From Lacticaseibacillus camelliae DSM 22697 = JCM 13995 (lineage in GTDB: Bacteria; Bacillota; Bacilli; Lactobacillales; Lactobacillaceae), in assembly GCF_001311195.1 (NCBI RefSeq), contig NZ_BBAJ01000015.1:1-43097 (forward strand): DNA of 43,097 bases, written 5' to 3'. The notes beneath the pieces are model-generated. The model saw only the letters and a program-made list of their open reading frames with translations. It did no database searches and was not told the origin of the DNA. The position numbers and the translations under genes are program-made. Positions 1 through 43,097 of this stretch are shown piece after piece (the first letter of the stretch is position 1; the number at the start of each line of letters is the position of its first letter).

Positions 1-21
1 TTTAACTTGTTTGGTTTCCAT
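1..21 (-). CDS. Start of a gene running off the left edge, probably the DUF3021 membrane partner of the LytTR gene
   Basis: An ATG lies at 21-19 and overlaps the TAA stop of the upstream LytTR gene by one base (TAATG), a sign of translational coupling. Only seven codons are in the window (M E T K Q V K). In Firmicutes a short LytTR protein is very often followed by a DUF3021 membrane protein in this arrangement, so that is the likely identity. It is inferred from context only, because the coding sequence itself is too short to judge. Confidence 0.4.
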
Positions 22-467
22 TACAAACCCCTCATTTCGTTTAAGCGGTCGACTAGCGCTTTGTAATAGCGCCGCGATGCGTAGACCTGTTTATGACTGT
101 TTTGAAACTCCACTAGGCAATCTGATAGCGAACGGTTGATTGCTGAAACTTGGTTTAAGTTGATGATCACCGACTTGGCCACCTGCATGAAACTGCCAGG
201 CAGCGACTCGGCCAGCTCGTACAGCTTTTGCTTGCTGGTGAAAATGTCGTCCTTAGTGTGGACCTGAAGCGTGCGGTCCTGCGTTTCAATGAACAGAATC
301 GTCGGCAGCGGCAGGAAACGTTCAAGCGTGTCTTGGAACACTGGCAGGGTGGGGGCAGTGGGTGCGGCCAGCGCGTTTTTCACCGCGGCAGCCGCCTCCT
401 GATCTTTGGCCCGAATGACCAGTTCCGGTTCCTTCAGGTCCGGATCAGTTTCAATTTTGATTTTCAT
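21..467 (-). CDS. LytTR-domain DNA-binding protein
   Basis: 148-residue protein without a receiver domain. The C-terminal ~95 residues fit a LytTR DNA-binding domain: a strand around ILFIETQDRTLQVHT, then YELAESLPGSFMQVAKSVIINLNQV, and an RRYYKALVDRLNEM tail. The N-terminal ~45 residues are poorly conserved. The ATG at 467 has a GGAGG site 8 bases upstream. Its stop overlaps the start of the next gene. Short LytTR proteins of this kind act as transcription regulators, often autoregulatory, and pair with a membrane protein that modulates them. The target genes cannot be told from the sequence. Confidence 0.85.
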   Translation of the reverse strand: MKIKIETDPDLKEPELVIRAKDQEAAAAVKNALAAPTAPTLPVFQDTLERFLPLPTILFIETQDRTLQVHTKDDIFTSKQKLYELAESLPGSFMQVAKSVIINLNQVSAINRSLSDCLVEFQNSHKQVYASRRYYKALVDRLNEMRGL

Positions 468-545
468 TGCCCCACCTCCTCGCTTGGTACTTCATTATTA
501 GACCATTAAAATTCGCTGAGTGAAATACCTTGTACGTATCCGGTC

Positions 546-576
546 AAAAAAACCGCGTGACTGGTTAGGCACGCGG
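546..576 (-). terminator. Intrinsic terminator, minus strand
   Basis: A perfect 7-bp stem (CCGCGTG at 553-559 with CACGCGG at 570-576) is followed on the minus strand by seven T (546-552). It would stop transcripts coming from the right, but no minus-strand gene is visible there. It lies in a cluster of five hairpins between 553 and 781. Confidence 0.55.
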
Positions 577-642
577 AAAGGAATCAAAGGTTTCTGAGAA
601 TATTGGTGCTCTAAGCGGGGCTGTGTTTTAGTGCGCTCTCTA

Positions 643-665
643 GCCAGACCGCGTTGCGGTCTGGC
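643..665. other. Perfect 10-bp hairpin
   Basis: GCCAGACCGC (643-652) pairs perfectly with GCGGTCTGGC (656-665) across a three-base loop GTT. There is no T-run on either side, so it is a structured element and not an obvious terminator. It is the second of five consecutive hairpins. Confidence 0.6.
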
Positions 666-673
666 GTCGAGTG

Positions 674-707
674 GCAGTCTCTAAGCGCTAAAGCGCTAAG
701 AGACTGC
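674..707. other. 16-bp hairpin with one mismatch
   Basis: Bases 674-689 pair with 692-707 over 16 positions with one mismatch and a two-base AA loop. No T-run follows on either strand directly. It is the longest hairpin of the 553-781 cluster and unlike ordinary gene-end terminators because of its minimal loop. Confidence 0.6.
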
Positions 708-709
708 GC

Positions 710-740
710 AAAAAAGGCCATCACTGGGTGGGTGATGGCC
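710..740 (-). terminator. Intrinsic terminator, minus strand
   Basis: GGCCATCAC (716-724) pairs perfectly with GTGATGGCC (732-740). Six A at 710-715 become a T-run after the stem on the minus strand. As with the terminator at 546-576, no minus-strand gene is visible upstream of it. Confidence 0.5.
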
Positions 741-755
741 AAGGAGTAAGGATTG

Positions 756-781
756 GCGAAACGGCTGGGCGGCCGTTTCGC
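756..781 (+). terminator. Hairpin with T-run just before a small peptide gene
   Basis: GCGAAACGGC (756-765) pairs perfectly with GCCGTTTCGC (772-781) and is followed by GATTTTT on the plus strand. It ends 14 bases before the ribosome site of the 23-codon gene at 806, so it could act as an attenuator for it or close an upstream small RNA. Confidence 0.45.
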
Positions 782-805
782 GATTTTTACTTTGGAGGAG
801 TAAAA

Positions 806-877
806 ATGAAAAAGTTGGGTATGGGTATGGAAATGAGTGGGTGGCTCATCTCTATACTGGTTAATCTAATCCCATAA
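806..877 (+). CDS. Small hydrophobic 23-residue peptide
   Basis: An ATG with a strong ribosome site (GGAGGAG at 794-800) opens a 23-codon frame ending in TAA. The peptide begins MKKLGMGMEMSG and ends WLISILVNLIP: a short basic start, a Gly/Met-rich stretch, then a hydrophobic tail. An intrinsic terminator follows at 926-952, so the unit has its own translation signal and end. I do not recognise the family. A signalling peptide, a small membrane toxin or a leader peptide are all possible; nothing in the sequence decides between them. Confidence 0.5.
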   Translation: MKKLGMGMEMSGWLISILVNLIP

Positions 878-925
878 TGTGAAGAAATTGTGACGTTCAC
901 GACCCTAATCAAAAAAAATTTGCTG

Positions 926-952
926 GGGCAAGCGCAATTAATTGCCCTTTTT
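926..952 (+). terminator. Terminator after the small peptide gene
   Basis: Stem GGGCAA (926-931) with TTGCCC (942-947), a 10-base loop, then five T. It lies about 50 bases after the stop of the 23-codon gene. Confidence 0.6.
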
Positions 953-989
953 AAAATCAGAGCTTAGGCTGAGGGTGGAGGTGAATCAA

Positions 990-1344
990 ATGGAGCTAAC
1001 TTTTGACGACGCGGCGGTGGCAAAATCCAGCCGCACTTGGGACCAGATAAGAAATTACTATTAACGTTTGAGGATGGGGTCGGCCAGTACTCCCAGCATG
1101 CCATGATTCACATGATGATCCAATTCACGCTGAATGTGGTGGCCCAAACTGCCCCCACTGACGGTATAACGTCGTGGTCGACTCGAACCTGGGACCGATC
1201 CTGATCAAGGACTACTCGGCTGAAGACCTGGATGAACACCTGACCGTTCACCTGAACAAGACGTTGAACACCATGCAGCTCAGCGGGGATGGCGGCGTCA
1301 TCGACAGCGACATGGGGTTCTTGGATTTTACTGAAAAGAAATAG
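990..1344 (+). pseudogene. HesB/IscA-like iron-sulfur biosynthesis family protein, two frameshifts
   Basis: The ATG at 990 follows a GGTGGAGGTG ribosome site. Reading across two frame changes gives a protein of about 118 residues with the features of the lactobacillar Fe-S biosynthesis family: LLLTFEDGVGQYS near the start, VVVDSNLGPILIKDYS in the middle and TLNTMQLSGDGGVIDSD near the end. The first break is in the A4 run at 1022-1025 (five A would restore the frame, giving A-K-I-Q-P). The second is near 1165 (one T short, D-G-Y-N-V-V). No stop codons or bad substitutions occur in the corrected reading, so the gene may be intact in the organism. The family is thought to bind Fe-S clusters; its exact role in lactobacilli is not settled. 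Confidence 0.7.
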
Positions 1345-1422
1345 GTTGAGGCTTCTTTCTCTTGAATTAAGTGCCGCTTGGGTTAAAATTTAACCTGGCA
1401 ACTGAATTCGGGAGGTTAAATT

Positions 1423-1841
1423 TTGAATTACACGTTTGAATCGGCATTGACGATCCATGAAATCAAAGCGCTGTATGGCGCGGTTCACATGACGCATTAC
1501 CTGAACGACCCAGCGGAAACGGCGCGGGGCATCGCCAACTCGACGCTGCTCACGGCGCGCGATGGCGACAAGCTGGTCGGCGTGATCCGCGGCGTTTCGG
1601 ACATGCATACCATTGTGTTTGTGCAGGATCTGATTGTGCTGCCCGAGTACCAGCATCAAGGCATCGGCACCGAGCTGCTGGACCAATTTGACGAGTACTT
1701 CAAGCAGGTCGACCGCATCGTAATCGTCACGACCAATGAACCATGGCGGCATTTTACGAACACGCCGGCTTCCAGCGCGGCAGTGATACGAAGGTGGCCA
1801 CCTTTGTGCGGCCACGCAAACTGCTTGAGCCGAAGTTTTAA
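1423..1841 (+). pseudogene. GNAT-family N-acetyltransferase, one frameshift
   Basis: A TTG start at 1423 lies 7 bases after GGAGG. The first ~105 residues show a GNAT fold, with the acetyl-CoA loop region IVLPEYQHQGIGTELLDQF (Q-x-x-G-I-G). The frame breaks near 1743, where one A is missing (E-P-M-A-A-F-Y). In the restored frame the typical ending FYEHAGFQRGSDTKVATFVR follows, with TAA at 1839-1841. The product is about 139 residues. The substrate is unknown. The following gene starts 27 bases downstream on the same strand, so the two may be cotranscribed. Confidence 0.8.
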
Positions 1842-1868
1842 CCGGCGCTAAACGTCAGGGAGGCAGAC

Positions 1869-2162
1869 ATGGAACCGACAGAAAACGTCACGAGAGAGCA
1901 AAAGGCCGAAGGGGCGAACCTGCTGCTTGAGCAGGGGTATATTACCGAGCGCGACGAGCCAACCATGATGGACGAGCAGTGGTGTCACGAGTACCTGGAG
2001 CAGGTCAACGACGAGCTGCGGCTGCGCACGCTGACGCCGCGCGGCGAATTGAAACTGTTCCACTATTACATGGGTCCCGGTTCGATTATTTACGATCCGG
2101 AGCGCTTTTCCGAGGCGGAGGCGAAGGCGGTGTTGCAAAAGGCGCTGGGCTTTGCCAAGTGA
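1869..2162 (+). CDS. Conserved small protein of unknown function
   Basis: 97-residue acidic soluble protein with a good ribosome site (GGGAGG, 8 bases before the ATG). No signal peptide or membrane segment is seen. It is rich in Glu, Leu and Tyr and contains TLTPRGELKLFHYYMGPGSIIYD. I do not recognise the family. It closely follows the GNAT gene and ends at a bidirectional terminator. Confidence 0.7.
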   Translation: MEPTENVTREQKAEGANLLLEQGYITERDEPTMMDEQWCHEYLEQVNDELRLRTLTPRGELKLFHYYMGPGSIIYDPERFSEAEAKAVLQKALGFAK

Positions 2163-2167
2163 TCAGC

Positions 2168-2204
2168 AAAAGCAGCGTGAAGATTCATTCTTCACGCTGC
2201 TTTT
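2168..2204. terminator. Bidirectional terminator between convergent genes
   Basis: A 15-bp perfect stem (2168-2182 with 2190-2204) with a 7-base loop and A4/T4 ends. It serves the plus-strand gene ending at 2162 and the minus-strand oxidoreductase ending at 2207. Confidence 0.85.
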
Positions 2205-2206
2205 CG

Positions 2207-3231
2207 TTAGGCCTCAAACGGGCCATCTAGCACAATTTTGCCGGCTTGATGGCCTGCCATCAACGTTCTTAGGCCGGTCTTAATGTTGGCCGCATTGATC
2301 TTGTCAAACCGCGTCGTGACACTGGGGTCGATCAAGCCGACAGCGGCCAGTGTGGCCAGTTGTGAGAGGATGTGGCCTTGGCTGGCCATGTCATGGTGGA
2401 AGTCGCTTTTGGCAAACATGAACTCGAAGTCAAGGCTGGCGCCCTTTGGTTTCAGTGCGGTCACGTCGAGCGGCCCCTGCGGCGTTGCGACCGCGCCCAC
2501 GTGGCCGAACGGGGCGACCAGCTGGGCGGCTAGGTCCAGGTAGGGCTCAGTCGCGTACAAGATGGCCACGGCGTCGACAACCGGATAGCCGGCGGCGTGA
2601 ACGGCAGCGATGAGGTCCTCATGATAGTTTAGGGGCACATCGACGCCGTGGCGGGCAAGCCAGTCGAAATGCCGGGTGCTAGCGGTGGCCAGCACCGTCA
2701 TGCCTGTCCAGTGGGCGAGTTGACTGAGCATAGAGCCAACGCCGCCTGCGCCGTTAATGATCAGCAGCGTTTTACCTTTGTTCGCCTGGGCTGCCGGGAC
2801 AAAGTTCATCTTTTCAAACAACAGTTCCCATGCGGTCAGTCCAACTAGGGGCAGGGCCGCAGCGTCACCTGCCGTCAGGTTTGCAGGCGCTTGAGCGATC
2901 AGCTCAGCGGCCACGGCCTGGTATTGCTCAAAGCTGCCAGGCCGCTTGGTGGTACCAGCGTACATGACGCGCTCGCCGGGCTTAAACCGGGAGACGCCAC
3001 TGCCAACGGCGGTGATCACACCGCACGCATCGTAACCCAGGATCCGTGGGGCCTGCTGCTGGTTCAGCGCCGCGCGCTGCTTTTCGTCAACTGGATTCAG
3101 CGCGATGGCTTGGACCTGAACCACAACATCGTCAGTGCCGGGGTTGGGGCGCTTCAGGTCGATGGGGACCAAGCTGGCGGCATCATCCAGGGCGACCCCG
3201 TCATACGCGGCAAAGCAAGGTTTTCGAACAT
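2207..3231 (-). CDS. Zinc-type alcohol dehydrogenase / quinone oxidoreductase-like MDR protein (N-terminal frameshift)
   Basis: Medium-chain dehydrogenase/reductase of about 340 residues. The GroES-like half holds NPVDEKQR and ILGYDACGVITAVGSGV. The Rossmann half holds LLIINGAGGVGSMLSQLA (NADPH binding) and ends with KIVLDGPFEA. The classical structural zinc cysteines are absent, as in quinone oxidoreductase-like members. The best start is the ATG at 3231-3229, which has an AAGGGAG site, but it joins the main frame only if the A4 run (plus-strand T4 at 3221-3224) is really A5. Otherwise translation would have to begin internally at a TTG. The substrate is probably a small carbonyl or quinone. 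Confidence 0.85.
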
Positions 3232-3316
3232 AGAATACGACTCCCTTCGATTGTGCTATATTTATTGTAGCCGTTTTTGATCAATAATTGATGAAACTTG
3301 CGAAAGAAGGCCGCCT

Positions 3317-3751
3317 ATGCGCAGCAATCGTAAAGGGTCCCGCACCCAGCTCTGGATTAACTTGCTCTTATTTGTGTTTGGCTGCTTGTTCAGCTGGTTT
3401 GCCTGGTACGTGACTCAACCGCAAACGCCGGTGGCCATGACCGCTGCACTGAGCTTTGGCTTCGGCACGGTGATTCTCGTCGGCCTGTTAGCGTACTTTG
3501 ATTCCGCGACCCACACGCGGTGGGGCAGATTCTTCGTCGACCTGGGGTTGGGGTTGGCCATCGTGGCCCTGCTATACGTGTACCTGATCGGCCTTGTGGT
3601 GATGTGGCAGGTCATTGTGGCGGTGGTGCTGGTGATTGCCGCACTGGCCGGCTTGTTTGCGCTGCGCAAGCCGAATCGGGCTGCTGACCGCGGGCCAATG
3701 CCCCCGGATTACTTTGGTGAAGAGGAACATGATCAAAGCAAGAGCAAGTAA
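3317..3751 (+). CDS. Four-helix membrane protein of unknown function
   Basis: 144-residue protein with a basic start (MRSNRKGSRTQ), four hydrophobic segments (about residues 13-33, 39-60, 73-92 and 95-116) and a charged C-terminal tail ending EEEHDQSKSK. A ribosome site AAGAAGG precedes the ATG. No catalytic motif is visible and I do not recognise the family. A strong terminator follows at 3770-3801. Confidence 0.7.
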   Translation: MRSNRKGSRTQLWINLLLFVFGCLFSWFAWYVTQPQTPVAMTAALSFGFGTVILVGLLAYFDSATHTRWGRFFVDLGLGLAIVALLYVYLIGLVVMWQVIVAVVLVIAALAGLFALRKPNRAADRGPMPPDYFGEEEHDQSKSK

Positions 3752-3769
3752 GCGCGCTTTGGTCCACGC

Positions 3770-3801
3770 AAAAACCGTCTGGCAGATGCCAGGCGGTTTT
3801 T
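3770..3801. terminator. Bidirectional terminator
   Basis: A 14-bp stem (3770-3783 with 3788-3801, one G-T pair) with loop AGAT and A5/T5 ends lies between two convergent genes. Confidence 0.85.
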
Positions 3802-3818
3802 CAGTAATCGAACTTGGG

Positions 3819-4290
3819 TTACTGGACCTGCTGGATGCGGATCTCAATGTTTTGCGGCACGCGCGGGCGCAGAATGCTAATCAGCGATTGCAAATCGCTG
3901 CGGAACGTTAGCCGCACGAAGCGGCGAGCAGACAGCCCGAACACGGCGACGACCATCGACTGGCCGTTTGGCAGCTGCAGCGGCGTCAGGGTCACCCCGA
4001 CGAGCCGTGTGTAGGGAATGACCCGCGAGAACAGGCCCACATTGATCAAGCGCGTCGGGGTCAGGCCGGTGCTGCCGGTCATCACGGTCAGGGTCAAGAA
4101 GGCGGCCATGAACACGACGTAATACATGTTGCCGACACCGGTGCTGACGAACCAGAAGCCAAAGAAGACCGCCATCACCAGTTGGAAGGTCGAGTATGCG
4201 CCGCGCACGTCGATTTTACTTTGCCAAAAAAAGGTAATAACCGCCGAGGCAAATCAATGCGGCATCAAGAATAATTAGAAAAGCGTTCAT
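3819..4290 (-). CDS. Membrane protein of unknown function (N-terminal frameshift in a T7 run)
   Basis: The ATG at 4290-4288 overlaps the TGA stop of the AI-2E family transporter gene (ATGA), so translation is probably coupled. The first 23 codons form one membrane segment (MNAFLIILDAALICLGG). The frame then breaks in a run of seven A (plus strand 4226-4232); six would join it to SKIDVRGAYSTFQLVMAVFF and the rest of the protein. Two or three further membrane segments follow, then a ~75-residue soluble C-terminal domain (FSRVIPYTRLVGVTLTPLQL ... RFVRLTFR) that resembles small PH-like domains. I know no function for it. Confidence 0.6.
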
Positions 4291-5465
4291 TTTAGATTAT
4301 CTACTTTCTCCTGCGGTGTCGGTTGCAGGTTATCATTTGAAACATCACTTGGGTAAAGCCCGGAGACCTGCTGGTACCACTTGAACAAGCGTACCACGAT
4401 GATTTTGATCACTGCAAAGCCCGGAATCCCCAAGATCACCCCAATCAGGCCGAACATGGAGCCTGCGGTCAGCAGGACCACGACAATCGTGATTGGGTGC
4501 ATCTCTAGTTTACTCCCCATGACAAATGGTGAGATCAATTGTGTCTCGAGTAACCACTCGATGAAGAAGACGACGATCACGGCGATGAACATCTTTGGTC
4601 CCTGGATCGCCCCCATGATCAGTGCGGGCACCATCGCGAGTGCGGAACCGAAGTACGGGATCAGGTTTAACGGCGCTGCCAGCATCCCGAAAATCAGGCC
4701 GTAGCGCAACCCGATAATCGAGTAGCCGACCATGAAGATGATCCCGACGGCGATGGCGACAGTGAGCTGTCCTTGCACGTACGAGCCGACCTTGACGTTC
4801 ATTTCGTGCAGCATGTCGCCAAAACTCTTGCGCTGCTTGGTGGGAATTAGATGCAGCACCATCGGCGTGAACTTGTTGCCGTCTTTGAGCATGAAGAACA
4901 GGATGATCGGCGCGGTTGCCACGGTGACCACCACGGTGCCGACCGTGGAGATGATCGATGACAGCGACGACAGGGTCCCTGACAGAATCGTTGAGCCGCG
5001 CTTGGACACCCAGGTCTGAATCTCGGTGGCGAATTGGCTGAGCTGCTTGTCGCTAAAAATATTCTGCTGGTTGTTTAGCGCGGTGACCCATTTGACGAGG
5101 TCGTCCCAGTAAGTCGGGGTGGCATTGATAAAACTGCGCAACTGGCTTTCAATCGGTGGCACCACCCGGGTGATGGCCAGAACAATCAGGCCAATCAGGA
5201 GCAGGAACACCAAGGCGATGGCGAGGAGTCGCTTTAACCCGTGGTGCTGCAGCCAGTTGACGACAGGGTTCAGCATGTAGAAGAGAATGCCAGCAAGAAT
5301 GAAGGGTGGGGCGACAATGCTGAGAAAACTCAGCACCGGCTGGAACACCCACGCAATTTTCGTGAAGATAAAAATCGCCAGCAGGCCAAGCACCAGGTCA
5401 ACTAGGATCACGGCAAACTTGTTGTTCAAAAACCGCTGGTAAAATTGTGAGCGTTTTGTTTGCAT
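4287..5465 (-). CDS. AI-2E family transporter (UPF0118)
   Basis: 392-residue integral membrane protein with about seven to eight membrane segments and the family layout: two N-terminal helices, a large loop (residues ~100-170), then the conserved C-terminal helix set with GMLAAPLNLIPYFGSALA and LIGVILGIPGFAV. The family is named for one autoinducer-2 exporter, but many members export other small molecules or ions, so the substrate is unknown. The ATG has AAAGGGG upstream. It is the first gene of a two-gene operon with the membrane protein at 3819-4290. luxS lies 26 kb away and gives no direct link. Confidence 0.85.
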   Translation of the reverse strand: MQTKRSQFYQRFLNNKFAVILVDLVLGLLAIFIFTKIAWVFQPVLSFLSIVAPPFILAGILFYMLNPVVNWLQHHGLKRLLAIALVFLLLIGLIVLAITRVVPPIESQLRSFINATPTYWDDLVKWVTALNNQQNIFSDKQLSQFATEIQTWVSKRGSTILSGTLSSLSSIISTVGTVVVTVATAPIILFFMLKDGNKFTPMVLHLIPTKQRKSFGDMLHEMNVKVGSYVQGQLTVAIAVGIIFMVGYSIIGLRYGLIFGMLAAPLNLIPYFGSALAMVPALIMGAIQGPKMFIAVIVVFFIEWLLETQLISPFVMGSKLEMHPITIVVVLLTAGSMFGLIGVILGIPGFAVIKIIVVRLFKWYQQVSGLYPSDVSNDNLQPTPQEKVDNLK

Positions 5466-5623
5466 GCGCGCACCCCTTTAATTTGTCTACTCCCTCTATG
5501 ATACCTAATCCACGGGGTGAAAGCGAATCCGGCGCAAGGCTGATTTGTTTGTGAATTGTAAAGGCCATCAACCAGGAATGCCGACCTAATCGGGTCGTTT
5601 GTAAACGAACTATATACAGAACC

Positions 5624-5652
5624 TTTACAAAAAAACGAGAATTGGGTATAAT
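5624..5652 (+). promoter_or_regulatory. Sigma-A promoter
   Basis: TTTACA (5624-5629) and a perfect TATAAT (5647-5652) are separated by 17 bases. It lies 34 bases before the 63-residue membrane protein gene at 5686. It is among the best promoter matches in the window. Confidence 0.75.
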
Positions 5653-5685
5653 TAAAACCATCAAAACGAAGAGAGGGGGCGCACA

Positions 5686-5877
5686 ATGGGCATGACAATC
5701 TTGAAGTGGACACTGCGGGTGTTGGTCGCAGTGACCGTCGTCCTGTTGGTCATCAATACCGTCTTCGGCATTGGACTGATCGTGGTCGACATGGTGTTCG
5801 GCGGCGTCTACCTGATGCAGCGCAATAAGTGCGATCGCCGGCAGCTGCACCGGCTGGACCTCATGCACCGATTCTAA
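5686..5877 (+). CDS. Small 63-residue membrane protein
   Basis: The ATG follows a GAGAGGGGG ribosome site. The protein is mostly two overlapping hydrophobic stretches (residues ~5-25 and ~28-44) followed by a short basic tail (RNKCDRRQLHRLD). It has its own strong promoter and a terminator, so it is a real single-gene unit. I do not recognise the family. It sits directly upstream of lexA, but the terminator at 5890-5911 separates the two. Confidence 0.7.
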   Translation: MGMTILKWTLRVLVAVTVVLLVINTVFGIGLIVVDMVFGGVYLMQRNKCDRRQLHRLDLMHRF

Positions 5878-5889
5878 TCATCATCCAAG

Positions 5890-5911
5890 AGACTGCTGAG
5901 GCAGTCTTTTT
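5890..5911 (+). terminator. Terminator before lexA
   Basis: AGACTGC (5890-5896) pairs with GCAGTCT (5901-5907) over a four-base loop; the T-run is 5907-5911. Confidence 0.75.
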
Positions 5912-5939
5912 GTTTGGGCCCGGCGAGCAGTGCTTTTAC

Positions 5940-5968
5940 TTGCAAACAAGCGTTCCCACTGGTATGAT
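5940..5968 (+). promoter_or_regulatory. lexA promoter with overlapping SOS box
   Basis: TTGCAA (5940-5945) and TATGAT (5963-5968) are 17 bases apart. Overlapping the -35 and spacer is CAAACAAGCGTTCC (5943-5956), which matches the Gram-positive SOS box CGAACRNRYGTTYC at 13 of 14 positions. LexA bound there would block its own promoter. Confidence 0.8.
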
Positions 5969-5999
5969 AAAGAAAACTAGAGAGCGGAGGCGGACGGCC

Positions 6000-6626
6000 A
6001 TGCCATCCCAAGCAAGTCAGAAACGTTGGAAGCAGATCCTACACACCATTCATGATTCGATTCAAACAAACGGGTTTCCGCCGACAGTGCGGGAAATCGG
6101 TAAGAGCGTGGGGCTGAGTTCCAGTTCCACGGTGGCGGCGTACCTTGATCGACTCCTGGCGGAAGGCTATATTGCCAAGGACCCGGCCAAGCCGCGCACA
6201 CTGATGCTCACCAAGGCGGGGCTGTCATACATCGGCATCGCCGAGGAAGGCATTCCCATTGTCGGCACGGTTGCCGCCGGGGTGCCGATCACCGCAATTG
6301 AAAATATCGACGGGTACTTCCCAATTCCGGATGACCTGGAGTACATTGCGGATGATCTCTTCATCCTCGAAGTGTCAGGTTCGTCCATGATCAAGATCGG
6401 CATTCTGGATGGGGATAAGCTGATCATCAAGAAGCAGGAAACTGCTGAGAACGGTCAGATTGTCGTCGCGATGACGCAGGACGATGAGGCCACAGTCAAG
6501 CGCTTTTACCGCGAAAACGGCGGCGTGCGGTTGCACCCTGAAAATGATTCCATGTCGGACATGTACTTCGACGACGTCTCGATCCTTGGCATCGTGGTGG
6601 GGCTTTACCGCAGCGAAGTGAAATAG
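6000..6626 (+). CDS. lexA: LexA, SOS response repressor and self-cleaving protease
   Basis: 208 residues from the ATG at 6000, chosen because GGAGG lies just upstream and the promoter/SOS box ends at 5968; the frame is open further upstream but that part has no LexA similarity. A winged helix-turn-helix spans residues 1-65 (FPPTVREIGKSVGLSSSSTV). The peptidase part has the Ala93-Gly94 cleavage site (GTVAAGVP), nucleophile Ser129 in SGSSM and general base Lys167 in EATVKRF. It represses DNA-damage genes until RecA filaments trigger autocleavage. It is monocistronic and autoregulated through the 5943 box. Confidence 0.97.
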   Translation: MPSQASQKRWKQILHTIHDSIQTNGFPPTVREIGKSVGLSSSSTVAAYLDRLLAEGYIAKDPAKPRTLMLTKAGLSYIGIAEEGIPIVGTVAAGVPITAIENIDGYFPIPDDLEYIADDLFILEVSGSSMIKIGILDGDKLIIKKQETAENGQIVVAMTQDDEATVKRFYRENGGVRLHPENDSMSDMYFDDVSILGIVVGLYRSEVK

Positions 6627-6636
6627 GTTAAACGCC

Positions 6637-6672
6637 AAAGCGGCGCGACCAGTCTTCTGGTTGCGCCGCTTT
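6637..6672. terminator. Bidirectional terminator after lexA
   Basis: A 16-bp stem (6637-6652 with 6657-6672) with loop TCTT lies between lexA and the convergent lipoprotein gene. Confidence 0.85.
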
Positions 6673-6673
6673 G

Positions 6674-7151
6674 TTAATGCTTGATGGTACTAAGGTCGTC
6701 GTGCTTAACGCGCTGAAATTCGGGCCCGGTTGGGAGTTGCCTGATAGTCGTGGCGCTGAGTTTTTGAAACTCCCAGGTGCCAGTCGGTGAGTTGGGCTGC
6801 GCACGGCCGGTGAACGTATAGGTGTGCTTGCCGAGCGCCAGGCGGGCCGCAAACACGCCGGCATCAGTCGTCACGTAGCCGGCCTGAGCTGTTGAGTAGC
6901 GCTGTACGTCCACAAAGTAACCATCCGTCGAGGCTGTGATCTGCAGGACCTGGTTGGAATCAGTGGTATTGATCCAGTAATGGCCGATCAGATCATCGAT
7001 GCCCGCATTGGTGTTAGGGCGCTTTTGGGGGACGGCTTTCTTGCTGACCTTAACGGCGCTGCTGGTGCTGGCCGATGAGGCCTTTTTTTTGACCGCTGCA
7101 CCCAGCCAAGAGCAGTAGCAGGGTGGTGCTAAGCATGAGCTTTTTCAACAT
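6674..7151 (-). pseudogene. Small lipoprotein of unknown function, frameshift in an A8 run
   Basis: The ATG at 7151-7149 with a TGAGGT site begins MLKKLMLSTTLLLLLAGCSG, a clear lipoprotein signal with lipobox LAGC. The frame breaks in the A8 run (plus-strand T8, 7083-7090). With A7 it continues through a Ser/Lys-rich linker into a domain of about 110 residues (IDDLIGHYWINTTDSNQVLQ ... YVTTDAGVFAARLALGKHTY) ending at 6674. That domain looks like a small beta-rich extracellular module, and I do not recognise the family. It starts 8 bases after the AEC carrier stop, so the two are probably cotranscribed. Confidence 0.7.
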
Positions 7152-7158
7152 GGCTACC

Positions 7159-8104
7159 TCACAGGTGTTGCACAAGCGTCATCACAATTGGGATCACAAT
7201 GATGGCAAACATTGTGGTGGCTGAAACGGTGATCGCGGCATTTTTCGAGTCTGCGCCGTACAGCTTGGCCACCACTGGCGCGTTCGTCATGACCGGCATA
7301 CAGGACTGCAGGATGAAGACTTGCTTCATCAGCAGTGGGACCGGGGCGGCGACGACCAGGGCGTACATAATGAGTGGCGCAAAGACGAAGCGACCGGAGA
7401 AGACACCAAGCATCTCCCGGTCGAAGCGGATGTTCTTGATGCCGGCTTGGTACATGGCGATGCCGATGAAGAACATGGACCCCGGAATGGTCAGATCCCC
7501 GACGTAGCCCAGCGTCGCCATGAGAAAGCTGGGCAGCTGGACGTGGAGCAGGACGAGCACCACGCCGAGCATGAACCCGAGCAGCGGCGGGGAGAAGATT
7601 TTGCCGAGGGTCTGCTTGAGGTCAAAGTGGGCCGCCTGCGGACCATCGCGCTGGATCAGGTACACGCCGACGGTCCAAAAAAATCGTCGTGTTGGCCATG
7701 TAGTACACCAGCACGTACGGCAGGCTCTTGGGCCCAAACAGCGCCAGGTTTACTGGCAGCCCGATGAACACGGTGTTTGAATTGAAAAACATGGATTTAA
7801 ACAGGCCGCGCCGCTTCGGGTTGACGCGAATAACGCGGGCCACCACGAAGGACAAGGCAAACAGCAGCGCCATCGACAGCACCGGAAAGCGGAGGTCGGG
7901 AAGCAGCGTGGCGAGTTCGTGCGCCGAAAAGCGGGAGCAGATGGTGTCGATCATGTATGCGGGCAGCGCCACCTGGGTGACGACCTTAGCGATCACCCGG
8001 CTGGAGTGATCATCGAACCAACCAATGGCGGTCAGCCCGTAGCCAATCGCGACCAGGATCAGGATTTCAGCGACCCCGCCTAAACTTGAGAGAAAAGCAG
8101 TCAA
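7159..8104 (-). pseudogene. Auxin efflux carrier (AEC) family transporter, one frameshift
   Basis: Paralogue of the malate permease at 15296: both carry FIGLP(V/L)N(L/M)ALFG and a YY(M/V)(A/V)NT stretch. About ten membrane helices are expected over ~315 residues. The frame breaks in a run of seven A (plus strand 7677-7683); with six it reads NTTIFWTVGVYLIQRDG without interruption. I chose the TTG start at 8104 because AGGAG lies 9 bases upstream of it and inside the alternative ATG start at 8122. AEC proteins move malate, other organic acids or similar anions; the substrate here is unknown. Confidence 0.8.
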
Positions 8105-8167
8105 AAAAATTACTCCTAACATGCGGCAAAAAGGATTACCGCTGAAATTTTGCGAGGCCGCTGCCGG

Positions 8168-8710
8168 CTAAACTGTCAGCAGAGTCTGGATCAGCACATC
8201 AAACGGCTCAACAGGCCACGCCGGCGCGGCGAAGTTCATCGCACTGGGCACCAGCGTCACAGTGGCGCCTGGGTACTGCGCCAAGAAGCGATCGTAGTAG
8301 CCGGCGCCGAAGCCGATGCGCGCGCCGGTTGCCGGCACAAATGCGATCCCCGGGACGACCACCAGGTCGGGGCGCTGATTGACGTTTGTCGCCTCGTAAG
8401 GCGGCTCGGGAATGCCGAACTTGCTGGTGATCCGGTGGGCTGCGCCAGGGTCCTTCAAAAAGGCCATTTGGCGATGCGGCATCACGCGCGGCAGCAGCAC
8501 GGTTTTGCCAGCTTCCTGCGCGGCTTGAATAATGCCGGTGGTATCAACTTCCATCGGCCCGCTGACGGTGGTGGCAATCGTGCGCGACGCCTGCCACTGC
8601 GGCAGTGCCAGCAGCTGCTGAATCAGGCCAGCGCTTTCCTGTTTGGTGATAGGGGCTGCGGCGGTCAGCCGTTTAAGCTGCGCCTTGCGGAATTCGGGTT
8701 TGGTTTGCAC
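8168..8710 (-). CDS. 5-formyltetrahydrofolate cyclo-ligase
   Basis: 180-residue enzyme converting 5-formyl-THF plus ATP to 5,10-methenyl-THF, a step in one-carbon metabolism. The ATP/folate motif RIGFGAGYYDRFLA is present near residue 135 (family form GxGxGYYDRxL). The basic N-terminus (FRKAQLKRL) and VVVPGIAFV are also typical. The start is GTG at 8710, overlapping the TAG stop of the DUF488 gene by one base, so translation is probably coupled. Length matches the family. Confidence 0.93.
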   Translation of the reverse strand: MQTKPEFRKAQLKRLTAAAPITKQESAGLIQQLLALPQWQASRTIATTVSGPMEVDTTGIIQAAQEAGKTVLLPRVMPHRQMAFLKDPGAAHRITSKFGIPEPPYEATNVNQRPDLVVVPGIAFVPATGARIGFGAGYYDRFLAQYPGATVTLVPSAMNFAAPAWPVEPFDVLIQTLLTV

Positions 8711-9066
8711 TAGCCGATTTTCTCCTTTAGGTAGTCTGCCAAGACGGTGGCATTGTTGTCGTCCTCATCCTTGGCACCGAAAAGTAACAACACTTTATCA
8801 GCGTCCAGACTCCGAATTTTTTGCAGGAAAGCCGGGGTGGCCGGATTGCTGTCGAGTTCGGTAATGTAGCGCCGGTTGAACTCCTCGGCTTTGGCCGGGT
8901 CGTGGGCGTACCACTTGCGCAGCTCAGTGGACGGGGCGATTTGTTTCGCCCAGTCGTCAAGGCGAGCGTTGACCTTGCTGACGCCGCGCGGCCAAACGCG
9001 ATCGACCAGCAGTCGGTAACCCTCAGGTTGCTCGTGCGCGTAAATCCTAACGGGAATGAACTCCAT
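8710..9066 (-). CDS. DUF488 family protein
   Basis: 118 residues from the ATG at 9066, which has AAAGGAG 8 bases upstream; the frame is open for 12 more codons but without a better site. Family marks are RIYAHEQPEGYRLLVDRVWPRG near the start and KWYAHDPAKAEEFNRRY in the middle. DUF488 proteins are small cytosolic proteins, some annotated as haem- or nucleic-acid-related, with no settled function. It is coupled to the 5-FTHF cyclo-ligase gene downstream. Confidence 0.88.
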   Translation of the reverse strand: MEFIPVRIYAHEQPEGYRLLVDRVWPRGVSKVNARLDDWAKQIAPSTELRKWYAHDPAKAEEFNRRYITELDSNPATPAFLQKIRSLDADKVLLLFGAKDEDDNNATVLADYLKEKIG

Positions 9067-9191
9067 CGTAAAGACTCCTTTCTGAAAACTACCAATAACC
9101 AAATTAAAGGCCTATTCCGAGCGCGGGTCAAGCCAGTTGGCACGGCCTTGAAGTGATAAACTTGAAACCATAAAGCTCAAGGAGGCACGAG

Positions 9192-10125
9192 ATGCATCTA
9201 CTAACTGCACTTGGCGTGAAGGGTAACCAGGCGGCCGCAACCACCGCTCCGCAGTGGCTGTCTGTCCAGGAGCGAGCCAGGAAGAATGCCACGACCTGGC
9301 GGCCAAGTACCATATCCCCATCGACTACATGACGCCGGTGTTCAATCCGCACGAGAACCCGCGGGTGGAAGGGATGGACGATAAAAGCGGTGCAGGGCTG
9401 ATTTTGGTGCGGTGCCCATACCAAACCATCAGCAAAAACGGGGAGCGCACATACGGCACCAGTCCCCTGGCCATCATTATTCAGGATGATTTGGTGACCA
9501 CGGTCAGTCCGCGAAAGCTGACGATTCATAATCGCTGCTTGCAGGCCAGCACCGGGACAGCCGATCCAATCGTCTATTCACTGATGGTGGTCAATCTAGT
9601 TTTCGACCAGTTTCTGAACGACACCGACCAGCTCGCCGCGCAGACCCAGAGTATGGAAGTTCGGGTCGGTAAGGCCTCGCACAACACGCTGCTTTACGAA
9701 ATTATGGCAGTTGAAAAAAAAGTCTCGTACTTTTCACCTCTGCAATCACGGACTCTCAGGGCATTTGGGCCCAGCTGCAAGAATCAGCCTATTTCTCGGT
9801 TGACCCGGCGCATCGGCGTAAGCTGGCAATCGCTGAGCGCACCGCTCACCAGGCGAAAACGCTGGCAGAGGCCAACTCAGCGATCCTAGATCAGTATAAT
9901 TCCACGGTTTCCTCAGTGGTGTCGAACAACCTCAATCTGATCATGAAGATGCTGACTTCGGTGTCGATTATCATGACCATCCCCAGCATCGTTGGCAGCC
10001 TTTGGGGGATGAACACCCGAGTACCGTGGCAGCAAAGCATCTGGGGCTTTTGGACCTTGATCGTGGCCACCATTGTGTTGTGCGTGGCGGCCGGGTACTG
10101 GCTGCACAAGAAGGATTTCTTCTAA
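9192..10125 (+). pseudogene. corA: CorA-family divalent cation channel, first of a tandem pair, two frameshifts
   Basis: The ATG at 9192 follows GGAGG. The reconstructed protein is about 311 residues: an N-terminal cytosolic alpha/beta domain, long helices, and two C-terminal membrane segments with the signature TIPSIVGSLWGMNTRVPW, which includes the GMN selectivity motif. Frame breaks lie near 9266 (one C short, W-L-S-V-P-G-A-S) and at 9731-9734 (T4, needs T5, Y-F-F-T-S-A). The corrected sequence aligns along its whole length with the intact paralogue at 10184. It probably takes up Mg2+ (or Co2+/Ni2+) across the cytoplasmic membrane. Confidence 0.85.
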
Positions 10126-10183
10126 AGCGCCTGACGTGCATTGGGTGGCCGCACCTCTCTACAATTAAAGGTGGAGGTGCACC

Positions 10184-11125
10184 ATGCAAAAAGACTACGC
10201 GATCAAGCAATCACAAACCACCAGCGCCCAGGAAACCAGCGGCGCGTGCTGGCACTGCATTTTTGACCCCACCGAAGGCGAGCTGCAGACCCTCAAAGAC
10301 CGGTACCAGTTGCCAGACGGCTACGTTGAGGCCGCGCTTGACGATCACGAGGATGCGCGCAGTGAGGCCTTGAGCCAGGGGGCTGAGGCCCCCGGGTTCA
10401 TTTTGGTGCGCGAACCTTTTGCTTACGAGGGTGACACTGGCTACCGGACGTACGCGACCATGCCCCTAGCCTTGATCTTGCTGGAGGATGAGCTGGTCAC
10501 CATCAGTCGCGCTAAGCCGCGGCTCATGGATGACTATCTGCAGGCGTTAGACCAAGTTGAAAGCGCCGACAGCTTCGCCTTGCGCATCGTTGATCGGGTG
10601 CTGGACTGCTTCACCAAGGATATTGACGACATGGCAGACAGCACCCACGCAATGGAAAAACAGGTCAAAAACTCAGCTAAAAACACGTTGATTTATGAAG
10701 TCATGAGTCTAGAAAAAGGCCTCGTTTATTTCAACGCGGCCCTAACGCGCACCCAATCGCTGGTAGCAGATATTCGCGGCAGCGATTGCTACTTTCAAGC
10801 AGCGAGTGACGCCCGGGTGCTGTTCCTGCTGGACGTGAAAGTCAGGCAGATCCTGACCACGGTCGAAAGCACCGAGGAGATCCTGGATCAATACAACAGC
10901 GCAATTTCGTCTGTGGTTGGCAACAACTTGAACCTGATCATGAAAATGCTGACGTCCGTGTCGATCCTGCTGGCGATTCCGCCCATCGTTTCCGGTATCT
11001 TTGGGCAAAAGACGTGGATTCCTTGGAAAGATGGGCCGGTGGTCGGCTTCTGGCTGACGTTGGCGATTGCTCTGGGGATCAGTGCGGCCGTCGCCTGGTG
11101 GCTGCATTGCAAGGATTACTTTTGA
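10184..11125 (+). CDS. CorA-family protein lacking the GMN motif, second of a tandem pair
   Basis: 313 residues, ribosome site GGTGGAGG 6 bases before the ATG. The layout is that of CorA: cytosolic domain, stalk helix with NNLNLIMKMLTSVSILLAIP, then two membrane segments ending in a short basic tail. Where the neighbour has G-M-N-T, this protein has G-Q-K-T (SGIFGQKTWIPW). GMN forms the pore mouth in CorA and is nearly invariant, so transport or its selectivity is probably changed. It may work with the upstream paralogue as a mixed pentamer or be a non-Mg channel. Its 3' end overlaps the convergent fumC by 10 bases. Confidence 0.88.
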   Translation: MQKDYAIKQSQTTSAQETSGACWHCIFDPTEGELQTLKDRYQLPDGYVEAALDDHEDARSEALSQGAEAPGFILVREPFAYEGDTGYRTYATMPLALILLEDELVTISRAKPRLMDDYLQALDQVESADSFALRIVDRVLDCFTKDIDDMADSTHAMEKQVKNSAKNTLIYEVMSLEKGLVYFNAALTRTQSLVADIRGSDCYFQAASDARVLFLLDVKVRQILTTVESTEEILDQYNSAISSVVGNNLNLIMKMLTSVSILLAIPPIVSGIFGQKTWIPWKDGPVVGFWLTLAIALGISAAVAWWLHCKDYF

Positions 11126-12486
11126 GCTTGGTTGGTCATTTTCAGCGGATCGACCCATGCGTCATACTGTTCGGCCGTCACCGCGCCTGAGGCAATTGCT
11201 GCCTCGCGCAGGGACTGGCCGTTTTTTTGTGCCGTCTGAGCAAGCTTCGCCGCCTGCGCGTAGCCAATGTGCGGCGAAAGCGCCGTGACCAGCATCAGCG
11301 AGCGGTCGACCAGGTCGCGCATCCGCCCCTGATTTACGGTGAGCCCTTGCAGCAGCAGCCGGTCAAGCTGGGTGATGCCCCCGGCCAGTAGCGTGCAGCT
11401 TTCCAGCACGGTGGCGCCAATCACCGGCTTGTACACGTTGAGTTCAAAGTTGCCCTGGCTTTCGGCGACGGCAATCGTCGTGTCGTTGCCCATGACCCGA
11501 GTGGCGATCATCGTGAGGGCCTCGGCCTGCGTGGGGTTGACCTTGCCTGGCATGATCGAACTGCCGGGCTCGTTGGCGGGGATGGTCAGCTCGCCGTACC
11601 CACCACGGGGGCCGGATGCTAGGAAGCGGATGTCATTGGCGATTTTCATCAAGTCCGCCGCAAGCGTCTTCAAGGCCCCGTGAATGGCCGTCAGCTCGCT
11701 GTGAAAGGCCAGCCCGTGAAACTTGTTGGGCATTTCCTTGAACGGCAGACCGGTCAGCTTGGCAATTTGCGCGACCATCGCTGCGGTTTGCTGCGAGGTC
11801 GTGTTCAGGCCGGTGCCCACGGCGGTGCCACCCAGCGCCAGCGTCAAGAGCTGCGGCTGCAACTGGCGCAAGGTGGCCACATCCCCTTCAAGGGTCGCGC
11901 GCCAGCCGGAGACTTCCTGCCCGAAGGTGAGCGGAGTGGCGTCTTGCAGGTGCGTGCGGCCTAGTTTGACGACATTGGCATAGGCCGTCTCTTTTTCCTT
12001 CAGCGTCGCGATCATGGCTTCGGCGGATTGGCAGACCTTGGTCACGGCCGGGTAGGCGGCCATGTGCAGTGCGGTGGGAAACGTGTCATTCGAACTTTGC
12101 CCGCGGTTGACGTCATCGTTTGGCAGGACTGGGCGGCCTAACGCCGAGCTGGCGAGGTGCGTGAGCACTTCGTTGACGTTCATATTGGTTTGCGTACCGC
12201 TGCCGGTTTGGTAGACGTGCAGCGGAAAATCGGCCATTAGCTGGTCATCTGGCAGGGCCTGCAGGTGGTCCGCAGCGGTGATGATGGCCCGGCCGACCGG
12301 TTTGTCGAGACCATGATTCATATTGACAGTCGCAGCCGCCGCCTTAATCGTCAGCAAGGCCCGAATCACCTCGGCCGGCATTAACGGGCCGGTGGGAAAG
12401 TTGTGGCGAGAGCGCTCGGTTTGCGGGCCCCACGCCACGTCATCGGGAATTTCCACTGCGCCCAAAGCATCTTTTTCAATCCGCAT
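11116..12486 (-). CDS. fumC: Fumarate hydratase class II
   Basis: 456 residues. Interconverts fumarate and L-malate in the cytosol without an Fe-S cluster. Signature motifs are GSGTQTNMNVNEVL near residue 95, GRTHLQDATPLTFGQE near 180 and the superfamily signature GSSIMPGKVNPTQAEAL near 310. The ATG overlaps the TAA of the LysR gene (TAATG), so it is in an operon with that regulator. Next to the malolactic genes it would feed fumarate-derived malate into, or take malate from, the same pool. Confidence 0.96.
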   Translation of the reverse strand: MRIEKDALGAVEIPDDVAWGPQTERSRHNFPTGPLMPAEVIRALLTIKAAAATVNMNHGLDKPVGRAIITAADHLQALPDDQLMADFPLHVYQTGSGTQTNMNVNEVLTHLASSALGRPVLPNDDVNRGQSSNDTFPTALHMAAYPAVTKVCQSAEAMIATLKEKETAYANVVKLGRTHLQDATPLTFGQEVSGWRATLEGDVATLRQLQPQLLTLALGGTAVGTGLNTTSQQTAAMVAQIAKLTGLPFKEMPNKFHGLAFHSELTAIHGALKTLAADLMKIANDIRFLASGPRGGYGELTIPANEPGSSIMPGKVNPTQAEALTMIATRVMGNDTTIAVAESQGNFELNVYKPVIGATVLESCTLLAGGITQLDRLLLQGLTVNQGRMRDLVDRSLMLVTALSPHIGYAQAAKLAQTAQKNGQSLREAAIASGAVTAEQYDAWVDPLKMTNQAQK

Positions 12487-13368
12487 TACTGTTCTCCTTC
12501 TTCCAATAATAATTGTGCCAGCTGGTCAGTCGCAGGCGTGTGCTGCAGGGTGCGGCTGGTGACCAGCGCAATGTCAAACGTGGGCTGGCCCGGATCGGTC
12601 AGCGGAATAGTCACTAAGTGGTCGGCGGGCTGCACCGCGATTTGAGCCAGCAGCGCCACGCCGACCTTAGCCTGTACCATGTGCTTGAGCAGCGCCACGT
12701 CTTGGGTGCGGTAAACCACGCTGGCTGAATGCCGGCATTGTGGGTAAACCACTCGAAGGCTTTCGTGTGCACAAACCCTTCGGCCAGGGTGACAAAAGGC
12801 TCCGCCGCCAGTTCGGCAAAACTGAGCTGCTTTTTAATTGCTAACGGGTGGTCCGGCGACACCACTAACGTGAAAGGGACGCGCCGCAGCGGTTGCACCT
12901 TCAAGGCCGGCGCGTTGAGCGGCCCGGTGGACCCCAGCAAGGCGCCGTCGAGGTGGCCGCCGCGCAGGTCCGCCAGGAGATTTTGCGAGCCGTCCTCCAC
13001 GGTTTGCAGCTGATCGATGAGGCCGGCCTGCATCAGCGCCGGTGCAGCGTAGGAAAATAGTAGTTACCGATGATCGGCGGCAGGCCAAAGCGGATCTTAC
13101 CGCTGCGCGCCCGGGCGAGCTCGGCCTCGGCGGCGGTCAGCTCCGCGGTGATCACCTGGACATGGCCAGCCAGCTTTTCGCCGGCCGGGGTGACGGTGAT
13201 GCGAGCGTGGCTTTGGTCTCGGTCGATCAGCTGGATCCCGAAGTGGGTCTCAAGTCGTTTCAGGGCCATCGTGATGGTCGGCTGGGTCACGCCAAACTCG
13301 GCGGCCACTTGGGAGAAGTTCTTGATCTTGGTCAGGGCCTCAAAGTATTCCAGATCGCGTGTGTTCAT
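12486..13368 (-). pseudogene. mleR: LysR-type regulator of the malolactic operon (MleR-like), two frameshifts
   Basis: The ATG at 13368 has AAAGGAG upstream. The winged HTH is at residues 1-60 (NFSQVAAEFGVTQPTITMAL KRLE-type), followed by a periplasmic-binding-like effector domain. Frame breaks: T4 (plus A4, 13054-13057) should be T5 (N-Y-Y-F-S-Y-A-A-P), and near 12723 one C is missing (G-I-Q-P-S-V-V-Y-R-T). The corrected length is ~294 residues, normal for LysR. It is transcribed away from mleS and together with fumC. MleR activates malolactic genes in response to L-malate in lactic acid bacteria; the name is inferred from position. Confidence 0.85.
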
Positions 13369-13634
13369 GCTCAGCGCTCCTTTTCTCATATAACGAAAGA
13401 TTAACACAAAAAGGGGTTGGCAAAATGAAAAGGCGATGAAAGCTGGTTGTCGACGCCCTCAGCAGAAAATAGACGAAAAAGTTTTCGGCCGAACGGCGCG
13501 GCGTATCAAGTGAGCAGGCATCGGCACCGGTGAATAGCGGTCATATAATCAACTCGTATGGCTCTTGGGCTGTTTGACTATATTTTTGTTAGCCGCGTAA
13601 AGTGACTCCTGTAATCAAATAGGAGGAACACGAC
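13369..13634. promoter_or_regulatory. Divergent regulatory region between mleR and mleS
   Basis: Noncoding 266 bp expected to hold both promoters and the LysR operator. A 14-base near-palindrome, CGAAAA-AG-TTTTCG (13474-13487), is the clearest symmetric element. A TATAAT occurs at about 13545 on the plus strand but lacks a convincing -35. The mleS ribosome site AGGAGG is at 13621-13626. Confidence 0.45.
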
Positions 13635-15293
13635 ATGAAATACACACCAGAACAATTGCTTCACGATCCATTTTTAAACAAGGGCACGGCTTTCACCGCC
13701 GAAGAGCGCGCTAAGTATGGGCTGAATGGCCTGTTGCCAAGCGCCATCCAGACGCTGGATCAGCAGGTGACTCAAGCTTACGCCCAGTTGGAAAGTAAGC
13801 CGACCCCGGTCGCCAAGCGTCAGTTCTTGATGCAGCTGTTCAATGTGAACCATGTGCTGTTTTACAAACTGTTCTCTGAGCACATTGTTGAATTCATGCC
13901 GATTGTTTACGATCCAACCATTGCCGATTTCATCGAAAACTACTCCGCACTGTTCATCGAGCCGCAAAACGCGACTTACCTGAGCATTGACGCGCAGGAT
14001 GACATGGAAGCGGCTTTGCGCCGCAGTGCCAACGGTCGTGACATTCGACTGATTGTGGTCACCGACGGGGAAGGCATCCTCGGCATCGGCGATTGGGGCA
14101 CGCAGGGCGTCGACATTGCGGTCGGCAAGCTGATGGTGTACACCGGCGCCGCTGGCATCGACCCGAGTCAGGTCCTACCTGTCGTTTTAGACGCCGGCAC
14201 CACGCGCAAGGAACTGCTGGAAGATGACCTGTACCTTGGGGTGCGTCACGACCGCATCTACGGCGAAAAGTATCACGCCTTCGTTGACAAGTTCGTGGCG
14301 ACGGCCGAGAAGCTGTTCCCACACCTGTACCTGCACTTTGAGGACTTCGGCCGCGCCAACGCAGCTGACATCCTCAATCAGTACAAGGACAAGATCACGA
14401 CTTTCAACGACGACATCCAAGGCACAGGGATCATCGTGCTGGCCGGGTTGTTTGGGGCCATGAACATCTCCAAGCAAAAGCTGACCGACCAGGTGTACAT
14501 GAGCTTTGGGGCCGGGACTGCCGGCGCCGGCATCACCCAGCGCGTGTACGACGAGTTCCTGCAGCAGGGCATGGATCCGGCCGAAGCCAAGAAGCACTTC
14601 TACCTGGTCGACAAGCAGGGCCTGCTCTTTGACGATGACGACACGCTGACCCCGGCGCAAAAGCCGTTTGCGCGCAGCCGTAGTGAGTTCAAAAACGCGG
14701 CTGAGCTGACGTCTCTGGAAGCTGCCGTTAAGGCCGTGCACCCAACAGTCCTGGTTGGCACCTCGACGCAACCTGGGAGCTTCACGCAGCCGATCGTCGC
14801 CGAAATGGCAGCGCACACTGAACGCCCGATCATCTTCCCACTGTCCAATCCGACCAAGCTGGCGGAGGCGAAAGCGGCAGACCTGATCAAGTGGACCGAG
14901 GGGCGCGCGTTGGTTGCGACTGGCATTCCGGCCGCTGACGTTGACTACAACGGCGTGACTTACGCCATCGGCCAAGCCAACAACGCCCTGGTTTATCCAG
15001 GACTGGGCCTGGGTACGATTGCCGCAACCAGCAAATTGCTGTCTGACGCGATGATCTCTGCCGCTGCCCACAGCCTGGGTGGTCTGGTTGACCCTGACAA
15101 GGCCGGCGCTGCCGTGCTGCCGCCAGTCTCCAAGCTGGATCAGTTCAGCAAGACGGTCGCGATTGCGGTGGCGACTCAGGCCGTCAAGGATGGCCTGAAC
15201 GAAGAACCGATCGCTGACGTTAAACAGGCGGTCGCTGACATGCAGTGGTCCCCTGAATACCGCGACCTCACCGATGTAGAAGTGGAGGACTAA
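13635..15293 (+). CDS. mleS: Malolactic enzyme
   Basis: 552 residues. Converts L-malate directly to L-lactate and CO2 using bound NAD+ and Mn2+, which raises pH and drives a proton-motive force. Malic-enzyme family motifs are present: the N-terminal [34 protein letters not shown] near residue 140, the metal-site region [19 protein letters not shown], and the NAD-binding GAGTAGAGI near residue 300. The length suits malolactic enzymes (~540) and not the ~380-residue bacterial malic enzymes. It has a perfect AGGAGG site and is followed 2 bases after its stop by the malate permease. Confidence 0.93.
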
Positions 15294-15295
15294 TT

Positions 15296-16282
15296 GTGAC
15301 TGCCTTATACACGAGTATCGAAAGTGTTTTAACCATTGTTTTGATGATCGCGCTAGGCTACATTCTCCAGCACAACGGCTGGTTTGATGAAAAGTTCGGT
15401 CAAACGATCTCTAACCTGTTGATGAAGGTGGCGCTGCCAGCGTCCATCTTCATCCAGGTCCTGCAGCGGCTGACCCGCAGCAAGCTGATCAGCCTGTCTT
15501 CCGGGCTGGTTTACGGCTTCGGCGCAGTGGCGCTGGGCTACATTGTCGCCTTCATTCTGGTCAAGCTGCTTAAAGTACGCCCGGGGCGGCGCGGGACGTT
15601 CATCAACATGTTCGTCAACGCTAACACCATCTTCATTGGCCTGCCGCTTAACATGGCGCTGTTCGGTGACAAGGCGACCGCGTACTTCCTGATGTACTAC
15701 GTGGTCAACACCGTGTCCACCTGGACGCTGGGGGCGTTTTTGATGAGCTGGGATGACCCGACCAAGGTCGCCGGTGAAATCGGCACGAAGGCCAGCTTCA
15801 ACTGGAAAAAGCTCCTGCCAGCCCCACTGGTTGGGTTCCTGGTCGCACTGGTTTTCCTGCTGTTCAACATTCCGTTCGTTCACGTCGGCTGGCTCAGCTT
15901 TGTGGTTAACGCGATGACGTATGTCGGTAGTCTGGTAACCCCACTGTCTCTGATTTACATCGGGATCATTCTGGCCAAGGCCGGTTTCAAGACCATCAAG
16001 TTTGACCGCGATTCCGTGGTCGCTTTGCTCGGTCGTTTCGTGGTCGCACCGCTTTTGATCTTCGCGCTGATCACGATTGGGCTTAAGGCCGGCTTCCAGG
16101 TGCCGAGTCTTGAAGCCAAGACGCTGATCGTTCAGGCTTCTGCCCCTGGCCTTGCTGTGCTGCCGATTCTCGCCACTGAAGGCCACGGTGATGTCGAGTA
16201 CGCGACCAACGTGGTAACCTTATCCACAGTGCTATTCGTTATTGTGGTGCCAATCATCATGCTGTTGATTCAAGGCATGTAA
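15296..16282 (+). CDS. mleP: Malate permease of the AEC family
   Basis: 328-residue protein with about ten membrane segments; family motifs LPASIFIQVLQRL, FVNANTIFIGLPLNMALFG and the C-terminal VQASAPGLAVLPILA. A GTG start lies 2 bases after the mleS stop, with its ribosome site (GGAGG) inside the end of mleS, so the two are cotranscribed and probably coupled. It is expected to import malate or exchange malate for lactate. A paralogue with a frameshift lies at 7159-8104. Confidence 0.93.
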   Translation: MTALYTSIESVLTIVLMIALGYILQHNGWFDEKFGQTISNLLMKVALPASIFIQVLQRLTRSKLISLSSGLVYGFGAVALGYIVAFILVKLLKVRPGRRGTFINMFVNANTIFIGLPLNMALFGDKATAYFLMYYVVNTVSTWTLGAFLMSWDDPTKVAGEIGTKASFNWKKLLPAPLVGFLVALVFLLFNIPFVHVGWLSFVVNAMTYVGSLVTPLSLIYIGIILAKAGFKTIKFDRDSVVALLGRFVVAPLLIFALITIGLKAGFQVPSLEAKTLIVQASAPGLAVLPILATEGHGDVEYATNVVTLSTVLFVIVVPIIMLLIQGM

Positions 16283-16309
16283 TTGGTGATCACATTTAAA
16301 TAGTTACCG

Positions 16310-16343
16310 AACGACGCAATCGGCTACCCGATTGCGTCGTTTT
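16310..16343 (+). terminator. Terminator of the mleS-mleP operon
   Basis: A 14-bp perfect stem (16310-16323 with 16328-16341), loop CTAC, ending in TTTT. Confidence 0.85.
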
Positions 16344-16503
16344 GATGCGGTAGAAAAGGCCTGCGTCTTGAATAGGCTTTCATAATTCTGAGCATGGGTG
16401 TACCCTAGAAATTAACAAACTTATGCGAACGGTCGACAATTCGTCGACAAATTGCCAGCCTCGTTACCCCTGGCTGGACATGAGCGAAAGGAGCGCTTCG
16501 TCA

Positions 16504-17995
16504 ATGGATCTGGGCAGTCTGCACCTTTTTATCCTCGCTGATTTGCACTTGGGCAGCACGCGCCACACCACCGCGGCCTTTCATCACGCGCTGGTCAACA
16601 TGCACCGCCTTGATCCAATGCGGCCTTGGTGATCGCCGGTGATGTGACCGATTGGGGAGACCCGGCGCAGTTCCAGGACGCGTGGTCCTCGCTGGAGCGC
16701 GTCCCTGCCGATCAGCTGATCGTCTGCCTGGGCAACCATGATGTCCGCGGCCCGCATCAGCTGGATTACGACAACGACCAGGAAAGTGACCCCGAATACT
16801 TTCGGCAGGTCACCATGCCAGAGTATCAGGCGCACTATTTGAGTCGCGTGCCAGGGGCCAAGCCTTGGCAGCCATACTTTACGGTGGACCTGGGCGATTA
16901 CCACTTCATTGTGATGAACTCCGAAAAGGGTCTTAAGGATGGCGCTACATCTCTGCCCAGCAGGTGGCCTGGCTCGACGACGAACTACAGGCCGGCGAGG
17001 ACGGCGGCCAGAAAAACCTGGTGCTGGTCCACCAGGCGCTGCGGGACACGCACTGGCGCAGTAATTTTGGCGGTGGCTTTGGCATTCAGGATGCCGTGAT
17101 CAAAGACGTGCTGCGTCGGCATCCGAACACCTTCATTTTGTCCGGTCACATCCACAATGGGTTTGGCGTGGCGGAGGCCATCCCGCGCGATTTTGGCACG
17201 TGCATCGACCTGCCTGCGTTTGCGCTGAGTGAAAACGGGTATGATGGGGCCGGACTGGCGTATTACTGCACGTTTACCGCGCGAACAATGAAGTTTGCGG
17301 CGTGGGATCTGGCCATCAACCGGCCGCTGCCGCAGTACGATTTGAGCCTGAAAACAACGACGCTTGCGGCGGCGCTGCCAAGTATTGCCAAGCAGGACGC
17401 GGCCGCTGGGGTCCGGGCTTTGCAGCTGCTGCACCGCAGTTATGCGACCGCCACTTTTGACGATCCGCGCACCGATGCCACGCCGGACGCGCCGGCACAG
17501 CAGTTGTTTGGCCCGTCGGTGCAGGCTCAGGTGGCCGAACTGATTGGCAATGCCCGGCCGCGGCGGCCACTCTGCCCTCCGTTAGATCTCAAGCCTTACC
17601 ACGCGTACTTTGCCCGGCGTGACGACGCAACTGAGACGCTGGGGCGGCTGAGCGAAAACCTGACGCATGGTCAGGCCGCTGAGGCCTCGGTGGAGGCCCG
17701 GTTGACCCGGCAGTTTGTCCAGGCGCGGCTGGCGGAGGTGACCCCGCAAATGATCAGGTTCAGCGACGCGCAGCTGGCTGCGCTGGTGGACGAGGCGCAG
17801 CGCCTGTTAGTAGGCGTTTTTCCTCGAATTGACCGCACGGGCCTCGAGGCAGCCATCGCCGCACACGGACAGGGGGCCGATGCAGCCAGCCGGTTGCTAC
17901 TGGCCCAGGCACGTTACCTGCTGAAGGACCGGGCGGCGACTCAGCCAGCCGTCGACAGCATGGTGGCGCAGCTAAATGCGTTGAAAGCACCGTAA
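16504..17995 (+). pseudogene. Calcineurin-like metallophosphoesterase with long C-terminal domain, two frameshifts
   Basis: I chose the ATG at 16504 because GAAAGGAG lies just upstream. The corrected product has about 497 residues. All metallophosphoesterase blocks are present: LADLHLGS (D-x-H), GDVTDW, LGNHDVRG (GNHD), VLVHQAL and SGHIHNGFG (GH-x-H), covering residues ~5-270. The remaining ~230 residues are helical, Ala/Leu-rich and of unknown role. Frame breaks are at 16616 (A2, needs A3, D-P-N-A-A-L-V) and 16941 (G2, needs G3). The family includes cyclic-nucleotide phosphodiesterases and wall phosphatases; the substrate is unknown. Confidence 0.82.
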
Positions 17996-18152
17996 AAAAA
18001 TCAGGCTTAGACAAAATTAGCCTAGTCGCGTTCCACAAAGCAACGCCCAGACACGCAAACGCCCCTGCATCTCGATTCGAAGTGCGAATCGTGATGCAGG
18101 GACGCCTGCGTTTTGGGCTAAAACCGCTTTGTGTCTCAGCCTCATTTTTTTA
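17993..18152. repeat. 160-bp inverted-repeat element acting as bidirectional terminator
   Basis: The ends are inverted copies matching at about 20 of 22 bases: T-A7-TCAGGCTTAGACA from 17993, and its complement T-A7-TGAGGCTGAGACA read back from 18152. Inside are further inverted stretches (ACAAAGC near 18036 with GCTTTGT near 18126) and a central 17-position stem (18063-18079 with 18085-18101, one T-T mismatch). The left end overlaps the stop codon of the metallophosphoesterase gene. Each strand ends in seven T, so it can stop transcription both ways between the convergent flanking genes. The size and structure resemble a MITE-like or extragenic palindromic element. Confidence 0.65.
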
Positions 18153-18159
18153 GCAGAGA

Positions 18160-18660
18160 TCAGTGTTTTGCGTGGGTCTCAAGGTAGGCCAGCGCGCTAT
18201 CGTAATCAGGTTCATTGGTTTGTTCTAAAATCAGCTCACGGTAAACGACTTTGCCCTCGGGATCGGTGATCCAGACACTGCGGGCGTCCGTGTTATTGGT
18301 CGCCACATACAGGCCCATCGCTTTGCCGAAACTGCCGTCCACATCTGAAAGCAGGTGCATATTCTTCACGCCTTCGTTGGCGCACCAGTCGTTTTGTTGG
18401 GCAGTGGTGTTGGTGGAAATGGTGTAGAAGTTAATACCGTCGAACCGGTCGGCGGCCTGGTTAAAGTTTTTGGTGGAAATGCTGCAGACGCGCGTGTCAA
18501 TGTCTGGCACCACCGAAATCAGGCTGTAGCGGCCCTTGAGGTGGGACTGGTCAAACGGCGTCTCAGCGGCAGTGGTCACGTTGAACTGTGGCAGTACGTG
18601 TCCAATCAATGGTGGCTGGCCGTTTGTCTCTTGTGCTTCGCCATGACGAGTGATTTGCAT
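18160..18660 (-). CDS. tpx: Thiol peroxidase
   Basis: 166-residue 2-Cys peroxiredoxin of the Tpx class that reduces hydrogen peroxide and alkyl hydroperoxides using thioredoxin. The peroxidatic cysteine is Cys59 in VVPDIDTRVCSIS and the resolving one Cys93 in NDWCANEG, with the usual Tpx spacing. The N-terminus GQPPLIGHVLPQFNV is typical. The ATG has AAAGGAGG upstream. It is probably monocistronic: the inverted-repeat element lies 8 bases after its end. Confidence 0.95.
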   Translation of the reverse strand: MQITRHGEAQETNGQPPLIGHVLPQFNVTTAAETPFDQSHLKGRYSLISVVPDIDTRVCSISTKNFNQAADRFDGINFYTISTNTTAQQNDWCANEGVKNMHLLSDVDGSFGKAMGLYVATNNTDARSVWITDPEGKVVYRELILEQTNEPDYDSALAYLETHAKH

Positions 18661-18749
18661 GATGTAGCCTCCTTTTGCAATCTACCCCCAGTGTAGCATA
18701 TCCACTTCAGTTTGGCAGGCCCTGCGAGTGGCCGACAGACGGGGCGTCT

Positions 18750-18758
18750 TGCTACAAT
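18750..18758 (+). promoter_or_regulatory. Extended -10 promoter
   Basis: TGCTACAAT is an extended -10 element (TG-n-TACAAT) about 40 bases before the flavodoxin-like gene at 18800. No good -35 is present, as is common for this promoter type. Confidence 0.45.
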
Positions 18759-18799
18759 TATCGTGTACCAGTGGGTAATCTGATAAGGAGGGGGACATC

Positions 18800-19294
18800 A
18801 TGGGCCAAACAGTTATTGTCTATTCGTCGCAGACCGGCTTCACACAGGGATACGCGCTGTGGATCGCGCGGGTGCTGCACTGTGAAGTGCTTGATGTCGC
18901 GTTTGTCACCCCGGATGACCTGATCCACACGCGGCTGGTGATTTACGGCGCGCACGCCACCAAGCGCGGCGGCGTGGCCGGCTTTCGGCCTTTCTACCAG
19001 CAGTATCAGTTGGCGCTGCCGCATCAGCTGATCGTTTTTGGCACGGGCCTTCTGCCGCCGACCCAAATTGATCTGCAGCAGTTGCGCCAGCACACATTTC
19101 GCAGCTGTCACACGCAGCCGCAGCTGTTTTACTTTGACGGCGAAATGAACCCCGACACCATGCCGCTGCGCATCAAGCTGCCGTACTACTCGCAAAAACG
19201 CAAGCTCAAGGAAAAGCCCCCGGCTGGCGGCGTTGGGGCGGTGCGGCCGCTGCTTGACGAGGTGGCCAGGCTGGAGGCCAGCGGGGCAATTTAG
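18800..19294 (+). CDS. Flavodoxin-domain protein
   Basis: 164 residues, ribosome site AAGGAGG. The N-terminus VIVYSSQTGFTQGYALWIAR fits the FMN phosphate-binding loop of flavodoxin-like proteins ((S/T)x(T)G(x)T), and LVIYGAHATKRGGVAGF fits the second flavin loop. The C-terminal third is basic (SQKRKLKEKPP) and differs from classical flavodoxins. Such proteins, sometimes annotated as flavodoxin or protoporphyrinogen-oxidase-like, carry out small redox reactions; the partner is unknown. Confidence 0.75.
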   Translation: MGQTVIVYSSQTGFTQGYALWIARVLHCEVLDVAFVTPDDLIHTRLVIYGAHATKRGGVAGFRPFYQQYQLALPHQLIVFGTGLLPPTQIDLQQLRQHTFRSCHTQPQLFYFDGEMNPDTMPLRIKLPYYSQKRKLKEKPPAGGVGAVRPLLDEVARLEASGAI

Positions 19295-19394
19295 CGCTGG
19301 CAAAAAAAGTTTTGCTGTGTGGGCACTCCGGAAGCGGCCGGCAGGTGGCTGGAAAATTTGGTACACTAAAGCCAAACGAAACCCGGAGGTAACT

Positions 19395-19742
19395 ATGACA
19401 ATCGATAACAACCAGCTGGTGACCCGCTACTACAACTTGAAGGCAAAAAACGCCGATTTGTTCAAGGCTGTCACGGACTACGTAGACGCTCAGGTCGCGG
19501 CGGTTTACACGCAGTTGAGCGACCATTTTGTCGACACCATTATCATCGACTTAGATGAGTTGATGGCCATTGCGGCTAAAACCGCGCCGCAGTTGGATCC
19601 GGCCGAGCTTGAAATTGCGGTGACCAACAATGTGCATAAGCACCTCGACGCCTTGGGGCTGTTCGTGGTCCCACAACCATACAGCGACGAGAACACCGTG
19701 GTCGCTAAGCTCAATTTCTTTAACCACAGCCGGTACTATTAA
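19395..19742 (+). CDS. Soluble protein of unknown function
   Basis: 115 residues from the ATG at 19395 with GGAGGT 4 bases upstream. It has no signal or membrane segment, is acidic and probably helical (LFKAVTDYVDAQVAAVYTQL, IIIDLDELMAIAAKTAPQLD). I do not recognise the family. It stands between a flavodoxin-like gene and uspA and has its own terminator. Confidence 0.7.
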   Translation: MTIDNNQLVTRYYNLKAKNADLFKAVTDYVDAQVAAVYTQLSDHFVDTIIIDLDELMAIAAKTAPQLDPAELEIAVTNNVHKHLDALGLFVVPQPYSDENTVVAKLNFFNHSRYY

Positions 19743-19750
19743 ACTGGCTG

Positions 19751-19787
19751 AAGGCTGTTACCTGGAACTGCAGGTGACGGCCTTTTT
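19751..19787 (+). terminator. Terminator
   Basis: Stem 19751-19764 with 19771-19784 (one mismatch) followed by T5, directly after the 115-residue gene. Confidence 0.75.
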
Positions 19788-19878
19788 AGCTCGGTCAAAA
19801 AATAATGTGACGCCGGCCCCTATTGTTCCCGCCAGTTCGCCTGGATATGGTACAAATAAGGGGAAGGGAGTGGTCCAG

Positions 19879-20328
19879 ATGACAAAAGACCGGATCTTAG
19901 TGGCGTTTGATGGTTCTGCCGCCGGCGTCGCGGCGCTGGAAAAGGCGGTGGCAATCACCGACGTGGCCGACGCCAGCATCGACCTGCTGTATGTGATCGA
20001 CACGCGCAGCTACCAGGTCGGCTTTTCTCAGCAGCCTGACGTGGACGGCACGATTTTGTACAACGCCGAAACGCGGGCGGAAATCGAGCTGGAAGAGCAG
20101 GCCAAGCCGCTGCGAGCGCGGGGCATCGAAGTGCGCACGCACCTGCGCTTTGGCAATCCGCGCACCGTGGTCGCGCTTGATGCGCCCAAAGATTATGCCA
20201 GCAGTCTCATCATCCTCGGCCGCTCCAGTAAGCGGCTGACCTCGCGCATGTTCATTGGATCGGTGGCCAGCTTCGTCACTGAAAACGCGCCGTGTGATGT
20301 GCTGATCGTCGCCAACCCCAACGCTTAG
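19879..20328 (+). CDS. Universal stress protein (UspA family)
   Basis: 149 residues from the ATG at 19879; AAGGGAG lies 8 bases upstream. Fold marks are the first strand ILVAFDGSAAGVAALEKAV, LLYVIDTR, and the C-terminal IILGRSSKRLTSRMFIGSVAS and CDVLIVA. The ATP-binding motif G-2x-G-9x-G-(S/T) is altered: the second Gly is Ser (GRSS), though the later GS pair remains, so nucleotide binding is uncertain. Cytosolic, probably stress-related. Confidence 0.9.
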   Translation: MTKDRILVAFDGSAAGVAALEKAVAITDVADASIDLLYVIDTRSYQVGFSQQPDVDGTILYNAETRAEIELEEQAKPLRARGIEVRTHLRFGNPRTVVALDAPKDYASSLIILGRSSKRLTSRMFIGSVASFVTENAPCDVLIVANPNA

Positions 20329-20335
20329 ATAACTC

Positions 20336-20371
20336 AAAAGGCCATCGCAATTTTTCTTGCGATGGCCTTTT
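20336..20371. terminator. Bidirectional terminator
   Basis: A 15-bp perfect stem (20336-20350 with 20357-20371) with A4/T4 ends lies between uspA and the convergent P-type ATPase gene. Confidence 0.9.
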
Positions 20372-20376
20372 GCACG

Positions 20377-22724
20377 CTAGAAGCGCCAGTTGATTCTGGA
20401 CAAGATGCGCCGTCCCAGAAATTCCTGAAGCAGCATGTATACCGGTAAGCTGGAGGCCAAAAGCGGCAGGTAAAATATGGCCCGTGACCAGTCCCACAGG
20501 TTCGCTAAAGCGAAGAGGTGGTTGGCCGCGAAGAAGGTCAGGAAGAACAGCCCCGCGACGAGCAGCACCATGGCCGCTTTGTACCGGTTGAACGGCCGCG
20601 CGACCAGCAGCACCACGTGGTACTCAATGACGCCGATCATGAACACCACCAATGTGGAGGTCAGGCCAAACGACCAGTTAAACACGTACTCAAAGCGTGT
20701 CAGCAGCAGCGTGTACAGGACGACTGCCAGTGCGGCCGGGGCAGCTACGGTCATCACCTTTTGCAGGAAGTGGCCGGTGACCCGCGTGAAGTTTGGCTCC
20801 AGGGTGAGGAAGAACGACGGAAGCGCCACGCAGATCGCCGACACCGGGGTCAGGTTGATTGGCGTGATTGGGTAATCCAGCGGTAAAAAGACGAAAATTG
20901 CCGTGAGAATCACCGAGAAAATCGTTTTGATCAGGTACATCGAGGCCACCCGCTCAATGTTGTTGATGACGCGGCGGCCTTCGTTGAGCACACCGGTCAT
21001 GGCATCGAAGTTTGAGTCCAGCAAGGTGAAGTCCGCAATCGACTTGGCGGCCTCAGCGCCGCTGGCCATCGCAATCGCGCAGTCAGACTGGCGCAAGGCC
21101 GGCACGTCGTTGACGCCATCGCCGGTCATCGCGACAGTGTGGCCGTCTTGCTGCAGCGCGGCGATCAGCTGCTTTTTCTGCGGCGGCGTTACGCGGCCAA
21201 AAACGGTGTACTGCTCGGCAAGGGAGGTAAAATCCGTGTCGTCAGGGACAGTGCTCATATCGATGGCGCGGTCTGCGTGCGGCAGCGCTGCTTGCTGTGC
21301 CACGTTGGCGACGGTCAGCGGGTTATCACCGGAGATGACTTTCAGGGTCACGTCCTGGGTGCCGAAGAATGCGAGGGTCTCGGCCGCAGCGGGACGGACC
21401 TCGTCGGCAATGGTGATAAAGCCCAGCAGGCGCACCTGTTGCAGAGGCGGCTGAAGGCCTTGGTCGGTTGCCGCAACCGCCAGGACCCGAAAACCGGCCT
21501 GCGTGGCTTTTTCAATTCGGCGCCGACTGGCTTCAGGCAGGCTGGCACCGAAGATAAATTCGGGTGCGCCCATCAGCAGGCTGTGCCCGTCCGCAAACGT
21601 GGCCCCGGACCACTTGCGTGAAGAGGAGAAGGGAACGGTGCTGACAGTGGTCACACTCGGGGCTTGCGGCCACGCCTGTTTGATGGCCAGCGCCGTTTCG
21701 TTGTCATCGTTTAGCGCGTAAGTCACCGCCGAGGCCGCGGCACTGACGGTGTCCTCGGTTTCACCCGCTTCGGGATAGACGCCGGCGACGCGGAGCTGGC
21801 CAGACGTGATCGTGCCGGTTTTGTCTAGGCAAAGCACATCGACGCGGGCCAGCGCCTCGATTGCTGGCAGCGCGCTGACGAGCACGCGCTTGCGGCCCAA
21901 GTTCATGGATGAAACCGCCAGCGCGACATTGGTCAGCAGCACTAGGCCCTCGGGAATCATGCCGATCATCGCGGCCGCGGTGGACAGGATGGCCCGGTTG
22001 TAATTGCCGCGGCGGATCATGGCGACGGTGAAGTAGACCGCGCCCAGTGGGATCAGCACGTAAGTCAGGATTTGAATGATGCGGTTGATGGTGGCGAGCA
22101 GCTGGCTCTGGGGATGCCGCGCGGTCTTGGCCGAATCCGTAATTTTGGCGGCGAACGTGGCTTGGCCAACCGCAGTGGCCTGCATCAGCACTTGCCCGGC
22201 CACGATGAAGCTGCCTGACAGCAGGGCATCGCCCGTGCGCTTATCGATGGCGTTGGCTTCGCCGGTCAAGGGGCTTTCGTCGACCTCGACGCCGGCGGTT
22301 TGTCGGACCTTGCCGTCGACGGGAATTTGGTCGCCGCGGTGCAGCTGGATCAAATCACCCAGCACAAGCTTTTCCTGCGGGATGGCAACTAATTGGCCCT
22401 CGCGCATGACCTGGGCCGGGGTTTCGGCCAGGATCGTCATTTTATCGAGTTGCCGCTTCGCGCGCAGTTCCTGGAAGGTCCCAATGGCGGTGTTGATGAT
22501 GGCAACGAACAGAAACAGCAAGTTGGCGTAGCTGCCCGTCGTGGCAATCAGCACCCCAAGGGCCAGGTTGACGAAGTTGAACAGGGTCAGCGTGTTGCGC
22601 TTGATGATGGCGCTGGGGGAGCGGGTCAAACTGACCGGCTTGGTGTTGTGCTCGCCGGCCGCGATTTTTTTTCTTTCACTTGCTGGCTGGTCAGCCCGGT
22701 TAAGGGCGTGGGTTCAAAAGCCAT
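20377..22724 (-). CDS. Cation-translocating P-type ATPase (CtpE-like), N-terminal frameshift
   Basis: About 780 residues. P-type motifs are LTGEA (actuator, usually TGES), LCLDKTGT (phosphorylated Asp), TGDGVNDVPALRQSD (hinge) and a membrane-4 motif GMIPEGLVLLTNVALAVS. GSFIVAGQ and the PEGLVLLT form are typical of the CtpE group, proposed to take up Ca2+. The ATG at 22724-22722 with GGAAGGAAG begins MAFEPTPLTGLTSQQVKEKK. The frame then breaks in an A8 run (plus-strand T8, 22665-22672); A9 would join it to the body with I-A-A-G-E-H-N-T. Cation specificity is inferred by family resemblance only. Confidence 0.88.
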
Positions 22725-22852
22725 TGAGCCACTTCCTTCCTTTTCTCTATTTTACCGAATTGGGGCCAAGTCGACGGTGAATTACCCTTGCTTAAGAGAT
22801 TTTTATCGCGCGCAAAAAGGTGCATAATTGATTGCAGAGGAGTTGATGATCA

Positions 22853-23752
22853 ATGAAAACAGCACCAAACGGGACCCATTTTGTGACGTTGGCGAACGGC
22901 TACCACCTGTGGACGCAGACGCGCGGCCAAGGCGAGATTCAGCTGATGACGCTGCACGGCGGCCCGGGTGGCACGAACGAAGTGTTTGAAAACTTCGCCG
23001 AGCGCCTGGCCCCGTATGGCGTGCAAGTCACGCGCTACGATCAGCTGGGTTCTTGGTACTCGGATCAGCCCGACTGGACCGACCCGGCCGTTCGGGAAAA
23101 ATTCTTGAACATTCCTTATTACGTGGATGAGGTCGAGGAAGTCCGCAAGCAGCTGGGGCTGGATCACTTTTACCTGCTCGGCCAAAGCTGGGGCGGGGTG
23201 CTCGCCATCGAGTACGCCCTGAAGTACGGTGCCCACCTGAAGGGGTTGATCCTCAGCTCGATGATCGACAACTTGGCCGAGTACATTGATCACATTAACG
23301 CCATTCGCGAGAAAATGTTTTCGCCGGCCCAGGTGGCTTACATGAAGCACATCGAAGCTGATCATGCTTTTGACGATCCGAAGTACCAGCAGCTGGTCGC
23401 CGAGTTGGGCGAGCATTACCTGCATCATGCCGCCGACCCGCAGCCGCGCCATCTGATTTCGACCATGGCCACAGCAGTGTACAACTACTTCCAGGGCGAC
23501 AATGAGTTCGTTATGGTGGGCGCACTGAAGGATTGGGACCGGCGTGCGGATATCGGTAAGATCACGGTGCCGACGTACTTGACGTTTGGCGGCCACGAAA
23601 CCATGCCGCTGGCGGCGGCTCAGCGCATGCAAAAAGCCATTCCGCACGCAACGCTGCACATCACCCCGAATGCTGGCCACGGCCAGATGCTCGACAACCC
23701 GGTGGATTACTTCCAGCACCTGGGTGAGTGGCTGGCGGCGCAAAATCGCTAG
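22853..23752 (+). CDS. pepIP: Proline iminopeptidase
   Basis: 299-residue alpha/beta-hydrolase (peptidase family S33) that releases N-terminal proline from peptides in the cytosol, part of peptide use in lactic acid bacteria. Oxyanion motif LHGGPGGTNE at residues 34-43, nucleophile Ser112 in LGQSWGGVLA, catalytic His in NAGHGQMLD near residue 277. Ribosome site GAGGAG. Length agrees with PepI of lactobacilli (~295). Confidence 0.95.
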   Translation: MKTAPNGTHFVTLANGYHLWTQTRGQGEIQLMTLHGGPGGTNEVFENFAERLAPYGVQVTRYDQLGSWYSDQPDWTDPAVREKFLNIPYYVDEVEEVRKQLGLDHFYLLGQSWGGVLAIEYALKYGAHLKGLILSSMIDNLAEYIDHINAIREKMFSPAQVAYMKHIEADHAFDDPKYQQLVAELGEHYLHHAADPQPRHLISTMATAVYNYFQGDNEFVMVGALKDWDRRADIGKITVPTYLTFGGHETMPLAAAQRMQKAIPHATLHITPNAGHGQMLDNPVDYFQHLGEWLAAQNR

Positions 23753-23835
23753 GCGGCATGACTGTTAAAATAGTCAGGCGTTAGCGGTTACATTTAGCGG
23801 CGAGATTGGTATGATGGACTCAGGAGGCGATGCAC

Positions 23836-24156
23836 ATGTTCAAGGACACCAAGGCACTTGTGAACAAACTTGCAGATACCGCGTCAGAACCGTTGCACAC
23901 GTTTGATAACACGATCAAAGAAAATCCTGATCTGGTGGTCCCGCTGGCTGTCATTCACGTGGTGCCGATCGCACTGATGATCATTGGCACCACCCAAGTG
24001 ATCTTGGCCCACCAGAAGCTGAAGGCCGAAAAAGAACGGACCAAGCAGGCTAAGCTGCGCGCGATGATGCCGCACCACGGCCCACACTGCGGCCGGCACC
24101 ACGGTCCCAAGCCACCGATGAAACTGATGGCGCATCACGAACTGCCAACTGAATAA
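23836..24156 (+). CDS. Small membrane protein with His-rich tail
   Basis: 106 residues from the second ATG (23836), 8 bases after AGGAGG; the first ATG (23830) is too close to that site. A soluble ~35-residue start is followed by one membrane segment (PLAVIHVVPIALMIIGTTQVIL), then a basic coil and a tail rich in His, Pro and Met (MMPHHGPHCGRHHGPKPP). The tail could bind Zn2+, Ni2+ or Cu ions. I do not recognise the family. Confidence 0.65.
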   Translation: MFKDTKALVNKLADTASEPLHTFDNTIKENPDLVVPLAVIHVVPIALMIIGTTQVILAHQKLKAEKERTKQAKLRAMMPHHGPHCGRHHGPKPPMKLMAHHELPTE

Positions 24157-24163
24157 GCCTGAT

Positions 24164-24196
24164 AAAGCCGTCTTTGCGCTTGCAAGCGGCTTTTTT
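24164..24196 (+). terminator. Terminator
   Basis: AAAGCCG (24164-24170) pairs with CGGCTTT (24187-24193), inner CTTTGC/GCAAG pairing extends it, and T6 follows. Confidence 0.75.
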
Positions 24197-24281
24197 GGTG
24201 CCTGCGCGCAGTTAAATTGCCAAGTGGGCGGATTTGCGCGACAATAAATCTACTATTACAATTTTTGGGCGGAGGCACAGT

Positions 24282-24800
24282 ATGGCAACTATTTACGTAC
24301 GTAAAGGCACAGAGGCAGATATTCCGGCAATCATGGGGATCATCGATGACGCGCGGGCATTCCTGCATGCCCAGCACATCAACCAGTGGCAGGGCACGTA
24401 CCCGGACCAGCCCGCGGTCGAAGCCGACATTCAAAAGGGGACCAACCGGCTGCTAATGGTCGATGACTTAGTGGCCGGCAATGCCAGCCTGCTGGAAGGA
24501 CCCGACCCGTTCTACGGCAAAATTGATGGCGCCGGTTGGCAGGGCAATGCACCGTACATGATGATCCACCGCTTCGCTGTTTCGGCCAAGATTCGCGGTC
24601 AGCACCTCAGCAAGTTCTTCATGTCGAATCTCATCACCGAGGCTTACGGCAGGGGGTTCCGCGACCTGCGCATTGACACGCACGCGCAGAACCAGATCAT
24701 GCAGCACGTCATTTTAGGCAACGGGTTTACTTACCGCGGCGTCGTGTACTTGGACGAACCCGTGCCGGAGCGCAACGCTTACCAGCTACTACTGCCGTAA
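24282..24800 (+). CDS. GNAT-family N-acetyltransferase
   Basis: 172 residues from the ATG at 24282 (GGAGG 8 bases upstream). GNAT fold: N-terminal IYVRKGTEADIPAIMGIIDDAR, LVAGNASLLEG, the acetyl-CoA region MIHRFAVSAKIRGQHLSKFF (R-x-x-G-x-x-L form) and the C-terminal NGFTYRGVVYLDE. The substrate is unknown. It is followed 12 bases later by the antiporter gene. Confidence 0.88.
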   Translation: MATIYVRKGTEADIPAIMGIIDDARAFLHAQHINQWQGTYPDQPAVEADIQKGTNRLLMVDDLVAGNASLLEGPDPFYGKIDGAGWQGNAPYMMIHRFAVSAKIRGQHLSKFFMSNLITEAYGRGFRDLRIDTHAQNQIMQHVILGNGFTYRGVVYLDEPVPERNAYQLLLP

Positions 24801-24812
24801 TAAGGAGGACAT

Positions 24813-25978
24813 ATGGGCTATTTGGGGACACTGGCGCTGATCCTGTTTGCCACGCTGATTTTAAGCCATTTTAGTCTACAGCTCGGGATCCCGGCGGTGA
24901 TCGGCGAGCTGCTTGCCGGCATCCTGTTTGGCCCCGCGTGCTCAACTGGATCCATCCCAGCACCATGATCAGCGAGTTCTCGGAAATCGGGGTGGTGCTG
25001 CTGATGTTCATCGCCGGCCTAGAAAGTGACCTCACGTTGCTGAAAAAGTATTTTCGGCCTGGGGTGCTGGTGGCGGTGATCGGCGTCATTGTCCCGGTCG
25101 TGACCATCTTCGTGTTTGCCGAGCTGTGGGGCTTCTCGTTTGTTGCCGCCGCTTTTCTGGGCATTACCTACGCCGCAACGTCGGTTTCGATTTCGGTGGA
25201 GGTGCTCAAGGAACTGGATGCCTTAGATAGCAAAAGCGGCGCCACAATTTTGGGCGCTGCGGTGGTCGACGACATCCTGACGGTGATCATTCTGAGCGTG
25301 GCCGTCAGCGTGTTCGGCACCGGCAACGCCAAGAGCACGGCCCCGTTGTGGCTGACGCTGCTGGAGGAAGTCGTTTACTTCGGGCTGATTTTCCTGGTGG
25401 TCAAGTGGCTGGCACCGTTTGTGATGCACCTCGCGGAGCGCCTGCTGCCCAGCTCGTCGGTGACGATTGGGTCACTGCTGTTGTGCTTGGGCATGGCCTA
25501 CCTGGCGGATTTGTTCGGCCTGTCCGCGGTCATCGGCGCCTTTTTTGCCGGGGTCGCCGTCAGCGAAACCAAGTACCGCGCCGAGGTGGACAAGGCGCTT
25601 GAGTCCATCGGGTACGCCGTATTCATTCCCGTGTTCTTTGTTTCAATCGGCATGAACATGCGCCTGGACAGCATCGGCCGGGATTTCTGGTTCATTCTCA
25701 TCATGACCGTGTTGGCGCTTTTGACCAAGTGGGTCGGCTGCGGCGCCGGGGCGAAGCTATCTGGGATGTCCTGGCACGAGGCCAATATCATTGGTGCGGG
25801 GATGGTCAGCAGGGGTGAGATGGCGCTGATTGTTGCCCAAATTGGCTTTGACGCAAATTTGCTGCACCGCGATTTTTATTCCAGCGTGATCATTGTCATC
25901 ATTTTGACCACTCTGATTGCGCCATTCATGCTGAAAGATGCTTTGAACCGTCACCGTGCACAGGAGGAAAATGCTTGA
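24813..25978 (+). pseudogene. Cation:proton antiporter (CPA2 family, NapA/KefB-like), one frameshift
   Basis: The ATG at 24813 follows AAGGAGG. The first 45 residues (MGYLGTLALILFATLILSH ... GELLAGILFGPA) lead into a break near 24938, where one G appears to be missing. The rest of ~345 residues begins LNWIHPSTMISEFSEIGVVLL and has the family core: FIAGLESDL, TYAATSVSISVEVL, VVDDILTVIILS (the DD pair that binds Na+/H+) and SRGEMALIVAQIGF. About 12 membrane segments in all. It exchanges Na+ or K+ for protons. It overlaps the HAD gene start by four bases. Confidence 0.85.
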
Positions 25979-26626
25979 AGACTCTGTTTTTTGACTTAGA
26001 CGGCACCATTGCCGATTCTCAGGAAGGAATCATCAATAGTATTCATTACATGATTCAAAAACAGCACCTGCCGCTGCTTGATGACGACACTTACCGCCAG
26101 TTCATCGGCCCGTCGCTGGGCAGTAGCCTTAACAAATACTATCCGGCGCTGTCGGCGGCCGAGGTCGACCAAACGATTCAGTATTATCACGAGTTTTACC
26201 TGGCAAAAGGCATTTTTCAACAGACGCTTTACCCCGGGATTTTGGACGCCTTGGACCGGTTGCTGCACGCGGGGTACCAGTTGAATATTGCGTCGGCGAA
26301 GCCCGAACCGATGGTGACCCAAATTGCCGAGCGCTTTGCTGAACCGCTACTTTACTGGGCTGTACGGCGCCACGATGGACGAGCGGGAGCGCTCCTCCAA
26401 AACAGCGGTACTGGAATACGCACTACAGGAAAGTGGTGCGGACCGCCAGCAGTCGTTGATGATTGGCGACCGTGACACTGATATGATCGGTGGGGCCAAC
26501 AACCACGTCAAAACGCTGGGGGTGACGTACGGCTTCGGCGATTTGGCCGAATTGCGTCAGGCCCACGCCACTGCTGTGATCGCTGCACCGGCCGAACTGC
26601 CTAGCGGGGTGGCCGCGCTTTTGTAA
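25975..26626 (+). pseudogene. HAD-superfamily hydrolase (phosphoglycolate phosphatase-like), one frameshift
   Basis: A TTG start at 25975 lies 8 bases after AGGAGG and inside the end of the antiporter gene. HAD motif I is FFDLDGTIADS, motif II NIASAKP, and motif III/IV SLMIGDRDTDMIGG in the second fragment. The break near 26339 joins RFA to LNRYFTGLYGATMDERERSS when one base is restored. The product is about 217 residues, with a helical cap typical of the Gph/PgmB group. It dephosphorylates small metabolites; the substrate is unknown. Confidence 0.82.
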
Positions 26627-26639
26627 CAGAATTGGGTTT

Positions 26640-26673
26640 GCGTCTGTCACATTGCGGGCAGGCGCTTTTTTTT
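26640..26673 (+). terminator. Terminator
   Basis: GCGTCTG (26640-26646) pairs with CAGGCGC (26659-26665) followed by eight T. Confidence 0.7.
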
Positions 26674-26740
26674 GCGTTTTTGAGGCAAAAAATTGAATTT
26701 TGACCCAGTTATGCGACATTTTCATGACAATAAGACAAAT

Positions 26741-26756
26741 TTACGATTAATCGTAA
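26741..26756. promoter_or_regulatory. Perfect 16-bp palindrome upstream of the LysM gene
   Basis: TTACGATTAATCGTAA is its own reverse complement and lies 84 bases before the LysM gene start. No T-run follows, so it is more likely an operator than a terminator. Its right part, ATTAATCGTA, recurs at 32545-32554 upstream of the ABC exporter operon. Confidence 0.5.
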
Positions 26757-26839
26757 CATTCCTGTGGCTTCCCTGTGACCTTAAGTCGTTAACATGGTAA
26801 ATGTTGAATTGTTACTGGACGAACATATAGGAGTGAACA

Positions 26840-27616
26840 ATTATCAAAAACTCACATTTAGCATGGCTCTTCACAACGGCAGCAGCACTAAGCACAGCAG
26901 TGGTCATGGGCCACGCCAATACCACTGATGCGGCTACCACCGATGAGTACGTGGTTAAAGCGGGTGACACCCTGTCTGCGATTGCCGCAGCCATCAACAC
27001 AAACGCCGACAAGCTGGCTGTCGCCAATCAGTTGGCGAATAAGAACCTGATCCACGTCGGCCAGGTCCTGACTGTGACGAAGGCTCCAGCCAAGCCAGCC
27101 GCGCCTAAGACTTACACCGTTAAGGCCGGCGACACGCTGTCGGACATTGCGTCCAGCACTGGTGTTAGTCAGTCAAATCTGATCAGCTTCAACAACATTC
27201 AAAATCCTAACCTGCTGATTGTGGGCCAGGTCCTGAAGCTGACTGGGACCGCTGCTTCTTCAACCAGTGCCCCTGCCGCGAGAACAACCACGCAGGCGGC
27301 GCAACCGCAGCCTCGCACGGCCACGGTGTCAAAGACCTACAGCGCACCTCGCACCACGCCGCGGGCAACCAGTTATTCTAGCTCTGCCACTGGCAGTGAA
27401 GCCGCCGCTAAGGCCGCCATTGCCCAGCGTGAATCCGGTGGTTCATACGGCGCGCGCAACGGCCAGTATATTGGCAAGTATCAGCTCAGCAATTCATACC
27501 TGCACGGCGATTACTCTGCCGCAAATCAGGAACGCGTCGCTGATCAGTACGTGGCCAGCCGTTACGGCAGCTGGTCCAACGCCTTGGCGCACTCCAACGC
27601 GTACGGCTGGTACTAA
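26840..27616 (+). CDS. Secreted LysM-domain transglycosylase-like wall hydrolase (IsaA/Apf type), probable ATT start
   Basis: Secreted protein of about 258 residues. LysM domains: [18 protein letters not shown]... and [19 protein letters not shown]..., then a Ser/Thr/Ala/Pro linker, then a C-terminal domain with [15 protein letters not shown] and [19 protein letters not shown], typical of IsaA-like lytic transglycosylases; Glu of RESGG is the likely catalytic residue. The in-frame segment before GTG 26900 encodes a signal peptide core ([16 protein letters not shown]). The only start that keeps it and fits AGGAG (26830-26834) is ATT at 26840; an in-frame stop lies just before. Either a rare AUU start or a sequence error. 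Confidence 0.85.
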
Positions 27617-27638
27617 GCTTAATTTGCCACTTAAGTTG

Positions 27639-27671
27639 ACACCGAAACCGGTTATGGGTTTCGGTGTTTTT
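27639..27671 (+). terminator. Terminator of the LysM gene
   Basis: An 11-bp perfect stem (27639-27649 with 27657-27667) followed by T5. Confidence 0.85.
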
Positions 27672-27682
27672 GCTGCCAAGAT

Positions 27683-27722
27683 AAAAGACGCGATCCCAGC
27701 AGTTAGCGAGATCGCGTCTTTT
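27683..27722. terminator. Bidirectional terminator before the marR end
   Basis: AAAAGACGCGATC (27683-27695) pairs perfectly with GATCGCGTCTTTT (27710-27722). It mainly serves the minus-strand MarR gene. Confidence 0.85.
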
Positions 27723-27726
27723 GCGT

Positions 27727-28167
27727 TTAATGTTGCGTCTGATGAAGTTGATTCTCGGCGTCTTGCAGCATGGTGAGCAGCGCAAGCAGCTTATCCTCGC
27801 CGAGAATTTGGACCCACTGGTCGAAGGCCGCATTGGAGGCCTTGGTGGCCTCGGCCTCGATGCGCTTGCCAAGGGGCGTGAGCTGGAGAATGCGGCGCCT
27901 GTGGTCGTCCTTGGCAGTGGTTTGGGAGACGTAACCCAGGTCGCGCAGGACTCGGAGCTGCCGGGCAATTGCCGGTTTGGTCACCTTGCGCCGTTTGACG
28001 ATGTCAGTTAGCGTCGTGGCCTCGTTGTTGGCAAGGTCGGTCATTATCTGGTATTGTTCAAACGATAGCTTAAAGTCTTCCAGCGGGCGGGAAAGATCCG
28101 CCTCAACGTGCTTGATCAGACCAAAGTAAATGTCGATGAAGCCGGCGCGTAACGCTTTTTCGTTCAT
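27727..28167 (-). CDS. MarR-family transcription regulator
   Basis: 146 residues from the ATG at 28167, 9 bases after GGAGGAGG; an upstream in-frame start lacks a ribosome site. Winged-helix MarR fold: LSFEQYQIMTDLANNEATTL, recognition region VTKPAIARQLRVLRDLGYV, wing AKDDHRRRILQLTPLGK. It is transcribed divergently from the alpha/beta hydrolase gene at 28267, 99 bases away, so that gene is a likely target. The ligand is unknown. Confidence 0.93.
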   Translation of the reverse strand: MNEKALRAGFIDIYFGLIKHVEADLSRPLEDFKLSFEQYQIMTDLANNEATTLTDIVKRRKVTKPAIARQLRVLRDLGYVSQTTAKDDHRRRILQLTPLGKRIEAEATKASNAAFDQWVQILGEDKLLALLTMLQDAENQLHQTQH

Positions 28168-28266
28168 GGGTTGGTGCCTCCTCCGTATCATTACCATAAG
28201 TCTAACGTAAATTGCATTGTTCGCCAACCATTATCGCTGGAAAATTTGATCGATTGGAGACCCATA

Positions 28267-29189
28267 ATGAAACGCAAATGGACAATTCTCTTGAGCAGCC
28301 TCGGGATGGTCATTGTTGCTGCGATGGCCGGTGCGTCGCTATACTTCTACAACTATGCCTTTGTTCCCAGCCGCAAAACTTTTCTCAGTAACAAGACTGA
28401 GCCGGCAGTGGCGCAGGCACAGAACTGGCTGCACCGCATCAATAAGCAAACTTGGAGAGAAACGGCCGCTGGCTCGAACCTGCAACTGGTTGCCGACTGG
28501 GTCCCCGCAACACAGGCGACCGCCAAAACGATTGTCGTCGCCCATGGCTACATGAATACTAAGGAGGACATGGCGCGCCAGATCGAATTCTTTCATGAAG
28601 CGGGCTTCAACGTTCTGGCGCCGGATGACCGCGGCCATGGCCAGTCGCAAGGCAATTACATTGGGTATGGCTACGCGGACCGGCTGGACTACCTGAAGTG
28701 GATCAACCGGGTGATCCGGCGCGTGGGCCCCAACAGTCAAATCGGTTTTTACGGCGTCTCGATGGGTGGGGCAACGGTGATGTATCTGAGCGGTGAAAAA
28801 TTGCCCAAGCAGGTGGTCGCCATTGTTGAGGACTGCGGTTACACCAGTATCATGGACGAGCTGGCGGCCCAGGGCCGGGAACTGTTTTCCCTGCCGCGCT
28901 ACCCGTTGATTCCCGCGGTGGCGCTGACGGCAAGCGTTAAGGCCGGTACAACGTGTTTGCCGCCTCGACTATCGCCGCGCTGAACCACAACAGTCGGCCC
29001 ATCTTTTTCATCCACGGGGCCAAGGACACCTTCGTGCCAACCAGCATGGTGCATCGTGAATACGCCGCCGATCATAGCGAGAAAAAGCTCTGGATCGTGC
29101 CCAAAGCCGGGCATGCCCAGAGTCTGAAAATGCAACCGCAGCGTTACCAGGCGCGCGTGGTGGGCTGGTTCAATGCTCACTGGCGTTAA
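28267..29189 (+). pseudogene. Membrane-anchored or secreted alpha/beta hydrolase, one frameshift
   Basis: About 307 residues in the corrected frame. N-terminal signal anchor (residues 1-28, KRKWTILLSSLGMVIVAAMAG), then an alpha/beta-hydrolase of the YqkD/BAAT type: VVAHGYMNTKEDM (oxyanion), DDRGHGQSQG, nucleophile Ser in GFYGVSMGGATVM, Asp in HGAKDTFVP and His in PKAGHAQS. The frame breaks near 28947, where one T is missing (K-A-G-Y-N-V-F-A-A). It probably acts outside the membrane as an esterase or peptidase. Its end overlaps the convergent nrdI by 4 bases. Confidence 0.83.
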
Positions 29190-29644
29190 GCGTCAGCCTG
29201 GGCGACTTTGACTAGGATGGCGTAAATGCGGCTGGCGTCTTTATCGGTGCCGCGCAGCTCGTAGTCGGCCAGGAACGGAACATTAAATTCCTTGCAGTAT
29301 TCTTTGGCCGTCAGGCAGTACTGCTCGTTAAAGTTGCGATTGCCCGAGCCGATAATGCCGCGGCACCACGCGGCGTTGCCGGGTTCGCGCAGGTAGTCGC
29401 CCATCGCCGTGGTCATCAGCTCGTGAAAGCCGTTGTCAATCCCGTTGCCGCCGTCCAAGTACGTGGGGATCATCACAAAGTAAGGCGCCGTTTCGCCTTC
29501 GTTTTGGGTGGCGTCGGAGACCTCCTCCAAATGGATCAGTGGTTGTTCCGCGTTTGCCTGGTGCTGCGTTTTGGCGTATTCGGCAAGATGGTTGGCGAAC
29601 GCTCTGGTATTGCCGGAAATGGAGATGTATAAGAGGTTGATCAC
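29186..29644 (-). CDS. nrdI: NrdI, flavodoxin-like ribonucleotide reductase protein
   Basis: 152 residues, GTG start with AAAGGAG 7 bases upstream. FMN-binding marks: LLYISISGNTRAFANHL, MIPTYLDGGNG and IGSGNRNFNEQYCLTAKEY. NrdI supplies the oxidant that assembles the Mn(III)2-tyrosyl radical in class Ib ribonucleotide reductase (NrdF). No nrdE, nrdF or nrdH is beside it here, which is common in lactobacilli. It ends convergent with the hydrolase gene. Confidence 0.9.
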   Translation of the reverse strand: MINLLYISISGNTRAFANHLAEYAKTQHQANAEQPLIHLEEVSDATQNEGETAPYFVMIPTYLDGGNGIDNGFHELMTTAMGDYLREPGNAAWCRGIIGSGNRNFNEQYCLTAKEYCKEFNVPFLADYELRGTDKDASRIYAILVKVAQADA

Positions 29645-29789
29645 AGTCAGGCTCCTTTGTTAATTTCGCTATGCGTCTAATGTAACACGAATCGAACCCA
29701 ACGGGTAGTGGCGGCGGACCACTGTGAACACTATATGTGGTCCGACATTGACCGGCCGACTTCGGTATAATGGTCGTGGAGGGACATTT

Positions 29790-30719
29790 ATGGCACGAAA
29801 TCGGTACACGGCGGTCAGTCGCGGCTGGCTGATGCTTTTTGGCTTAATCTACTGCGTGGTGCTCGTCATTTTTGGCGTGGGACTAGGGTTTGCGATGACG
29901 TTTGGCAACACGGATAAAATGATCCAGGCCGTCACCAACCGGCAGAGCTTGACCAACCTGCAGGAGACGATGAACAAAAGCGCCCTGAAACAGGCGGCCA
30001 AGGCCGGCGTTGATTTGCCCCAAACGACGCAGCTGATCGATCCGCAGGCGCTCAAGCACGGGCTGGAAACCGGGCTCGCCATCAGCGCCAACTTCGGCGA
30101 CGTGCCGGCTCACAGCAAATGGGTCGACCCGGCGTACATTAACAAGGCTGACCCCAGCAACATGACCCTGGAGCCGCTGCTCAAGCCCCTGAACCAGCGG
30201 CTGGCGGTCGCGGCCAAGCACGTTGATCCTAAGTATTCCGGTGAGGTGCGCGTGTCCGTTGAAAAGGCCATCGCCGCGCACTACAACGAAATGATTCTCG
30301 ACACGATGATGATGCACGGGGTCGGCATCGCGTACCCAATGATGGTGCTGATTTGTCAAACCGCGGCCATCGTCGGGGCAATTTTAGGAGTCATTGTCTT
30401 AACGGTGATGCGGATTTGTTCGCATTCCTGGGAGCGCTGGCTGCGCGTGACCGGCCGCCTGACTTACAGCATTGCCATCCTGGCCGGGCTGGGTGCGCTG
30501 GTCGCTTCAATTCCCGCGCTTGCGCAGTACATTCGCCTTGGTGGGATCAGTCAGATTGTCATCGAGCAGATTCAGGCGGCGGCCGCGCCGACCTGGCGCA
30601 TCTTGGCAGGCGTGATATTGATCATCGGGATCGCGATGTCGATCGCGGCGGCAATCATGCGCATGACCGCCCGCCGGCGTGCAGAAGAAGTGGCAAAAAA
30701 AATTAGAAAACGCTGTTGA
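29790..30719 (+). CDS. Membrane protein of unknown function with extracellular domain
   Basis: 309 residues from the ATG at 29790 (GGAGGG 6 bases upstream). One N-terminal membrane segment (LMLFGLIYCVVLVIFGVGLG), an extracellular domain of ~150 residues (Asn/Gln/Lys-rich), then three C-terminal membrane segments near residues 180-215, 225-250 and 265-295, ending in a basic tail (ARRRAEEVAKKIRKR). A TATAAT at 29766-29771 may be its -10. Its stop codon lies within the -35 of the T-box promoter. I do not recognise the family. Confidence 0.7.
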   Translation: MARNRYTAVSRGWLMLFGLIYCVVLVIFGVGLGFAMTFGNTDKMIQAVTNRQSLTNLQETMNKSALKQAAKAGVDLPQTTQLIDPQALKHGLETGLAISANFGDVPAHSKWVDPAYINKADPSNMTLEPLLKPLNQRLAVAAKHVDPKYSGEVRVSVEKAIAAHYNEMILDTMMMHGVGIAYPMMVLICQTAAIVGAILGVIVLTVMRICSHSWERWLRVTGRLTYSIAILAGLGALVASIPALAQYIRLGGISQIVIEQIQAAAAPTWRILAGVILIIGIAMSIAAAIMRMTARRRAEEVAKKIRKRC

Positions 30720-30745
30720 CACGATGAAAAAAACGGGGCTAGTAT
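30716..30745 (+). promoter_or_regulatory. Promoter of the T-box/metQ transcript
   Basis: A perfect TTGACA (30716-30721) and TAGTAT (30740-30745) are 18 bases apart. It overlaps the last codons of the upstream gene, showing how compact the region is. Confidence 0.7.
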
Positions 30746-30751
30746 GGCCCT

Positions 30752-31021
30752 AAAGTTGATTTCTACTATGTGCTTTGCGGAGAAGAGTAGTCATTGCGCG
30801 GCGATTTAGAGAACCCGGCCGGTGTAAAAGGGTGCGTCGCAAGTTGACGAAGATGAGCTCCAAATAGCTGCTTCACGGTTCACGCCGTGGGGCCGGGTGC
30901 AACCGTTACATTGCCGGGTATCAACAGGTATCTAGAGGCGAAGCTTTTTCGCAAACAAGGGTGGCACCGCGATCAATCGCCCCTTGGTCTAACTGAACGT
31001 TGGATCAAGGGGCGTTTTTTT
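30752..31021 (+). promoter_or_regulatory. T-box riboswitch, methionine type
   Basis: The hallmark T-box sequence AAGGGTGGCACCGCG is at 30957-30971 and is followed by a terminator (CGCCCCTTG 30978-30986 with CAAGGGGCG 31006-31014, then T7). Stem I is closed by GGAG/CTCC; the specifier loop contains GACGAAGATGAG, so the specifier codon is ATG at 30853-30855. Uncharged tRNA-Met would stabilise the antiterminator and switch on metQ, which starts at 31077. The downstream gene agrees with the specifier. Confidence 0.93.
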
Positions 31022-31076
31022 GCGCGCGGTTAGAAATCAACTTGCGATGAAAGACTGTTGCAAAGGGGGAAACAAG

Positions 31077-31936
31077 ATGAAGAAATGGGTCAGGCCTTTG
31101 CTGGTCCTAGCCGCCGGACTGACAGTGCTGCTAGCTGGTTGCGTTCAGCAGCACCACGCGCAAGCAACTGGCAGCGCAGACAAAGTGATCAAGGTGGGCT
31201 CAGTTGGATCAGATGTCGCGGCTTGGCAGCACATCGCCAAGAGTCAGGCGGCTAAGCAGTTAGGGTTAAAAATTCAAGTGCAGTCCTTCAGCGATGGGGT
31301 GCAGTTGAATCGCGCCACGCAGGAAGGTGAGATTGACGTCAATGCGTTCCAGTCGTGGGATTACTTCAAGAGTTTCAACCGGACCCAGGCCAAGGGTAAA
31401 CGACTGGTCGCCTTAGGGACGACCTACATGGAGCCCACCGGGATCTATTCGCAAAAGATCAAGTCCCTGAAGGCGATTCCCCATGGCGCAACGGTCGGTA
31501 TCGCGAACAACCCGGCAAACGAGTCGCGGCAGTTGTTACTGCTTCAACAGGCGGGATTGATCAAGCTCAAAAAAGGTTCAACGCGCTTGGCACCATTAAA
31601 GACGTGACGAAAAATCCGTTGGGGTTGCAGTTCAAAGAAATCGACGATACGACTGGGCCACGCGTGATGAAGGACTTGGACTTGGTGCTGATCAATAACA
31701 CCATTGCCTTCCAAGGCGGCTTGAATGTTCTGAAAGACTCGTTGTACCATGAGAAGGTTGACAAGACCACTAAGGGCAACGTCAATATTTTGGCCACCCG
31801 CGCCAGCCAAAAGGACAACAAGCAGTACCAGAAGTTAGTCACCTTGTTCCGCAAGCCAGCCATCCAGTCTTGGTTGAAGCAAAAGTTTGATGGCACCAAA
31901 GTTGAGGTCAAAGAACCGATCAGTGAGCTCGAGTGA
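31077..31936 (+). pseudogene. metQ: Methionine-binding lipoprotein of an ABC importer (MetQ/NlpA family), one frameshift
   Basis: About 286 residues. Lipoprotein signal MKKWVRPLLVLAAGLTVLLAGC, then a NlpA-family domain: VIKVGSVGSDVAAWQHIAK, DVNAFQSWDYF, YMEPTGIYSQKIKSL, VGIANNPANESRQLLLL, and after the break LVLINNTIAFQGGL. The break is in an A6 run (31569-31574); A7 gives K-K-R-F-N-A-L-G-T-I-K-D. It captures D/L-methionine outside the membrane for MetNI. No metN or metI is next to it. It is under the Met T-box and followed 30 bases later by luxS. Confidence 0.9.
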
Positions 31937-31966
31937 CTGTTCTAAAAATATTAGGAGGCATTATTT

Positions 31967-32440
31967 ATGGCTAAAGTTGAAAGTTTCACGTTGGATCACA
32001 CGAAGGTCAAGGCACCCTATGTCCGTTTGATTACTGAGGAGCACGGCCAAAAAGGCGACACAATTTCGAACTACGATTTGCGCCTCGTGCAGCCGAACAC
32101 GGCCGCAATCGATACGGCGGGTCTGCACACCATCGAGCACCTGCTGGCCAGTCTGCTGCGCGACCGCATGGACGGCGTTATCGACTGCTCGCCGTTCGGC
32201 TGCCGCACCGGGTTCCATCTGATCACCTGGGGCGAGCACAGCACGACGGAAGTGGCCAAGGCCCTGAAGTCCAGTCTGGAAGCCATCGCGAACGACGTGA
32301 CCTGGGACGATGTGCCAGGCACGACCATCAAGTCCTGCGGCAACTACAAGGATCACAGCCTCTTTTCCGCCAAGGAATGGGCGAAGCTGATCCTCAGCCG
32401 CGGCATCTCCGACGATCCGTTCGAGCGCCACGAAGTTTAA
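31967..32440 (+). CDS. luxS: S-ribosylhomocysteine lyase LuxS
   Basis: 157 residues. Splits S-ribosylhomocysteine into homocysteine and DPD, the precursor of autoinducer-2, in the activated methyl cycle. Metal site His54 and His58 (HTIEH) and Cys124 (SCGNYKDH); catalytic Cys79 in [10 protein letters not shown]. Ribosome site AGGAGG. No terminator is seen between metQ and luxS, so it may be read through from the methionine T-box, which would tie homocysteine recycling to methionine supply. Confidence 0.97.
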
Positions 32441-32464
32441 CAGCCAGTTGTTATCGTGCAGACG

Positions 32465-32493
32465 TCACCGTTCGCGGTGGCGCCATTTTTTTT
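32465..32493 (+). terminator. Terminator after luxS
   Basis: CACCG-TTCG-CGGTG tetraloop hairpin (about 32467-32479), extended imperfectly, followed by T8 (32486-32493). Confidence 0.65.
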
Positions 32494-32501
32494 ATCCCGG
32501 A

Positions 32502-32517
32502 CTGTAAGCGCTTAATA
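32502..32517. promoter_or_regulatory. Candidate cre (CcpA) site
   Basis: CTGTAAGCGCTTAATA fits the core of the catabolite-responsive element (TGNNARCGNWWWCA) except for the last two bases. It lies about 110 bases before the ABC exporter operon and 50 bases before its probable -10 (TATAAT near 32556). Confidence 0.35.
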
Positions 32518-32539
32518 CTTTTTACGAAAATGAGCATAT

Positions 32540-32551
32540 GATTAATTAATC
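32540..32551. promoter_or_regulatory. 12-bp palindrome in the ABC operon promoter
   Basis: GATTAATTAATC is a perfect palindrome placed between the expected -35 and the -10 (TATAAT). The right half with its flank (ATTAATCGTA) is identical to the palindrome at 26741-26756. A repressor bound here would block the exporter promoter. Confidence 0.4.
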
Positions 32552-32609
32552 GTAGTATAATGAGAAAAATTCTTAGTTTTTGGGGCACGCGGTCAGTGGG
32601 GGAAGTACG

Positions 32610-32861
32610 ATGACACATTTGGTGGGGCTGGAATGGAAGAAGCAACCTTGGCAGCGGGGACTGGTCGGCCTGTTGCTGGATTTATTGGTGTTGTTTGTGT
32701 CGTTGCGGCAATGGCAGTCGGCGCCGCTCTTACTTCGTGATGCGAGCTGGCCTCAGCTTTCAGTTGGCGGTGGCATCGCAGTGCTGCTGACTTGGACCGT
32801 CGGAATCTTGGCCGTAGCCTGGTTATGGCTAAGCCTCGGTCAAAGGAGGCGGCTGCAATGA
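32610..32861 (+). CDS. Small membrane protein, first gene of the ABC exporter operon
   Basis: 83 residues with two membrane segments and a cytosolic start (THLVGLEWKKQPW) resembling the starts of the two following permeases (IRFEWLRVVRDW, KWEWLLALKRP). It ends with ATGA overlapping the next start. It may be a short accessory subunit or the truncated relic of a permease. The ribosome site is moderate (GGGGGAAG). Confidence 0.6.
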   Translation: MTHLVGLEWKKQPWQRGLVGLLLDLLVLFVSLRQWQSAPLLLRDASWPQLSVGGGIAVLLTWTVGILAVAWLWLSLGQRRRLQ

Positions 32862-33980
32862 GCCGACAAATTCGCTTTGAGTGGCTGCGCGTGGTGCGCG
32901 ACTGGGGCTGGCTGGGCTTCGCGCTCGTGTTCGCCTTACTTCTCATGTGGCCCAACACCGCGCGCCTGGCGCCAAGCAGTGGTTACGACGTGGAAGTGCC
33001 GGCACTCCAAGAACTGATGAAGGCGGATACCAAGCTGCAGAAGAAGGCACCGGACAAAGCCGATGCAAAAGGGGCCCGGCCGACTCAGGAGGACCTGCGC
33101 AAGGAGCAAGACCAGCTTTATGCGCTGACTTCGGCCATTGAGAACCAGGCGTCGCCATGGCGCCTCACTCAGCTGATGTACCGCCTGCGCCGGTCGATGG
33201 TGGCGCAGATCAAGGCCGGCCGGGTCTATGTCGACACCGGTGGCACACCGATAGACGTACTGCCGGCCCGAGAAGACTATGCGGTACTAAAAATCTTGAT
33301 TGAACGCCATCAAGTTTTTATGCCGGCGGCCGCGACTAATCTGCCGGCTAGCCTGGCCCTTGCGCGCACGCTACAGCGCGGGGTGCCAGCACTTTGGCTG
33401 CTGCTGTTTATCGCGGTGTGGAGCAGTTACTATCTGATTTGGGATAAGCGCAGCCGCGTCGGTGAGGTCACGGCGCTGGTGCCAGTGCGGCAGGAAACGA
33501 TCCTTTTGGCCAAGCAACTGGTTTATTGGTTTATCGCCGCTGTGACCACGATTGCCGTGTTCGCACTGGCGCTGGTGATTCCTGTGCTCACCAGTGGCTT
33601 TGGGGATGTGCGCTATCCGCTGGCCTTTGCCCCGGCGGGCCAAGCCGTCCAAGTGATGACGCCGGCCGGTTTGTGCTACTGTTTTTGCTCAGCATTTTGG
33701 CGCTATTGGCTTCATGGCGGCAGTGAACAGTTTGCTGCAGCAGTTCATCCGCAATTACTTTGTGGTGTTACTGCTGCTCGCGGGGTTGTGCGTTTTTGGC
33801 CCAACGCTTCAGCTTGGCCCCTGGGCGCCGTTCCCGTACCTGGACCCCGCAGCGACTCTGTTGCCTCAAGGGACCGTGGGGATTCTTGCCCCGGGCTGGG
33901 GGCCGCTGATCCTGGCCGGCTGGGCGGCAGTGCTGGGCGGTTTGAGCTTGATTGTTGCGACGCGGCGACAACGACTATAG
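32858..33980 (+). pseudogene. ABC-2 type permease, two frameshifts
   Basis: About 374 residues in the corrected frame. ABC-2 exporter layout: one N-terminal membrane segment (GWLGFALVFALLLMW), an extracellular loop of ~150 residues with Lys/Asp-rich text (KKAPDKADAKGARPTQEDLR), then five more segments starting near ALWLLLFIAVWSSYYLIWDKR. Breaks are near 33670 (T3, needs T4, P-A-G-F-V-L-L-F-L-L) and 33699 (G2, needs G3, I-L-G-A-I-G-F-M). The ATG has GGAGG and overlaps the previous stop. It forms a heterodimeric channel with the permease at 33993. Confidence 0.75.
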
Positions 33981-33992
33981 AAGGAGAACGCG

Positions 33993-35107
33993 ATGAAACA
34001 ACAAAAATGGGAGTGGCTGCTCGCCCTAAAGCGGCCCACGATCTGGCTGATTCCGCTGGTGATGACGATGCTTTTCTTAATGCCGATGCTGCGCGGTCGA
34101 TGGTGGCCCGAGGCACTCCCGCTGCCATCCTGCGCGACGATGCCATCACCGTGATGGAATCGCGCGATTTAGCGACGATCCGGCGCGTGATTAAAGCCGG
34201 CCCCAAGGCGCCGCCCACGGTCATGAACTACCAGCAGGCCAAGAAGCTCTTGCCGTTGGCGGAAAAAGTGACCGCGGCGGTCAACGCGGGCGATCGGGTC
34301 GCCTATCCCAAGGCAGTGGCCGCCTTTTTCGCCGCTACTGACATGCGCGCCCCCAAGTACGAGTACCTTGCAGCGCATCACGTCCCGTTCTATGATTTTG
34401 TTGATACCCAGACGCCGTTCACCAATTATCTCCTGAACCAAGTGATGTATTTTGGTAACAGCACGTACATCGTGCTGGCGCTTGCGGTGCTGGTCGCCTT
34501 CTTGACCACCATGGGGCGCGGCAAACGTGACGAGTTCGCCGCCCTTCTGCCCATGCGCGCGAATCGGGTGCTGCTCAATCAGCAGGTGGTCATCGGCCTG
34601 ACCACGTTTGGCATGGTGCTGCTGGCATTGATGCTGATGGCGGTGCCCGTCATCGCGCGGGGTGGGATGGGCTCGTGGCAGACCGCATTCTTCTCGGGCT
34701 CTGGGGTCGACTTTAAAGCTGATACGCGTGCCATCATCGTGCCGGTACTCAAGGCGCTGGCCTTCTACCTGCTGGGCCTGCTTGCGGTGAGCTTGATGCT
34801 GACGGGGCTGGCGCTGCTGCTCAAGCAGTGGCACGCCAATTTGATCACCACTGTGCTCGCCTTGGCCGCCGTGGTCATGCTGCCGAGCCGGACTGTCATG
34901 CAGTGGCTGCCGTCCCTTTCAGGGGTGTTGCAGGTTCTGCCTGGCAGTCACACCGACATCAGTTGGATGCTAATGGATAGTCAGGAGACCTATCCTGCCG
35001 GGCCATTCGGTGGCCAGGGCTTGTTGGGACTAACGGTGCTATTCGCCTGGGCGGCGGTCTTCCTGATTGCCGGCCACGTTGTCGTCTACCGGCGCCAGGC
35101 CGCGTGA
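33993..35107 (+). pseudogene. ABC-2 type permease, one frameshift
   Basis: About 371 residues. The start at 33993 follows AAGGAG. N-terminal membrane segment (TIWLIPLVMTMLFLMPML), extracellular loop (ITVMESRDLATIRRVIKAGP ... FYDFVDTQTPFTNYLLNQVM), then five segments from YIVLALAVLVAFLTTM onward. The DEFAALLPMRANRVLLNQQVV stretch matches the coupling region of such permeases (compare GEVTALVPVRQETILLAKQLV in the partner). The break is near 34091, where one base, probably G, is missing. Partner of the upstream permease and of the ATPase downstream. Confidence 0.75.
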
Positions 35108-35121
35108 AAGGAGTGAGTCTC

Positions 35122-35820
35122 TTGCTTGAAGTGAAAAACCTTTCCTTTAATTATGGTAAGCAGCCGATCCTCGATGACCTGAGCTTTACGATCGAGGCGG
35201 GCACCATCGTTGGCCTCGTGGCCCCGAACGGCACCGGGAAAAGCACTTTGTTGCGCAATGTGACCGGGTTGCTGCGTCCTAAGCACGGTACTGTCAGTCT
35301 GCTTGGCCACGATTCCTGGCACGACCGGCAGGAGTTTTTGAAGCACCTCTTTTTCCTAGAGGATTCCACTAGGCTATACGAGGGTCTCAATCCCAACGAG
35401 CTGTTTGGCTACGTGAAGGACGTGTGGGGCGGGCAGCTATCGGTCGACCGTGTCGTCAAGGTGCTGCGTATGGACAAGTACCGCAAGAAGCGGGTGGCCA
35501 GCATGTCGCTGGGCATGAAGCAGCATGTGCTGCTGGGGATGTACCTGATTTCCGGCGCCGACCTTCTGCTGTTTGACGAGCCACTGAACGGCCTAGATCC
35601 AACCAGCATCGAGCTGTTCACGCGCGTCTTTTCGCAACTGAAGGGGCAGGGTAAGAGCATCCTGATGTCCTCGCATCAGCTGGGTAACGTGACCACGATG
35701 GCCGATAGCGTGATGTTCCTGAAGGACGCTCACCTCCAGACCTTCCAGACGGCGGCCATCGATCTGCAGCAGAAGTACGATGAGCTCTTCGCCGTGGATG
35801 AGAAGCTGCTCGAACCTTAG
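35122..35820 (+). CDS. ABC transporter ATP-binding protein
   Basis: 232 residues from a TTG at 35122, chosen because AAAGGAG lies 8 bases upstream and the family text LLEVKNLSFNYG begins there; an in-frame GTG at 35104 overlaps the permease stop but has no ribosome site. Walker A APNGTGKSTLL, Q-loop region, signature SMSLGMKQ in place of LSGGQ (usual in the YtrB/CcmA-like exporter group), Walker B LLLFDEPLNGLDP and switch His in SSHQLG. It powers the two ABC-2 permeases upstream. The exported substrate is unknown; lipids, peptides or antibiotics are possible. Confidence 0.93.
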   Translation: MLEVKNLSFNYGKQPILDDLSFTIEAGTIVGLVAPNGTGKSTLLRNVTGLLRPKHGTVSLLGHDSWHDRQEFLKHLFFLEDSTRLYEGLNPNELFGYVKDVWGGQLSVDRVVKVLRMDKYRKKRVASMSLGMKQHVLLGMYLISGADLLLFDEPLNGLDPTSIELFTRVFSQLKGQGKSILMSSHQLGNVTTMADSVMFLKDAHLQTFQTAAIDLQQKYDELFAVDEKLLEP

Positions 35821-35827
35821 AGTAAAC

Positions 35828-35856
35828 AAAAAGCCCAGCGATTTTGCCGGGCTTTT
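35828..35856. terminator. Bidirectional terminator
   Basis: AAAAGCCC (35829-35836) pairs with GGGCTTTT (35849-35856), extended by GC/GC inside. It lies between the ABC operon and the convergent HAD gene. Confidence 0.8.
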
Positions 35857-35868
35857 ATGATACTGAAA

Positions 35869-36689
35869 TTAATTTTGTTCTTGGCTGCCGAGAAACTTAT
35901 CCAGCGCAACCGCCACGCCATCATGCGCCAGGTCGACGGTGTGGAACTTGGTGGCGGCCTTCACCTGGTCGTTGGCGTTGCCCATGGCGATGCCGTAGTG
36001 CACGGTTTTTAACATTTCCAGGTCATTGGAGCCGTCGCCGAACGCCATGGTGCGCGCCAGCGGCTGGTTGAGCTCTCGGCACACGCGCATGATTGCCGTG
36101 GCCTTGTTGACGCCGTGAGCCGTGATTTCGATGTTGTCGATATTGGAACTTGAGGCATCCACATCGGGCAGGGCGTTCATCTCGACGCGAGCGCGGGCGA
36201 TTTTTTTCCAGGTCGGGGTCGATGGCGATGGCGTTGATAATCTTGCCACTGTTTGCCCGCAGCTGTTCGAGAGTGTCGATGGCCACGTATTTGTGGGGGT
36301 CTTCGCCGGCGATGCGGTTTTTGCCGTCAGCGGAGACGGCGGCAGGCAGTGGCGTTAAGTAAAGTACTTTTTCGAGCGTGAAAAGTACTGCGGCAGTTGG
36401 TACTTCTTGGCGACTCGCCAAATCCCCTCCAGTGCATTAGTCGATAGGTGCTGGGCCTCGACCTTGCCGCCAATGCGCGTGACCGTGCCGTTGGAGCAGA
36501 TAATGTCCAGGTCCGGACCGATGCGGTCGGCCATCATGGTGGCGGAAAACAGCGGCCGGCCGGAGGCGATGAAGAAGCGGTGCCCCTGCGCGCGGTATTT
36601 GGCGATGGTCTCGACAACGCGCTTGCTGGGATACTGCTTTCGCCAACGAGCGTCCCATCGATATCCATGAAAACAGTGTAAGGTGACAT
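35869..36689 (-). pseudogene. Cof-type HAD-IIB sugar-phosphate phosphatase, three frameshifts
   Basis: The ATG at 36689-36687 begins MSPYTVFMDIDGTLVGESSI (HAD motif I DIDGT). Further marks are FFIASGRPLFS (motif II), ICSNGTVTRIGG, an IIB cap, HGVNKATAI and MAFGDGSNDLEML (motifs III and IV). About 273 residues after correction. Breaks: 36623 (A2, needs A3), 36381-36384 (T4, needs T5) and 36201-36207 (A7, needs A6), all stated for the minus strand. Family members dephosphorylate sugar phosphates, flavin or PLP precursors; the substrate is unknown. A ribosome site AAAGGAAGG precedes the ATG. Confidence 0.85.
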
Positions 36690-37084
36690 GAGTGACCTTC
36701 CTTTAACAATTGTTGTGGGTACAAATCTAAGCGGTTTCATTATACTAAAGTCCAGTGCGATTGGCGCGGTTCAAACGCAATGCCACCGGTGCGAGCCAGG
36801 AAGAATCGCGCGTGGGGCAATCGCATTCGTCCTCATTTTTTTAAAGGCAAGGCGATACCAACCACGGAAACCCTTTTTTTCACCTCGGTCTAGGTGTGCC
36901 AGCACCCTAGATTATTTTTGTGTTACAGGATGTTGTCGACGGATCCCACCAGGTAATTTAAAAACATTTGTGAGCGCATGGACAATCCGGTAGACGGGCG
37001 ATGCGGATGTGGCAGTCGACGGGAATGCTTGTTATCGATTGCTGCGCCATCAATTGTGCCACATGATATTGTGAGACATTTCGC
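36690..37084. other. Noncoding stretch of about 400 bp
   Basis: No frame here has a ribosome site or recognisable protein, and it is richer in A+T than its flanks. It holds a short T7 run near 36874 and a weak hairpin (CTAGGTG 36890-36896 with CACCCTAG 36903-36910) followed by ATTATTTTT. It separates the divergent HAD gene and flavodoxin operon, and otherwise I see nothing in it. Confidence 0.5.
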
Positions 37085-37128
37085 TTGAAAAATCACTGCT
37101 CAACATGCATTAATGAGTGAGTACTCAC
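37085..37128 (+). promoter_or_regulatory. Promoter and candidate TetR operator of the flavodoxin-activase operon
   Basis: TTGAAA (37085-37090) and CATTAA (37108-37113) are 17 bases apart. Right after the -10 is GTGAGTACTCAC (37117-37128), a perfect 12-bp palindrome in a wider symmetric context (AATGAGTGAGTACTCACATT). It covers the expected transcription start, so a bound TetR protein would block the operon. The TetR gene is the last gene of the same operon, at 41890. Confidence 0.6.
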
Positions 37129-37150
37129 ATTACATTGCCTGGAGGATAAG

Positions 37151-37596
37151 ATGACGAAAGTTAAAATCGTGTACGCAAGTTTGACTGGTAATAATGAAGC
37201 CATTGCCGACTATTTAAAAACGCAATTGGAGGCACGGGGCGCTGACGTTGACGTCGAAGAAATGAGTCAGGCGCTGGCCGACGATTTAGCCGACTATGAC
37301 GTCGCTGTGGTGGCGTCGTATACCTACTCTGGGGTGACCGATGGCGAATTGCCTGAAGAAGCATGGATTTCTACGAAGACCTAGAGGAACTCGAACTGCC
37401 GGACCTCAAGTATGCGGTGTGCGGAAGCGGTGATTCAACTTATGACCAGTTCTGCACAGCCGTCGATCTATTTACCGCAGCGTTTGAACAAACCGGGGCC
37501 AAGCAGGTCGCGTCGTCAGTCAAAATCGATCTTGAGCCCGACGCGGCAGATTTTGCCCAACTTGATCAGGTCGTCAGTGCGATTGTTGCGCTGTAG
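37151..37596 (+). pseudogene. Flavodoxin, one frameshift
   Basis: About 148 residues in the corrected frame, the size of short-chain flavodoxins. FMN phosphate loop IVYASLTGNNEAIADYL, second loop ASYTYSGVTDGELPEE, and the typical YAVCGSGDSTYDQFCTAVDLF. It breaks near 37361, where one base is missing (L-P-E-E-A-M-D-F-Y). The ATG has GGAGG 6 bases upstream. It lies 22 bases before the giant activase gene, so it is the likely electron donor to that Fe-S protein: activases of this type need a low-potential ferredoxin or flavodoxin. Confidence 0.88.
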
Positions 37597-37618
37597 TCAC
37601 GGAAAATGAGGTAGTCGA

Positions 37619-40600
37619 ATGCCAAAAGAGTCGTATGTTGCAGGGATCGACGTCGGGTCGACCACGGTCAAACTGGTCATCATGAATGCCCAGCACGAAA
37701 CGATTTTTGCGCGGTACGAGCGCCATTACTCGGACGTCAAGGCGGCCAGTGCCCGTGTGCTGAAGGAAGCAATGACCGAGCTTGACCCGCAGACGGTGGT
37801 GCAGTGCACGATCACCGGTTCCGGCGGGATTGGGCTGGCGCATTTGCTGCAGCTGAAGTTTATCCAAGAGGTCATCGCCTGCACCAAGACGGTAGAAACG
37901 TTGATCCCGGAAACCGATGTGGCCATTGAACTGGGCGGCGAAGACGCGAAAATCACGTTCTTTGGCGCCAGCTTGGAACAGCGGATGAATGGCTCATGCG
38001 CCGGCGGTACCGGTGCGTTCATTGACCAAATGGCGACGCTGCTGAAAACCGACGCCAATGTCTGAACGACATGGCCAAGGACGCGACCAAAATCTACCCG
38101 ATCGCCAGCCGCTGCGGGGTGTTTGCCAAAACCGACGTGCAGCCGCTGATCAACGACGGCGCGGCGAAGGCCGACATCGCGGCCAGCATTTTTCAGGCAG
38201 TGGTCAACCAAACCATTTCCGGGTTGGCGGCGGGCCATAAAATCCGCGGCCACGTGGCGTTTCTTGGCGGGCCGCTGTACTTCATGGACCAGCTGCGGGT
38301 GCGCTTCATTGAGACGCTGAACCTGACGCCGGACGAAGTCATTTTTCCCGCCGATCCCCAGCTGTTTGTGGCGAAAGGCGCGGCACTGTACGCCAATGAC
38401 CAACCGCAGGTCACGCTGGCGACGTTATTAGACCGCCTCGAAAATGGGGATGACTCGGCGATGAAGCCGGCGCATTCCCTGCCGCCGCTGTTTAAAGACG
38501 ACCAAGAGCTGGCGGCGTTCCGCAAGCGTCACGCCAAGGCTCAAGTGGCCACGCGTGATTTGGCCAGCTATCGCGGCACCGCGTTTCTTGGGATTGACGC
38601 GGGTTCGACGACCACCAAGGTGGCGCTGATTTCCGAAGACGACAAGCTGCTTTACACCTATTACGACTCCAATGACGGCGATCCGCTGGCGAAAACCAAG
38701 CAAATTATGCGCGATATGACCGCAAAACTCCCGGCCGGGGTCACCATTGGCAAGGTCGCCGTGACTGGGTACGGCGAGCATTTGATCAAAAACGCGTTGA
38801 ATGTGGACATCGGTGAGGTGGAAACCGTCGCCCACTACAAGGCCGCGCGGTATTTTGAGCCGGATGTCGATTTTATCCTCGACATCGGCGGTCAGGACAT
38901 GAAGGCGATGACCGTCAGTCATGAGGCTCTTTCAACGATTAAGTTGAACGAGGCCTGCTCCAGCGGCTGCGGGTCGTTTTTAGAGACTTTTGCGACGAGT
39001 TTGAACTACGACATTCGCGACTTTGCCCAGGCGGCACTGCTGGCCAAGCACCCGAGCGACCTGGGTAGTCGCTGCACGGTCTTCATGAACTCGAAGGTCA
39101 AGCAGGTGCAAAAAGAAGGCGCGACGATCGGTGACATTGCCGCCGGCCTGAGCATGTCGATTATCAAAAACGCCCTGTTTAAGGTCATTAAAATGCGGCG
39201 CGTCGAGGACATGGGGCAGCACATTGTTTGCCAAGGCGGTACTTTTTACAACGAGGCGGTGCTGCGCGCGTTTGAGCAGATCGCCGGCGTTGAGGTGGTG
39301 CGGCCGAACATTGCCGGACTGATGGGTGCGTACGGGGTGGCCCTGATTGCCCAAGAAAATTACCAGGCCGGCGATCAGACCACGATGCTGGACGTTGCCG
39401 CCATGGATGACCTCAGTTTCAACAAGGAATACATGCACTGCGGCGGCTGTGAGAACAATTGCGCGCTGACCATTACCGTGTTTAACGACGGCCGCCGGTT
39501 TGTCACCGGCAACCGGTGCGAGCGCGGCGAGGCGCGCGGCTTAAGCTGCGCGTGCCGAAGTCCAACGGTAAGGTCAACCTGGTGCAGGAAAAGTATCAGC
39601 GCCTGTTTGCGTACCGGCCGCTGCGCCGCAAGCTGGCGACTCGCGGCACGCTGGGGATGCCGCGGGTGTTGAACATGTACGAGAACTACCCGCTGTGGCA
39701 GACCTTTTTCACCAAGCTTGGCATCCGGGCGGAATTGTCGCCCAAGGGTAGCCAGAAGCAGTACGAAAAAGGCATGGAAACCATTCCCAGCGACACGGTG
39801 TGCTACCCGGCCAAGCAGGTGCATGGGCACATTCAGGCGCTGATCGATCGCGGCTGCAAGCGGATCTTCTACCCGGCCGTGGTTTACGAAGTGAACGAGG
39901 ATAAAACCGCCCAGAATCATTTTAACTGCCCGATTGTCCAGTCTTACCCGGCGGTGATCGCCAATAACGTGGACGAAATCGTGAACGGCAGTGTCGATTA
40001 CCGTTCGCCTTATTTGAACCTAGCCGATCGTAAGGGAACCGCGAAGAATCTATACGAGTGCTTCAAGGACCTCGGCGTCACCAAGGCGGAAGTTGCAGAG
40101 GCACTGGATGCAGGGTTTGCCGAACTTGAACACTTCAAACAGGTGACGCGAGACCGCGGCGAAGACACCCTGCGCATGATTCAGGAAACCGGCGAACACG
40201 GCATCGTGCTGGCAGGGCGCCCTTATCACTTGGATCCGGAAGTCAATCACGGCATTTCGCAGCTGATGACGGCCGAAGGGTTCCATGTGCTGACGGAAGA
40301 TTCGATCGCGCACCTCGGCGATGTGAAGGGTTTGCGAGTGGTCAACCAGTGGATGTACCACTCACGCCTATACGCCGCGGCGGAAATCGCGGCGAAATTC
40401 CCCCAGCTGGAGTTCGTGCAACTGAATTCCTTCGGGTGCGGCATTGATGCCATCGACAGCGATCAAATCGAAGAAATCATGACCCAGCATAACCGCCTCT
40501 ACACTTGCCTGAAAATCGATGAAGGCACTAACATGGGTGCGATTCGGATTCGTCTGCGCTCCCTGAAGGCGGCGGTGCGTGAGCGCGAAACGCGGCGCAT

Positions 40601-41881
40601 TCGCCCACAGGTGCTGGCAGAAGCACCGGCGCCGGTCAACTACACCCCGCAGATGCAACAGCAGGGCTACACGCTGCTGCTGCCGATGATGTCACCGATT
40701 CATCAGCAGGGGCTGGTGGATGTCGCCTTGCAGGCGTCAGGCTACAACGTGGTGAACCTGCCTGCAGATGACCGTGCCGCCGTTGACGTCGGCCAGCGCT
40801 TCGTCAACAACGATGCCTGCTATCCGGCCATCATTTCGATTGGGCAAATGCTGGAGGCGCTGCAAAGCGGTAAGTATGACCTGAACAAAACTGCCGTGAT
40901 GATGACGCAAACCGGCGGCGGGTGTCGCGCGACGAACTACATTCCGCTGATTCGCAAGGCGCTGGCGGACGCCGGCTTCCCGCAAATTCCGGTGGTGTCA
41001 CTGTCGCTGGGCAACCAAGGGGTCGAAGAAACTCCAGGCTTCAGCTTCACTCTGCACTGCTGAAACGGGTGGCGATTGCCTTTTTGTACGGGGACCTGTT
41101 TGAGCGCGTGGTGTACCGCACGCGGCCGTATGAAAAAGTGCCTGGAACGATCGACCACATGCACGCCGGCTGGCTGAAGCTGGTGCGGCCGTCGATCGAA
41201 GCGGGGAATTTCAAGGCGTTCAAGCACAACGTGGCCGAAATCGTGCGTGATTTTGACACCGTGCCGCTCAAGGCAGGGCGTAAGCCGCGCGTGGGGGTTG
41301 TCGGCGAGATTCTGGTCAAGTACTCGCCCATCGCGAATAACGACGTGGTCCACCTGCTGGAACGTGAAGGCGCGGAAGTCGTCGTGCCGGACATCGTCGG
41401 TTTCATGAATTACTCGCTGTACAACCAGCTGTACCGTTATGATCACCTGGGGGCCAGCGCAAAAGCAAAATGGTTCGCCAAGTTTGCCATGCAGCTGATC
41501 GACTGGTGCGAAAAGCCGCTGCAGCAGGCCTTGACCGCCTCTGAACGGTTTGACGGCATCGAGGCCATTGATGCCATCGCCGATGACGCTAGCAAGGTGC
41601 TCAGTCTGGGCAACCAAACGGGTGAAGGGTGGTTCCTGACTGGCGAGATGATCGAGCTGCTCAAGCACGGCACGCCCAACATTATCTGTATGCAGCCGTT
41701 TGGGTGCCTGCCGAACCACGTGGTCGGCAAGGGCATGGTCAAGGAGCTGCGGCGCCGTTTTCCTGGCGCCAACATTGCCCCGATCGATTACGATCCTGGC
41801 ACCAGCGTTGTGAACCAGCTCAACCGCATCCGCCTCATGCTGGCCACTGCCAAGAAGCAGGCGCTGGCTCAGGCGCAGTAG
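37619..41881 (+). pseudogene. Two-domain acyl-CoA dehydratase activase fused to a 2-hydroxyacyl-CoA dehydratase-like region, three frameshifts
   Basis: Corrected length about 1421 residues. Activase 1: GIDVGSTTVK at ~9, ELGGEDAK at ~104, cluster cysteines Cys127 (SCAGGTGAF) and Cys166 (ASRCGVF). Activase 2: [10 protein letters not shown] at ~325, [10 protein letters not shown], Cys447 ([11 protein letters not shown]) and Cys486 (GSRCTVF), the same 39-residue spacing. Next come a Cys cluster [10 protein letters not shown] (~610), a DUF2229 region from [16 protein letters not shown] (~680), and an HgdB/D-like part with NNDACYPAII, TGGGCRATNY and QPFGCLPNHV. Breaks near 38061, 39538 and 41052 are each one missing base. 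Known activases use ATP to push an electron to a dehydratase cluster; here donor and acceptor appear fused. The substrate is unknown. Confidence 0.85.
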
Positions 41882-41889
41882 GAGGAATC

Positions 41890-42543
41890 ATGACAGAACA
41901 AGAAATCGTGGCCCCGTGCAGCGTTGCGAGTACTGTTGGCGAGTTATCGGCAAAACAGCAGGCAGTGCTTCAGGCCAGCCTCACCTTGTTTGCCCAAAAG
42001 GGGTTTGCCAACACCACGACCTTAGACATTGCGCGCGCCGCGCATGTTGCCGAAGGCACGGTCCTGAAACGGTTCAAGACGAAGGAAGGCATTCTGCGAG
42101 TGATTCTGACGCCGCTGGAAGCGCAGATTTTGCCACAGGCGACCGATGCGTTTTTGACGGATCTCGCGACACACACCGAGTTATCGTTTGCCGAGTTGCT
42201 CTCCTACGCCGTGGCAAACCGCCTGAGCTTTGCGATGGCAAACCGTGAGGCGCTGCGGGTGATGGGGCAGGAAATCAGCAAGCACCCGGAAATTCTCACG
42301 CGGCTGACGGCACGGTTGCAGGATCTGATCGAGCAGCGCCTGGATGCGATCCTGAATCATTTTCGCCAGAGCGGCGAGTTGAACGATTGGCCGACGATGC
42401 GGATCGTGCGCAGCGTCTCCGGTCTGGCGCTGGGCTATGTCATGCCGAATATCATGCTGTCTGAGGAGTCACTGGATGTGGAGCAAACCACGGCAGAAAT
42501 TGTTGCGACGCTACTGCCGGCATTCACCGGCGGCCAGGCGTAA
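41890..42543 (+). CDS. TetR-family regulator of the flavodoxin-activase operon
   Basis: 217 residues, AGGAGG directly upstream and 8 bases after the activase stop. TetR HTH: AVLQASLTLFAQKGFANTTTLDIARAAHVAEGTVLKRFKTKEGIL at residues ~20-65. The C-terminal ligand domain is helical (LSFAELLSYAVANRLSFAMANREALRVMGQE) and ends LLPAFTGGQA. As last gene of the operon it probably represses its own transcription through the palindrome at 37117, releasing it when a small ligand, perhaps the substrate of the large enzyme, binds. The ligand is unknown. Confidence 0.9.
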   Translation: MTEQEIVAPCSVASTVGELSAKQQAVLQASLTLFAQKGFANTTTLDIARAAHVAEGTVLKRFKTKEGILRVILTPLEAQILPQATDAFLTDLATHTELSFAELLSYAVANRLSFAMANREALRVMGQEISKHPEILTRLTARLQDLIEQRLDAILNHFRQSGELNDWPTMRIVRSVSGLALGYVMPNIMLSEESLDVEQTTAEIVATLLPAFTGGQA

Positions 42544-42599
42544 CCGTAGACAAAAAAATCTCGCGCCGTTTGGATGCGGCTGCGATAATCCCTTTGTGG

Positions 42600-42632
42600 T
42601 TGTCAGATGAAATATCATAATTCATCTGACAA
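42600..42632. repeat. Perfect 12-bp inverted repeat before the IS gene
   Basis: TTGTCAGATGAA (42600-42611) pairs with TTCATCTGACAA (42621-42632) over a nine-base loop. It lies 18 bases before the transposase start and near the expected left end of the IS, so it may be part of the terminal repeat or a hairpin limiting transcription into the element. Confidence 0.6.
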
Positions 42633-42650
42633 TCATGGAGGGATATTTGT

Positions 42651-43097
42651 ATGCCTAGATCAAGGTACACAGCAGAGGAGAAGTTAGCTCTTCTGGAGGA
42701 ATTCAGACAGTCAGGTCTTGGAGCCACGACATTTGAGCGTCAACACAGTCTGGGTCATTGTCTGCTAGCTCGATGGCAGAAGCGATATGAGCGTGATGGT
42801 CTTGAAGGCCTCAGTGAAGCTAGGAAGAATAAGCACTATACATCATCGCTCAAACTGGCAGCGGTGTTGGCTTATCAAGCTGGTGAAGGTACGTTGACTG
42901 AACTGACCATGCGTTTCGGTCTTCGCTCGTCGGCACAACTCCGCAGATGGCTTTCCAAGTATAATGAGGACAAGACTTTGACGGCATCGCCGTTCAGAAA
43001 GCAGGTCCCCACTATGAGTCGGAAAACAACATTCGAAGAGCGAATTGAAGTGGTCAGTATGTGACTAAGTATAAGCACTCCTACAGCGAAGCTGCGG
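42651..43097 (+). CDS. IS3-family transposase OrfA (partial, probable frameshift)
   Basis: The ATG at 42651 follows GGAGGGA. OrfA of the IS150 group with repeated helix-turn-helix units: first around YTAEEKLALLEEFRQSGLGA ... LLARWQKRYERDG, second around SSLKLAAVLAYQAGEGTLTE ... AQLRRWLSKYNEDK, and a third beginning TFEERIEVV. A TGA at 43062-43064 stops the frame, but one base restored near 43049 continues it as Q-Y-V-T-K-Y-K-H-S-Y-S-E-A-A to the window edge. OrfA binds the terminal repeats and makes the OrfAB transposase by frameshifting with OrfB, which is outside the window. Confidence 0.85.

Follow-up and report, generated by a model that had tools for sequence, protein, structure and literature searches.

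A predicted single-chain dehydratase or reductase driven by ATP, encoded between flavodoxin and TetR genes in a Lacticaseibacillus camelliae operon

The operon at 37151-42543 of a 43,097-nucleotide stretch of Lacticaseibacillus camelliae DNA (the window, meaning the whole stretch analysed) encodes a large protein that probably unites an ATP-driven electron pump and the catalytic body it serves in a single chain. It is best read as a dehydratase or reductase powered by ATP and fed by flavodoxin, the chemistry of which we infer; the fused family, in turn, would be a variant, widely distributed, of the HAD/benzoyl-CoA reductase type. Support comes from the domain content, the predicted folds of activase 2 and catalytic half 1, the repeat signal in half 2 and the conserved cysteines, together with the association with TetR and its proposed operator, the spread of the family and the statistical association of its gene with iron-sulfur assembly and with additional flavodoxins.

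Pfam searches of the operon identified flavodoxin, two BcrAD_BadFG activases, DUF2229 and TetR_N (Table 1). The observations of the first-pass annotation of this DNA were confirmed in part. It had described three head-to-tail genes, and their order, strand and gaps (22 bases from the flavodoxin gene to the double-activase gene, 8 bases from there to the TetR gene) were all reproduced; two activase domains and DUF2229 in the large protein were likewise recovered by Pfam. Its protein of ~1421 residues stands as regards domain content, but not as a single open frame in the window, where the gene falls into four pieces separated by three frame changes. A single promoter was also proposed; our consensus scan of 36900-37700 did not support it, giving two promoter-like sites, both on the minus strand (shuffles 1.0).

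Table 1. Features of the operon (window coordinates; cysteines numbered after L007, the intact Lacticaseibacillus daqingensis homologue used as the residue reference)
Feature	Coordinates	Strand	Remarks	Basis
Perfect palindrome GTGAGTACTCAC, proposed TetR operator	37117..37128	.		motif search
Flavodoxin gene, short-chain	37151..37596	+	frame break near 37360	Pfam, tblastn
Double-activase / DUF2229 / HAD-like protein gene	37619..41881	+	~1420 residues if intact	
Activase domain 1, ASKHA fold	37643..38394	+	predicted cluster cysteines C126, C165	
Activase domain 2, canonical HgdC-like	38587..39351	+	predicted cluster cysteines C446 (or C450), C485	
CX2CX3CX18C module, between the activase and catalytic halves	39439..39519	+	C607, C610, C614, C633; proposed extra [4Fe-4S] relay	
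Catalytic half 1, DUF2229	39546..40598	+	HadC/DCCP-like fold; C728, C770, C940	converted from L007 643-993
Catalytic half 2, diverged repeat of half 1	40617..41878	+	C1067, C1102, C1363	
TetR-family regulator gene	41890..42543	+	frame intact	Pfam TetR_N

The activase assignment (TIGR00241 / PF01869) is supported by both profile and fold. TIGR00241 matches L007 in two stretches with 247.7 bits, and the window piece at 38071-39672 with 173.2 bits (cut-off 125.4). In a model of L007 residues 1-600 containing both activases together (pLDDT 84.5, pTM 0.66), activase 2 aligns with Z 28.4 to the activator 4ehu, 27.6 to HgdC (1hux) and 24.1 to the DCCP reductase 7yyl; the best structural match of the activase outside the HgdC/DCCP-reductase family has Z 19.6. 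Alignments of homologues show two conserved cysteines per activase domain, C126/C165 and C446/C485. In HgdC-type activases the two cysteines of each domain bridge a [4Fe-4S] cluster, and the four cysteines here would likewise bind one. The large protein thus resembles the HgdC/HadI activators (1hux, 4eht/4ehu; TIGR00241) in profile, fold and the two conserved cysteines per domain. However, while those activators are homodimers, here two unlike copies (mutually 26% identical) lie in one chain and are joined to the presumed electron acceptor.

Conservation of cysteines extends well beyond the activases. Sixteen cysteines are retained in 73/73 close homologues and in 18/18 more distant ones (the plus-strand part of 30 distant loci, including L087 from the same order), and 15 of the 16 also in 13/13 further homologues, two of which (L155, L157) come from genomes already present in the 18-locus set; together the homologues cover three phyla. 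Three invariant cysteines lie in each catalytic half, and all four cysteines of the CX2CX3CX18C module are cysteine in 73/73, 18/18 and 13/13 homologues. The cluster types assigned to these residues are predicted. The module is missing from the first-pass annotation.

Catalytic half 1 matches the DUF2229 profile (PF09989) with 282.1 bits against a cut-off of 29.4. In a model of L007 residues 589-1421 (the C model, pLDDT 79.2) the ten best PDB entries for half 1 are all HadBC, DCCP, BzdNO or MbdON, with Z 11.6-14.1 over 273-283 residues and the highest score for the HAD subunit 3o3n_B (Z 14.1), and the next entry has Z 8.8; the structural comparison aligned one place per chain and concerns half 1 of this model only. 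A Foldseek search with the whole C model gave modest scores, the best E being 1.8e-4, with rmsd 8.6-14.5 for four family matches. The model inputs were shallow alignments with 64-87% identity to the query, and pLDDT falls below 50 at residues 126-128, 445-449, 940-942, 1099-1102 and 1361-1363, which include several of the predicted cluster cysteines.

Half 2, presumably COG3581-like, appears to be a diverged repeat of half 1. Comparison of the two halves by hhalign gave E 8.5e-5 and a probability of 60% over 74 columns, placing C728 over C1067, and all 19 half-2 sequences matched DUF2229 at E ≤0.1 (best 1.5e-8), as 12/19 did HGD-D (best 6e-5). The large protein itself scores 15.4 bits with HGD-D (PF06050), below the cut-off of 28.4; of the 'HgdB/D-like region' in the first-pass annotation, it is the DUF2229 part that the fold supports. 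Half 1 fold, the presence of two related halves and three conserved cysteines per half are shared with HadBC, BzdNO and MbdON (3o3n, 8s02, 9gai). Differences from these enzymes are the placement of both halves in one chain, a sequence identity of 7-11% in the structural alignments, an HGD-D score below the cut-off and the cysteine spacing of half 1 (42/170). By contrast, the spacing of half 2 (35/261) resembles that of BzdO, whose cubane cysteines are given as Cys95-128-380 (33/252) in a passage of PMC11971306. If the second cysteines correspond, BzdO His131 (Cys128+3) has no counterpart at V773 or T1105.

The family is widespread. Its gene is present in 68/198 genomes of the order of the window (Lactobacillales, going by its named relatives), about a third, and in 63 of them the frame runs to at least 1411 residues (the exceptions being G453, G462, G474, G532 and G000). 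The fused form is also found in Listeria and Collinsella, and a split form in Fusobacterium. A wider survey, limited to at most two scored candidates from each genome, gave matches in 259/398 genomes, among them ordinary activases with E around 1e-50; on visual inspection, 97 rows from 91 genomes covered the profile almost completely, and an adjacent split pair was present in 15 more genomes. RefSeq proteins WP_014600632.1 and WP_271761619.1 (1475 and 1593 residues) belong to the same family, being 50-52% identical and having the same cysteines, as does the Fusobacterium pair WP_017144905.1 + WP_220297753.1, which has the same cysteines in two genes (46% and 39% identical). The idea that the arrangement is special to this operon or bacterium is not supported: the fused protein occurs widely and is already annotated elsewhere as a 2-hydroxyacyl-CoA dehydratase. 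The reported lack of separate HgdAB-like genes was upheld, with 0 HGD-D matches in the source genome (84.5% complete). Nor do homologues always lie beside HgdAB: HGD-D finds nothing in 59/68 gene-bearing genomes of the order, ruling out dependence on separate HgdAB.

The sole recurring neighbour seen beside the large gene is TetR. The lack of a recognised recurring metabolic neighbour would suit a reductive activator or repair system, in which the HAD-like halves would provide docking or relay and hand the low-potential electron to a partner redox protein instead of a small substrate, as would the occurrence of half 2 as a separate gene in some relatives. However, no recurring partner gene lies nearby, and each half keeps three cysteines, spaced much as in BzdO in the case of half 2, that have the look of open catalytic cubanes; we consider this alternative unlikely.

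Whatever the function of the family, the copy in the window might itself be a pseudogene in decay. Using L007 as the tblastn query, we located frame changes in the large gene near 38060, 39540-39564 and 41055, and a fourth break lies in the flavodoxin gene. The gene is absent from the single same-genus genome searched (G490), and a full frame is also missing in 6/80 related loci, one of them (L060) a 4-kb contig. Against decay, the four pieces retain 76-86% identity over L007 residues 8-1419 and the TetR frame is intact. Since frames also switch in two unrelated genes of the window, near 13043 and 26338, the breaks in the operon probably stem from errors in base calling or assembly, and we hold a pseudogene to be rather improbable. 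The flavodoxin pieces of the broken gene score 66.5 and 76.0 bits with NF005587 (cut-off 138), while the intact flavodoxin neighbouring L007 passes with 165.9 bits.

The RefSeq name of the fused proteins, the fold and the cysteine pattern would all fit a conventional (R)-2-hydroxyacyl-CoA dehydratase, as used in amino-acid fermentation, with its parts simply fused. We recognised no CoA-transferase or 2-hydroxyacid pathway genes beside the gene, most neighbours being seen only as reading frames. This applies to ten extended loci, seen as reading frames only, and in three annotated loci we likewise recognised none save for one 3-hydroxyacyl-CoA dehydrogenase, located downstream in a Collinsella locus. 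Moreover, the HGD-D score argues against this assignment, and we know of no 2-hydroxyacyl-CoA dehydratase with two unlike activases or an extra four-cysteine module per chain. Such an enzyme is, in our judgement, improbable. We consider it very improbable that the protein is a DCCP, a double-cubane cluster protein, joined to the reductase that serves it: reduction driven by ATP would be common to both, half 1 has DCCP chains among its best structural matches (Z 13.8) and the folds of half 1 and the activase resemble those of DCCP and its reductase (6eno, 7yyl, 7yzm), but the double cubane is described with six cysteine ligands in a passage of PMC11971306, the three strictly conserved cysteines per half are too few for an [8Fe-9S] cluster, NF040772 has no match to L007 at E 0.01, and profile comparisons of the halves with a DCCP alignment were not significant (E 0.49 and 0.021).

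We return to the preferred reading, a flavodoxin-fed dehydratase or reductase in one chain, for which the following mechanism can be proposed. The two activase domains would form an intramolecular equivalent of the HgdC homodimer, each contributing two cysteines to a [4Fe-4S] cluster held between them. This cluster would be loaded by reduced flavodoxin (or ferredoxin), possibly via the CX2CX3CX18C module, and ATP hydrolysis would then drive one very-low-potential electron into a pseudo-heterodimer of the two HAD-like halves, each of which may hold one cubane by three cysteines. The electron would set off a radical reaction of a small substrate, for which a thioester of the (R)-2-hydroxyacyl-CoA or enoyl-CoA type is the likeliest candidate. 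The interpretation in the first-pass annotation, an ATP-driven strong reductant within one polypeptide, is supported in part: a single chain does contain the parts of such a reductant, and homologues keep the predicted cluster cysteines; the chemistry we still infer.

As to the source of electrons, a flavodoxin gene adjoins the large gene at 4/81 loci, the window included. With 3/80 related loci, at a few of which the upstream flanks are short, flavodoxin as a fixed neighbour is ruled out; the association is retained at the genome level. At least two PF00258 matches are found in 57/68 gene-bearing genomes versus 31/130 genomes without the gene, an association that persists when stratified by family (OR 5.9, p 2e-4, no tree correction); in G000, four matches were counted as three, two being parts of one gene. 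SUF is present in 68/68 gene-bearing genomes of the order versus 112/130 without the gene, again with no tree correction. PFOR was rejected as a local electron source, there being no POR match in the source genome at 84.5% completeness. No gene named flavodoxin is found in the Listeria, Collinsella and Fusobacterium stretches, with plasmid gene tables being incomplete. In Listeria, an FMN-dependent NADH-azoreductase lies two genes from the family gene.

TetR and the GTGAGTACTCAC-type operator are commoner beside the large gene than is the flavodoxin gene. The motif GTRAGYRSTYAC has a single exact match in the 43-kb window, at the proposed operator, and three at up to one mismatch. Scanning 700 bases upstream, we found the palindrome in 13/16 loci with a related TetR (14 at one mismatch) and in 2/2 flavodoxin loci without TetR; the start-finder left L011, which does have a site, out of the count, and the start position of L017 was wrongly guessed. 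The motif was found upstream, over the same 700 bases, in 0/37 Enterococcus loci and in 0/23 other lactobacillus loci, two of which have it with one mismatch. Only these last two counts are independent, since the motif was composed from the first groups. Among distant loci, TetR was found in 9/16 scanned upstream frames, which were picked mostly by size from 28 such frames in 30 loci (12 left out). In the proposed scheme a TetR repressor would act on the operator, its ligand turning the operon on. The inducing metabolite, and through it the pathway, could be sought directly with this regulator and its site.

Enzymes that convert ATP into extreme reducing potential are few, consist of several proteins each and are known mostly from anaerobes. 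A stronger version of the preferred reading is possible but doubtful: a self-contained machine with flavodoxin electrons, two built-in ATPases, an extra iron-sulfur relay and a duplicated catalytic body, carrying out a new reaction in roughly one in three genomes sampled from the order, some of which would switch it with a TetR of their own. If this is true, lactic acid bacteria would, to our knowledge, have here their first radical reductase or dehydratase boosted by ATP. The single-chain form in food-related lactic acid bacteria, with predicted cluster cysteines kept across three phyla, would be convenient to express and study, and could bring to light a reaction open to 68/198 sampled genomes of the order that we did not find described.

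A plasmid origin of the operon was rejected: no plasmid record covers it at the DNA level, and its GC content equals that of the window. A single 70-base plasmid match lies outside the operon, at 42579-42648. A search of open-licence papers found no functional work on the fused protein. Two candidate relatives do appear in expression studies: passages of PMC6952196 list S. mutans SMU_0438c, an '(R)-2-hydroxyglutaryl-CoA dehydratase activator-related protein', as 2.2-fold up in manganese-depleted medium, and passages of PMC4972977 describe L. oligofermentans LACOL_0137, a 'CoA-substrate-specific enzyme activase', as having a Rex-like site and being up on glucose.

Inspection of the window sequence confirmed three genes at the claimed position, separated by 22 and 8 bases, and Pfam matches in the operon comprised flavodoxin, two BcrAD_BadFG activases, DUF2229 and TetR_N. 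The first-pass annotation had also claimed a single 1421-residue chain, and the raw window contains no such frame. When the intact Lacticaseibacillus daqingensis homologue (locus L007) served as tblastn query, its residues 8-1419 were covered by four pieces (76-86% identity) lying in three frames; the flavodoxin was covered by two pieces. Since two unrelated window genes also switch frame in this manner, and the frame of the operon's TetR is intact, we take the breaks as probable sequence errors; the genome is a draft of 161 contigs, 84.5% complete. The noted gene arrangement is real, and the window sequence is damaged. Directly past the operon, 70 bases (42579-42648) ahead of a transposase-type frame have 94% identity to a Lactiplantibacillus plantarum plasmid.

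The arrangement turned out not to be peculiar to this operon, being that of a large, named family. A scan of named genomes returned 383 encoding relatives, the best 80 of which were retained as related loci; a full frame (1410-1490 residues) was usable in 73 of these, was present in L017 outside the 73 used, and was absent from six. The N-terminal half was matched in 68 of 198 genomes of the window's order, 63 of the 68 having a frame of at least 1411 residues, and a count by eye in the phylum sample came to 97 nearly full-length rows, spread over 91 of the 398 genomes. Six genomes (G181, G206, G255, G293, G367 and G377) have two near full-length copies, which might serve two substrates or conditions. 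A further 15 phylum-sample genomes encode the final ~425 residues in a separate gene next to the first; four of these pairs and that of Fusobacterium were looked at. The protein is widespread, and in Listeria and Collinsella RefSeq names the fused form 2-hydroxyacyl-CoA dehydratase, so both the fusion and the family were already present in databases. Our search of open-licence papers found no functional study of the fused protein, and as far as it reached the family is uncharacterised.

The two activase domains were borne out by the Pfam matches and by a model of L007 residues 1-600 (62 homologues, pLDDT 84.5, pTM 0.66), in which activase 2 has an HgdC-like fold (Z 28.4 against the C. difficile activator, 27.6 against HgdC and 19.6 for the best non-family protein) and activase 1 the same general fold. 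A second BcrAD_BadFG match elsewhere in the window's genome (L002, G000:C38:12523-12981; 68.6 bits, over cut-off; open frame of 187 residues) may represent another activase or a relative of the sugar kinase-like type. In the model of residues 589-1421 (pLDDT 79.2, pTM 0.75), the ten top VIA entries for residues 643-993 were all HadBC, DCCP, BzdNO or MbdON chains (Z 11.6-14.1; next entry 8.8), and Foldseek alone ranked the same families first with modest scores. These matches of the predicted fold place DUF2229 in the 2-hydroxyacyl-CoA dehydratase (HAD)/benzoyl-CoA reductase fold family and, for this part of the chain, support the proposed HgdB/D-like reading; the HGD-D dehydratase profile scored under cut-off against the large protein. 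The C-terminal half 2 appears to repeat the DUF2229 half 1: hhalign aligned the two (E 8.5e-5, probability 60%), and the DUF2229 profile matched 19/19 half-2 sequences with E no higher than 0.1 (lowest 1.5e-8).

Sixteen cysteines are conserved in 73/73 close homologues (near-identical ones included) and in 18/18 homologues at 53-66% identity, where C87 and C537 drift. Fifteen are kept in 13/13 homologues, fused or split, from Bacillota, Actinomycetota and Fusobacteriota (two from genomes already in the set of 18), C1357 being lost once. They include a CX2CX3CX18C module that adds to the domains first listed; we know of no characterised HAD or class I reductase with such a module.

Conserved cysteines of the large protein (L007 residue numbering) and other features of the window
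Feature	Position	Strand	Remark
Activase 1 cysteines	126, 165		L007 numbering
Activase 2 cysteines	446, 450, 485		L007 numbering
CX2CX3CX18C module	607, 610, 614, 633		L007 numbering; between halves
Half 1 cysteines	728, 770, 940		L007 numbering
Half 2 cysteines	1067, 1102, 1363, usually 1357		L007 numbering
Gene seemingly broken by frame changes	12722-13377		frame switch near 13043
Gene seemingly broken by frame changes	25975-26620		frame switch near 26338
Hydrolase-like frame, seemingly broken	35869-36740	minus	reading-frame list only
Transposase-type helix-turn-helix frame (HTH_28, HTH_Tnp_1)	42651-43064		directly past operon

According to PMC11971306, the catalytic cubane of BzdO and HadB is held by three cysteines plus water or hydroxide, whereas six irons of a double cubane are cysteine-held. 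On the conserved cysteine counts, the protein would be predicted to carry some four cubanes but not a double cubane; model confidence is below 50 at several proposed cluster loops in both models. The cysteine spacing of half 2 (35/261) is near the 33/252 of BzdO in the same source, while that of half 1 (42/170) is unlike it.

Of the proposed ATP-driven reduction in one polypeptide, the architecture is well supported and the mechanism plausible, while the electron path and substrate are those we infer. The flavodoxin would load a cluster common to both activases, perhaps via the four-cysteine module; ATP hydrolysis would drive an electron on into the pair of HAD-like halves. There, a cubane bound by three cysteines would use radical chemistry to dehydrate or reduce a small substrate, which is probably bound to CoA. 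We lean towards this single-chain, flavodoxin-fed reading, with confidence lowered slightly by the half-1 spacing. Its chief rival is that the large protein reductively activates some partner protein, and it has this standing because no pathway gene was seen recurring beside the large gene in the loci surveyed. A double-cubane enzyme (DCCP chains are among the fold matches; no double cubane is expected) fits less well, as does a plain amino-acid dehydratase. Relative to characterised systems the large protein is a new variant in its one-chain form, its two dissimilar activases, its added cluster module and its duplicated body.

Three of the related loci surveyed, all Lacticaseibacillus, resemble the window in having a flavodoxin gene next to the large gene. 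At least two PF00258 matches occur in 57/68 gene-bearing versus 31/130 other genomes (stratified OR 5.9, p 2e-4, not tree-corrected) and SUF in 68/68 versus 112/130 (Fisher p 4e-4, not tree-corrected); the window's genome encodes SUF and, besides the operon's flavodoxin, two PF00258 proteins. Among the neighbours seen, acyl-CoA chemistry is hinted at in Collinsella alone (L162, 2101-8982): the gene there has TetR on one side and, 419 bases downstream, a 3-hydroxyacyl-CoA dehydrogenase on the other. In two distant genomes (L156, 5378-9646; L159, 5480-9748) it is preceded by frames that resemble LepA and HemW, which may point to a heme or anaerobic link.

A related TetR adjoins the gene in 16/80 related loci, and L007 is a seventeenth with TetR some kilobases off; a TetR_N protein lies upstream in 9/16 distant loci scanned, and the Collinsella gene also has one, 11 bases ahead of it. 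A palindrome with the pattern GTRAGYRSTYAC has a single occurrence in the window, at 37117; it lies upstream in 13/16 TetR loci and also in the two flavodoxin loci that lack TetR. It was found in 0/37 Enterococcus and 0/23 other lactobacillus loci, which are the sole independent check on a motif derived from its carriers. With one mismatch it is present in L007 and in 2 of those 23, while a variant form precedes TetR in L010 and L014. Many of loci L047-L086 (mostly Enterococcus) have, in place of TetR, a downstream frame starting like '...PVYIQIHDQ', which resembles GntR regulators.
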